Source: a virus
Virus record (IMG/VR): IMGVR_UViG_3300043419_000931
Span: 1-38,795 of that record
DNA: 38,795 bases
Direction: 5' to 3' (one strand)
Positions 1-38,795 of this stretch are shown piece after piece. The notes beneath the pieces are model-generated. The model saw only the letters and a list, made by a program, of their open reading frames with translations, did not search any database and was not told the origin of the DNA. A program made the translations under genes and the position numbers. Position 1 is the stretch's first letter. Each line of letters begins with the position of its first letter.

Positions 1-97
1 TTGCGGGTACAGCGTGCTGTTGCTGTGTCATGTCAATGGCCTCGAAAGTGGGGGCGACTTGCTCTTGCGTTGTGGTTTGTGTTTCGGTGTTGCTCAT
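1..97 (-). CDS. partial CDS, probable single-strand annealing (RecT/ERF-type) protein
   Basis: Only the first 32 codons are in the window; the gene runs off the left edge on the minus strand. The peptide begins MSNTETQTTTQEQVAPTF and is polar and Thr/Gln rich, so it shows no domain by itself. The ATG overlaps the stop of the YqaJ exonuclease gene (ATGA), which indicates translational coupling. YqaJ/lambda-Exo type nucleases are usually encoded next to an annealing protein such as RecT, Erf or Bet, so an annealing partner is the best guess. This rests on context, not on visible homology. Confidence 0.4.
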   Translation of the reverse strand, partial: MSNTETQTTTQEQVAPTFEAIDMTQQQHAVPA

Positions 98-1101
98 TTG
101 GCTTCCTTGACGATGGTCATCGCTCCGCGATAGGTGAGTGCTTTTTGGATGCGTGCTGGCATCATCTTCTCGGCCCGGTTGATGACGGGCCAAGTGATGC
201 GAAAGCCGTTACCTTTTGCCTTGGTGTTGGTGCCGAGGTGTGCGGCGATGCGGCCTTTGCTGGTCTCGACCTTGACCTCAAGCTGTGCGAGTTGTTCTTT
301 TTCAGCGAGGTAGGTGTCGATCAACTGCTCGATGCCTTCGGCTTCGGTCAGGTCGATCGCAGATTCTTTTTCACCAAAGGCGTACGCCTTGGCAACCGAC
401 TCGTAGTCGGCGACGCTGGTGGGAGGGTTCTCGGCCCGCACGTTGTGCCAGAAGGCAGCAATCGCCTCGGCAATCTTCTGCTGCGTAGGCTCATGGCGCT
501 CGATGCGACCTCGATACAGCTTGTTGCCACCAACGCAGGCGACAACCCAACCGTGGTCTGCGCCGGTTGCGCCCATTTGGTGCTGAAGCTGGAGGTTGAT
601 GTGAATCGGTGGGGCAAGCACCTCTTCGCCGTCGACAAGCCAGTCCTTCTGGAAGATCAAGAAGTCGACGTTCTTGAACTCGACCGGGACGCCAGTTACG
701 CCGTCGCCGTGAACCTCAAAATCCAGTGATGCGCCCCATCCCGGGACGCCGTCGTGCGACATGTAGCGGCGCACCTTGCGAAGGGGCCAAGCAAACTTGT
801 GCTTTGCCCACTCGGCCAGCGCAGGTTCCATGAACCGTCCGGCGTCGATGCGCTCCGATGAGAAGTCCTCTGGCATGACGATGCCAGCCTTCTCGTTGTA
901 AAGACCGTAGGCGGTCTGAAAATGCGACAAACACCCGAGGGGCACGGCATCGGCGGGCACATCCTCGTAGGCGTGCCGCACGATGGTCGTGCCGTCGGGC
1001 AGTTCGTAGCGGTAAAACAGGCTGGCGACTTCTGAGCCGCCCACGAATTGCTCGCGGACGGACAGCCACTCAGCTTCGTTCTTAATTGCGATTGCAGCCA
1101 T
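94..1101 (-). CDS. YqaJ-family viral recombinase / alkaline exonuclease
   Basis: This 335-residue protein should degrade one strand of linear dsDNA to give 3' overhangs for annealing recombination. The PD-(D/E)XK fold of the YqaJ family is visible in order: GGSEVA at 21-26, the FMEP glutamate (E92), the SLDFE aspartate (D127), and the VEFKN pair E141/K143, followed by a Gln-rich helix around 168-176. The C-terminal third (about 255-300) is a probable coiled coil. The start is supported by AAGGAGAAAGTC directly upstream. Its promoter region holds three copies of the 16-bp palindrome. The 5' neighbour is the repressor and the 3' neighbour is the overlapping probable annealing gene, so this is a recombination operon under repressor control. 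Confidence 0.9.
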   Translation of the reverse strand: MAAIAIKNEAEWLSVREQFVGGSEVASLFYRYELPDGTTIVRHAYEDVPADAVPLGCLSHFQTAYGLYNEKAGIVMPEDFSSERIDAGRFMEPALAEWAKHKFAWPLRKVRRYMSHDGVPGWGASLDFEVHGDGVTGVPVEFKNVDFLIFQKDWLVDGEEVLAPPIHINLQLQHQMGATGADHGWVVACVGGNKLYRGRIERHEPTQQKIAEAIAAFWHNVRAENPPTSVADYESVAKAYAFGEKESAIDLTEAEGIEQLIDTYLAEKEQLAQLEVKVETSKGRIAAHLGTNTKAKGNGFRITWPVINRAEKMMPARIQKALTYRGAMTIVKEAK

Positions 1102-1102
1102 G

Positions 1103-1111
1103 ACTTTCTCC
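1103..1111 (-). promoter_or_regulatory. shared GGAGAAAG ribosome-binding element (YqaJ gene)
   Basis: Read on the minus strand this is GGAGAAAGT, three bases before the ATG. Nearly the same element precedes the genes starting at 7840, 8106, 13200, 13724 and 19055, all on the minus strand. None of the strong plus-strand ribosome sites I inspected has it. Confidence 0.6.
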
Positions 1112-1120
1112 TTGTTGCAC

Positions 1121-1136
1121 CCTCATGGGTGTGACA
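1121..1136 (-). promoter_or_regulatory. operator-like palindrome, copy 1 (weak)
   Basis: On the minus strand this reads TGTCAC-ACCC-ATGAGG and matches 10 of the 12 defined positions of TRTCAY-N4-RTGAYA. It lies about where transcription from the YqaJ promoter should start. Confidence 0.55.
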
Positions 1137-1142
1137 AGAGAA

Positions 1143-1158
1143 TATCATAACCGTGATG
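1143..1158. promoter_or_regulatory. operator-like palindrome, copy 2
   Basis: TATCAT-AACC-GTGATG, 11 of 12 positions. It covers the -10 element of the minus-strand YqaJ promoter, so a bound protein would block RNA polymerase. Confidence 0.7.
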
Positions 1159-1172
1159 CTGCTCAACCCCAA
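1144..1172 (-). promoter_or_regulatory. promoter of the YqaJ recombination operon
   Basis: On the minus strand, TTGGGG (1172-1167) is separated by 17 bases from TATGAT (1149-1144). Transcription should start near 1137 and run into the exonuclease gene at 1101. Palindrome copies 1, 2 and 3 sit at the start point, on the -10 and just upstream of the -35, a typical three-operator phage layout. Confidence 0.6.
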
Positions 1173-1174
1173 TT

Positions 1175-1190
1175 AGTCATTTATATGATA
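1175..1190. promoter_or_regulatory. operator-like palindrome, copy 3
   Basis: AGTCAT-TTAT-ATGATA, 11 of 12 positions, immediately upstream of the -35 of the YqaJ promoter. Confidence 0.65.
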
Positions 1191-1205
1191 ATCTTTTGGG
1201 AAAGA

Positions 1206-1826
1206 TTACAGCGGTTGCGTAATGGAGACAATGCGATGGCCAGACAAAACCTCAACGTCCTCGAGCGTCCCGGCGTTCCACGAAACAAGCGCGTACAGCC
1301 CTTTTTGGCTCCCGCGCCGAACCTCTCGCACAAGCGGCTCCGACCGTCCTGCGACGTTCACGACGGCCAGCTTGCCGACCAATTTTTCTGGGCCGACCGG
1401 TGCGGTCTCAAAGTAAAAAATCCATCCTGCTCTAAGTGGGTGCATCCCGTCGCCTTCCACGCGGGCTGCTGTGAGGTCAACTCCGGCAGCGACACCCGAT
1501 GGTCGCGGCACAAAGCCAATCGTCTGCATTTGAAAAAGTCTCCCGTTGATACCTATTTCGAATCGCAGGGGGACGTCACCCGCTACAGGATTTTGCGAGG
1601 CTCCTCTCCCCAAAATCTCATCAACCGTTGCCCCTGCGGCTTGGGCCAGCTTCTCAAGGGTGTCCGATGAGAGAGTGGCCGACTTGCCTGCTAGAAAGTT
1701 ATAGATGGTCGATGATCGTATCCCCGCTTTTTGTGCCCACGGATGGGGCTTTAGATCACGATTGACCATGAACGACTTTAAAAGTTCGACCTTTGTCATT
1801 TGCATGTTTGCTTTTTTGGCTTTCAT
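1206..1826 (-). CDS. phage repressor, HTH plus degenerate S24/LexA-like domain
   Basis: This 206-residue protein has an N-terminal helix-turn-helix (about 12-70; core WAQKAGIRSSTIYNFLAG) and a C-terminal LexA/CI-like domain (about 95-200). It should bind operators as a dimer and hold lytic genes off. The self-cleavage dyad appears lost: the family motif V.GDSM.P reads VEGDGMHP, with Gly127 in place of the catalytic Ser, and the expected Lys in the VKRL-like strand is Arg167 (VREV). The start at 1826 is chosen because GGGAGG lies four bases upstream; an ATG at 1847 has no usable spacing. Only 30 bp separate it from the divergent DUF1064 gene, so its own promoter probably lies inside that gene. 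It is the best candidate to bind the dispersed 16-bp palindromes. Confidence 0.85.
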   Translation of the reverse strand: MKAKKANMQMTKVELLKSFMVNRDLKPHPWAQKAGIRSSTIYNFLAGKSATLSSDTLEKLAQAAGATVDEILGRGASQNPVAGDVPLRFEIGINGRLFQMQTIGFVPRPSGVAAGVDLTAARVEGDGMHPLRAGWIFYFETAPVGPEKLVGKLAVVNVAGRSEPLVREVRRGSQKGLYALVSWNAGTLEDVEVLSGHRIVSITQPL

Positions 1827-1856
1827 GAAACCTCCCGTCCCAAACATCTCCCATTC

Positions 1857-2216
1857 ATGAGTTCTACAAACAAACCCCCATACCTCGGAAAAGTTTACTC
1901 CTCATCAGGGAAATACAAAAATAAAAAAGTAGAAATTGACGGCGTCACGTTTGACAGCAAAAAAGAAGCCAAACGTTACGGCGAGCTTAAATTACTGGAA
2001 AGAATCAACGAAATCAATGATCTAGAGTTGCAGCCGAAGTTCCCGATAGTGGTCAACGGCAAGAAGATCGCCACGTACATCGCTGATTTCCGGTACCGAA
2101 CGAGCGACGGCAGCACGGTGGTCGAGGACGTCAAAGGGGTCAGGACGCCGGTTTACCGCATCAAGAAGAAGCTGGTTGAAGCACTGGAATCGATCTCAAT
2201 CGTTGAAATCGATTAA
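1857..2216 (+). CDS. DUF1064 phage protein
   Basis: A 119-residue basic protein of the DUF1064 family, with the typical core DSKKEAKRYGELKLLE near 40-55, then LQPKFPI and YIADFRY strands, and VEDVKG near 91. The conserved Glu/Asp/Lys pattern resembles a small PD-(D/E)XK nuclease-like fold, a relation often suggested for this family; here that is inference. The start at 1857 (MSSTNKPPY) is used because conserved sequence begins after it; no good Shine-Dalgarno site is visible. The first 100 bases are more A-rich than the surroundings. It is divergent from the repressor and the first gene of the plus-strand replication block. Confidence 0.8.
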   Translation: MSSTNKPPYLGKVYSSSGKYKNKKVEIDGVTFDSKKEAKRYGELKLLERINEINDLELQPKFPIVVNGKKIATYIADFRYRTSDGSTVVEDVKGVRTPVYRIKKKLVEALESISIVEID

Positions 2217-2225
2217 GACGGGGCT

Positions 2226-2254
2226 TTCACATCCGGCGTTGTCATTGTTATGAT
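2226..2254 (+). promoter_or_regulatory. promoter of the replication genes
   Basis: TTCACA (2226-2231), 17 bases, then TATGAT (2249-2254) with an extended -10 TG (2246-2247). Transcription should start near 2261, about 65 bases before the DUF1376-type gene. The -10 lies inside palindrome copy 4. Confidence 0.65.
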
Positions 2255-2255
2255 A
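2240..2255. promoter_or_regulatory. operator-like palindrome, copy 4 (perfect)
   Basis: TGTCAT-TGTT-ATGATA matches all 12 defined positions and overlaps the -10 of the replication promoter. Confidence 0.8.
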
Positions 2256-2325
2256 CTTCTCGCCACCCGGAATCATCTCGGTCGGCACCGGCCACGGTCG
2301 GGGAAGTAAAAAAGTAGAGGGTTTT

Positions 2326-3321
2326 ATGGAGAAAGATACTGACGTCGAACCGCTGGTCGCCCCCGAGGTTGACCTGCGTGACTTTGTTTTCATGCCGCTG
2401 GACGTGGTGCGGCTGCGCGACTCCGATCTTGGGGTGGTTTGCAGCGACGCCGAGATCAGGGCGGCTCTTTGGCTGTGGTGCGCATCGTGGCATCAAGTGC
2501 CAGCCGCAAGCCTCCCAGACCAAGACAACGTGCTTGCGTCAATGGCTGGGTTTGGGCGCGGCAAAGAAGCGTTGACGCGATGGCTTGAGGTGCGTCAAGG
2601 CGCGTTAAGGGGTTACGTCAAATGCGTTGACGGACGCCTTTACCACCCCGTCATCGCTGAAAAGGCGAACGAGGCTTGGGCCGAAAAAACCAAGTACCGG
2701 CAGCGCAGGGATGAGTTCCGCAAGAGGCAAAAAGACCGCGCCAATGCGCGATGGGACGGTAGCGCCCACTCACATGGCGACGATTCTGCAAGGCGATCAG
2801 GCGGCAAAACTGACGTTGATGCGGCACTGGCATTTGACGTGAATGCCAATGCCGCATTGCCGCCTTGGCATGATGACGTGAATGCCAATGCAAACATGCC
2901 AATGAAAGGGACAGTAAAAGGGACAGTAAAAGGGACAGGGACTAAAGATATATCTTCGTCAACTGCGTCGCCGTTGACGGAGCCTGCTGAAAATCCTCCA
3001 GCACCAGAAAAGCCAGCCAAGGCCACGACCTACCCGCCCGAGTTCTTGGAGGGCTTCTGGGACATCTACCCTCGCCGGGTCAACAAGCTGGATGCCTTGA
3101 AGTCGTGGAAGCGTGCCGTGACCCATGCCGGTGGTGGCAAAGACGCCCAAGACCGCATCAGGAAGGCCGCTGTGGCGTTTTCTGAGGCCAGCCGGGGCCA
3201 AGACCCCAAGTTCATCCCGCACCCCGCCACGTGGCTCAACAAGGGGGCTTGGGAAGAGGCCGAGAACTTCGCTCCCGGCCAGCACCGCCCGGGCTACATC
3301 CCGATGGGGGTGGGTGGTTGA
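2326..3321 (+). CDS. DUF1376-type replication initiation protein
   Basis: This 331-residue protein has an N-terminal DUF1376-like domain (about 18-120; FMPLDVVRLRDSDL, then ALWLWCASW) followed by a basic helix with RQRRDEFRKRQ near 129. A low-complexity linker (about 155-230) follows, then a C-terminal domain with FWDIYPRR and PATWLNKGAW, as seen in phage replication proteins related to lambda O and DnaT-like loaders. It probably binds the origin and recruits the helicase encoded just downstream. Start context is AGAGGG before ATG. The linker-coding DNA (2828-2956) holds iteron-like repeats and a small AT palindrome, suggesting the origin lies within the gene as in lambda O. Confidence 0.7.
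   Translation: MEKDTDVEPLVAPEVDLRDFVFMPLDVVRLRDSDLGVVCSDAEIRAALWLWCASWHQVPAASLPDQDNVLASMAGFGRGKEALTRWLEVRQGALRGYVKCVDGRLYHPVIAEKANEAWAEKTKYRQRRDEFRKRQKDRANARWDGSAHSHGDDSARRSGGKTDVDAALAFDVNANAALPPWHDDVNANANMPMKGTVKGTVKGTGTKDISSSTASPLTEPAENPPAPEKPAKATTYPPEFLEGFWDIYPRRVNKLDALKSWKRAVTHAGGGKDAQDRIRKAAVAFSEASRGQDPKFIPHPATWLNKGAWEEAENFAPGQHRPGYIPMGVGG
2828..2956. repeat. iteron-like cluster, candidate replication origin
   Basis: Two identical 18-bp copies of TGACGTGAATGCCAATGC lie at 2835-2852 and 2874-2891, 39 bp apart. The core ATGCCAATG occurs again at 2896-2904, and inverted partial copies (TTGGCAT, TGGCAT) sit at 2865-2871 and 2828-2833. Next come two tandem copies of GGGACAGTAAAA (2908-2931) plus a third partial copy, then the 12-bp palindrome AAGATATATCTT (2945-2956). 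Iterons followed by AT-rich DNA within the initiator gene is the lambda-type origin layout. Function is inferred; some of the repetition could simply be linker expansion. Confidence 0.5.
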
Positions 3322-3328
3322 GATGGCT

Positions 3329-3344
3329 TGTCACAACCACGACA
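3329..3344. promoter_or_regulatory. operator-like palindrome, copy 5
   Basis: TGTCAC-AACC-ACGACA, 11 of 12 positions, in the 48-bp gap before the zinc-ribbon primase gene. No clear -35/-10 pair is seen with it. Confidence 0.65.
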
Positions 3345-3369
3345 ACGCCGCCCGGGGAGGAGAGCAAAC

Positions 3370-3723
3370 ATGAGCCGAGTCGAGTCGCTGGCCGAGGCTG
3401 GCATCGTTCTGCGCTCCGAAGCGCCCGGAAACCACTACACGGTCTGCCCACAGTGCAGCCCAAGTCGAAAACCGGCGAATCGCCGCAAACCGTGCCTCTC
3501 CGTTGCCATCGGCCCGACGCCGATCAGCAACGGGTCGCTCCTTTCGGGCGAGGCGGTTTGGCATTGCCACCATTGCGGGTGGTCAGGTGGAACAGGATCA
3601 AGAGGGGAAAGTAATGCTGCAAATTTTGGAAAATCACGCACAGGCTCTCGCGGCGAGGGGCATCGACCCAGATTTGGCGACCCGGTACCAGACGCACAGC
3701 GTTTCAGGAAGCGGTGGTGGTAG
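3370..3723 (+). CDS. zinc-ribbon primase module (T7 gp4 N-terminal type)
   Basis: A 117-residue reading frame whose first 74 residues look like the zinc-binding domain of T7-type primases: C26PQC29 and C66HHC69 in the context WHCHHCGWSGG. That domain recognises primase initiation sites on ssDNA. The start has GGGGAGGAGAG upstream. After residue 74 the sequence becomes Arg/Gly/Ser rich and shows no domain, and its last 110 bases overlap the helicase gene in another frame. In related phages zinc ribbon and TOPRIM-helicase are often one polypeptide, so this is either a genuine split, a +1 frameshifted fusion, or an indel in the sequence. The real functional part is probably 3370 to about 3600. 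Confidence 0.65.
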   Translation: MSRVESLAEAGIVLRSEAPGNHYTVCPQCSPSRKPANRRKPCLSVAIGPTPISNGSLLSGEAVWHCHHCGWSGGTGSRGESNAANFGKSRTGSRGEGHRPRFGDPVPDAQRFRKRWW

Positions 3724-5068
3724 CGCGATCGCGTTTGGCTTTGTCCGGGATGGGCAAATCGTCAACCGCAAGTACCGCACAAGCCTTGTGCAGGGGGACA
3801 AGGGGAAAATCTGGCAAGACAAGGGCGGCGTCAAATGCGTCTGGAATGAGGACGTCCTGCGCGACGACACCTTGCTAGACCAGCCGCTGATCATCACCGA
3901 GGGTGAGCTTGATGCGTTGTCGGCCATTCAGGCAGGATTTGTTCGGACGATCAGCGTGCCGGACGGAGCACCCGCCACGGCGCTTGGTGAGAACGCCGGG
4001 GTCAAGTACAGCTTTCTGGACGCGATTCGGCCATTGCTTGCGCAAGACCGCGTGCGCGAGGTGATTCTTGCCGTTGATGGGGACAGCGCCGGGGCCAACC
4101 TCCTGCACGACTTAAGCCTCCAGCTTGGGCGGTACCGATGCAAGTTTCTGACGTACCCAAAGAACCCACATGACCGTGACGTTCGGCTCAAAGACCTCAA
4201 CGAGGTGTTGCAGGCGTTCGGGCCGAAGGGTGTCGTCGAAACGATCAATCGGTCGCAGTTCCTGAAGGTCGAAGGCGTCTACCGCATGAGCGAGTTGCCG
4301 CCACCCCCAGAGGCTCCGGTCTACGACATTGGGTTTGGCAAGTTCAGCGAGAACTACAAGGTCAGGCTTGGGGACTTCGCTGTTTGGACTGGCATCCCTT
4401 CACACGGCAAATCGTCGATGGTCAACGACTTGTGCTGCCGACTTGTCCACAACCACGGACTCAACATCGCATTCGCCTCGTTCGAGCAGATGCCAACCCG
4501 TGACCACCGCAGGAACCTTCGAACGTGGTACCTGCGAAGGCCACCTCAGTCTGCTGAAAAGCAGGACGTGATCGAGGCCGACAAGTGGATCGACAAGCAC
4601 TTCTCTTTTTTGGTTCCGACCGAGGACGACGATGTGACCGTCGATTGGGTTCTCGACAAACTTGAGGCTGCTGTCGTCCAGCACGGCTGCAAGGTCGTCG
4701 TCATAGACCCTTGGAACGAGATGGATCACATGCGCGAAAAGGCCGAGTCGACTACCGAGTACACGGGGCGTGCGATCAAGGCGTTCAAGCGTTTCGCCCG
4801 CAAGTTCATGGTTCACTTGATCGTCGTGGCTCACCCGTCTAAACAGCAAAAAGACAAAGACGGCAACTACATGATCCCGACGCTTTACGACATCAGCGAC
4901 TCGGCACACTGGTACAACAAAGCAGACCTTGGCGTGGTCGTCCACAGGGAGACAGAATCCAACTCGATCATCCGTGTTGCAAAGTCGCGGTACCACGACG
5001 AGATTGGTCGCCCGGGTGAGGTCAACGCGACGTACAACTTCTTTGAGCGTCGATTTAACATTGCCTGA
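3614..5068 (+). CDS. TOPRIM and RecA-fold replicative primase-helicase
   Basis: This 484-residue protein resembles the TOPRIM-helicase part of T7 gp4/Twinkle. The TOPRIM domain shows TEGELD (E96, D100) and VDGD (D155, D157). The helicase shows Walker A GIPSHGKSS (260-268, K266), Walker B VVVIDPW (D365) and the sensor VVAHPSK (H407). It should unwind DNA at the fork as a hexameric ring, and with the zinc module upstream may prime. The start at 3614 is chosen because AGAGGGGAAAG precedes it; the earlier in-frame ATG at 3503 lies inside the zinc ribbon and has a shadow-like Arg-rich sequence. No DNA polymerase is visible in the window. Confidence 0.9.
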   Translation: MLQILENHAQALAARGIDPDLATRYQTHSVSGSGGGSAIAFGFVRDGQIVNRKYRTSLVQGDKGKIWQDKGGVKCVWNEDVLRDDTLLDQPLIITEGELDALSAIQAGFVRTISVPDGAPATALGENAGVKYSFLDAIRPLLAQDRVREVILAVDGDSAGANLLHDLSLQLGRYRCKFLTYPKNPHDRDVRLKDLNEVLQAFGPKGVVETINRSQFLKVEGVYRMSELPPPPEAPVYDIGFGKFSENYKVRLGDFAVWTGIPSHGKSSMVNDLCCRLVHNHGLNIAFASFEQMPTRDHRRNLRTWYLRRPPQSAEKQDVIEADKWIDKHFSFLVPTEDDDVTVDWVLDKLEAAVVQHGCKVVVIDPWNEMDHMREKAESTTEYTGRAIKAFKRFARKFMVHLIVVAHPSKQQKDKDGNYMIPTLYDISDSAHWYNKADLGVVVHRETESNSIIRVAKSRYHDEIGRPGEVNATYNFFERRFNIA

Positions 5069-5070
5069 CC

Positions 5071-5691
5071 ATGACAAGCACGCAACACCCCACCGGATTT
5101 GTCGCCGCACACCTCGTTGAAGACGCTGGTGACGTCGCACTTCAGCGTGCTGCTGACGGGGCCATCTTGCACTTCTCAAAGGGTAAAAACAACCCGTCGC
5201 TTGGTGCAAAGATGGTCAACAGAACGGTTGACCCACTGGACTGGTACCTGCACCGCAAGCAGATTTCAAACGAGCAACACGACGCCGGGGACTGGCTTCG
5301 CAGATTGCACTACATCGCCTACGGTTCAGGCTATACCAAGGTCAACTTGGGTGGCGTGCATGGCGTCGCCGATTACACTCAGAACTGGAACTTCACGGGC
5401 AAGGCTGCTCGCGCCATGCGAACGATCTCCGACTTCATGCACGCGTTGCCCGAGGCCGAGCGAGTCGTTCTTGACCGGGTCATTCATTGGGGCGACTACG
5501 CCAACAAGGTCGCGCACGGATTGGGTTTATCAGAGAGACAAGGCATTGCCATCTTGCGGTCTGCGCTGTCGCACATCGACCAATGGCGAAACGACGGACT
5601 GCCAAGGAAAAAGGACAGTGGTGAAAAAGCTGGTGCACAAGGTCACGAAAACGGTCGCGCTGAATCCAGTCGCCCAAGCGGTCGCTCGTAA
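5071..5691 (+). CDS. phage protein with helical, possible DUF6456/HTH-like domain
   Basis: A 206-residue protein starting two bases after the helicase stop. The pattern PLDWYLHRKQISNEQHDAGD, then WLRRLHYIAYG, then RVIHWGDYANKVAHGLGLS and QGIAILRSALSHI recalls the layout of DUF6456-like regulatory proteins, in which the last part is an HTH-like segment. I am not certain of the family. Its position at the end of replication genes, ahead of the late genes, would suit a DNA-binding late regulator, but that is inference. The C-terminal 30 residues are polar and disordered and overlap the next gene by 71 bases. Confidence 0.55.
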   Translation: MTSTQHPTGFVAAHLVEDAGDVALQRAADGAILHFSKGKNNPSLGAKMVNRTVDPLDWYLHRKQISNEQHDAGDWLRRLHYIAYGSGYTKVNLGGVHGVADYTQNWNFTGKAARAMRTISDFMHALPEAERVVLDRVIHWGDYANKVAHGLGLSERQGIAILRSALSHIDQWRNDGLPRKKDSGEKAGAQGHENGRAESSRPSGRS

Positions 5692-6028
5692 AAAACTGAG
5701 CAAGCTGATTCTGACTTTCCGGCTGAAAGTTTTTCTGTTCGATGAGGAGGAAAGTTGTCGAGATGAACTGATGGCGATCGCCATGCCGGTAACGGCGCTG
5801 CTGATGACCATGAAATACCTCCGGCAGGAGGACTCGGTCGACGCAAGAAAACTCAAATCAGGACTTGGCCTGATTGCCGACATTTCTGATCGTGGTTTTG
5901 CTTGGAAACGGGCCGACGCCGTCACGATCGACAACACGTTGGAGATACTTGAGCGGTGCTGGCCGAAAGCGCCGCCCAAGATTCTCAATCACTTCCTCAA
6001 TCAGTTGGCTTTGGTAGACCCAACTTAG
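5621..6028 (+). CDS. unknown 135-residue basic/helical protein
   Basis: This starts with GTG at 5621 (AAAAAGGA upstream) inside the end of the previous gene. The first 35 residues are very basic and hydrophobic (MKKLVHKVTKTVALNPVAQA); the rest is helical and mixed charge, with LMAIAMPVTALLM near 50. I do not recognise the family. Its stop lies 32 bases inside the convergent minus-strand gene, so the two 3' ends overlap. The reading frame earlier than 5621 is a shadow of the upstream gene. Confidence 0.6.
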   Translation: MKKLVHKVTKTVALNPVAQAVARKKLSKLILTFRLKVFLFDEEESCRDELMAIAMPVTALLMTMKYLRQEDSVDARKLKSGLGLIADISDRGFAWKRADAVTIDNTLEILERCWPKAPPKILNHFLNQLALVDPT

Positions 6029-6278
6029 CGGCTTGTTCCTGCCGGTGCTTTTCAAGCGCCTCTGGCGGCGGGTTGCCGACCACGTTCCCGTTTTCAATGG
6101 CCCAAATGACCCGTGTGCCGGGAAACAACGCGTTCATTTCATCAAAGAAGGCCGTGACCTGCGGGAACTTCTCGCGGTTCTCCTGACGGCGTTTTTCACG
6201 GGCCTGCTCTTGCAAAAGGAGCTGGCGCTCCTTCTCCTCGCGCTCGTCGTCAAATACCAGCTTAGTAGGCGAAGTCAT
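5997..6278 (-). CDS. unknown 93-residue charged protein
   Basis: Last gene of the first accessory minus-strand island. Residues about 10-40 are a strongly charged helix (EREEKERQLLLQEQAREKRR), probably coiled coil; the second half includes FPQVTAFFDEMNALFPGTRV and IWAIENG. The start is set at 6278 because the longer frame upstream is a Ser/Thr/Arg-rich shadow of the neighbouring gene. It overlaps the upstream gene by 17 bases and the convergent plus-strand gene by 32. No function can be assigned. Confidence 0.65.
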   Translation of the reverse strand: MTSPTKLVFDDEREEKERQLLLQEQAREKRRQENREKFPQVTAFFDEMNALFPGTRVIWAIENGNVVGNPPPEALEKHRQEQAAKLGLPKPTD

Positions 6279-6633
6279 CGGCGGTTTGCTGGTTTTGAGG
6301 CAGCGTCTGGTACTGGAATCCGTGCATGGTTTTCCAGACCATCCCGCACGCCTTGTGGTACAGGTCGAACTCGCGCTCGTCCGGGATGGAGTCCTTGAAG
6401 TTGCCGTAGTCGATCGCAAGGATGTTGGTTGCAATCACGGTCGCCACCGCATCCCTGTCGATCATGGCGCGGAAAAGGTAGTCGCGGGTTGGCGTGCGGG
6501 CGACCTTGATGTCTGGGCCAAACACGCGCTCCAGCACGCCCTTGGCGCGGGCGCGAACCAGCAGCTTGTTTCCGGGGGTGCCCTTTGGCGGCTCGATGAT
6601 GCTCAAAAAAGCGTCGTTCAAAAAAATCCACAT
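6262..6633 (-). CDS. conserved small phage/bacterial protein of unknown function
   Basis: A 123-residue protein beginning MWIFLNDAFLSIIEPPKG. The pattern FLNDAFLSI, then LLVRARAKGVLERVFG, TPTRDYLFRAMI and DYGNFKDSI is one I associate with a widespread hypothetical family encoded in phages and plasmids, without a known function. AAGGACGAG gives the ribosome site. It follows the DUF932 gene after a 49-bp gap that holds a hairpin. Confidence 0.7.
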   Translation of the reverse strand: MWIFLNDAFLSIIEPPKGTPGNKLLVRARAKGVLERVFGPDIKVARTPTRDYLFRAMIDRDAVATVIATNILAIDYGNFKDSIPDEREFDLYHKACGMVWKTMHGFQYQTLPQNQQTADDFAY

Positions 6634-6658
6634 ATCTCGTCCTTAAAAGTAAATAGTC

Positions 6659-6674
6659 GGGGGAAGCCTCCCCC
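6659..6674 (-). terminator. hairpin between the DUF932 gene and the next gene
   Basis: On the minus strand GGGGGA (6674-6669) pairs with TCCCCC (6664-6659) around a GGCT loop, followed by GACTATTTACTTTT. The stem is GC-rich, but the T-tract is broken and begins late, so it may be a partial terminator or a processing hairpin lowering expression of the two genes after it. Confidence 0.45.
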
Positions 6675-6682
6675 GGGGGTGA

Positions 6683-7840
6683 TCAAGCCTCGACCTTGAC
6701 CTTGTCGAGCATCCGGCCTGCAATGCTTTCGAGCTTGAGTCGCTGGTCTTGGAACTCGGCGTCACGCGCCACCGCACTCACGCCTTGGGCAAAGTCCCAA
6801 ATGGATGAAGGCAGCGTGTTTTCCTCGAGCAAGACCGTGTCGCAGATCAGCTTGGCCTGCTTTTGCGAGAAGCCCCACTTGTCGAGAAACTCGTTTCGCT
6901 CATCCGTGTTGCGGGCGACGATCGCTTTTTTTGCCGCCTGCACGCCGTCGATCAGGCGCTTGGTGCTGTTGCCTGAGAATGCCAGCAAGGCAGGCTCGGC
7001 TTCCTTGAGAAAGCGGTCGGGCGCAAACGTGGTGTGCTTGAAGGTCATCTCCTTGAAGTCCTCGACGCCCCAAAGGTTGCGGTTCTGGCAGACCCCACGC
7101 AGGTACATGCTTGCAAAGCCAAAGGTGCGGGAGCCGACTTCGCTGTTCCAAACGTAGAAACCTCGGAACATCAGGTCGGGCTGGCCGTTGGCAAGTTTGC
7201 CGACCTCGATCGGGTTCAAGTCGTCCACCAAAAACAGGAAGACGTCCCGGTCGCTGGCATAGAGCGTGGTGTTCTGCTTAGTGATTGTGACGTTGGGGTT
7301 GTATGTCACGCCGTGCTTGCCGTTCCAGTCGATGCAGCCGGGGACTTTCCATTGCGTGTCGCCGTTGCCGTTGCCAGCGATCTTCATCACCGACTCGACT
7401 ACATCGCTGTCGAAAATGCGCCCGTAACGCACGCTGGTGATGCCGCGCAGGCTGGTGCTGCCGTTCTCCCTGACGTAGGCGCTAACAGGCTTGGCTTCGG
7501 CCCGTGCAAGCCCGTGGTTAAGGTTCTGGGCCGCGATCTCGGCTGGCAGGGTGCGCAGGTAGTAGGCCGGGGCTTGTGCCACGCGGGTGATCTGGTCAAA
7601 GGCCCAATGCGATGGTTCAACGATGCTGCCTGCCAAGTCGAACGTCAGGGAGCCGCCACCGGCGTTGCACTTGATCTCGCTCGGGAGGATGTCAACCGTG
7701 CGGCTCTCGTCGCGGTACAGGCTCACGCGGTCGCGCAGGCTGGTCAAGTCAAGGAACTTCTCGTCGTCGGGGCGCATGGCCCATTGCTGGCTGACCGTGC
7801 CGACAAGCTGGCCTTTGGTGTGGTCGATGGAATGTGTCAT
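6683..7840 (-). CDS. DUF932 domain protein
   Basis: This 385-residue protein matches the DUF932 family carried by phages and plasmids (ACP-like regions WAFDQITRVAQAPAYYLRTL, RGITSVRYGRIFDSD, and the long middle region with FYVWNSEVGSRTFGFA). Its biochemical role is not established; members are often near recombination or anti-restriction genes. The start at 7840 is fixed by ACGGAGAAAGCCAA directly before ATG. The longer reading frame up to 7987 is in a shadow of the upstream gene. Second gene of an operon that begins at 8106. Confidence 0.8.
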   Translation of the reverse strand: MTHSIDHTKGQLVGTVSQQWAMRPDDEKFLDLTSLRDRVSLYRDESRTVDILPSEIKCNAGGGSLTFDLAGSIVEPSHWAFDQITRVAQAPAYYLRTLPAEIAAQNLNHGLARAEAKPVSAYVRENGSTSLRGITSVRYGRIFDSDVVESVMKIAGNGNGDTQWKVPGCIDWNGKHGVTYNPNVTITKQNTTLYASDRDVFLFLVDDLNPIEVGKLANGQPDLMFRGFYVWNSEVGSRTFGFASMYLRGVCQNRNLWGVEDFKEMTFKHTTFAPDRFLKEAEPALLAFSGNSTKRLIDGVQAAKKAIVARNTDERNEFLDKWGFSQKQAKLICDTVLLEENTLPSSIWDFAQGVSAVARDAEFQDQRLKLESIAGRMLDKVKVEA

Positions 7841-7842
7841 TT

Positions 7843-7852
7843 GGCTTTCTCC
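7843..7852 (-). promoter_or_regulatory. shared GGAGAAAGC ribosome-binding element (DUF932 gene)
   Basis: GGAGAAAGCC on the minus strand, two bases before the ATG at 7840; same element as at 1103, 8110, 13203 and 19059. Confidence 0.6.
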
Positions 7853-7857
7853 GTTGA

Positions 7858-8106
7858 TTACTTGGAAGGGTTCAGGCGCAGGGTGGCGAGGCTTTTGCCG
7901 TACACAAGCGCGTTGGTTGGGAACTTGTAGGAGCGAGGGTTCCAGCCTTTCAGGGGCCGATCGCACTCGGCGTCCTCGCAGGGGCAAACCCAGAAAAGGT
8001 CGCCTTCGGGGTAGACGGTCACGTGCGTGCCGTCCTCTTCGTTGTGGATGTGCCAGTGGTTGGTGCCAATCCGCTGGACTTCGATCTCAGGGGTCAAAAT
8101 TTTCAT
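7858..8106 (-). CDS. unknown 82-residue protein, first gene of minus operon
   Basis: The protein begins MKILTPEIEVQRIGTNHWHI and carries CPCEDAEC near 41-48, which could bind a metal. It is probably a small cytoplasmic beta-rich protein. The ATG has ACGGAGAAAGC upstream. It leads the operon 8106 to 5997, whose promoter region has palindrome copy 6. Family not recognised. Confidence 0.65.
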   Translation of the reverse strand: MKILTPEIEVQRIGTNHWHIHNEEDGTHVTVYPEGDLFWVCPCEDAECDRPLKGWNPRSYKFPTNALVYGKSLATLRLNPSK

Positions 8107-8109
8107 CGT

Positions 8110-8118
8110 GCTTTCTCC
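8110..8118 (-). promoter_or_regulatory. shared GGAGAAAGC ribosome-binding element (gene at 8106)
   Basis: GGAGAAAGC on the minus strand, followed by ACG and the ATG at 8106. Confidence 0.6.
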
Positions 8119-8168
8119 GTTTGTTGCCCGGTTTCTACTTTTCTCTTTTTGAAACCGTGAACGTACTT

Positions 8169-8184
8169 TATCATTCCTGTGATA
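8169..8184. promoter_or_regulatory. operator-like palindrome, copy 6 (perfect)
   Basis: TATCAT-TCCT-GTGATA, all 12 positions. On the minus strand it lies within a possible promoter, TTGACT (8197-8192), 19 bases, GATAAA (8172-8167), for the operon starting at 8106. The spacing is long, so the promoter call is weaker than the palindrome. Confidence 0.8.
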
Positions 8185-8273
8185 CTTAGCAAGTCAAATT
8201 TAGCGGTTTTGGTGAGAATATCGCAGGGGATTACCCTCGTTGCGAAATTACTTTTTGAAAAATCAAATACTTA

Positions 8274-8302
8274 TTGCCACCGCTTGCAGTCACCTGCATA
8301 AT
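8274..8302 (+). promoter_or_regulatory. strong sigma70-type promoter of the methyltransferase-lysis operon
   Basis: TTGCCA (8274-8279), 17 bases, CATAAT (8297-8302): each hexamer differs from consensus at one base and the spacing is ideal. Transcription should begin near 8309, leaving a leader of about 140 bases with palindrome copy 7 and a terminator hairpin. Confidence 0.7.
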
Positions 8303-8322
8303 CTCATTTAGGGTGGTGTTTT

Positions 8323-8338
8323 TGTCACTTGAATGAGA
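8323..8338. promoter_or_regulatory. operator-like palindrome, copy 7
   Basis: TGTCAC-TTGA-ATGAGA, 11 of 12 positions, about 15-30 bases downstream of the predicted start from the promoter at 8274. Binding there would act as a roadblock rather than by covering the -10. Confidence 0.6.
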
Positions 8339-8396
8339 ACACCGCCTTTCTGCGCTACTGGCTTTCTCCAACCTCCCTCCACTGCGCGGATTCCCC

Positions 8397-8433
8397 AAAG
8401 GGCAACGGCTCAACCCCGTTGCCCTTTCTTTTT
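8397..8433 (+). terminator. rho-independent terminator in the operon leader
   Basis: A perfect 12-bp stem, AAAGGGCAACGG (8397-8408) with CCGTTGCCCTTT (8416-8427), a 7-base loop and then CTTTTT. It stands between the promoter and the first gene of the same operon, so it would stop most transcripts unless it is read through or anti-terminated. Confidence 0.85.
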
Positions 8434-8451
8434 CCAGATTCAGAGGTACCC

Positions 8452-9765
8452 ATGACCAGCAAGCTGCAAATCACCTACCGCCCGATCGGCGACTTAATCC
8501 CGTACATCCGCAACGCCCGCACGCACAGTGACGAGCAGGTCGTTCAACTGGCCGCGTCCATCAAGGAATTCGGCTGGACGAACCCGGTTCTCGTTGACGG
8601 CGAGCGCGGCATCATCGCGGGCCACGGGCGGGTGATGGCAGCACGCAAACTTGGGATGACCGAGGTGCCGACCATTGAGATCGGCCACATGACCGATGCG
8701 CAGCGCAAGGCATACATCCTTGCCGACAACAAGCTGGCGCTGAACGCCGGGTGGGACTTAGACCTGCTCCGCGTTGAGTTGGGCGAGTTGAACGACGGCG
8801 GCTTTGACATGGAGTTGCTCGGCTTTTCCGTCGACGAACTCGAGAAGCTGCTTGCCCCAGAAGGCACCGATGGCCTTACAGACCCTGACGAAGTTCCCGC
8901 CGTGCCGGAAATGCCGGTGGCCGTCGAGGGTGACGTCTGGGTGCTAGGCCAGCACAGGATCATTTGCGGCTCTTCGACCGAGGTTCACACGGTTGACAAG
9001 CTGTTTGCAGGCGTCAAGCCGAACTTGATGGTCACCGACCCGCCCTACGGCGTGGAATATGACCCGTCTTGGCGCAACGAAGCCCTCAAGGGTAGCAACA
9101 CAAAGCGCACCGGCAAGGTTCTGAACGACGACAAGGCTGATTGGCGCGAGGCTTGGGCGCTGTTCCCGGGCGACGTTGCCTACGTCTGGCACGGCGCACT
9201 GCACGCCACCACGGTGGCCGAGTCCCTGATTGCCTGCGACTTCAACATCCGCAGCCAGATCATCTGGGCGAAAACCCGTCTGGTCATTGGGCGCGGCGAC
9301 TATCACTGGCAGCACGAGCCGTGTTGGTACGCCGTCAAGAAGGCTGGCAAAGGCTGGTGGGCTGGCGACCGCAAGCAAACGACGCTTTGGACGATCGACG
9401 CAAAGGGTCAGGACACTGACACTGTCCACGGCACACAGAAGCCGGTCGAATGCATGAAGCGCCCGATCGAGAACAACTCCAGCCCCGGGCAGGCCGTCTA
9501 CGAGCCGTTTTCTGGCTCCGGCACAACCCTGATCGCCTGCGAGATGACTGGGCGCTCATGCTATGCCGTGGAACTCAACCCCGCCTATGTCGACGTGGCC
9601 GTGCTGCGCTGGCAGGCGTTCACGGGCAAGGCCGCGCACCTTGAGGCCGACGGTCGCACGTTCACCGAAGTCATGGGCGAGCGTGCCCCGGGCAAGCTGG
9701 TGGGCAACGAGCTTGGCAAGGAAGACAAAAAGGCCGAGAAAAAGGCCAGCAAGAAGGCCGCATGA
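8452..9765 (+). CDS. ParB-like domain fused to DNA methyltransferase
   Basis: This 437-residue protein has an N-terminal ParB/Srx-type domain (about 8-95, with IIAGHGR at 54-60) and a C-terminal amino-methyltransferase with DPPY (196-199) followed by FSGSGT (353-358), the motif order of beta-class N6-adenine or N4-cytosine enzymes. It probably methylates phage DNA to avoid host restriction; no restriction enzyme is encoded nearby. The last 25 residues are Lys/Ala/Glu rich. The start is supported by AGAGG five bases upstream, and the longer frame to 8329 would translate the terminator hairpin. Its stop overlaps the next gene by ATGA. Confidence 0.9.
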   Translation: MTSKLQITYRPIGDLIPYIRNARTHSDEQVVQLAASIKEFGWTNPVLVDGERGIIAGHGRVMAARKLGMTEVPTIEIGHMTDAQRKAYILADNKLALNAGWDLDLLRVELGELNDGGFDMELLGFSVDELEKLLAPEGTDGLTDPDEVPAVPEMPVAVEGDVWVLGQHRIICGSSTEVHTVDKLFAGVKPNLMVTDPPYGVEYDPSWRNEALKGSNTKRTGKVLNDDKADWREAWALFPGDVAYVWHGALHATTVAESLIACDFNIRSQIIWAKTRLVIGRGDYHWQHEPCWYAVKKAGKGWWAGDRKQTTLWTIDAKGQDTDTVHGTQKPVECMKRPIENNSSPGQAVYEPFSGSGTTLIACEMTGRSCYAVELNPAYVDVAVLRWQAFTGKAAHLEADGRTFTEVMGERAPGKLVGNELGKEDKKAEKKASKKAA

Positions 9766-10025
9766 GCACCAAGGCGCAAAGGCACATGGGCCGCGTGGCC
9801 GAGTTGCCCTGCGCCGTTTGCGGTGAATCCCCGGTCGAGGTGCATCACTTGATTGAGGGGCGCACCCCCGGGCGTCGGTCGTCTGACTGGCTGACCATCC
9901 CGCTTTGCGTTTCATGCCACCGCGACAACCACAACGGCATCCACGGCCAGAAGCGCATGTGGAGCGTGATGCGCAAGAACGAGCACGACTGCTTGGCCGA
10001 GACGCTGGAGAGGTTGTATGGCTGA
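9762..10025 (+). CDS. small HNH/Ref-like zinc protein
   Basis: An 87-residue protein with C17/C20, HHL at 28-30, C49/C52-H53 and further His at 57 and 61, in the context IPLCVSCHRDNHNGIHG. This matches the HNH-like C-terminal part of Ref-type recombination enhancement nucleases and related phage HNH proteins. It is likely a small nuclease acting on DNA in recombination or repair. Being coupled to the methyltransferase gene, it could also be a phage-encoded defence-related nuclease, but no specific evidence supports that. Confidence 0.75.
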   Translation: MSTKAQRHMGRVAELPCAVCGESPVEVHHLIEGRTPGRRSSDWLTIPLCVSCHRDNHNGIHGQKRMWSVMRKNEHDCLAETLERLYG

Positions 10026-10248
10026 AGGACAGTCCCGCCGCATGTCCGTCGTGGAGTCCGTTGCCAACGTGGCCGTCGGTTTTGGCATTGCCATCGCCAC
10101 GCAAATGCTGGTGTTTCCACTTTTTGGAATTCAGATTTCGGTCGGCGACGACTTGCTGATCGGCCTGATCTTCACTGTGGTCAGTCTGGTGCGGTCGTAC
10201 TGTCTCCGACGAGTTTTCAACCATTTGTCGAAAAGGACAACGACATGA
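10018..10248 (+). CDS. DUF7220-like two-helix membrane protein
   Basis: This 76-residue protein has two membrane segments (about 14-35 and 44-62) with basic residues after the second (SYCLRRVFNHLSKR). The pattern SVVESVANVAVGFGIA and TQMLVFPLFG is a recurring small phage membrane family. It stands two genes upstream of the endolysin, so a holin or lysis-accessory role is plausible, though a membrane role in superinfection control is equally possible. It overlaps both neighbours by a few bases. Confidence 0.7.
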   Translation: MAEGQSRRMSVVESVANVAVGFGIAIATQMLVFPLFGIQISVGDDLLIGLIFTVVSLVRSYCLRRVFNHLSKRTTT

Positions 10249-10511
10249 CAGCAACCATCACTGACTTCATCACCCGCGCCGCTGGCGACTACACCTTTGC
10301 CGCCGCGCTTGAGGCCATCGTTGGCGGTACGCCAGACGCCACCATCGAAGCCGCCGACGAAAAGCTGATCGAGGCATACATCGACGCACATGGTGCAGAG
10401 CATTTGCTCGAGCACGTCGAGCGCCACGTCGCCTATCTCGCATCCGTCGCTCCCGCCGTGGAGCCAGCCCCCGTTGTTCCTGCCGCCCCGGCGAAGAAAG
10501 GTCGCAAATGA
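10245..10511 (+). CDS. unknown 88-residue acidic protein
   Basis: A small Ala-rich, acidic helical protein (about 1-65) with a Pro/Ala tail ending KKGRK. It overlaps the membrane protein gene and the endolysin gene by four bases each, so it is translated as part of the lysis operon. No family recognised. Confidence 0.6.
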   Translation: MTATITDFITRAAGDYTFAAALEAIVGGTPDATIEAADEKLIEAYIDAHGAEHLLEHVERHVAYLASVAPAVEPAPVVPAAPAKKGRK

Positions 10512-11041
10512 AAGACAACTTCGAAGACTCGCTCCAACACGTCCTCAAGCACGAGGGCGGGTATGTCAACCACCCTGATGACCCGGGCGGCATGACCAAC
10601 CTCGGCTGCACAAAGGTCGTCTGGGAGGAATGGGTCGGTCGCCCCGTAACGGAGGCCGAGATGCGAGCACTCAAGCCGAGCGACGTTGCGCCCCTGTACA
10701 AGGCTCGGTATTGGGACAAGGTGCGTGGCGACGACCTGCCCGCAGGCGTCGATTACGCCGTGTTCGACTACGCCATCAACTCTGGCGTTAACCGGGCAGC
10801 ACGGGCCTTGCAGGCCGCTGTTGGGGCCAACGTGGACGGACAGATCGGCCCCAAGACCGTTGCAGCCGTGGCGGCAATTCCAGCCGCCGAGGTGGTCAAG
10901 CGCCTGAACGACAGCCGCATCGCGTTTCTCAAGGCGCTGCCCAAGTGGTCAGTGTTCGGCAAGGGTTGGGGCCGTCGCGTCGATGAGGTGAGCGTCGCCT
11001 CGTCTGGCATGGTACAAGACGGAAACTCGAACTTGGCATGA
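10508..11041 (+). CDS. endolysin, GH108 muramidase with PG-binding-3 domain
   Basis: A 177-residue lysozyme-like protein. The GH108 signature HEGGYVNHPDDPGG lies at 15-28 with E16 the expected catalytic acid, followed by NLGCT and the conserved ALKPSDVAPLYKARYWD. The C-terminal part (about 90-165, DYAINSGVNRAARALQ and VDGQIGPKTV) is the PG_binding_3 fold. It should cleave the glycan strand of peptidoglycan at lysis. No signal peptide is present, so it depends on a holin. It overlaps both neighbours by ATGA. Confidence 0.92.
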   Translation: MKDNFEDSLQHVLKHEGGYVNHPDDPGGMTNLGCTKVVWEEWVGRPVTEAEMRALKPSDVAPLYKARYWDKVRGDDLPAGVDYAVFDYAINSGVNRAARALQAAVGANVDGQIGPKTVAAVAAIPAAEVVKRLNDSRIAFLKALPKWSVFGKGWGRRVDEVSVASSGMVQDGNSNLA

Positions 11042-11247
11042 GCTACCGGCCATTCCTGCTCCGCTGGATGGCTTTCGTCGCCGTCTACCTGACTGCGTGT
11101 TTTTGCATCATCGTCTACGCCCCGCGCACAGACGATTTCCCGCGCAGATGCCAGTACCTCATTGGTGGCTGGCATCCCGATGTCCCGGCTGAGTACGCCA
11201 AGCGTTGCCAGCAACTCCAGACCCAGAAAGCAAAGGTCACAACGTAA
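11038..11247 (+). CDS. small membrane or lipoprotein of the lysis cassette
   Basis: A 69-residue protein with a basic N-terminus and a hydrophobic segment at 8-27. The sequence LTAC at 18-21 fits a lipobox, but the residues after the Cys stay hydrophobic (FCIIVY), so a simple membrane anchor is as likely. The rest is soluble with two more Cys (RRCQYL and KRCQQL). Coupled by ATGA to the endolysin gene, it may be a spanin-type or holin-accessory protein; this is context only. Confidence 0.6.
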   Translation: MSYRPFLLRWMAFVAVYLTACFCIIVYAPRTDDFPRRCQYLIGGWHPDVPAEYAKRCQQLQTQKAKVTT

Positions 11248-11259
11248 TCTCGCCCATCA

Positions 11260-11275
11260 TGTCGTAAGGGTGATT
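11260..11275. promoter_or_regulatory. operator-like palindrome, copy 8 (weak)
   Basis: TGTCGT-AAGG-GTGATT, 10 of 12 positions, in the only gap (46 bp) between the endolysin block and the gene at 11294. Confidence 0.5.
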
Positions 11276-11293
11276 CTCCGAAGGGGGATAACC

Positions 11294-11779
11294 ATGATCG
11301 CTGAAGCTGCCGCCGCGTTTGCGCTGGCCCAAGGTGCCGTCAATGGCATCAAAAAAGGCATCCAACTCGGACGCGACATCAATGACCTGACAAAGCAGGT
11401 GATGGCGTTCTTCGACGCCAAGGATGTCATCCAGAAAGCCGCCAACGAGGAACGACAGAAAGGCGGGAAGTCCGTCGAGTCCGAGGCGATGGAAAACGTG
11501 ATGCGGGCCAAGGCAATGGCCGACTTCGAGGCCGAGTTGAACCGCATCTTCGTGCTCACCAACAACGCCGAACTCTGGAACATGATGCTCGCAGAGCGTT
11601 CCCGGATTCGGGCCGAGAGGAAGTCGGCAGAAATCGCCGCCGAAAAGAAACGCCGCAAGGTTGCCGCCAAGCGTCAAGAGATCGCCGAGTGGACAGTCAT
11701 TGGCATAGTCGTCGTTGCCGTGGTTGGTGCCGCCGTCTGGGGGCTGATTGAACTGATCATCTGGAAGGCCGCACAGTAA
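11294..11779 (+). CDS. coiled-coil protein with C-terminal membrane anchor
   Basis: This 161-residue protein has an N-terminal amphipathic Ala-rich helix, a long charged coiled coil (about 55-130, with RSRIRAERKSAEIAAEKKRR) and a C-terminal membrane segment (134-157). It belongs to a set of similarly built phage proteins often found with small and large terminase genes in environmental phages; the function is unknown. AGGGGG lies seven bases before the ATG. Its 3' end overlaps a convergent gene by 23 bases. Confidence 0.7.
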   Translation: MIAEAAAAFALAQGAVNGIKKGIQLGRDINDLTKQVMAFFDAKDVIQKAANEERQKGGKSVESEAMENVMRAKAMADFEAELNRIFVLTNNAELWNMMLAERSRIRAERKSAEIAAEKKRRKVAAKRQEIAEWTVIGIVVVAVVGAAVWGLIELIIWKAAQ

Positions 11780-11990
11780 TCCAGACGTCGGTCGCCCGTC
11801 CTTGCCCAAGGGGGGAAAACATCTCGCCGACCGATCGGTTGCCGTGGATGCAGACGTTGTGTTGCTCTGGGGTCAGTGGGGCGCGAAAACCGCCCGCGTG
11901 GACGCGGCAATAGTCTGGCAGGGACGGTGGTGGCCCAAACGGCGCACAGCCCGCCACAGCCCCGCACAAGGCCAACAGCAGCGCCTTCAC
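11757..11990 (-). CDS. proline-rich lipoprotein
   Basis: A 77-residue protein starting with GTG that overlaps the upstream stop (GTGA). MKALLLALCGAVAGC is a clear lipoprotein signal with lipobox VAGC (Cys15), followed by a Pro-rich stretch (APFGPPPSLPDYC). It lacks Asp after the Cys and should be sorted to the outer membrane. Such small Pro-rich lipoproteins include Rz1-type spanins and phage exclusion lipoproteins. It is antisense to the lysis block and belongs to a minus operon, so early expression with a surface-exclusion role is an attractive inference. Confidence 0.65.
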   Translation of the reverse strand: MKALLLALCGAVAGCAPFGPPPSLPDYCRVHAGGFRAPLTPEQHNVCIHGNRSVGEMFSPLGQGRATDVWITVRPSR

Positions 11991-12205
11991 CGGTAGAGCA
12001 CCACAAACTCGCCGAACTCCCGGTCAAAGACTTGGAGCAGGTGCTCGTAATCGCCCGACCTCATCTCGTCCAAGATGGGGGTCGGGTCGCGTTCAAGTGC
12101 CTCTGCAAGCTGCTTGGCGACAGCAAGTAGCGCAAAGGCGTTGCCTTGGGGGCCAGTCAGGTCGATTTCGATCCGGGTGGTCGCAGGCTTTTTCTTGATG
12201 ACCAT
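11987..12205 (-). CDS. conserved small phage protein of unknown function
   Basis: A 72-residue protein with RIEIDLTGPQGNAFALLAVA and ILDEMRSGDYEHLLQVFDREFGEF, a pattern I recognise as a recurring small hypothetical family of phages and prophages. Gene order and overlap place it within a minus-strand operon between the lipoprotein gene and another unknown. Its function is not known. Confidence 0.7.
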   Translation of the reverse strand: MVIKKKPATTRIEIDLTGPQGNAFALLAVAKQLAEALERDPTPILDEMRSGDYEHLLQVFDREFGEFVVLYR

Positions 12206-12206
12206 G

Positions 12207-12473
12207 TCAGTGATCCTTTTTCAGTTCTTGCGACATCCACGGGGCGTCGGAATGCGAGAACTGCAAAAGCATTTCTGCCGCACCAACGATCGCCTCGCGG
12301 CGTTTGCCCTCTTGGGCCAACCCGACGCAGGCCGTGGCCGTTGCAAGGACAAGGGACTCGACCAGCAAAAGCGGCTCCGTCTCGGTGTTTTGGGCCAGCT
12401 TGACCGAAAACTCGTGGATGGCCGCAGCGACTGCCTCGCGCTGCCGGTGGCGTTGCTCAGACATTTCGCTCAT
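12207..12473 (-). CDS. unknown 88-residue helical protein
   Basis: A helical, soluble protein beginning MSEMSEQRHRQREAVAAAIH. The middle is rich in Ala/Leu (LLLVESLVLATATACVGLA), perhaps a buried helix rather than a membrane span. One base separates it from the next gene, and it overlaps the previous one by four. No family recognised. Confidence 0.6.
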   Translation of the reverse strand: MSEMSEQRHRQREAVAAAIHEFSVKLAQNTETEPLLLVESLVLATATACVGLAQEGKRREAIVGAAEMLLQFSHSDAPWMSQELKKDH

Positions 12474-12694
12474 GCCGCCTCCCTGACCAGTTCGAGGGAA
12501 ACGTTGCCAGCGGCAAGGACGACGGTTCCGTGCCCGCCAAGAACGGTGTGGATGTACGACTGCGCCTCGGCGCGGGTCTTGTAGGTCTTAGGGCCGAGCA
12601 AAAACTCACCGCGCTGGTTCTTCTGCGCGACGAAAAAGGTCAGGATTTGCGGGCGGGGTGTGCTGAACATCTCGTTTTGTTGATTGGTTGTCAT
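12470..12694 (-). CDS. unknown 74-residue protein with operator over its start
   Basis: The protein reads MTTNQQNEMFSTPRPQIL, then GEFLLGPKTYKTRAEAQSYI and a C-terminal beta-rich part. The ATG at 12694 is itself the last bases of palindrome copy 9 and has no Shine-Dalgarno site, so either the message is leaderless or translation starts at the second ATG (12670), which has only GAG before it. The long frame to 12868 is a shadow. It is the first gene of the lower minus operon. Confidence 0.6.
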   Translation of the reverse strand: MTTNQQNEMFSTPRPQILTFFVAQKNQRGEFLLGPKTYKTRAEAQSYIHTVLGGHGTVVLAAGNVSLELVREAA

Positions 12695-12704
12695 GGTTGT
12701 GATA
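12689..12704. promoter_or_regulatory. operator-like palindrome, copy 9 (perfect)
   Basis: TGTCAT-GGTT-GTGATA, all 12 positions. On the minus strand it contains AAGTATCAC, the same possible -10 context as copies 6, 10 and 12, and its left half includes the start codon of the gene at 12694. Confidence 0.8.
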
Positions 12705-12723
12705 CTTTTTTTTGGAAGGCGAA

Positions 12724-13200
12724 TCAAACGGTCGTCTGAGGGCTGCTCTTGAGCCGGTAGAGCACACAGGTGGCGTGCCGAACGCTCTGGATGACGTAGC
12801 CCTTCTTGCGCAAAGCGCCGGAGATGAAGCCGCGAACCGTGTGGCGTTGCCAGCCCGTGGCCTTGCACATCATCTCAAGGCTGACCCCGTCCTCGATCGC
12901 CAGCATCTTGAGGAGCACCTCGCGTTTGGTCGCGCCTTGTGGAATCTCCACCTCGGCCATCGTTGGGTGTGGCTCCTTGGGGGCTGGCGCAGGAGACGTC
13001 TTGAGCGCCTCAATGCCCGACTTGGTCATCACGGCCCGGTTGTCGGCCCGCATCTTGGCAAACCCCGCGCCGACCAAAGCCGCGATCACCTTGGCCTTGG
13101 CCCCGCCGTTGATCTTGGCCGGGAACTTGTCCAGCACGTGGCCGGGGGTCGCAAGTGCTGCCGTCAGCACCGCGTGTTGGGTTGTGGATAACTTTGTCAT
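12724..13200 (-). CDS. DUF3489 domain protein
   Basis: A 158-residue protein. The C-terminal part (about 91-150, KREVLLKMLAIEDGVSLEMM then WQRHTVRGFISGALRKK) matches DUF3489, a winged-helix-like domain thought to bind DNA. The N-terminal part (1-65) looks like another small helical unit (QHAVLTAALATPGHVLD). Start at 13200 with AAGGAGAAAGCCAG upstream. It may be a regulator of the accessory genes; the exact role is unknown. Confidence 0.75.
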   Translation of the reverse strand: MTKLSTTQHAVLTAALATPGHVLDKFPAKINGGAKAKVIAALVGAGFAKMRADNRAVMTKSGIEALKTSPAPAPKEPHPTMAEVEIPQGATKREVLLKMLAIEDGVSLEMMCKATGWQRHTVRGFISGALRKKGYVIQSVRHATCVLYRLKSSPQTTV

Positions 13201-13202
13201 CT

Positions 13203-13212
13203 GGCTTTCTCC
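13203..13212 (-). promoter_or_regulatory. shared GGAGAAAGC ribosome-binding element (DUF3489 gene)
   Basis: GGAGAAAGCC on the minus strand, two bases before the ATG at 13200. It is identical over ten bases to the element before the DUF932 gene. Confidence 0.6.
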
Positions 13213-13217
13213 TTGGT

Positions 13218-13487
13218 TTAGGCGCACTTGCCGGTGCGCAGCGGTTGGCCCTTCTCGGGCTTGGATGGTGGGGACATGACCTCAACAAACACCGACCCGG
13301 AAAGCCTGCCCTGCTCAAACAGCAGGAATGTGAATCCGGGGGCTGACTTGGCGTGCCGGGTTTTTGACCCGGCTTTGACCCATTCCTTGACGTAGGCCGC
13401 AGCGTCCTCAATCGCCACCCGGGGCTTCAGCCCACCTTTGAACTTGGTGGGGGTCGCCTTGGCCATCTCAATCCATACACTTGCCAT
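13218..13487 (-). CDS. unknown 89-residue basic protein
   Basis: A small basic protein (MASVWIEMAKATPTKFKGGL) with an amphipathic centre and a hydrophobic strand GFTFLLFEQGRLSGSVFVEV. AAAGGAGAGAAAG gives the ribosome site. It sits between the DUF3489 gene and the operon's first gene. No family recognised. Confidence 0.6.
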   Translation of the reverse strand: MASVWIEMAKATPTKFKGGLKPRVAIEDAAAYVKEWVKAGSKTRHAKSAPGFTFLLFEQGRLSGSVFVEVMSPPSKPEKGQPLRTGKCA

Positions 13488-13499
13488 CTTTCTCTCCTT

Positions 13500-13724
13500 T
13501 CAGGTGGCGGGTGCAAGCAAGGCCCGGAAGCCTGCCATCGTGACCCGGTAAGCCCGGTGAACCTCTGGCCTGAAAGCCCAGCCGGTGTCCTCGTCATGCA
13601 GGACATCGCCCAAGGCTTGCAGGGACTCGGGGTTAATCCGCTCGTAGCCGATCTCAATGATCGCCTCTTCAACGATCGCCAAGGCTCGTGCCGTATCCGT
13701 TTGGTGGGTGGGGGTTGCGTTCAT
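13500..13724 (-). CDS. unknown 74-residue protein, first gene of minus operon
   Basis: MNATPTHQTDTARALAIVEE followed by a helical acidic region with ESLQALGDVLHDEDTGWAF. The start at 13724 is set by AAAGGAGAACGCAG; the longer frame upstream would run through palindrome copy 10. It heads the operon that runs to 11757 and faces the terminase genes across a twin-palindrome control region. Confidence 0.65.
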   Translation of the reverse strand: MNATPTHQTDTARALAIVEEAIIEIGYERINPESLQALGDVLHDEDTGWAFRPEVHRAYRVTMAGFRALLAPAT

Positions 13725-13726
13725 CT

Positions 13727-13735
13727 GCGTTCTCC
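13727..13735 (-). promoter_or_regulatory. shared ribosome-binding element, one mismatch (gene at 13724)
   Basis: GGAGAACGC on the minus strand, one base different from the GGAGAAAGC found before other minus-strand genes. Confidence 0.45.
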
Positions 13736-13741
13736 TTTGGT

Positions 13742-13757
13742 TGTCACAGTGGTGATA
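13742..13757. promoter_or_regulatory. operator-like palindrome, copy 10 (perfect)
   Basis: TGTCAC-AGTG-GTGATA, all 12 positions. On the minus strand it overlaps TACTATCAC, a likely -10 (TACTAT) for the gene at 13724, with TTGATC 19 bases upstream. Confidence 0.8.
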
Positions 13758-13793
13758 GTACGCCATAGGATTGATCGAAGATCAACGGTTTTT

Positions 13794-13809
13794 TGTCATA
13801 AAGGTGATA
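13794..13809. promoter_or_regulatory. operator-like palindrome, copy 11 (perfect)
   Basis: TGTCAT-AAAG-GTGATA, all 12 positions, 52 bp from copy 10 and ending five bases before the small terminase ATG. Its right half GGTGAT could pair with the 16S tail (AUCACC), so operator and ribosome site may overlap. Confidence 0.8.
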
Positions 13810-13814
13810 TTTCG

Positions 13815-14312
13815 ATGCCGCAAAGCAACAAGAAAGCCCCGGGCACCGCGACCCGGGAAAACGCCGGTGTTCCGGCAAGTAAAAAAACAAGGGTGAAGGC
13901 CCAACCCGCCCAACCCGTGCCCACTGAGGCCGAACAGGCGCGTTACAACGCCCCACACGAGCCGACTAAAACCAGCCGTGCGCTGGTGGAGATGGGTTTG
14001 GCCGGGGGTTTCACGCAGGAGCAGATCGCCCGGGTTATGGGCATCAGCGACAAAACCCTGCGGAAATATTACGCACCGGAGATCGAGGACGGCGGCGCGA
14101 CTGCCAGCCTGCGGGTGGCCGGAAACCTGTTTCGCATCGCCACCCAGACCTCGGACAACAAGGCGGCGCTGACGGGGGCTATTTTCTGGCTCAAGTCCCG
14201 TTGCCGGTGGCGGCAGGCTGACGGCATGGAGATTGATGCCGAGGCGAAGGTGGGCGAAGGTGACCAGCGCGTGGCGTTTACGCTGCGAATTGGCGAACGC
14301 GAATCGGAATGA
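13815..14312 (+). CDS. terminase small subunit
   Basis: A 165-residue DNA-binding protein directly upstream of the large terminase. After a basic disordered N-terminus (1-50) comes an HTH (66-88, FTQEQIARVMGISDKTLRKY), typical of phage small terminases, then a helical region (IFWLKSRCRWR) for oligomer formation and an acidic tail. It should recognise the packaging site and present DNA to TerL. The start is placed at 13815; the region upstream is the twin-palindrome control region. It overlaps TerL by ATGA. Confidence 0.85.
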   Translation: MPQSNKKAPGTATRENAGVPASKKTRVKAQPAQPVPTEAEQARYNAPHEPTKTSRALVEMGLAGGFTQEQIARVMGISDKTLRKYYAPEIEDGGATASLRVAGNLFRIATQTSDNKAALTGAIFWLKSRCRWRQADGMEIDAEAKVGEGDQRVAFTLRIGERESE

Positions 14313-15583
14313 TCGAGCACGAGTACATCCGACCTTGGCTTTACGAGAAACAGCGCCTTGCGATCTTCGACTGCCAAGACCCTGCCGGACTGCCAGCCCG
14401 TTACGGCGTCATTGAGGCGTCGACCAAGGCGGGCAAGACGGTCGGCTGCATGGCTTGGCTGGTCGAGCAGGCGCTGATCAACGGACGCCCGGGCCGAAAC
14501 TACTGGTGGGTCGCCCCGGTTTATCCACAGGCCAAGATCGCGTTTCGACGCATCAAGCGTGGCCTGCCGTCCGGGATGTTCCACGCCAACGAAACTGAAA
14601 TGACGCTGGCGCTGCCCAACGGGGCCGTCGTCTGGTTCAAGTCGGGCGAGAAGCCGGACAACCTCTACGGCGAGGACGTGTTTGCAGCCGTGATCGACGA
14701 AGCGTCCCGCGTGCGCGAGGACTCGTGGATTGCCGTGCGCTCCACCCTGACGGCGACGAGGGGGCCGGTGCGCATCATTGGGAACGTCAAGGGCCGCTCA
14801 AACTGGCACTACCGAATGGCCCGCAAGGCAGAAGCCGGTGAGCCGGGAATGTCCTACGCGAAGCTGACGGCGTACGACGCAGCAGCTGGTGGCGTGCTCG
14901 ACATCTCGGAGATCGAAGACGCAAAGCGCCTGCTGCCCGACAATGTTTTCCGCGAGTTGTACCTTGCCGAGCCAAGCGACGACGAAGGCAACCCATTCGG
15001 CATTAAGTTCATTCAGGCATGCACAGTGCCGAAGATCAGCGACGGGGTTCCGGTGGCCTGCGGCGTTGACCTTGCGAAGTCGACCGACTGGACGGTTTGC
15101 ATCGGTCTGAACAAGGACTCACAGGTGTGCGGCTTTGAACGCTGGCAAGGCCCGTGGGAGACAACCGAGACAAAGATACTTTCACTCGTGGGCCGAACGC
15201 CAACCCTCATAGACTCGACGGGCGTCGGCGACCCAATTGTGGAACGGCTACAAAAGCGCCGTCGCAACACGTTCACCGGGTACCACTTTTCGTCGAGCAG
15301 CAAGCAAAAGCTCATGGAGGGGCTGGCAGTCGCCATCCAAACGGGTGCGATCACCATCCCCGACGGCCCCATCCGGGCTGAGTTAGAAATCTTCGAGTAC
15401 CAATACACCCGAACTGGCGTGCGCTACAGCGCCCCAGACGGGTATCACGATGACTGCGTTGTGGCGTTGGCCCTCGCAGTCGAACACCACCGGCACCACC
15501 GCCCGAGTCAGTCGGGTGCAAGGCCGTCAGACTTTTCGCGCATAAGCCCTTGGCTTGGTTCGATTACCACAGGAGATGATTGA
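14309..15583 (+). CDS. terminase large subunit
   Basis: This 424-residue packaging motor has an ATPase domain with Walker A EASTKAGKT (36-44, K43) and Walker B VFAAVIDEA (D130, E131), and a nuclease domain with GVDLAKSTDW (D254), TLIDSTG (D302) and DGYHDDCVV (D381/D382). It pumps DNA into the prohead and cuts concatemers. Length is at the short end for TerL. The gene is coupled to TerS by ATGA and to the portal by TGATG, which fixes both boundaries. Confidence 0.95.
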   Translation: MIEHEYIRPWLYEKQRLAIFDCQDPAGLPARYGVIEASTKAGKTVGCMAWLVEQALINGRPGRNYWWVAPVYPQAKIAFRRIKRGLPSGMFHANETEMTLALPNGAVVWFKSGEKPDNLYGEDVFAAVIDEASRVREDSWIAVRSTLTATRGPVRIIGNVKGRSNWHYRMARKAEAGEPGMSYAKLTAYDAAAGGVLDISEIEDAKRLLPDNVFRELYLAEPSDDEGNPFGIKFIQACTVPKISDGVPVACGVDLAKSTDWTVCIGLNKDSQVCGFERWQGPWETTETKILSLVGRTPTLIDSTGVGDPIVERLQKRRRNTFTGYHFSSSSKQKLMEGLAVAIQTGAITIPDGPIRAELEIFEYQYTRTGVRYSAPDGYHDDCVVALALAVEHHRHHRPSQSGARPSDFSRISPWLGSITTGDD

Positions 15584-16932
15584 TGGACACAAACGACGAC
15601 CGCGTCGACTACAAGTTGGCGTTTGACCCGAGCACGATCGGCTCCACCGGGCTTCGCCAGACGGGCGGCTACCTCTACGAGGAAATCCTCAAAGAGTTGC
15701 GTGGCCTACGCGGGGCAAACACCTACCGCGAGATGGCAGACAACGACCCGATCGTCGGCGGCGTGATCTTTGCCGTTTCTATGCTCATCCGGCAGTGCGA
15801 CTGGCGCTTTCAGGCCGTCGACGAATCCGAAGAGGCTGACCTTGGAAAAGCGTTTGCCGAGGAAGTGTTCGACGACATGACAACGCCCATGTCATCCGTC
15901 GTGGCTGAAATCTGCACGATGTTCGTCTACGGCTACGCCCCGATGGAGATCATCTGGAAAAAGCGCGGCGGCATGGACGCAGCGGACGGCGAGAGCCGTT
16001 CAAAGTACGACGACAACAAGATCGGCATTCGTGCGATCAGCCTGCGTGCGCAGCCGACCATTACTCGCTGGATGATTGACGCAGCAGACGGCTCAATCAA
16101 TGGCCTCGTGCAGCAACCCATCGCGGGCGCACAGGTCGCCATCCCGATTGAGAAGATGCTGCTTTTCCGCACGACCGATGAACGTAACAACCCAGAGGGC
16201 CGCAGCATCCTGCGCAACGCCTACCGTCCTTGGATGTTCAAAAAACGCATCGAGGAAATCGAGGGGGTTGGTATCGAGCGCGACCTCGCTGGCCTGCCCG
16301 TCGCTTACATCCCGAGCGAGTACTTTGACGCAACGGCAGACGCACAGCAAAAGCAGACACTCAAGGCGTGGCAGCGCATGGTCACGCAGGTTCGTCGTGA
16401 CCAGCAAGAGGGCATCCTCATCCCATCCGACCGCGACGCTTCGGGCAATCTGCTGTTCGACTTCAAGCTGCTCTCGACGGGCGGCACGCGATCGTTTGAC
16501 ACCTCAAAGGTCATCGACCGCTACAACCGCGCCATCGCCACGTCGGTGTTGGCCGACTTCATCTTTTTGGGCCAACAGTCCGTCGGCAGCTTTGCTCTGT
16601 CGTCTGACAAGACCGCGCTCTTTGCAACGGCGCTCGGCTCCTTCCTGCGCTCGATCGCGGACGTTTTCAATCGCCACCTGATGCCTCGTTTGTGGAAGCT
16701 CAACGGTTTGGACATGACCCTCATGCCTACAATCGTCCCGGGTGACCTTGAGCGTGCAAACCTTGCCGAGTTGGGCGGGTTCCTGCAACAACTTACTGCC
16801 GCTGGCGCACCGCTTTTTCCAGACCGCGAACTGGAAAATCACCTCCGGTCTTTGGCGGGTTTGCCGCAAGCGCCAGAGGAATCCGCAGACATGCCCGGGG
16901 ACATCGGTCTACCCGGGGATGCCCAAGAGTAA
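15583..16932 (+). CDS. portal protein (DUF935/Mu gp29-like)
   Basis: A 449-residue portal, the ring at the head vertex through which DNA enters and leaves. Family features are NTYREMADNDPIVGGVIFAV and IRQCDWRFQA near the N-terminus, PMEIIWKKRGG, and the C-terminal GLPVAYIPSEYF and IFLGQQSVGSFALS. The ATG at 15583 overlaps the TerL stop and has AGGAG seven bases upstream; a TTG at 15580 is not needed. Position between TerL and MuF genes agrees, although a minus-strand island is inserted between portal and MuF. Confidence 0.93.
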   Translation: MDTNDDRVDYKLAFDPSTIGSTGLRQTGGYLYEEILKELRGLRGANTYREMADNDPIVGGVIFAVSMLIRQCDWRFQAVDESEEADLGKAFAEEVFDDMTTPMSSVVAEICTMFVYGYAPMEIIWKKRGGMDAADGESRSKYDDNKIGIRAISLRAQPTITRWMIDAADGSINGLVQQPIAGAQVAIPIEKMLLFRTTDERNNPEGRSILRNAYRPWMFKKRIEEIEGVGIERDLAGLPVAYIPSEYFDATADAQQKQTLKAWQRMVTQVRRDQQEGILIPSDRDASGNLLFDFKLLSTGGTRSFDTSKVIDRYNRAIATSVLADFIFLGQQSVGSFALSSDKTALFATALGSFLRSIADVFNRHLMPRLWKLNGLDMTLMPTIVPGDLERANLAELGGFLQQLTAAGAPLFPDRELENHLRSLAGLPQAPEESADMPGDIGLPGDAQE

Positions 16933-16956
16933 CCAACGCAAGAGGAAACAAAACCG

Positions 16957-17148
16957 ATGAGCACTGTCAACGAACTAGATACACGCTTGGTCACGCACGA
17001 AGCCGTTTGCGCAGAGCGTTACAACCAGATCAACGCCCGACTCAAACGCATTGAGAAGATTTTGATGTGGGCCGCAGGCGCATTCATGACCGGAGGATGC
17101 GCGATGGGCTTTGCGATGATGCAAATCATCTTGTCCCGCGCACACTAG
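16957..17148 (+). CDS. small membrane protein, holin-like
   Basis: A 63-residue protein with an N-terminal charged helix (ELDTRLVTHEAVCAERYNQI) and one membrane segment (35-58, Met/Gly/Ala rich). This type of small protein is frequent in phages as hemolysin-XhlA-like or holin-accessory proteins. GAGGAAAC gives the ribosome site. It is followed after nine bases by another membrane protein; both lie 6 kb from the endolysin. Confidence 0.65.
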   Translation: MSTVNELDTRLVTHEAVCAERYNQINARLKRIEKILMWAAGAFMTGGCAMGFAMMQIILSRAH

Positions 17149-17157
17149 GAGGACGTC

Positions 17158-17490
17158 ATGGCATCAGAAAACGCCCAAAACGCAAAAAGTGCGCTGGTCG
17201 AGAAAATAGCGTTTGCTGTTCTCCCGATCCTTTTCGCTTGCGTCACTTACCTCATGTCGGCGCTGAACACGCTTCAGCACGACGTCACGATCTTGAACAG
17301 CAAAATGAGTCTTGTGGTCACGTCGGACAACAAGCAGGCGGTTAACACCGGCGCTGAGTTGGCACGCGAAAAGCTGCGGCAAGACCTTGAGAAGGAAATC
17401 CAACGCAACCGCGACATGATTCACGAGAATCGTCAAATGATCGCTGTCCAAGAGCAAAAGCTGTCGGCACTCAAGCGCGACACAAAGTGA
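17158..17490 (+). CDS. membrane-anchored coiled-coil protein, possible inner spanin
   Basis: A 110-residue protein with one N-terminal membrane segment (16-36, FAVLPILFACVTYLMS) and a long charged coiled coil (64-107). That is the build of an Rz-type inner-membrane spanin, though DUF7201-like phage membrane proteins look the same. No overlapping Rz1 frame was found. AGGAGG precedes the ATG. Last gene before the convergent minus-strand island. Confidence 0.6.
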   Translation: MASENAQNAKSALVEKIAFAVLPILFACVTYLMSALNTLQHDVTILNSKMSLVVTSDNKQAVNTGAELAREKLRQDLEKEIQRNRDMIHENRQMIAVQEQKLSALKRDTK

Positions 17491-17491
17491 A

Positions 17492-17701
17492 TCAGCGCGA
17501 CCACCGTTTGGGTCGCAGAAATGTCGGGACGCCCTCAAGCAACTCGACGATGGACGCCGCGTACTCTGGCACCGGCAGTTGTCCTGCCGACCAGCGTTTG
17601 ACCGTCGCGTAGCTGATGCCGGTTGCAAGCGAAAACCGCTTCTTCCAGCCCCACCGACCGAGCAGCGCCGCGCAACGAGTGTTGAACTCGTCATTCGTCA
17701 T
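17492..17701 (-). CDS. small HTH protein, Cro/XRE-like
   Basis: A 69-residue protein with a helix-turn-helix at about 20-40 (FSLATGISYATVKRWSAGQL) and a C-terminal helix. It could be a second DNA-binding regulator of this phage and is therefore an alternative candidate for binding the 16-bp palindrome. The start at 17701 was chosen over the shadow-like upstream frame. It ends one base after the convergent membrane protein gene. Confidence 0.7.
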   Translation of the reverse strand: MTNDEFNTRCAALLGRWGWKKRFSLATGISYATVKRWSAGQLPVPEYAASIVELLEGVPTFLRPKRWSR

Positions 17702-17957
17702 AGTTGCACTCGCACGAGAAGTTGTAGCAGCGCAGGCAGTAGCCGGTCTCAAGAATCTGCATTCGAACTTCGTGCCGCAAGCGACGGTACTCCTCGCTGC
17801 CTTCTTCGCTATCGAGAAGCCGCGCCCAAGCCTCGAACAACTCGTCCTGCCGCTTGAAAGTGGACTCAAGCGACTTGTTTTTCGACGCGATGATGAGTTC
17901 GAGGTTGTCGATCTTGGTTTGTTGCTCGGCGATGACCCGTGTCAGTGCTTCACTCAT
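17691..17957 (-). CDS. coiled-coil protein with C-terminal Cys cluster
   Basis: An 88-residue protein starting MSEALTRVIAEQQTKIDNLE, coiled coil to about residue 60, then ending with CLRCYNFSCECNYDE, four Cys that could hold a metal. AAGGAG lies before the ATG. It overlaps both neighbours (11 and 8 bases). No family recognised. Confidence 0.6.
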   Translation of the reverse strand: MSEALTRVIAEQQTKIDNLELIIASKNKSLESTFKRQDELFEAWARLLDSEEGSEEYRRLRHEVRMQILETGYCLRCYNFSCECNYDE

Positions 17958-18222
17958 GTTGGCTCCTTGCTCTGATGGCCGCAGCAATTGCCAGCGTGCC
18001 GTATTGCTCGATGCCCATCTGTTCGACCAGACAGGCGACTTCTTCGCGCTCCTTGGCAAGCGCCGACTGGATTGCTTCGAGGCTTGCTTCGATGACGGCA
18101 GCGTCGTGCTTCTGCATGATCTGGCCGATCATCCACATCACGTTGCCGCCAAGGCGTGTGCTGGCTTCGGCCAGATTCTTTTGGTAGGTTGCGCTGCGCT
18201 CCTTCATGACAGCGACTTCCAT
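17950..18222 (-). CDS. unknown 90-residue helical protein
   Basis: MEVAVMKERSATYQKNLAEA then helical sequence with WMIGQIMQKHDAAVIEAS and AKEREEVACLVEQMG. AAGAG precedes the ATG at 18222; a second ATG at 18207 is also possible. Part of a tight minus operon, overlapping both neighbours. It resembles small helical phage proteins of unknown role. Confidence 0.6.
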   Translation of the reverse strand: MEVAVMKERSATYQKNLAEASTRLGGNVMWMIGQIMQKHDAAVIEASLEAIQSALAKEREEVACLVEQMGIEQYGTLAIAAAIRARSQHE

Positions 18223-18386
18223 CTGCTCTTTGGTTCGTTGGCCTTGCTGATGTAGAAATGGATCAGGAAGTTGAAGATTTGCGCGTAGCTCATGCGGATG
18301 CCGGTGTCGGCGGCAAGCCTGTCCCTGATCAGGTCAATGTCGTTCGACACCGGGATGGTGACCCGCTTGGAGGTTGGGTCAATCAT
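18204..18386 (-). CDS. ribbon-helix-helix-like small protein
   Basis: A 60-residue protein with RVTIPVSNDIDLIRDRLA, a short strand followed by two helices (YAQIFNFLIHFYIS), consistent with a ribbon-helix-helix DNA-binding fold. It could be an Arc-type regulator. The start at 18386 is inside the end of the 54-residue gene upstream (7-base overlap). Role in this phage is unknown. Confidence 0.6.
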   Translation of the reverse strand: MIDPTSKRVTIPVSNDIDLIRDRLAADTGIRMSYAQIFNFLIHFYISKANEPKSRWKSLS

Positions 18387-18543
18387 GGCTTTCAAAGTCC
18401 TCGTCGCAGTGCTCGCAGCCCGGGTGATCTGGGTCGCGGCAGTCGGGGTTCCGCATGAGCCGGTTGTGGTACCGACGTTCTGCAAGGGCTTCTGCCCTCA
18501 GATCGTCGTATTCGTCGTTGTCGCGGTCGAAACGTGTGAACAT
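18379..18543 (-). CDS. 54-residue protein with Cys/His cluster
   Basis: A short acidic protein, MFTRFDRDNDEYDDLRAEAL at the start and CRDPDHPGCEHCDEDF near the end (C36, C44, C47 with His), which may bind zinc. It fills the gap between the genes at 18386 and 18553, has a normal start/stop overlap with the next gene, and uses codons like its neighbours, so I regard it as a real gene despite its size. Function unknown. Confidence 0.65.
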   Translation of the reverse strand: MFTRFDRDNDEYDDLRAEALAERRYHNRLMRNPDCRDPDHPGCEHCDEDFESHD

Positions 18544-18552
18544 CGTGACTCC

Positions 18553-18903
18553 TTATTCGATGCGCAGGACTTCAACGGACTGGCCGTTGACGCAGGATTT
18601 GTAGGTTCCAGCACCCCAACGGTTTGAGCACCAGCCGCAAACCGCAGACTGCATGTGCGTTGGCTCCACCGTATCGGGGCAAAGAATCACGCCGACCTCG
18701 CCCGGGTTAAGTGCGGCGAGAACCGGCTGGTAAAGCTCGTGCAGGAAGCCGCGTGGGTAGCGTTGAACGCGCTTGTGCTCCACTTCCCTGACCACCTCGA
18801 GCGTGCCGAACTCCTCGCCGGTCGGCAGGATGATCTTGAACTCGGCCTTGCAGGCTTGCAAAAGACGAATGGCTTGTTCGGTCGTTTTGACTGTGATGCT
18901 CAT
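18553..18903 (-). CDS. unknown 116-residue protein with Cys motifs
   Basis: MSITVKTTEQAIRLLQACKA, then IILPTGEEFGTLEVV, and a C-terminal part with CPDTVEP, VCGWCSNRW and KSC that may bind metal. AGCGAGGTC precedes the ATG. The overall build looks like a conserved small phage family, but I cannot name it. Confidence 0.6.
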   Translation of the reverse strand: MSITVKTTEQAIRLLQACKAEFKIILPTGEEFGTLEVVREVEHKRVQRYPRGFLHELYQPVLAALNPGEVGVILCPDTVEPTHMQSAVCGWCSNRWGAGTYKSCVNGQSVEVLRIE

Positions 18904-18914
18904 GACGACCTCGC

Positions 18915-19055
18915 TCAGATGTTGAAAAAGATCGCGCAGGCGAGGCCGATGCCGATGGCGGTTGCCAGCAAAGCATCGAGCACCGGGGTTGGGCGGCGCT
19001 GGTTCATTTCCCGGGTGATGGCCCGGACGTTGGCGTGTTGTGTGTGTTGGCTCAT
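18915..19055 (-). CDS. 46-residue single-span membrane protein
   Basis: A short protein with a polar, basic N-terminus and one membrane segment at the C-terminus (about 25-44, LDALLATAIGIGLACAIFF). GAAGGAGAAAGCAAC gives a strong start at 19055; the frame above it runs into palindrome copy 12. First gene of the third minus operon. Small membrane proteins expressed early often alter the host envelope, but nothing specific is visible. Confidence 0.65.
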   Translation of the reverse strand: MSQHTQHANVRAITREMNQRRPTPVLDALLATAIGIGLACAIFFNI

Positions 19056-19058
19056 GTT

Positions 19059-19067
19059 GCTTTCTCC
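19059..19067 (-). promoter_or_regulatory. shared GGAGAAAGC ribosome-binding element (gene at 19055)
   Basis: GGAGAAAGC on the minus strand, followed by AAC and the ATG at 19055. Confidence 0.6.
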
Positions 19068-19087
19068 TTCTGGTACCCGGTGAAACC

Positions 19088-19103
19088 TCTCACCGTGGTG
19101 ATA
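19088..19103. promoter_or_regulatory. operator-like palindrome, copy 12
   Basis: TCTCAC-CGTG-GTGATA, 11 of 12 positions. On the minus strand it overlaps AACTATCAC with TTGATT 19 bases upstream, the same geometry as copy 10. Confidence 0.75.
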
Positions 19104-19139
19104 GTTTGGCGCGTAGTGCGCCACTAATCAACTCAATTT

Positions 19140-19155
19140 TGTCATCGGGGTGATA
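19140..19155. promoter_or_regulatory. operator-like palindrome, copy 13 (perfect)
   Basis: TGTCAT-CGGG-GTGATA, all 12 positions, 52 bp from copy 12 and five bases before the MuF gene ATG, exactly as copy 11 is before the small terminase. Confidence 0.8.
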
Positions 19156-19160
19156 TTTTA

Positions 19161-20297
19161 ATGAATCCTCTCAATCAGTTGCATCAAAGCGACGCAATCG
19201 GGCGGTACAAACGCCTGTTGCCCCCAAATGCCGTGGTAATCAAGGCCCGTGGCGATGCCCCGATGAACGAGATCGAGCGGCTGGCGGGCAAGCTGGAGCC
19301 GCAGTTGGCGAAGGCCATCCTTGCCGGTTTGCAGAAAATGGGCGCTGATGCCGACCTCGACTTGATCGTGGCCGCTCTCCAATCCGGGGATGTGAGCAAG
19401 GTAATCGCTGCCTTGGCCATCGACCCCAAGGCGGCGTTCTCTGAGGTGTCACCGGCCATCCAAAGCGGGCTGTACGCCTCCGGGGCCGCAACAGCCGCCA
19501 CCATTCGGCTCACAGGGGCCGCGTTTGCCTTCGACCAACTCAACCCCCGGCTCATCACTTGGCTGCAAACCTACAACCTCGGGCTGATTCGCCAGATCAG
19601 CGACTCCACCAAGGAAGCAGTCCGTTCGGTGCTGGTCAGCGGCATGACGGACGGCAAGAACCCCAAGGACGTCGCCCGCCAGATCAAGGGCATCGTCGGC
19701 CTGACCGAGCGACAGGCCAAGGCGGTGATGAATTACCGCAAGGAACTCGAAACGTTCCACCTCAAGCGCACGGCTGGCAGCTTTGGCTTGGGCCGCAAGG
19801 TCAACAGCGTCAACGGCACGCAGGTGACCATCCTCGACGAGGACGGGCTGAACTCGGACGGCGTGAACGCACGTCGCTTGCGCGACTTTCGATACGACGG
19901 GCAACTTTCCCGAGCCGTTGAAACAGGCAAGCCGCTGTCGCCGGAGCAGATCGACAAGATGGTCGCCGCCTACCAGCGCAAGTACCTCGCCTATCGGTCG
20001 CGCACGATTGCCCGCACCGAGGCACTGCGCACCACCAACATGGGTGTCCAAGACGCATGGCGGCAGGCGATCGAAGATCAGGTCGTCCAAGAGTCGCTTG
20101 TGCGACGCCAGTGGGTGGTGGCGAAGGACGAGCGACTATGCGAGTGGTGCAGCCCAATCCCGAAAATGAACCCCAAGCGTGGCGTCAAACTCGACCAGCC
20201 TTTTGCAACACCAAAAGGCCCGGTGACACTGCCGCCAGTCCACCCCAATTGCCGCTGCACGGTTTTCATCCGTCAGTGGGAGCCTGAACAACTTTAA
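19161..20297 (+). CDS. MuF-like head morphogenesis protein
   Basis: A 378-residue minor head protein of the Mu gpF/SPP1 gp7 type. The family core is at about 275-375: IARTEALRTTNMGVQDAWR, then DERLCEWCSPIP and PPVHPNCRCTVF, with the Cys/His pairs of the domain. The N-terminal part is helical. MuF proteins sit inside the head near the portal and are linked to ejected effector domains in many phages; here the effector is a separate huge gene two genes downstream. The only ribosome site is GGTGAT inside palindrome copy 13. Confidence 0.92.
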   Translation: MNPLNQLHQSDAIGRYKRLLPPNAVVIKARGDAPMNEIERLAGKLEPQLAKAILAGLQKMGADADLDLIVAALQSGDVSKVIAALAIDPKAAFSEVSPAIQSGLYASGAATAATIRLTGAAFAFDQLNPRLITWLQTYNLGLIRQISDSTKEAVRSVLVSGMTDGKNPKDVARQIKGIVGLTERQAKAVMNYRKELETFHLKRTAGSFGLGRKVNSVNGTQVTILDEDGLNSDGVNARRLRDFRYDGQLSRAVETGKPLSPEQIDKMVAAYQRKYLAYRSRTIARTEALRTTNMGVQDAWRQAIEDQVVQESLVRRQWVVAKDERLCEWCSPIPKMNPKRGVKLDQPFATPKGPVTLPPVHPNCRCTVFIRQWEPEQL

Positions 20298-20307
20298 GGA
20301 GCAGACG

Positions 20308-20796
20308 ATGACCACCCCACTCAAAACCCGACTCAACATCCTCAACGTCAAACTTGAGAAGGCTCTCGGTCGCAAAGGCCCGCGCATCCCCGGTGACGGC
20401 GATGGCGACGGCATCCCTAACGAGGGCAAGAAGAAAGGCGGCGCAGCCCCGGCACGCGCTGCCAATCCCAAGGACGACGAGGCCGCTGCGCTTGCAAGCC
20501 GTCCCAAGATGGTCGAGGCTTACCGCAGCGCCGCAAAGCTGTCGAGCGAGAAGGGGCAAAAAGCACTGGACGTTGGCAACCCGGCGCTTGAAAGCAAGGA
20601 TGCCAAGCAGGTCAAGGCGGCAATCACTGTCGTGACCGATGGCATGAATGCCCACAAGGCGTCCTACGCTGCCGCGCTGAAAATCCCCTACCCGGGCAAT
20701 AGTTCTCCGTGGAAACACCACGAAGAGCGTGCCAAGGCACTGGGCGATCTGGCCTCGCGTCTGCAAGGACGATTGAAGGCTCTCACGGTCAAGTGA
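20308..20796 (+). CDS. head-region protein with DGDGDG calcium-type motif
   Basis: A 162-residue protein with a basic N-terminus, the acidic loop RIPGDGDGDGIPNEG (about 26-40) that resembles a thrombospondin-type or EF-hand-like calcium site, a Lys/Ala linker and a helical C-terminal half. AAGGAGCAGACG precedes the ATG. Such short DGDG loops recur in phage proteins next to MuF genes. The protein may be packaged or bind the head; I cannot name the family. Confidence 0.65.
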   Translation: MTTPLKTRLNILNVKLEKALGRKGPRIPGDGDGDGIPNEGKKKGGAAPARAANPKDDEAAALASRPKMVEAYRSAAKLSSEKGQKALDVGNPALESKDAKQVKAAITVVTDGMNAHKASYAAALKIPYPGNSSPWKHHEERAKALGDLASRLQGRLKALTVK

Positions 20797-20817
20797 TGCC
20801 CGACGCCATCGCGGCGT

Positions 20818-20997
20818 CTAAAAGCTGGCTTTGTAGAGAGCCGACGAGAGTCGGCGAATCACCCGCGACGCAGTCCGCAAGGCTGTTTCTGTTGCAGGTG
20901 ACATGGCGCGTTCCGCAAGCGCGTCAAGACGATCGCACGTGGCGATCAATTCTTTGTAAATGTCGATGGCCGACAGGTCACGGAACGGTTTATTCAC
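20818..20997 (-). CDS. possible 59-residue antisense gene
   Basis: GTG start at 20997, TAG at 20818. The translation is coherent and helical (IDIYKELIATCDRLDALAER, then RVIRRLSSALYKASF) and uses common codons. It lies alone on the minus strand between two plus-strand head genes, with no Shine-Dalgarno site. The plus frame over the same stretch (20796-21008) is coupled by TGATG at both ends but reads as a Trp/Cys/Arg-rich sequence with AGA/AGG codons, so I prefer the minus reading, with low certainty. Confidence 0.35.
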   Translation of the reverse strand: MNKPFRDLSAIDIYKELIATCDRLDALAERAMSPATETALRTASRVIRRLSSALYKASF

Positions 20998-21007
20998 AGG
21001 AGCAGTG

Positions 21008-21832
21008 ATGGAAAATCAACTCGTCGAGTTGCAGAAACGAATCGCAAGTCTATCAAGCCGCATTGGCATAGCCAGCGATCGTGTGTCAAAGGGTGAGACA
21101 TTCACTCCTCCAGACGGCGTGCGCTCCGCTGCAAATCGTGGTTTGGAACTTCGCGCACAGTGGAAGCGTGGAGGATTGTCGAACAGTCAGGCAAGTGATC
21201 AAGGCATCGGCTCCGGCGTGCAGCGTGCCGTCAACCTCAAGAACGGCGACGCGATCAGCCTTGAAACCGTCAAGCGGATGCACGCGTTTTTCTCTCGCCA
21301 CGCCAAGAACTACAGGCCCGACGAAAAAGAGTCCGACGGCGGGCCGACCGCAGGAACGATTGCTTGGTACTTGTGGGGCGGCAACGCTGGCAAAGCATGG
21401 GCCGAGGGAATCGCAAACCGGGTGCGCAAGGATGCCATGCCTGCCGCAAATGCGGTGGGGCCGACCGCAAGTGCGGTGCATGTCCCCGCGCCAATGGGCA
21501 GCAAGCCCAAGCCCAAGAAAAAAGCCGAGCCGGTCAAGAAGCTGTCCGAGCCGATCGTCAATGCGCTGAAGCAGAAGGTTGAAGAAGCCAACGCAGCGGC
21601 AAAGGACGACACCCGCAAGACGACCTTCGACGTGCTTCGGCAGGTCTACGAGCGCGGCGCTGCTGCCCATCAGGCTGACAAGACCACCAGTGCGACCTCT
21701 GGCGCTTACGCGCTGGCCCGGGTCAACGCATACCTGAAGCTGCTGCGCACCGGTCGGCCCGACAACAAGGCTTATGTGCAAGACAACGGCCTGCTGCCGT
21801 CTGGCCATCCAAAGGCAACAAAGGAGAAGTGA
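21008..21832 (+). CDS. probable packaged head protein, unknown function
   Basis: A 274-residue protein. The N-terminal half has the pattern LSNSQASDQGIGSGVQRAV, ISLETVKRMHAFFSRHAKNY and GTIAWYLWGGNAGKAWAEGI, which recurs in phage head-associated and multi-domain ejected proteins; its function is not known. A Lys/Pro/Ala linker (about 160-185) leads to a helical C-terminal domain (RQVYERGAAAHQADKTTSAT). AGGAGC precedes the ATG. It is coupled to the giant multi-enzyme gene, and may be its partner in the virion. Confidence 0.65.
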   Translation: MENQLVELQKRIASLSSRIGIASDRVSKGETFTPPDGVRSAANRGLELRAQWKRGGLSNSQASDQGIGSGVQRAVNLKNGDAISLETVKRMHAFFSRHAKNYRPDEKESDGGPTAGTIAWYLWGGNAGKAWAEGIANRVRKDAMPAANAVGPTASAVHVPAPMGSKPKPKKKAEPVKKLSEPIVNALKQKVEEANAAAKDDTRKTTFDVLRQVYERGAAAHQADKTTSATSGAYALARVNAYLKLLRTGRPDNKAYVQDNGLLPSGHPKATKEK

Positions 21833-21834
21833 CC

Positions 21835-24800
21835 GTGGCATCAAACTTGTCTTTTGACCTTCTGCGTGCGCGTCTTGAGATCATCAAGGCGCTCGCCAAC
21901 CGCTGGCCTGCCGGTACCCAAGGCGGGAAAGGGGGCCAGTTCGCCCCAAAAGGCTCCACGGGCGGCGCAAGCGGCACCCTGCAAGCTCCGCAGCTTGGCA
22001 TCGGGCCAAAAGGCTACGCCCCCGCGTTTGGCTCGTGGGGGGCCAACTCTCTCGTGCCGGTAACGCCACCCAAGGGTGCCAAGCCGCACCAGCAAATGGG
22101 CGAGGACGGCAAGCCGGTGACGATTAATTACCCGAGCCGCGCCAGCAGCCCGCAAACGTGGACGGACAAAAACAAGACGGCCACTTTCACCCCCGGCAGT
22201 GCCACACCAGAAAAGCTCAACGGCGTGAAGATGTCGTCGTGGAAAGCCCCGACTGACAAAGCCGGGTGGGCCAAGGTGGACGGCACCAACCCTGACCTTG
22301 ACGCGCTGCCTTTCCAGCCGCACCCAACCAAGAAAACGGGCGCTGGCGTGATGGTCGTCGAGCCTGATGGCCGTGTCTGGCTGACGCGCCCAACAAACAG
22401 TTTCGGTGGCTACGTCCACACCTTCCCCAAGGGCACGGCAGAGGACGGTCTTTCCTTGCAGCAAAACGCCATCAAGGAGGCGTACGAGGAGACCGGGCTG
22501 AAGGTCAAGATCGTCGGCGTCCTCGGCGATTACGAGCGCGACACATCGAAGGCCCGCTTCTTTGTTGCACGCCGCGTCGGCGGCACGCCAAAGGACATGG
22601 GTTGGGAGTCGCAGGCCATGCGTCTTGCACCCATGAAGGAGGCGCTTCAGCTTCTCAACAAGCCGCACGACAAGGACATCCTCAACGCCCTGTCCTACGA
22701 ACTGAGCACCTTGCGCAAGGCCGCTCCGGCTCCGGCAAAAGGCGGCGCGTGGCAAAAGCAGGAACGCTGGCCAGAAGGCACGCCCGTTGGCGGGCAGTGG
22801 AAGGCAATGGGGGCTGACGGCCTCACCTTGCCGCCCAAGCTCGGCAGTGCAGCCAATCCCGCCTACGACAAGAAGGCCGCGACGCTGCACGCAGCAGCGC
22901 AGGCAGGCGACATCGCAAAAGTGCAGGCGTACGTCAGCGCCAACGCCGAGAAGCTCAACAAGTTCGATCAGGTCAAAGCGTCTGGCATCACGCCCAACTC
23001 CCAGACCAAGTGGGCAGCAGGCTCTGTGCAGTACGGCAACCAGTTGATCAAGGACTACGAGTCGAAGGGCAAGGCTGTCGCAAGCGCTGACAAACTCGCT
23101 GGCCCTGCCAAGTTGTCCGCATGGAAGCAGACAGGCGCAAAGCCCGGTGGCTCCAACCCCGGGGCGATCTACACCGACGAGAACGGCGTGCGCTGGCTGG
23201 TCAAGGGCAGCAACGCGGGCGGCGCGACCAAGCAAAGCCACAACGAAGTGCTGGCGTCCAAGCTGATGGCAGCGGCAGGCATCGGCGTGCCCGAAATGAA
23301 GCTGGTCGATCTCGAAGGCAAGCACGGCGGTGGCATTGGCGTCGCGTCCAAGATGATGGACAACCTCCAGTCGCTTGGGTTGAACACCCCCGGTCACCTC
23401 AGTGCTGCGCAAGCCGACTTCGCCGTCCACGCGTGGCTTGCCAACTACGACGCGATTGGCATGTCCTACGACAACACGAAGATCGGCGTGGATGGCAAGG
23501 CCGTCAACATCGACCCGGGCGGTGCGCTGGAGTACCGCGCCCAAGGCAAGCTGAAAACCGACTTCACCAACTCCGTGCTCGAACTAAAGTCGATGCGCGA
23601 CGCCCAAAAGAACCCGCAGGCTGCTGCCGTGTACGGGTCAATGACCAGCTCCCAGATTGCCGAAAGTGCAAAGAAGGTCGCGGCGATCAGCGACGACTCG
23701 ATCACCAAGATGGTGATGACCTACGGCGGCGGCAACGACGCAGAGAAAAAGGCGCTGGCGCTCAAACTGATCAACCGCAAGCAGGACTTGGCCCAACGGG
23801 TTCTGGAGATGCAGACCGGTGAGAAGGTAAAGGCCGAGCCAGCGCCAACGGTTGCCGCCACAGCGCCCGTTTCGGTCGCTCCTGCGGCAACCCCCAAAGC
23901 GGCAGCGCCTGTGGCCGCACAGGCCCAAATCACCCAGAAGGTGACGCAGAGCGTTTTCCACAACACAAGCGACGGCCACAACAAGTTCTGGGCCGTTTCG
24001 GTCAGCGGCAATACGTTGGTGACGCACTACGGGAAGATCGGTACCGCAGGTTCAACGACGACCAAGCAGTTCGGCAGCACCGGGGAGGCGTCTGTTGCGG
24101 CTGCAAAGCTGATGGCTCAAAAAACCAAGGGCGGCTACTCCTACCAAACAAAGCAAGACGCGCCAGACCAGATTGCGTTGTTGCACGGAGCGATGGGTGC
24201 TCCTGTTTCGCAAAAGCCCGCTGCTGTTGCGCAACCGGCCCCAACCGTTTCACAAACACCGGCTTCTGTATCGGGTGGGCGCGGCGGCAATCTTCCAAGC
24301 GTGCCTACGTACGCTGGCATTCACCAAGCGAAGTACAAGGAAGTTTCAAAAGAAATAGCCAACATGCCGGTCGACGCTCTGATCGCCACAAAGCAGATCG
24401 CTGGCGGCAACATCGTTTTCACAACCGGTGCCGGGAAAATCACCCTCAAAAACCCGCCAAGCAGCGCGGACGGGAAAAAGTTTGACAGCTACTTCAACAG
24501 CCTTGTCGCGGCCAAGACGGCTGCGGAGCCAGCGCAGGTCGCGCCTACGACGCAGGCCAGCGTTCAGGCAACGACTGCACCCAAAAAGAAGCTCGCCGAC
24601 CTGCCAGCGTTTGTCGAAAGCGTCCCCGGTGCAAAGGCCAAGTTCGAGTTCCTCGCCGACAAGGCAACGAACAGTTGGGCGTCTGGCAACCTGACCATGC
24701 TGGAGGGGATGTTCCACGCCGCAAGCAACGAGAGCACGCACAACTCTGGACTGCTAACCGCGCACATCGGTGGCCTGATGGACGACCTCAAGGCCAAGCA

Positions 24801-26211
24801 GACTGCAACGCTGGTGGACAAGATGGGCGACGACTCGCTCAAGGCCGTCAACGTCCCGCAACCCGGCAAAAACGTCGCCGCTGGCCCCGCGATGCCAGAC
24901 TTCGACAAGCAGAAGCTGCCAACGTCGAACACGAACGCGGCAAGTCACAACAAGAAGATCGACCAGATCAAGGCGTCGGCCCAATCCGGTGACGTCAAGG
25001 CGCTGCTTGGAATGTCGTTTGCGACGAACACCTATGGCGTCAAGCAGGCCAAGATCGTCAACGACACGCTGGCATCGCTCGGCATCGCCGAGAAGGTTAC
25101 GGCAGGCCAAAAGGCCAACACCCACCCCGCATTGTTTGGCGGCATGAAGCCAGCCGACGCGGCAGACCTGTTGGTGTCGCAAGGCAAGGCCATCCCAAAG
25201 CCACCACAAGCGCCCGGTACCACCGCTGTCAAGATCGACGCCGCCAAGCTGCCGTCCAAGCCGGAGTTCATCACCTCCAAAGTCGAGGTCAAAAAGGAGA
25301 ACGAGCACCACGCAGAGGTGCTGTTGCAATTCGCCCGCAACGGCGACCTTGCAAACCTGAAGTCCTACGACAAGTTCAGCCAATTGAGCCAGAAGCTGAC
25401 CGAGTTCAAGCAGGACTTGGTGCAGGAACTGGAGGTGCAGCTTTTCCCGCCGCGCCCCAAGACAGGCATGAGCAAGAACGTCCCACCGATCACGATCGGA
25501 AAGACGCCTTACAAGAGCCTCGCTGCGCACGCCGAGCATTTCAAGCCGGTGCCCGTCACCGACGCTTACAACGTGTCGGCCCACCACAAGGCGGCTTCGT
25601 TCGTCATGCTTGGCAAGACGGATGCGGGAACAGTGAAGCAGGCGTTCGCCGGGGCTGGGACGTGGACAGGCAAGGTTCCGCAGTCGATCAAAGATCAGCA
25701 CAACAAGCACATCGAAACGCTCGACCAAAAGACCAAGGACAACGTGCGCAAGTACACGACCAATTGGGCCTTCGGTGCGAACGACCAGATGCGCAACAAG
25801 GGCGAGATCAACTCAACGATTCAAGCCGTCTCGGAGGCGATTCACAAGGCGTCGCTGGAACTTCCAGAGGGAAGCCAGTACGCCCGGTCTATCAGCATCA
25901 GCGGCGGCGCGTTGAAGCAAATCCAAGCACTCCAGCCCGGTGACGTCATTCAGTCGCCGCAGTTTGAGTCCATCAAGCAAAAGGGTGGCTACGGCGAAGG
26001 CAAGAACGTGGAGATGCGTCTTGTCGCGGCGGCGGGCGCAAAGGCGATCTGGGTGGATGACAAGCTCTCCGCGCACAAGGGGGAACTCGAACTGGTCATG
26101 GCCGAAAACGCACGGTATGCTATCAACCGTGTGTACGAATCCAGCGGAAAAACGATCATTGAAGCGGTAATCTTGCCGACCGTCAAAGGCACACTGAAGG
26201 GCAAACCATGA
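21835..26211 (+). CDS. giant multi-enzyme protein: Nudix, kinase-like, WGR, ADP-ribosyltransferase
   Basis: A protein of 1458 residues (numbers below count from the GTG at 21829). A phage-type motif RWPAGTQGGKGGQF (25-38) is repeated as RWPEGTPVGGQW (313-324). Nudix domain at about 168-290: box GTAEDG at 202, KEAYEETGL at 215-223, with the outer Glu replaced. HipA/PI-kinase-like domain at about 420-665: K459, E473, WLANYDAIG (D541), YDN (548-549), IDPGG (D562). Pro/Ala linker, then WGR-like domain (708-775, YGKIG at 734). Two unassigned helical regions follow. The C-terminus (1300-1450) is an R-S-E type ADP-ribosyltransferase: R1353, F.S at 1379-1381, E1419/E1421. Being next to MuF, it is probably packaged and injected to modify host proteins. 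GTG at 21835 is preferred over 21829 because AAGGAG is then eight bases away. Confidence 0.88.
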   Translation: MASNLSFDLLRARLEIIKALANRWPAGTQGGKGGQFAPKGSTGGASGTLQAPQLGIGPKGYAPAFGSWGANSLVPVTPPKGAKPHQQMGEDGKPVTINYPSRASSPQTWTDKNKTATFTPGSATPEKLNGVKMSSWKAPTDKAGWAKVDGTNPDLDALPFQPHPTKKTGAGVMVVEPDGRVWLTRPTNSFGGYVHTFPKGTAEDGLSLQQNAIKEAYEETGLKVKIVGVLGDYERDTSKARFFVARRVGGTPKDMGWESQAMRLAPMKEALQLLNKPHDKDILNALSYELSTLRKAAPAPAKGGAWQKQERWPEGTPVGGQWKAMGADGLTLPPKLGSAANPAYDKKAATLHAAAQAGDIAKVQAYVSANAEKLNKFDQVKASGITPNSQTKWAAGSVQYGNQLIKDYESKGKAVASADKLAGPAKLSAWKQTGAKPGGSNPGAIYTDENGVRWLVKGSNAGGATKQSHNEVLASKLMAAAGIGVPEMKLVDLEGKHGGGIGVASKMMDNLQSLGLNTPGHLSAAQADFAVHAWLANYDAIGMSYDNTKIGVDGKAVNIDPGGALEYRAQGKLKTDFTNSVLELKSMRDAQKNPQAAAVYGSMTSSQIAESAKKVAAISDDSITKMVMTYGGGNDAEKKALALKLINRKQDLAQRVLEMQTGEKVKAEPAPTVAATAPVSVAPAATPKAAAPVAAQAQITQKVTQSVFHNTSDGHNKFWAVSVSGNTLVTHYGKIGTAGSTTTKQFGSTGEASVAAAKLMAQKTKGGYSYQTKQDAPDQIALLHGAMGAPVSQKPAAVAQPAPTVSQTPASVSGGRGGNLPSVPTYAGIHQAKYKEVSKEIANMPVDALIATKQIAGGNIVFTTGAGKITLKNPPSSADGKKFDSYFNSLVAAKTAAEPAQVAPTTQASVQATTAPKKKLADLPAFVESVPGAKAKFEFLADKATNSWASGNLTMLEGMFHAASNESTHNSGLLTAHIGGLMDDLKAKQTATLVDKMGDDSLKAVNVPQPGKNVAAGPAMPDFDKQKLPTSNTNAASHNKKIDQIKASAQSGDVKALLGMSFATNTYGVKQAKIVNDTLASLGIAEKVTAGQKANTHPALFGGMKPADAADLLVSQGKAIPKPPQAPGTTAVKIDAAKLPSKPEFITSKVEVKKENEHHAEVLLQFARNGDLANLKSYDKFSQLSQKLTEFKQDLVQELEVQLFPPRPKTGMSKNVPPITIGKTPYKSLAAHAEHFKPVPVTDAYNVSAHHKAASFVMLGKTDAGTVKQAFAGAGTWTGKVPQSIKDQHNKHIETLDQKTKDNVRKYTTNWAFGANDQMRNKGEINSTIQAVSEAIHKASLELPEGSQYARSISISGGALKQIQALQPGDVIQSPQFESIKQKGGYGEGKNVEMRLVAAAGAKAIWVDDKLSAHKGELELVMAENARYAINRVYESSGKTIIEAVILPTVKGTLKGKP

Positions 26212-26714
26212 CAACTCAAGACCACGACGATCTCATCGGCAGCGGCTTTGTTTCGCAAGTCGGCGACGCTGGCTCAAAGCCGATCTTGGCATCGCTGCAA
26301 ACGGCGTCTGACCTGCTGCGCAACTTGGTTGCCGACGCGCTTGCCCGCCGAGGTATGTACCTTGAGGGGAAGATGGAGCCAGCAGAAGCGCAGCAAGAAG
26401 ACGTTGCAGCTTGCCTTGATCTTGCTGAACTGCTCATGGGCCGTGGCCCGCGATCGGTGGCCTTCTTTGTCCAGCCGTGGAATAGCCCGGAGCAGCTTGG
26501 TCAGTTCCTGATCGACTCGTACGACTTGGAGTGCAAGGACGACGAGGCCGTGTTTTCTCTCCTCGTTTCGATGCTCTCTGCCGTCTACCAAGAGGTGGAC
26601 AGCATGGCACTGAACAAACAGGACGCGGAAGAGGAAGGCTGGAGGCTTGACGGCATCATCGAAGCGCACGCGCACGCGCTGACCGGCATCCCATATCCGA
26701 CCGAAGACGAGTGA
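26208..26714 (+). CDS. unknown acidic protein coupled to the ADP-ribosyltransferase gene
   Basis: A 168-residue, strongly acidic protein (MTTQDHDDLIGSGFVSQVGD). Its ATG overlaps the stop of the giant gene (ATGA), so the two are made together. Helical core with LLRNLVADALARRGMYLEGK, FFVQPWNSPEQLGQFLIDSY and an acidic C-terminus. An acidic partner right after an ADP-ribosyltransferase domain is the usual place for an immunity protein or chaperone, but no known antitoxin family is recognised. Confidence 0.6.
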   Translation: MTTQDHDDLIGSGFVSQVGDAGSKPILASLQTASDLLRNLVADALARRGMYLEGKMEPAEAQQEDVAACLDLAELLMGRGPRSVAFFVQPWNSPEQLGQFLIDSYDLECKDDEAVFSLLVSMLSAVYQEVDSMALNKQDAEEEGWRLDGIIEAHAHALTGIPYPTEDE

Positions 26715-26744
26715 TCGTCACAACTAGCGCCAACATGGCCTAGA

Positions 26745-26765
26745 AGCCGCCAACCCTCGGCGGCT
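26745..26765 (+). terminator. hairpin after the giant-effector operon
   Basis: AGCCGCC (26745-26751) pairs perfectly with GGCGGCT (26759-26765) around a 7-base loop. It has no U-tract and its last base is the first base of palindrome copy 14, so RNA polymerase arrest and operator binding may be linked here. It may also be a plain attenuator. Confidence 0.45.
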
Positions 26766-26780
26766 ATCACAACCACGACA
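26765..26780. promoter_or_regulatory. operator-like palindrome, copy 14
   Basis: TATCAC-AACC-ACGACA, 11 of 12 positions, in the 213-bp gap ahead of the protease-scaffold-capsid genes. No strong -35/-10 pair is seen in that gap. Confidence 0.65.
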
Positions 26781-26927
26781 TTCAGCGCACGGGGCTACGG
26801 CTCCTGATGCGCTCATTTGTCTGGCCCGGGTGCATCACGCGCCACTTGCAAGCTGTCGCGCTGCGATACCCGTTTGGCTCGTGGAGCGCCCTTTTACACT
26901 TTTGAAACCAACCCAAGGAGAACCCTC

Positions 26928-27320
26928 ATGGACTTCAGCATTGCCATCACTTTTGAAAAGGCCGACATCAGCGGAAAAACTGTCGCCGGTTGGGCAAGCG
27001 TCGCCACCGTGGACGGAAAGGCCGTGACGGATTATCAAGGCGATATCATTTCCATCGACGAACTGCGCAAGGCTGCGCACAAATTCGTCTCAGACGCACG
27101 AGTCGCAAAGGCGATGCACGCTGGCAACCAAGTCGGAGAGGTTGTCGAGAGCGTGATCATCGATGATGAATTTGCGAAGGTACTCGGCATCACCGACGGC
27201 AAGCGGGGCTGGTGGGTCAAGATGCAAATCAATGACCCGGCAATCCAAGAGGGAGTGCGGAAAGGGAAGTACCGCGCTTTCAGTATTGGCGGCAAGGGTC
27301 GCCGTACGCCACAGGAGTGA
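26928..27320 (+). CDS. head maturation protease, XkdF-like N-terminal part
   Basis: A 130-residue protein resembling XkdF-type phage serine proteases: VAGWASVATVDGKAVTDYQG at the start, H64 in KAMHAGNQVG, and S119 in YRAFSIGGKGRR. It should cleave the scaffold during prohead maturation. Family members normally continue with a strand ending EVSLVD.PAN; here that segment is in the next reading frame (ISLVDEGAN at its N-terminus), so the protease appears split. AAGGAGAAC precedes the ATG at 26928. The longer frame to 26817 is non-coding leader. Confidence 0.75.
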   Translation: MDFSIAITFEKADISGKTVAGWASVATVDGKAVTDYQGDIISIDELRKAAHKFVSDARVAKAMHAGNQVGEVVESVIIDDEFAKVLGITDGKRGWWVKMQINDPAIQEGVRKGKYRAFSIGGKGRRTPQE

Positions 27321-27325
27321 TGCGC

Positions 27326-28252
27326 ATGCCAAATCAACTGTCAGACATGACCATCGACGAGATCAGTCTCGTTGACGAAGGGGCCAATGGCGAGGCCCGC
27401 GTCGTCATTTTCAAAGCAAAAGCCGACTTCAAAACCTGCGCTGATTGCGAAACCCCCGACAAATGCGCCCGCAAGCGTTCTTGCATGGGTGCCACGAACA
27501 CCGATGAGGACACCAACGTCCTCTCAAAACTGTTGTCCCGTTTTGGGCAAACCGACCCGGGCGGTACCCCCCGGAATCCAGACGCTGCCGCTAGTGCGGC
27601 GGCTCAACTCAAGGAGCAAGACATGGACATTGAAGCTCTGTCAAAAGCACTTGAGGACGCTGAAGGCAAGCTGGTCGCGCTGGAAAAGCGAACCACCGAA
27701 GCTGAAAGTGCCCTCGAAGATGCCCAAGCAGTCATCAAGGCAAAAGACGACGAGATCACCGATCTCAAGCAAGCCACCAAGGCACAGGAATCTGACGAAG
27801 ACGTCATGAAGTCCCTGCCTGAAGTTGTGCGCAAGCGCATCGAGGAGAGCGAGGCCAAGGCCAAAGCTGCCGAAGAAGCCGTCGCAAAAATGCAAGCTGC
27901 CACCGAAACTCAAGAAGCCATCGCCAAGGCCAAGACCCTCGGCTTCGGCAACGCCGAGGAAGTTGGCCCGATGCTGTTGCGCGTGCGCAAGGGTCTGACC
28001 ACTGCTGCTGATGCAGACGCACTGGAAACCATGCTCAAGGCTCAATCCGAGCAAGGCAAGGTCGCGCATCTGTTCAAAGCGATGGGCACCACTCAAGCCG
28101 TCGACGGCGACCCCGAATTGATCATCAAGGCCAAAGCCGATGAGATTCGTGCCGTCAACAAAGGCATGACCGCCGAGCAGGCATACGCGAAAGCCGTGGA
28201 AGAGAATCCCGCGCTTTACAACGCGTACGTCGCCAAGCGTCGCGCCGCCTAA
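27326..28252 (+). CDS. protease C-terminal strand fused to scaffolding protein
   Basis: 308 residues. Residues 1-32 (LSDMTIDEISLVDEGAN) look like the end of an XkdF-type protease domain. A linker holds four Cys (C38, C41, C47, C53) that could bind metal. From about residue 100 the protein is a long Ala/Glu/Lys coiled coil typical of scaffolds (ALSKALEDAEGKLVALEKRT). AGGAG at 27313 fits the ATG at 27326 best; ATG 27320 is too close. An internal start at 27623 would give the free scaffold. Confidence 0.75.
   Translation: MPNQLSDMTIDEISLVDEGANGEARVVIFKAKADFKTCADCETPDKCARKRSCMGATNTDEDTNVLSKLLSRFGQTDPGGTPRNPDAAASAAAQLKEQDMDIEALSKALEDAEGKLVALEKRTTEAESALEDAQAVIKAKDDEITDLKQATKAQESDEDVMKSLPEVVRKRIEESEAKAKAAEEAVAKMQAATETQEAIAKAKTLGFGNAEEVGPMLLRVRKGLTTAADADALETMLKAQSEQGKVAHLFKAMGTTQAVDGDPELIIKAKADEIRAVNKGMTAEQAYAKAVEENPALYNAYVAKRRAA
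27623..28252 (+). CDS. nested scaffolding protein from internal in-frame start
   Basis: A strong ribosome site AAGGAG (27611-27616) lies six bases before ATG 27623 in the frame of the longer gene. The product would be 209 residues, MDIEALSKALEDAEGKLVAL onward, the complete coiled-coil scaffold without the protease-like N-terminus. The same arrangement is known for lambda C/Nu3. Predicted from sequence only. Confidence 0.6.
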   Translation: MDIEALSKALEDAEGKLVALEKRTTEAESALEDAQAVIKAKDDEITDLKQATKAQESDEDVMKSLPEVVRKRIEESEAKAKAAEEAVAKMQAATETQEAIAKAKTLGFGNAEEVGPMLLRVRKGLTTAADADALETMLKAQSEQGKVAHLFKAMGTTQAVDGDPELIIKAKADEIRAVNKGMTAEQAYAKAVEENPALYNAYVAKRRAA

Positions 28253-28276
28253 CCCAACAAACGAAAGGAGTCAGAA

Positions 28277-28657
28277 ATGGCATTCGAAATCGACATGGAC
28301 AGAATCAGCCTCGTTGCAGGCGCAGATTTGTCAACCAAGCAGTTCCTCGCAGTCTCGATCAACGCCAACGGCGCTGCCGTGACTGCTGACGCTGACGACT
28401 TCGCCGTCGGCATTCTGCAAAACAACCCCGGCAACGGTCAGGCAGCAACTGTCGCCGTCGGCGGTGTTTCCAAGGCTAAGGCTGGTGGAACCGTGGCCGC
28501 AGGCGCACGCGTGACCGCAAACGCCACCGGCCAAATCGTGGCTGCTGCCACTGGCGACTCCATCCTTGGAATTGCAGTGACTGGCGGTGTGTCTGGTGAC
28601 GTGATCAGCGTGCTGGTCAGCGCCTCCGGTACCGGCGCTGCCGCAGTCGTTTCCTAA
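28277..28657 (+). CDS. head decoration/stabilisation protein (DUF2190-like)
   Basis: A 126-residue Ala/Gly/Val-rich beta protein (AAVTADADDFAVGILQNNP, then AGARVTANATGQIVAAATGD), with the composition and position of capsid cement proteins just upstream of the major capsid gene. Strong AAAGGAG site. It likely binds the mature capsid surface. Confidence 0.75.
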   Translation: MAFEIDMDRISLVAGADLSTKQFLAVSINANGAAVTADADDFAVGILQNNPGNGQAATVAVGGVSKAKAGGTVAAGARVTANATGQIVAAATGDSILGIAVTGGVSGDVISVLVSASGTGAAAVVS

Positions 28658-28686
28658 ACCGATCACCAGTTAAAGGAGATTCCAAA

Positions 28687-29673
28687 ATGAATCCTACCCC
28701 CGGCGACGTCCACGTCAATACCCCGCTGACCAACATCAGCATCGCATTCCTGCAAAACGCCAACAACTTTGTTGCCTCACGCGTGTTCCCCAACATCCCC
28801 GTGAGCAAGCAAAGCGATCGTTACTACACCTACGAGCGTGGTGACTTCAACCGCGACGAGATGCAGGCCCGCGCCCCCGCCACCGAATCTGCTGGCGGCG
28901 GCTACACCATCGACAGCACTCCCACCTACTTCGCCAACCGTTTCTCCTTCCACAAGGACATCCCTGACGAAGTGCGTGCGAACTCCGATGCCGCCCTGAA
29001 CCCAGACCGTGAAGCCACCGCTTACGTGACGCACAAAGCCCTCATCAAGCGTGAGAAGCTGTGGGTGAACTCGTACTTCAAGACCGGCGTGTGGACGAAC
29101 GAGAAGGCTGGTGCCGCCTCTGCACCAAGCGGCTCGCAAGTGCTGCAATGGAACGACGCCAACTCGAACCCCATCGAGGACGTGCGTGCCCAGAAGCGTG
29201 CCATCGCTCAGTCCACCGGCTTTGAGCCGAACAAGCTGGTGCTTGGCCGTGCCGTGTTCGATGCCCTGTTGGATCACCCCGACATCATCGACCGCATTAA
29301 GTACGGTCAGACCTCTGGTGGCCCCGCAATGGCTGGTCAAGACACCCTTGCCAAGCTGTTCAACGTCGACGAAATCCTCGTGATGAACGCCGTCGAGAAC
29401 AGCGCCAAGGAAGGCCAAGCTGCAAGCCACGGCTTCATCGGCGGCAAGAACTGCCTGCTGACCTACGCAACCAACGCTCCCGGTCTGATGACCCCGACCG
29501 CTGGTTACACCTTCTCGTGGACTGGCCTGTTGGGCGCTGGCGCAGAAGGCAACCGCATCCGTTCGTTCCGCATGGAGCAGTTGGGTGCCGACCGCGTTGA
29601 GATCGACATGAGCTTCGACCTGAAACTCGTGAGTGCCGATTTGGGCGCGTTCTGGAGTGGCGTCGTAGCCTAA
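28687..29673 (+). CDS. major capsid protein
   Basis: A 328-residue protein between the decoration protein and head connector genes, in the position and size range of major capsid proteins. It contains the N-terminal FVASRVFPNIPVSKQSDRYY and FHKDIPDEVRANSD, and the C-terminal GAGAEGNRIRSFRMEQLGAD, which recur in environmental siphovirus capsids. AAAGGAG precedes the ATG. The product forms the icosahedral shell. A stable hairpin follows the stop. Confidence 0.88.
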   Translation: MNPTPGDVHVNTPLTNISIAFLQNANNFVASRVFPNIPVSKQSDRYYTYERGDFNRDEMQARAPATESAGGGYTIDSTPTYFANRFSFHKDIPDEVRANSDAALNPDREATAYVTHKALIKREKLWVNSYFKTGVWTNEKAGAASAPSGSQVLQWNDANSNPIEDVRAQKRAIAQSTGFEPNKLVLGRAVFDALLDHPDIIDRIKYGQTSGGPAMAGQDTLAKLFNVDEILVMNAVENSAKEGQAASHGFIGGKNCLLTYATNAPGLMTPTAGYTFSWTGLLGAGAEGNRIRSFRMEQLGADRVEIDMSFDLKLVSADLGAFWSGVVA

Positions 29674-29682
29674 ACCAGCAGC

Positions 29683-29708
29683 GGCAGGGGGTGGAAACAC
29701 CCTCTGCC
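29683..29708 (+). terminator. hairpin after the major capsid gene
   Basis: GGCAGGGGGTG (29683-29693), GAAA tetraloop, CACCCTCTGCC (29698-29708): an 11-bp stem with one G-U pair. A T-run (TTTTTT) follows only after 15 bases, so this is a partial terminator or an mRNA-stabilising hairpin protecting the abundant capsid message. Confidence 0.6.
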
Positions 29709-29747
29709 CTGAACTTCATTTCATTTTTTCGTTGGAAAGCTCCGGTC

Positions 29748-30128
29748 ATGATTTACAGACCCTCCTTCTCGCCGAACAACGCCTTTCAGTGCGTCAAGCC
29801 ATTCGTGATGAACGGCGTGGCCTACAAATTGGGCGATCTGGTTGAGACAAAGAACATTGAGGTGCGCAGGCTGCGCCAGATGTACGACACGAGAATCATC
29901 GACGTCGCCACAGATGCAGCCAAGCCTGTGCCCAAAGAAAAGCCAAAGGCGGCGAAGCCCGTAAAGGACGCGCAGCCAGAGGCACAAAGCAACCCCCCGG
30001 CCCTGTCGGGGAATGGCCTGCGGGCCGAGCATCGCGGCTTTGGTCGCTACTTCATCCTTGATGCCCAAGGAACTGAAGTGGAAGGGCCGATGAGCAAAGA
30101 AGCCGCTGACGCTCGGGTCGCCGCGTAA
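29748..30128 (+). CDS. unknown head-region protein
   Basis: A 126-residue protein: MIYRPSFSPNNAFQCVKPFV, then VRRLRQMYDTRIID, a Lys/Pro/Ala linker and a C-terminal domain with GFGRYFILDAQGTEVEGPMS. In phages of this layout small proteins in this place include head fibre-like and connector-accessory proteins. GGAAAG is a weak ribosome site. Family not certain. Confidence 0.6.
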   Translation: MIYRPSFSPNNAFQCVKPFVMNGVAYKLGDLVETKNIEVRRLRQMYDTRIIDVATDAAKPVPKEKPKAAKPVKDAQPEAQSNPPALSGNGLRAEHRGFGRYFILDAQGTEVEGPMSKEAADARVAA

Positions 30129-30140
30129 CGAGGAACGAGC

Positions 30141-30701
30141 ATGGCATTGTTTGTTGAAGACGGGACTGGCAAGGCTGACGCTGACGCTTACGTGTCCGTT
30201 GCCGCGCTCAAGACCTACGCCGACGCACGCGGAATCGCCTACGCTGGAAACACCGACACTGTGCTCGAGCAGAAGGTGCGCGAGGCGACGATCTACATTG
30301 ACAGCCGCTACCGCTACAAAGGTAGCCGCATGCTCGGCTCGCAGGCTTTGGAGTTTCCGCGTGAATCGCTGTTCGACTGGTCGAGCCACGAAGTCACCGG
30401 CGTGCCAAAGCGCGTCCGGGATGCCTGCTGCGAGTTGGCGCTCAAGGCGCTGACCGAGGACTTGTACGTTGACCTCGATCGAGGCGGCAAGATCAAGAGC
30501 GAGTCCGTTGGCTCACTCTCGACCACCTACGCCGATGACGCCCCTGTGGGTAAGGTGTGGACAATTGCTGAAAACCTGCTCAAGCAGTACATCAAGTCCA
30601 AAGACCACGATCCGTCGCCCTTGTTTGGTGGAAGCACCACGGGCTATTTCGGCTTGGGCATGCATGACGCCCCGCCAGCAGGCAATGGCCTCACGGAGTA
30701 A
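30141..30701 (+). CDS. head-tail adaptor (DnaT-like, SPP1 gp15-type)
   Basis: A 186-residue protein with ADAYVSVAALKTYADARGIA, IYIDSRYRYKGSRML and VPKRVRDACCELALKALTED, the pattern of DnaT-like/gp15-type connector proteins that join the portal to the tail. GAGGAAC precedes the ATG. The C-terminus is Gly/Pro rich. Confidence 0.8.
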   Translation: MALFVEDGTGKADADAYVSVAALKTYADARGIAYAGNTDTVLEQKVREATIYIDSRYRYKGSRMLGSQALEFPRESLFDWSSHEVTGVPKRVRDACCELALKALTEDLYVDLDRGGKIKSESVGSLSTTYADDAPVGKVWTIAENLLKQYIKSKDHDPSPLFGGSTTGYFGLGMHDAPPAGNGLTE

Positions 30702-30703
30702 AC

Positions 30704-31078
30704 GTGGGGAAATACGCTGCCAAAAACGCTGCCGCTTACGCGATGCTTTCGCGCAAGGGTGGCGTCGTGCCGATCACTCGGCGCAGCAAATCCGGCTTTG
30801 ACCCGGTCACGCAGCAGGAAACCACAACCGCCCAGACCCTTGGGTTTGTTGGTGTGGCGTCGGCCATCAGCAAGAACTCGCTGGACTTCGACCTCGGGTC
30901 GTTGAGTTTCGCTGCCGCTTTGCAGTTTGACGTCGCCTACAAAGGCGTTCCAGCGTTTGAGCCTCGCCCCGGCGACTCTCTTGTCTGGAAAGGCAGCGAC
31001 TGGACGATCAAGTCGGCCCAAGCCCTCGACCCGGCAGGAGACGGCACCATTTTCTACACCCTCGCGGCGGTGAGGTAA
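30704..31078 (+). CDS. head-tail stopper / head closure protein
   Basis: A 124-residue protein with GTG start (GGAG upstream, previous stop overlaps). Beta-rich: VPITRRSKSGFDPVTQQETT, then DSLVWKGSDWTIKSAQALDP, as in head closure proteins of this position. It should seal the connector after DNA packaging. Family assignment rests on order and this pattern. Confidence 0.7.
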   Translation: MGKYAAKNAAAYAMLSRKGGVVPITRRSKSGFDPVTQQETTTAQTLGFVGVASAISKNSLDFDLGSLSFAAALQFDVAYKGVPAFEPRPGDSLVWKGSDWTIKSAQALDPAGDGTIFYTLAAVR

Positions 31079-31081
31079 CCG

Positions 31082-31489
31082 ATGAAAACCGGGATGCAAT
31101 TCAACGCCGACCTGTCCGCTTGGGCCAAAAAGGCCAGCGGCAAGCTCGATGCATTAGCACGCCAAGCCAGCCAAGAGGTGAGTTTCCGCGTGGTGCAGGC
31201 TACGCCCGTTGACACCGGTTTCTTGCGTTCGTCGTGGCAACCTGCCATCGGCGCACCAAAAGCCGCACAGGGGGCCGCTGGAGGCCAAGCGAAGGCCAAT
31301 GCTGACGTGGCTCTCGTGTGCTCCGGCATCAAAGCAGGGGACATCTACTGGATGACCAACAACGCCCGCTACGCCAAGTTTGTCGAGTACGGCACCACGC
31401 GCATGTCAGGCCGCTTTTTTACGACCGACACCGCCTCTCAATGGCAGTCGATCGTGAACAAGATCGCAATGGAGTTGGCAACGAAATGA
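31082..31489 (+). CDS. neck/tail component (HK97 gp10-like)
   Basis: A 135-residue protein with ATPVDTGFLRSSWQPAIG and a C-terminal NARYAKFVEYGTTRMSGRFF, the signature of HK97 gp10-type neck proteins. It joins connector and tail. Coupled to the next gene by ATGA. Confidence 0.85.
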   Translation: MKTGMQFNADLSAWAKKASGKLDALARQASQEVSFRVVQATPVDTGFLRSSWQPAIGAPKAAQGAAGGQAKANADVALVCSGIKAGDIYWMTNNARYAKFVEYGTTRMSGRFFTTDTASQWQSIVNKIAMELATK

Positions 31490-31905
31490 GCGCCATTACT
31501 GTCCACTCCGACCTTCGTGCGGCCATTCGCCAGTCGCTTCTGACGGTTCAAAACCTTCCAGAGCAGCAGTGGGAAGGCCGCGAGTTTACGGCGACCAAGG
31601 GAACGGCTTACGTCACTGAAAGCCTGCGCCCTTTGTCGTCAGATGTGCGTGCGCTTGGCCCCGGTGGGACGATCGCACACACGGTAAATGCAAGTTTCAC
31701 CCTGCATTACCCTGCTAACGCGGGGACGGTCGACATCGAGCAGATGGCTGGCGTCCTCATGAAGCAATTTTGTCCCGGCACTGCGCTGGTCTACGGCTCG
31801 ACGAAGGGTGTCGTGCAGCAGGTTCAGCGAGGCTCCCTCACGCAGGAGCCGGATTGGATCAACTGCTCGGTCACGCTCACCGCCGTGGCCTACACAGTGA
31901 ATTGA
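31486..31905 (+). CDS. tail terminator (DUF4128-like)
   Basis: A 139-residue protein with VQNLPEQQWEGREFTATKGT, then FTLHYPANAGTVDIEQMAGV and a beta-rich end, matching the DUF4128 tail completion family. It should cap the head-proximal end of the tail tube. Confidence 0.8.
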   Translation: MSAITVHSDLRAAIRQSLLTVQNLPEQQWEGREFTATKGTAYVTESLRPLSSDVRALGPGGTIAHTVNASFTLHYPANAGTVDIEQMAGVLMKQFCPGTALVYGSTKGVVQQVQRGSLTQEPDWINCSVTLTAVAYTVN

Positions 31906-31925
31906 AATGAATCGCCCTCAACCCC

Positions 31926-31942
31926 AACCCGCAAGTCGGGTT
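31926..31942 (+). terminator. short hairpin before the tail tube gene
   Basis: AACCCG (31926-31931), loop CAAGT, CGGGTT (31937-31942), followed by CATCTTTG. A 6-bp stem and no real U-tract, so at most a weak attenuator or RNA-processing site. Confidence 0.35.
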
Positions 31943-31966
31943 CATCTTTGAAGAAGGAGACCCCTC

Positions 31967-33145
31967 ATGCCCTTACAGAGTAACGTCAACGTCACGCTGC
32001 GCTACGGCGCAGAAACCACCTTTGGCACGGCGTCGTCCGCTGCCGGTCAACTGCTGCGCCGAGTGCAGTCGTCGCTGCAAACGTCGAAGGACGCGTTCCA
32101 GTCAAACGAGGTGCGCAGCGACCAGCAGGTCTTTGACGCACGTCACGGCACGCGTCGCGCTGGCGGTGCAATCAACGGCGAACTGTCGCTTGCCACCTAC
32201 GACGACTTCATTGAAGCCGCTCTGCGTGGCTCTTGGACTGCCGGTGCGGCTGCATCCGCCACGCAGTTCACCAGTTTGGCCGTCAGTGGCAGCGCCTTCC
32301 AGATCACCGCTGGCACTTGGGCGGCTGCTGGTTTCCGCGTCGGAGATGTGATCCGTCTCAGCGGCTTCACCCACGCCAACGTCGGTAAGAACTTTCGCAT
32401 CGTCAGCCTGACCGCCACGGCGGCAACCGTCTTCCCGACGCCTGCCGTGATGAGCGCACAGACCACCTTTGGCGTGGCTGTCGCTGGCCGCAAGCTGATC
32501 AACGGCACGCAGCAACGTTCCTTCACCATCGAGCAGTCGTATCCCGACATCGATGTGAACGAACTGTTCACTGGCATGCGCGTTGGCGAGTGCGGCATCA
32601 GCCTGCCGCCTGCTGGCATCGCCACCGTCAACATTGGCTTCCAAGGCAAGAACGGCGTTGTGGCATCCGGCGCATCTGCTCCGTTCTTTACCAACCCTGC
32701 CGCCGAAACCACTACCGGCGTGCTGGCTGGCGTCAACGGCAACCTGCTGATCGACGGCGTTGCCTCGGCGGTTGTGACTGGTCTGGACTTCCAGATCACC
32801 AACAACCTGTCGTCCAACCCCGTGATTGGCTCGAACGTTGTGCCTGAGATTTTCTATGGCCGCAGCGTGATCACCGGCAACGTTTCTGCTTATCTGGAAA
32901 ACGAGTCGCTGCTCAACGTGTTCCTGAACGAGACGGAAGTTGCGATCGCCTCGACCCTCGAAGCCTCCGGCAACGATCCCAAGGACTTCCTGTCCTTCGC
33001 GTTCAACCGCGTGAAGTTCACTGGCGTGTCCAAAACCATCGGCCCCGATGGCGGTGTTGTCGCATCGTTCCCGTTCCAAGCTCTGCTCAAGAACGGTACT
33101 GGCTTCGACACAAGCACTCTGGTCGTGCAGCGTAGCAACGCTTAA
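31967..33145 (+). CDS. major tail tube protein
   Basis: A 392-residue protein of the phage tail tube type: N-terminal VTLRYGAETTFGTASSAAGQ, VRSDQQVFDARHGTRRAGG, then an inserted Ig-like/CBM-like segment (about 110-160) and C-terminal VTGLDFQITNNLSSNPVIGS and LENESLLNVFLNE. Longer than the usual 200-250 residues because of the inserted segment. GAAGGAGA precedes the ATG. It forms the tail tube; a strong hairpin follows. Confidence 0.87.
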   Translation: MPLQSNVNVTLRYGAETTFGTASSAAGQLLRRVQSSLQTSKDAFQSNEVRSDQQVFDARHGTRRAGGAINGELSLATYDDFIEAALRGSWTAGAAASATQFTSLAVSGSAFQITAGTWAAAGFRVGDVIRLSGFTHANVGKNFRIVSLTATAATVFPTPAVMSAQTTFGVAVAGRKLINGTQQRSFTIEQSYPDIDVNELFTGMRVGECGISLPPAGIATVNIGFQGKNGVVASGASAPFFTNPAAETTTGVLAGVNGNLLIDGVASAVVTGLDFQITNNLSSNPVIGSNVVPEIFYGRSVITGNVSAYLENESLLNVFLNETEVAIASTLEASGNDPKDFLSFAFNRVKFTGVSKTIGPDGGVVASFPFQALLKNGTGFDTSTLVVQRSNA

Positions 33146-33158
33146 TGACCGCAAAACA

Positions 33159-33181
33159 GCGTCGCCCACCACGGGCGGCGC
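33159..33181 (+). terminator. hairpin after the tail tube gene
   Basis: GCGTCGCCC (33159-33167), loop ACCAC, GGGCGGCGC (33173-33181), 9 bp with one G-U, followed by TTT. A partial terminator that would reduce the following chaperone and tape measure transcripts relative to the tube. Confidence 0.55.
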
Positions 33182-33216
33182 TTTCCACATCCCCACTTGA
33201 AAGCAAAGAGGCAATC

Positions 33217-33651
33217 ATGGATTTTGACTTAGCAAGCGTAGACACCAAAACCCTGTCCGAGCAGGGCGTCCCACTCTCCATTCGTCGTGTTGACGGCTCA
33301 CTGCTGCTCGACCGTGACGGCAAAGAGGTTCAGATCACGTTGCTCGGGCCGGACTCGTCGAAGTACCGCAGTCTCACCCGTGAAAACGTGCGCAAGCGTC
33401 TTGAGCGCCGAGCACTTGGGGCGAAAGACCTGACCGTTGAAGAGATCGATGAAGTCGAAGCCGACAGCATGGAAATCCTCGCGGTTTGCACGACCGGCTG
33501 GGTTGGCGTCAACACGCCCCAAGGTGAGCCGATTCCATGCACGGTCGAGAACGCACTCAAGTTGTACCAAAACTACCCCGTCATCAGGGAGCAGGTTGAT
33601 GCGTTTGTTGGAAACCGGGCAAATTTTATTCAGGCGTTGTCGAAGCGCTGA
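33217..33651 (+). CDS. tail assembly chaperone, unshifted product (lambda gpG-like)
   Basis: A 144-residue protein between the tail tube and tape measure genes, where siphophages encode gpG-type chaperones that coat the tape measure before tail assembly. MDFDLASVDTKTLSEQGVPL at the start; AAAGAGG precedes the ATG at 33217. A slippery heptamer near the end allows a -1 shift into the T frame. Confidence 0.85.
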   Translation: MDFDLASVDTKTLSEQGVPLSIRRVDGSLLLDRDGKEVQITLLGPDSSKYRSLTRENVRKRLERRALGAKDLTVEEIDEVEADSMEILAVCTTGWVGVNTPQGEPIPCTVENALKLYQNYPVIREQVDAFVGNRANFIQALSKR

Positions 33652-33980
33652 TCGCCTACGCCCGTTTTCAGTTCGGTCTCAACAGACGATCGGGGGGGAC
33701 TGCGCTCTCCGATCACTACGCAGCGGTAGAGCGACAAACCGGTCGCAAATTCAAGGCGCAACCGCCGCCGTTCCCCAAAGAACTCCGTTACCTCTGGTCG
33801 GCATTCCTGTCGCTCTCGCGCACGCGTGGGAACAACGGGTTTGGGCCGAACCCCATCTCCTTCGGCGAGATCGAGGCATGGGTGCGCCTTATGCGCTTGC
33901 CTCTCGACCCGTGGGAGGTGGATACATTGAGAGCCATCGACGACGCCTTTCTTGAGGTGACGGCAGAACAGAACGACTGA
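33217..33980 (+). CDS. tail assembly chaperone, -1 frameshift product (lambda gpGT-like)
   Basis: After a -1 slip at A-AAT-TTT (33621-33627) translation continues in the frame that reads YSGVVEALIAYARFQFGLNR and later FGPNPISFGEIEAWVRLMRL to the stop at 33978-33980. That frame has no start of its own and fills the gap up to the tape measure gene. The fusion is about 254 residues. In lambda the GT protein is made in a few percent of cases and is needed for tail assembly. Confidence 0.85.
33621..33627 (+). promoter_or_regulatory. -1 ribosomal slippery heptamer A-AAT-TTT
   Basis: AAATTTT in the G frame is read A-AAT-TTT, a standard X-XXY-YYZ site, 8 codons before the G stop. A possible stimulatory stem AGGCG (33632-33636) with CGCCT (33653-33657) lies downstream. 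Confidence 0.85.
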
Positions 33981-33994
33981 AAACAGGAGCACCC

Positions 33995-36900
33995 ATGAGC
34001 GACATTTTCGAACTTGGTTTTAGGATTGACACCAGTCCGCTTCAGCAGGCAAAGAACGCCGCTGAAGGTGCTGCGGCAAGCGTCAGCAAGCTCGGTGATG
34101 CCGAGCAGAAGCTGGCTCGGGACGCAGACAAGGCCGCACAAGGGCTGAAACAGGCCAACGACGCCGCTAAGAACAGCGGCACGGGGGCTGCTGCCGCCGC
34201 AGAGCAATTCGGCAAACTGACGGGCACCATCAGCGTCAGCGCTCAACAGATTCAGATGCTGGCCGGTGCGCTCGGCGGCGGCATGGGCGGCAGCGGGCTT
34301 GCTGCCGCAATGGGCAACGTGAGTGGACTCGCAAGCCGTGCGGCAGCGGCCTTGGGGCCAGTTGGTCTAATGGCGGCAGGCGGTGCGGTTGCTGTCGGTG
34401 CCCTTGGTGCCGCTTGGTACAAACTGAATCAACCACTGGCCGAGGCGGCAGATCGTTACGGCCTGCTCGAAGCCCGCCTGCGCAATGCTCTCGGTTCTCA
34501 GGCCGCTGCGATTCAGTCCCTGAATTCCTTGTACGAGACGACCCAAAAAACCGGTCTTGGGTTTGGTGCGGCGTCTGACAGCTTTTTGCGTCTTGCCCGC
34601 AACGGCGAGGCGCTTGGCGCAACTCGTGACCAAATTCTCAAGTTGTCGGAAACCATCCAGAAGCTCGGTGCCGTGTCAGGTGCCAGCAAGGGTGAAATCG
34701 GCAGCGGTATGGTTCAGTTGTCGCAAGCCTTGGCGTCCGGCAAGCTCAACGGCGACGAACTGCGCTCCATCATGGAGAACATGCCTGCGCTTGCAAAAGC
34801 GATCGCAGACGGCCTTGGCGTGTCCGTCGGGCAGATTCGTTCGATGGGCGCTGCTGGAGAGTTGACCGGCAGTAAGGTGTTCGAGGCCATCCTGAAGTCA
34901 TCGGCAAAGGCCAACGAAGAGTTCGCCAAGCTGCCAGACACCGTCGAAAAAGCCAACTCGCGTGCCGCCGACTCATGGGATCAGTTGCTTGCAACGCTCG
35001 GCCAAAAATGGAACTCGTCTGCGTTTGTTCGAAGCGTCCCGAACTTCTTTGCCGACTTGGTCAACAAGGCCAATGCGGCTTTGCAACCTGAAAACCTTGG
35101 AGCGCAGATCAGCGCCCTTGAGGCACGACGAGCCACATTTGCAAAGCTGCCCGGGGTTAACTCCGAGCGAGAGGTTGCATCAATTGATGCGCGTATCAAG
35201 GCATTGCGGGATCAGGCCACAAGGGAGATGTCCGAGGTCTCCAAGGCTAATGCCGACGAAGAGGCAAAGCTGGCGCGGGCCTTCATCACAAAAGGTGCAG
35301 AGACAGGCGCAAACGAGTTCGATGACTACAACAAGAAAGCACAGGCGCTGACGGCAAACGTTGCTGCCGTTGAGAACGCCCTTGCTGGCGTGCGCATACG
35401 CATGCAGACCGGAATTGCCACGGATGCAGATAGGGCGCTGCTTCCGTCGTTGACCCGTCAGGCTGCTGTCGCAAGGGCTGAACTCAGCCAGATGCTCACC
35501 ACGCTTGCAAAGGTGCAACGCGAGGCCAGTGACGCAACGTTGGCAAGAAGCATCGGCGGTGGTGGCGGTGGCAATGCCATCGTCATGCAGGCCATTCAGA
35601 TGCAGAGGGCCGCAGCCAAGGAAGGGACTGGCGGCTCTCTCAACGACTTCATCAGCGCCGGTTTGCAAAGGACGCTGACAGAAAAGGGTGACTCGATCAC
35701 ATCGCTTGAGCGTCAAACGCAAGCGCAGATTCAGCTTGCCGCTGCCGTTGGTGGAACCCGTGAGCAGATGCGGAGCGTCGAAGTGGCAACCGAGTCCGCG
35801 AACGCAAAGTTTGAAATGTTCGGCAAGCTCGGCGACGGCAACGCCGGAGTCACCGCGTTCATGAACAAGTACACGGCTGCTCTTGCCGCCAGCAAAAAGG
35901 CAGCAGATGACTTTGCTGATTCGCAGGCGCGAGTCAATGAGACGCTGCAAATTTCACTGGCGCAGGCCAAGCTCGACACCGTTGGCAACGGCTTCGCAGG
36001 AAGACTTGCCGCCAACACCATCAACGCCAACCAGACGGCACTGCGTGACCCGCAGTTGGCCGAGATGCAACGTCGTCGTTTCAGGATTGAGGAAGAGGCC
36101 GCAGCTAGGTCTCAGATATTCGAGTCTGACTTCAACACGACCACAAACCGCCAGATCATCGAGAACGGCTACAACAACAACAGGTTTGGTCGTCTTGGTT
36201 CGCAGGCTGAAATTCGGCGCATTGAACTGAATCGTCGCATTGAGCGTGCGCAGGCAAACGTTGCCCCCGACCAGCGCGAGGCGCTCGGCAACTCCATGCG
36301 TGCCGAGAACCAAAGCGGCATCGAGCGAGACATGCTTGCACAGGAAAACGCCCTTAACCGGCAGTTGAAAGTCATCCAAGACCGCCAGAAGCTGGTTTTC
36401 ATGACCAGCGAGGAGTTCCGTGTCCAGAACGCGCTGCTGGCAAAGCGAAATGAACTTGAGGGTGATGGCGCATCTGAGGAAGCGATCGCTCGTCAGTTGC
36501 GAATCACCGAAGAGATTGAGCGCCAGACCATCGCCTACGAAAAGCAGCGCCAGCGCGTTGAGAGCATTTTCTCGATCGTTGACGGCGCGGCATCCGACAT
36601 GAAGAACGTCTTTGTCTCGTCTTTCGAGGAGATGTTCACCAGCGGGAAGATGAACGCAGACGCGTTCTTCAACGGAATCTCTAACATGGTTCGCAGAGCC
36701 GGTGCCGAGATGATGTACGAGATTGGCGTCAAGCCTTTCGTAATGGCCGCTGCCAATGCGGCAAAGGCTGGACTTGCCCGCTTCTTTAGTGGCCCCGTCA
36801 GTCTTGGCGGCGGCACTGCTGGCGGCGGCGGTGCACCCGACCCATTTTCAGGGCCAACACTGACTGCGGCGTTTGGCGCAGCTTTCGATGCTGGCGGTGT

Positions 36901-37273
36901 TCGTCGGTTTGCGAACGGCGGCATTTTCTCGAATTCGGTCGTCAGCAACCCAACGCTCTTTAAGTACGCCAGTGGCGGCGCTTTGGGCCTCATGGGCGAA
37001 GCAGGCCCGGAGGCCATCATGCCCTTGCAACGCGACGCATCGGGCCGCTTGGGCGTTTCTGGTGGCGGTGGTGGCGTTGTTGTGCAGGTCTTTGACCAGC
37101 GCAGCAGCAGCGGCTCCAACCCTGTCGAGGTGGAAGAGAAGTCTGGGCCAGATGGCCGCAAGTTCATTTCTGTCTTGGTGCGTGATGAGGTTCGCAAGGC
37201 CATGCGCAACGGCGAGATGGACAGGGACATGCAAACAAACTTCGGTTCAACCCGACCCGTGACTAGGATGTGA
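33995..37273 (+). CDS. tape measure protein
   Basis: A 1092-residue protein that sets tail length and is ejected with DNA. N-terminal Ala-rich coiled coil (10-75), hydrophobic segment (about 115-140, LGPVGLMAAGGAVAVGALGA), the lambda gpH-like tape measure domain (150-330, GASKGEIGSGMVQLSQALAS and GKLNGDELRSIMENMPALAK), and a C-terminal Gly-rich end with FANGGIF, YASGGALGLMGEAGPEAIMP, typical of lambda-like tape measures. At about 3.3 kb, a tail of about 160 nm is expected by the usual 1.5 angstrom per residue rule. CAGGAG precedes the ATG. Confidence 0.95.
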   Translation: MSDIFELGFRIDTSPLQQAKNAAEGAAASVSKLGDAEQKLARDADKAAQGLKQANDAAKNSGTGAAAAAEQFGKLTGTISVSAQQIQMLAGALGGGMGGSGLAAAMGNVSGLASRAAAALGPVGLMAAGGAVAVGALGAAWYKLNQPLAEAADRYGLLEARLRNALGSQAAAIQSLNSLYETTQKTGLGFGAASDSFLRLARNGEALGATRDQILKLSETIQKLGAVSGASKGEIGSGMVQLSQALASGKLNGDELRSIMENMPALAKAIADGLGVSVGQIRSMGAAGELTGSKVFEAILKSSAKANEEFAKLPDTVEKANSRAADSWDQLLATLGQKWNSSAFVRSVPNFFADLVNKANAALQPENLGAQISALEARRATFAKLPGVNSEREVASIDARIKALRDQATREMSEVSKANADEEAKLARAFITKGAETGANEFDDYNKKAQALTANVAAVENALAGVRIRMQTGIATDADRALLPSLTRQAAVARAELSQMLTTLAKVQREASDATLARSIGGGGGGNAIVMQAIQMQRAAAKEGTGGSLNDFISAGLQRTLTEKGDSITSLERQTQAQIQLAAAVGGTREQMRSVEVATESANAKFEMFGKLGDGNAGVTAFMNKYTAALAASKKAADDFADSQARVNETLQISLAQAKLDTVGNGFAGRLAANTINANQTALRDPQLAEMQRRRFRIEEEAAARSQIFESDFNTTTNRQIIENGYNNNRFGRLGSQAEIRRIELNRRIERAQANVAPDQREALGNSMRAENQSGIERDMLAQENALNRQLKVIQDRQKLVFMTSEEFRVQNALLAKRNELEGDGASEEAIARQLRITEEIERQTIAYEKQRQRVESIFSIVDGAASDMKNVFVSSFEEMFTSGKMNADAFFNGISNMVRRAGAEMMYEIGVKPFVMAAANAAKAGLARFFSGPVSLGGGTAGGGGAPDPFSGPTLTAAFGAAFDAGGVRRFANGGIFSNSVVSNPTLFKYASGGALGLMGEAGPEAIMPLQRDASGRLGVSGGGGGVVVQVFDQRSSSGSNPVEVEEKSGPDGRKFISVLVRDEVRKAMRNGEMDRDMQTNFGSTRPVTRM

Positions 37274-37274
37274 T

Positions 37275-37628
37275 ATGGCAATCGTTTACCCAACCGATCT
37301 TCCGCAGTTTGTCCTCGAGGAGGGCTACACCGAGAAGCTGAACGACCAAACAATCGAGTCGCAAATGGAGACCGGCTCGGTCAAAGTCCGTCGCCGCTTC
37401 ACCAAGCAAATCCGCAAGTTCACCATCGTGCTCATGCTCAATGAGTCACAACTGGCGACATTTGAAGATTTCTGGCAAGACACGCTCCAAGGTGGCTCCC
37501 TCCCGTTCGACTGGCTTCACCCGCTGACCCGGGAGAGCATCACCCTGCGTTTTCGCAATCCGGCTCCGGCTTACACCCCGGCTGGCGGTGCCTACATGCG
37601 GGCATCAATGGTTCTGGAGACCGTCTGA
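37275..37628 (+). CDS. minor tail protein, lambda gpM-like
   Basis: A 117-residue protein following the tape measure gene, with TGSVKVRRRFTKQIRKFTIV and FEDFWQDTLQGGSLPFDWLH, as in the gpM-type distal tail proteins of this position. It likely attaches the tail tip to the tape measure and tube. Confidence 0.75.
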   Translation: MAIVYPTDLPQFVLEEGYTEKLNDQTIESQMETGSVKVRRRFTKQIRKFTIVLMLNESQLATFEDFWQDTLQGGSLPFDWLHPLTRESITLRFRNPAPAYTPAGGAYMRASMVLETV

Positions 37629-37629
37629 T

Positions 37630-38100
37630 ATGAGCCGAGCACTATCCAGCCGCGCCATCGCTTCGGGGAACGCGCAGCAGACATCCGAAGTCTGGCTGGT
37701 GCTTCTGACCATCAGCCACCCCGATCTTCTAGAACCGGTGCGTGTGGTCAACAACAACGAGAACATCACCTCTCGGGGAAACGAGTTCATCGCGTTCCCG
37801 TTTGAGATCGACTTGCCCGGGGAAGACCCTGACATGCCGTCCAAGGCACGGCTGCGCATCGACAACCTCGACCGGCGCATCGTCAACATCATCCGGTCGA
37901 TCACCTCGCCGCCGTCAATCTCGCTTGAGGTCATCCTTGCTTCGTACCCGGATGTGGTCGAGATCGGATTTGAGGGCTTGGTGATGCGCGAGGTGGAGTA
38001 CGACGCGCAGGCCGTGACCGGCGACTTGGTCTACGAGTCCATCTTCACGGAGCCAATCACATCAACCATGACGCCGAGTCGATTTCCGGGGCTGTTCTAA
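37630..38100 (+). CDS. minor tail protein (DUF1833, lambda gpL-like)
   Basis: A 156-residue protein with VWLVLLTISHPDLLEPVRVV and FEIDLPGEDPDMPSKARLRI, matching the DUF1833 family at the gpL position. The ATG at 37630 overlaps closely the previous stop and has no strong ribosome site, so coupling is likely. Confidence 0.8.
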   Translation: MSRALSSRAIASGNAQQTSEVWLVLLTISHPDLLEPVRVVNNNENITSRGNEFIAFPFEIDLPGEDPDMPSKARLRIDNLDRRIVNIIRSITSPPSISLEVILASYPDVVEIGFEGLVMREVEYDAQAVTGDLVYESIFTEPITSTMTPSRFPGLF

Positions 38101-38535
38101 GTGGAAACCTTGCCGTCATGGGTCAAGTCGTACATCGGCATCCCCTACGTCACGCACGGCAGGGATTATCACGGTTGTGATTGTTGGGGGCTGCTGGCGT
38201 TGGTCTGGAAAGACCAGTTTGGCGTTGCCCTGCCTGAGTACCTTGGTGATGGCTGGTACCCCGGCCAGAACCCAAAAGCCGTGGGACAGCACGCTGAAAT
38301 CCATGCGGCGCGTTTCACGCCGGTACCAGCCGGTCTAGAGCGCACAGGCGATGGCGTCCTCATTAGAATGAGAGGCGCTCCCCTGCATGTTGGACTTGTG
38401 ATAACGCCCGGTGTGATGCTGCACTGCCACGAAGATGCAGATTCTTGCGTGGAAAGCTACCGGACGTCGATGTGGGAGCGACGGGTAATAGGGTTTTACC
38501 GACACGAGGCAACTGATGACCGGCGAAGTACATGA
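38101..38535 (+). CDS. NlpC/P60 tail-tip peptidase, lambda gpK-like
   Basis: A 144-residue protein with GTG start right after the gpL-like stop. GCDCWGLLALV has the catalytic Cys28 and PLHVGLV the catalytic His96 of NlpC/P60 peptidases. It probably cleaves peptidoglycan peptides during entry or acts in tail assembly as lambda gpK. Confidence 0.88.
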   Translation: METLPSWVKSYIGIPYVTHGRDYHGCDCWGLLALVWKDQFGVALPEYLGDGWYPGQNPKAVGQHAEIHAARFTPVPAGLERTGDGVLIRMRGAPLHVGLVITPGVMLHCHEDADSCVESYRTSMWERRVIGFYRHEATDDRRST

Positions 38536-38795
38536 ATTGAGCACAGGAAACGAGGCTGCGCGTCAGCTTCTTGCCGTGCCGCCTTCGCAAATTGTCTACC
38601 AGCCGCACCCATTTTCTTCTGCGTTTGAACAAGCCCTCGCCGTCGAGGGCCAGACCGTCGAGCAACTTGTTGCATCGCTCGACCTGAACGAAGCCTACGA
38701 AGGCCACATCCACGTTTGGATTGGTGACCGTGAAATCTCCCGGCACCAGTGGCATCTCGTGCGCCCGCGAGAGGGCCAAATCATTTATGTGCGCG
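38516..38795 (+). CDS. partial CDS, tail tip/host specificity protein J N-terminus
   Basis: Runs off the right edge; 93 codons are visible from ATG 38516 (GAGG upstream). The sequence IVYQPHPFSSAFEQALAVEG, then WIGDREISRHQWHLVRPREG is like the N-terminal ubiquitin-like part of gpI/gpJ-type proteins that carry the VRVRPKEG-like pattern. It follows the gpK-like gene as in lambda (K, I, J). Whether it is I-like or J-like cannot be settled from the fragment. Confidence 0.6.
   Translation, partial: MTGEVHELSTGNEAARQLLAVPPSQIVYQPHPFSSAFEQALAVEGQTVEQLVASLDLNEAYEGHIHVWIGDREISRHQWHLVRPREGQIIYVR

Follow-up and report, generated by a model that had tools for sequence, protein, structure and literature searches.

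A predicted late-leader RNA with complementarity to ribosome-binding sites of leftward genes in the same phage

The window, by which is meant the whole stretch of DNA that was analysed, comprises the 38,795 bases of one virus record and has 59% GC. To the left of the intergenic region at 8107-8451 lie two leftward genes, 7858-8106 and a DUF932-like gene at 6683-7840. To its right begins a rightward gene run, headed by a ParB-N / N6-N4 DNA methyltransferase (8452-9765, + strand) and continuing through HNH, small genes, endolysin, terminase and portal. Two leftward cassettes, at 11987-13766 and 17691-19055, interrupt these rightward late genes.

Within the intergenic region, a sigma-70-like promoter (TTGCCA-17-CATAAT, 8274-8302, + strand) matches the consensus at 10 of 12 positions. 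At this threshold (at least 10/12) only two + strand sites, this one included, are present in the whole 38.8 kb, and when the intergenic region was shuffled 1000 times, 20 of the shuffles held a site as good; in a 20-kb scan at the looser threshold of at least 9/12 the four promoter-like sites found equalled the shuffled mean of 4.0. The match is modest taken alone and exceeds chance for its place. An earlier, preliminary description of this locus called the promoter strong; the boxes and spacing are as it gave them, but strength is not a property that can be judged from sequence. Downstream is an intrinsic terminator (8397-8433, + strand), consisting of a 12-bp stem (AAAGGGCAACGG-7-CCGTTGCCCTTT) that is exact, as had been reported, and is followed by CTTTTT. 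No other perfect 12-bp hairpin (loop 3-8) occurs in the window, and no such hairpin with a T tract arose in 2000 shuffles. Since the T tract is on the + strand side only, the terminator would stop rightward transcription. The upstream neighbours being leftward, the late operon must be reached by read-through of this terminator or from a promoter further inside, as the 18-bp gap behind the terminator appears to leave no room for one; some control of read-through is therefore plausible. The overall order of promoter, operator and terminator ahead of the methyltransferase/lysis operon, also part of the preliminary description, is present in the window and recurs in relatives.

The operator in this order, previously listed as the seventh copy of a palindrome, most likely corresponds to TTTGTCACTTGAATGAGAA (8321-8339). 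This copy lies just downstream of the -10 box and is imperfect, with three mismatches to TTATCA..C.GTGAYA. The operator family TRTCAY..RTGAYA yields 15 rows in the window, corresponding to about nine sites, against an expectation of 0.97, and none of 100 shuffles equalled this number. The approximately nine operator-like palindromes are at 1142, 2239, 8168, 8321, 12688, 13741, 13793, 19139 and 38166, and several precede leftward cassettes, as if a single repressor governs all. The copy at 8168-8186 overlies the leftward promoter of gene 7858-8106 and is kept by nearly all relatives. The presumed owner of the operators is a CI-like repressor gene (1206-1847, - strand) recognised by Pfam and PHROGs scans; we infer that its product binds them, and it probably controls the late promoter.

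Promoter and terminator together are the sequence signals for a discrete RNA. With the start taken from the position of the -10 box, a terminated leader RNA of about 124 nt is predicted (8310-8433, + strand). Its fold has an energy of -49.8 kcal/mol (z -5.2), and 0 of 200 shuffles were as stable. The predicted structure has three parts: the 5' hairpin spans 8311-8347, the middle hairpin, whose loop is CU-rich, spans 8349-8390, and the terminator follows. An Rfam scan of the window matched no family. An H-type pseudoknot (CTCATT/AATGAG with GGTGTT/AACACC) was considered and rejected by reasoning, as its third loop would be 0 nt and its first arm lies upstream of the likely start.

The most informative feature of the leader, overlooked in the preliminary description, is that it is antisense to ribosome-binding sites (RBSs) of the phage's own leftward genes. 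The loop carries an anti-tag at 8358-8369 (+ strand; CTGGCTTTCTCC, shown by the RNA as CUGGCUUUCUCC), which is exactly complementary over 8-12 nt to the RBSs of five leftward genes. The matching tags, all on the - strand, are GGAGAAAGCCAG (13201-13212, 12 nt) before the DUF3489 gene at 12724-13200, GGAGAAAGCCA (7842-7852, 11 nt) before the DUF932-like gene, GGAGAAAGC before both gene 7858-8106 (8110-8118, 9 nt) and gene 18915-19055 (19059-19067, 9 nt), and GGAGAAAG (1104-1111, 8 nt) before a YqaJ/RecE-like exonuclease (94-1101). The best duplex energy of the anti-tag loop, -24.3 kcal/mol, is with the exonuclease RBS. A further GGAGAAAG (2328-2335, + strand) overlaps the start of a replication gene (2326-3321), a possible sixth target. 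The window holds seven copies of GGAGAAAG where 1.28 are expected (0 of 100 shuffles): the five leftward RBSs, the replication-gene start, and the one antisense copy in the leader. When the loop was used as a probe, ten start regions in the window reached -18 kcal/mol, against a mean of 2.5 for shuffled loops, of which 0 of 300 reached ten. The leftward cassettes that sit between late genes have operators nearby and tagged RBSs. A second record, L082 (IMGVR_UViG_3300046820_001285, 47.4 kb), agrees with the window at every base of the 10.7 kb compared (from 13913) and ends near window position 3346. It seems to be this phage, permuted differently, in which case the genome would measure about 58 kb. 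No further RBS tag was found in the remainder of the window's own phage.

These features suggest, with a probability of roughly two in three, that an early-terminated late transcript acts in trans as a repressor-controlled antisense RNA that represses translation initiation of the tagged phage genes. The promoter, probably under the CI-like repressor, would yield the RNA of about 124 nt ending 18 bp before the methyltransferase/lysis operon. Folded into 5' hairpin, CU-rich-loop middle hairpin and terminator, this RNA would expose a loop that mirrors, as reverse complement, a phage-specific tag; the tag spans the Shine-Dalgarno (SD) sequence and extends nearly to the start codon. Five or more leftward genes are predicted targets (the exonuclease gene, the DUF932-like and DUF3489 genes and two small ones), and the replication-gene start may be touched as well. 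On firing of the late promoter, abundant terminated RNA would pair with the tagged RBSs and shut off their translation, and polymerases that pass the terminator would go on to make late mRNA. What the sequences show is the elements themselves, the complementarity, the way it covaries between phages and, in the predicted fold, an exposed loop; transcription of the leader, its termination, the repressive direction of the pairing and its timing are all predictions of the model.

Syntenic relatives, found via terL, the methyltransferase and the DUF932-like protein, permit comparison. Gene order and a leader with a hairpin recur in about 18 related phage contigs, the kept order being repressor, DUF1064, replication genes, DUF932-like (leftward), intergenic region and methyltransferase. 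For most relatives the hairpin ends 16-31 nt ahead of the methyltransferase start; several have a clear T tract and some have none. The leader DNA itself has no significant similarity to that of relatives, so only architecture and complementarity are comparable. Searches of phage records with the window's DNA from 6.6 to 11.3 kb, the DUF932-like protein and terL returned distant isolates only, and no annotated leader. No homologues of the DUF3489 target were found in relatives, and the tagged genes are therefore not simply co-inherited.

Tag and leader anti-tag both vary among relatives, and vary together. Leaders contain the complement of their own leftward RBS as TGCGTTTTCTCC (L166, L168), CTGCTTCTCCT (L164), GTTCTCTCC (L162) or GCACCTCCATCC (L188), so that pairs which differ between phages match within each, e.g. 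GGAGAAAACGCA in L166 and L168, AGGAGAAGCAG in L164 and GGATGGAGGTGC in L188. Across 17 phages and 200 leftward genes, called with a simple gene finder, matches of at least 9 nt to the own leader numbered 20, versus 4.6 with swapped leaders, and 0 of 20,000 deals reached the observed number; the P-values of such leader-swap tests are inexact, the relatives sharing ancestry. For the DUF932-like RBS alone (13 phages), one of 200,000 deals reached the observed sum, and 102 of 200,000 did so with the SD core masked. Among genes outside the first loci, a second set, there were 12 own matches versus 5.7 with other leaders, a smaller excess of only twofold. Complementarity is weak or absent in L173, L175, L176, L186, L198, L206 and L216. 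In predicted folds the mean unpaired probability of the anti-tag is above the leader mean in 11 of 13 leaders, the exceptions being L162/L191 and L188.

The same comparison bears on whether the loop is a generic anti-Shine-Dalgarno RNA directed mainly at host mRNAs, with the phage-gene matches as a by-product. The CCUCC/CUCC of the loop could pair with any strong SD, and some relatives match their own leader over eight SD-like letters only. Against this, leaders suit the phage that carries them better than leaders from other phages do, with the SD masked too, and there is no excess for rightward genes with ordinary SDs, which in the same leader-swap test of 17 phages gave 4 own matches versus 2.2. 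In L190/L207 the shared letters, GCCAAGCAA, immediately precede the SD at about nine genes, which lie on both contig strands; a generic anti-SD effect therefore does not apply there, and overall this explanation is very unlikely. Shared DNA ancestry is another alternative: the leader's minus strand would have arisen from the start of a leftward gene, as a remnant or a copy, and the RBS match would owe nothing to RNA pairing. On the minus strand the anti-tag does resemble another leftward RBS copy, but the matches end at the start codon, with no ATG following in the window, L164 or L168. Moreover, every anti-tag has a rightward promoter on one side and a terminator on the other, and most fall in a predicted loop; the letters shared in L190/L207 leave out the SD. 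Such a relic is distinctly unlikely to account for the match.

A reversal of the roles has also to be weighed, with the tagged mRNAs serving as sponges for the leader or as switches that act on it, for instance by freeing the methyltransferase RBS or altering termination, or with pairing that activates or stabilises the targets. In the read-through RNA a pairing is possible between ACCUC of the loop and GAGGU, the methyltransferase SD, but this cis pairing is not kept in relatives. Leaders L165/L193 and L167/L196 contain two mutually exclusive hairpins around the terminator, the U tract lying inside the longer, an arrangement that could be a read-through switch and is compatible with the reversed roles. 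Pairing that covers an SD, on the other hand, usually blocks ribosomes, and action in the reverse direction is judged highly improbable. Antisense repression of the tagged genes by the leader RNA is retained as the preferred reading.

The preliminary description had interpreted the locus as a promoter-terminator leader of the lambdoid type, controlling late genes by antitermination, and had put forward gene 5071-5691 (+ strand) as a candidate antiterminator. The order of promoter, terminator and late operon agrees with the first proposal, and the terminator must be crossed by transcription. Antitermination by Q, however, calls for a -10-like pause element and a Q-binding element in addition to the Q protein itself (PMC6606751), and it is not supported for this locus. 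Pfam and PHROGs scans matched no antiterminator or Q family among the early genes, and 8303-8330, the first 28 bases past the -10 box, contains no 4-of-6 match to TATAAT as a -10-like sigma-pause element. As to the second proposal, the product of 5071-5691 is DUF6456-like (E 4e-5, below the Pfam cut-off), matches no antiterminator family, and has homologues in only four of about 20 relatives sharing the leader. Its C-terminal half bears a loose likeness, short of significance, to sigma region 4 (best E 0.08), its structure model is of low confidence (pLDDT 63), and no sequence relatives of weight were found in the PDB; a role in transcription is possible for it. That the leader might be an antitermination switch and nothing more, its complementarity being incidental, could draw on this weak sigma-4-like helix-turn-helix and on the gene order. 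Against it stand the covariation of the complementarity in relatives, which persists when the SD core is masked, the lack of a Q homologue and pause element and the absence of 5071-5691 from most relatives, and it is considered unlikely.

Compared with the lambdoid late leader (pR'-tR', Q antitermination), the antisense leader proposed here shares the promoter, the short terminated leader and the late genes that follow, but differs in having no Q homologue, no -10-like pause element, an operator at the promoter and a methyltransferase as first gene. Antisense regulation of phage genes by a phage RNA also has precedents in lambda OOP and aQ, each encoded in cis against a single overlapping gene (PMC12197685); the RNA predicted here would instead reach several unlinked genes in trans, by way of the tag they share. 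The closest published precedent in kind, by the description in that review, is StxS (Sy, Lan and Tree 2020), which is reported to repress stx1AB and activate host rpoS (PMC12197685). Like the predicted leader RNA, StxS is described there as a short base-pairing regulator that arises when a phage late transcript terminates early (PMC12197685). The present case differs in that one RBS tag would direct the RNA to many genes of its own phage, and in that the promoter bears repressor operators. Among the papers searched, none describes an RBS-tag/antisense pair in phages.

A comparable set of start-linked repeats is known from cluster K mycobacteriophages, which carry 11-19 copies of GGGATAGGAGCCC (Start-Associated Sequences, SAS) just ahead of start codons, with function unknown (PMC3203893). 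SAS are phage-specific, contain the SD and precede the starts of many non-structural genes (PMC3203893, PMC11373665, PMC12699233). In four K1 phages a single copy in the opposite orientation has no gene start attached (PMC3203893). As to a partner of SAS, these reports propose no RNA beyond the statement that 'RNA or protein remains to be determined' (PMC3203893, PMC11373665, PMC12699233). The window resembles this arrangement in having a phage-wide start tag (six sense copies of GGAGAAAG) plus one antisense copy. Phages and hosts are unrelated, however, and the window tag GGAGAAAGCCA shares no 13-mer with GGGATAGGAGCCC; the system in the window is an analogue of SAS, not a member.

A broader and more tentative reading, less probable than even odds, is that temperate phages of unrelated groups share a private code, in which the tags on a set of RBSs and one matching anti-tag, carried by the loop of the late-leader RNA, drift together between lineages and firing of the late promoter silences the tagged set, the SAS of cluster K, unexplained since 2011, being the same device. 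If true, one self-encoded RNA would turn off a group of the phage's own genes as the late genes start, with the pairing code rewritten in each lineage. Short terminated late leaders would then have a purpose, and the mycobacteriophage SAS a direct, testable explanation.

Within cluster K the degree of pairing varies. Outside K1 the SAS is invariant and the loop has no exact match to it. A CU-rich hairpin loop pairs with SAS only via bulges or internal loops in Amohnition, Unicorn, Amgine and Shandong1, and no clear anti-SAS was found in Keshu, Yuna, SirPhilip or Nibb. A similar arrangement, clear in subcluster K1 only, may explain the cluster K SAS, and for K1 the parallel is strong, the pairing outside it being imperfect. 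Late transcription of Adephagia starts in the gene 92-93 region by RNA-seq (PMC11373665). The opposite SAS of this phage (JF704105) was located at 58,682-58,694 (L299 8683-8695) in the gene 92-93 intergenic region, within the predicted loop of a long stem. This copy occupies the loop of a hairpin that is conserved in the late-leader region, which suggests an anti-SAS RNA. The anti-SAS is kept in the six K1 phages examined, and the gene 92-93 region of Adephagia is conserved in 177 phage records.
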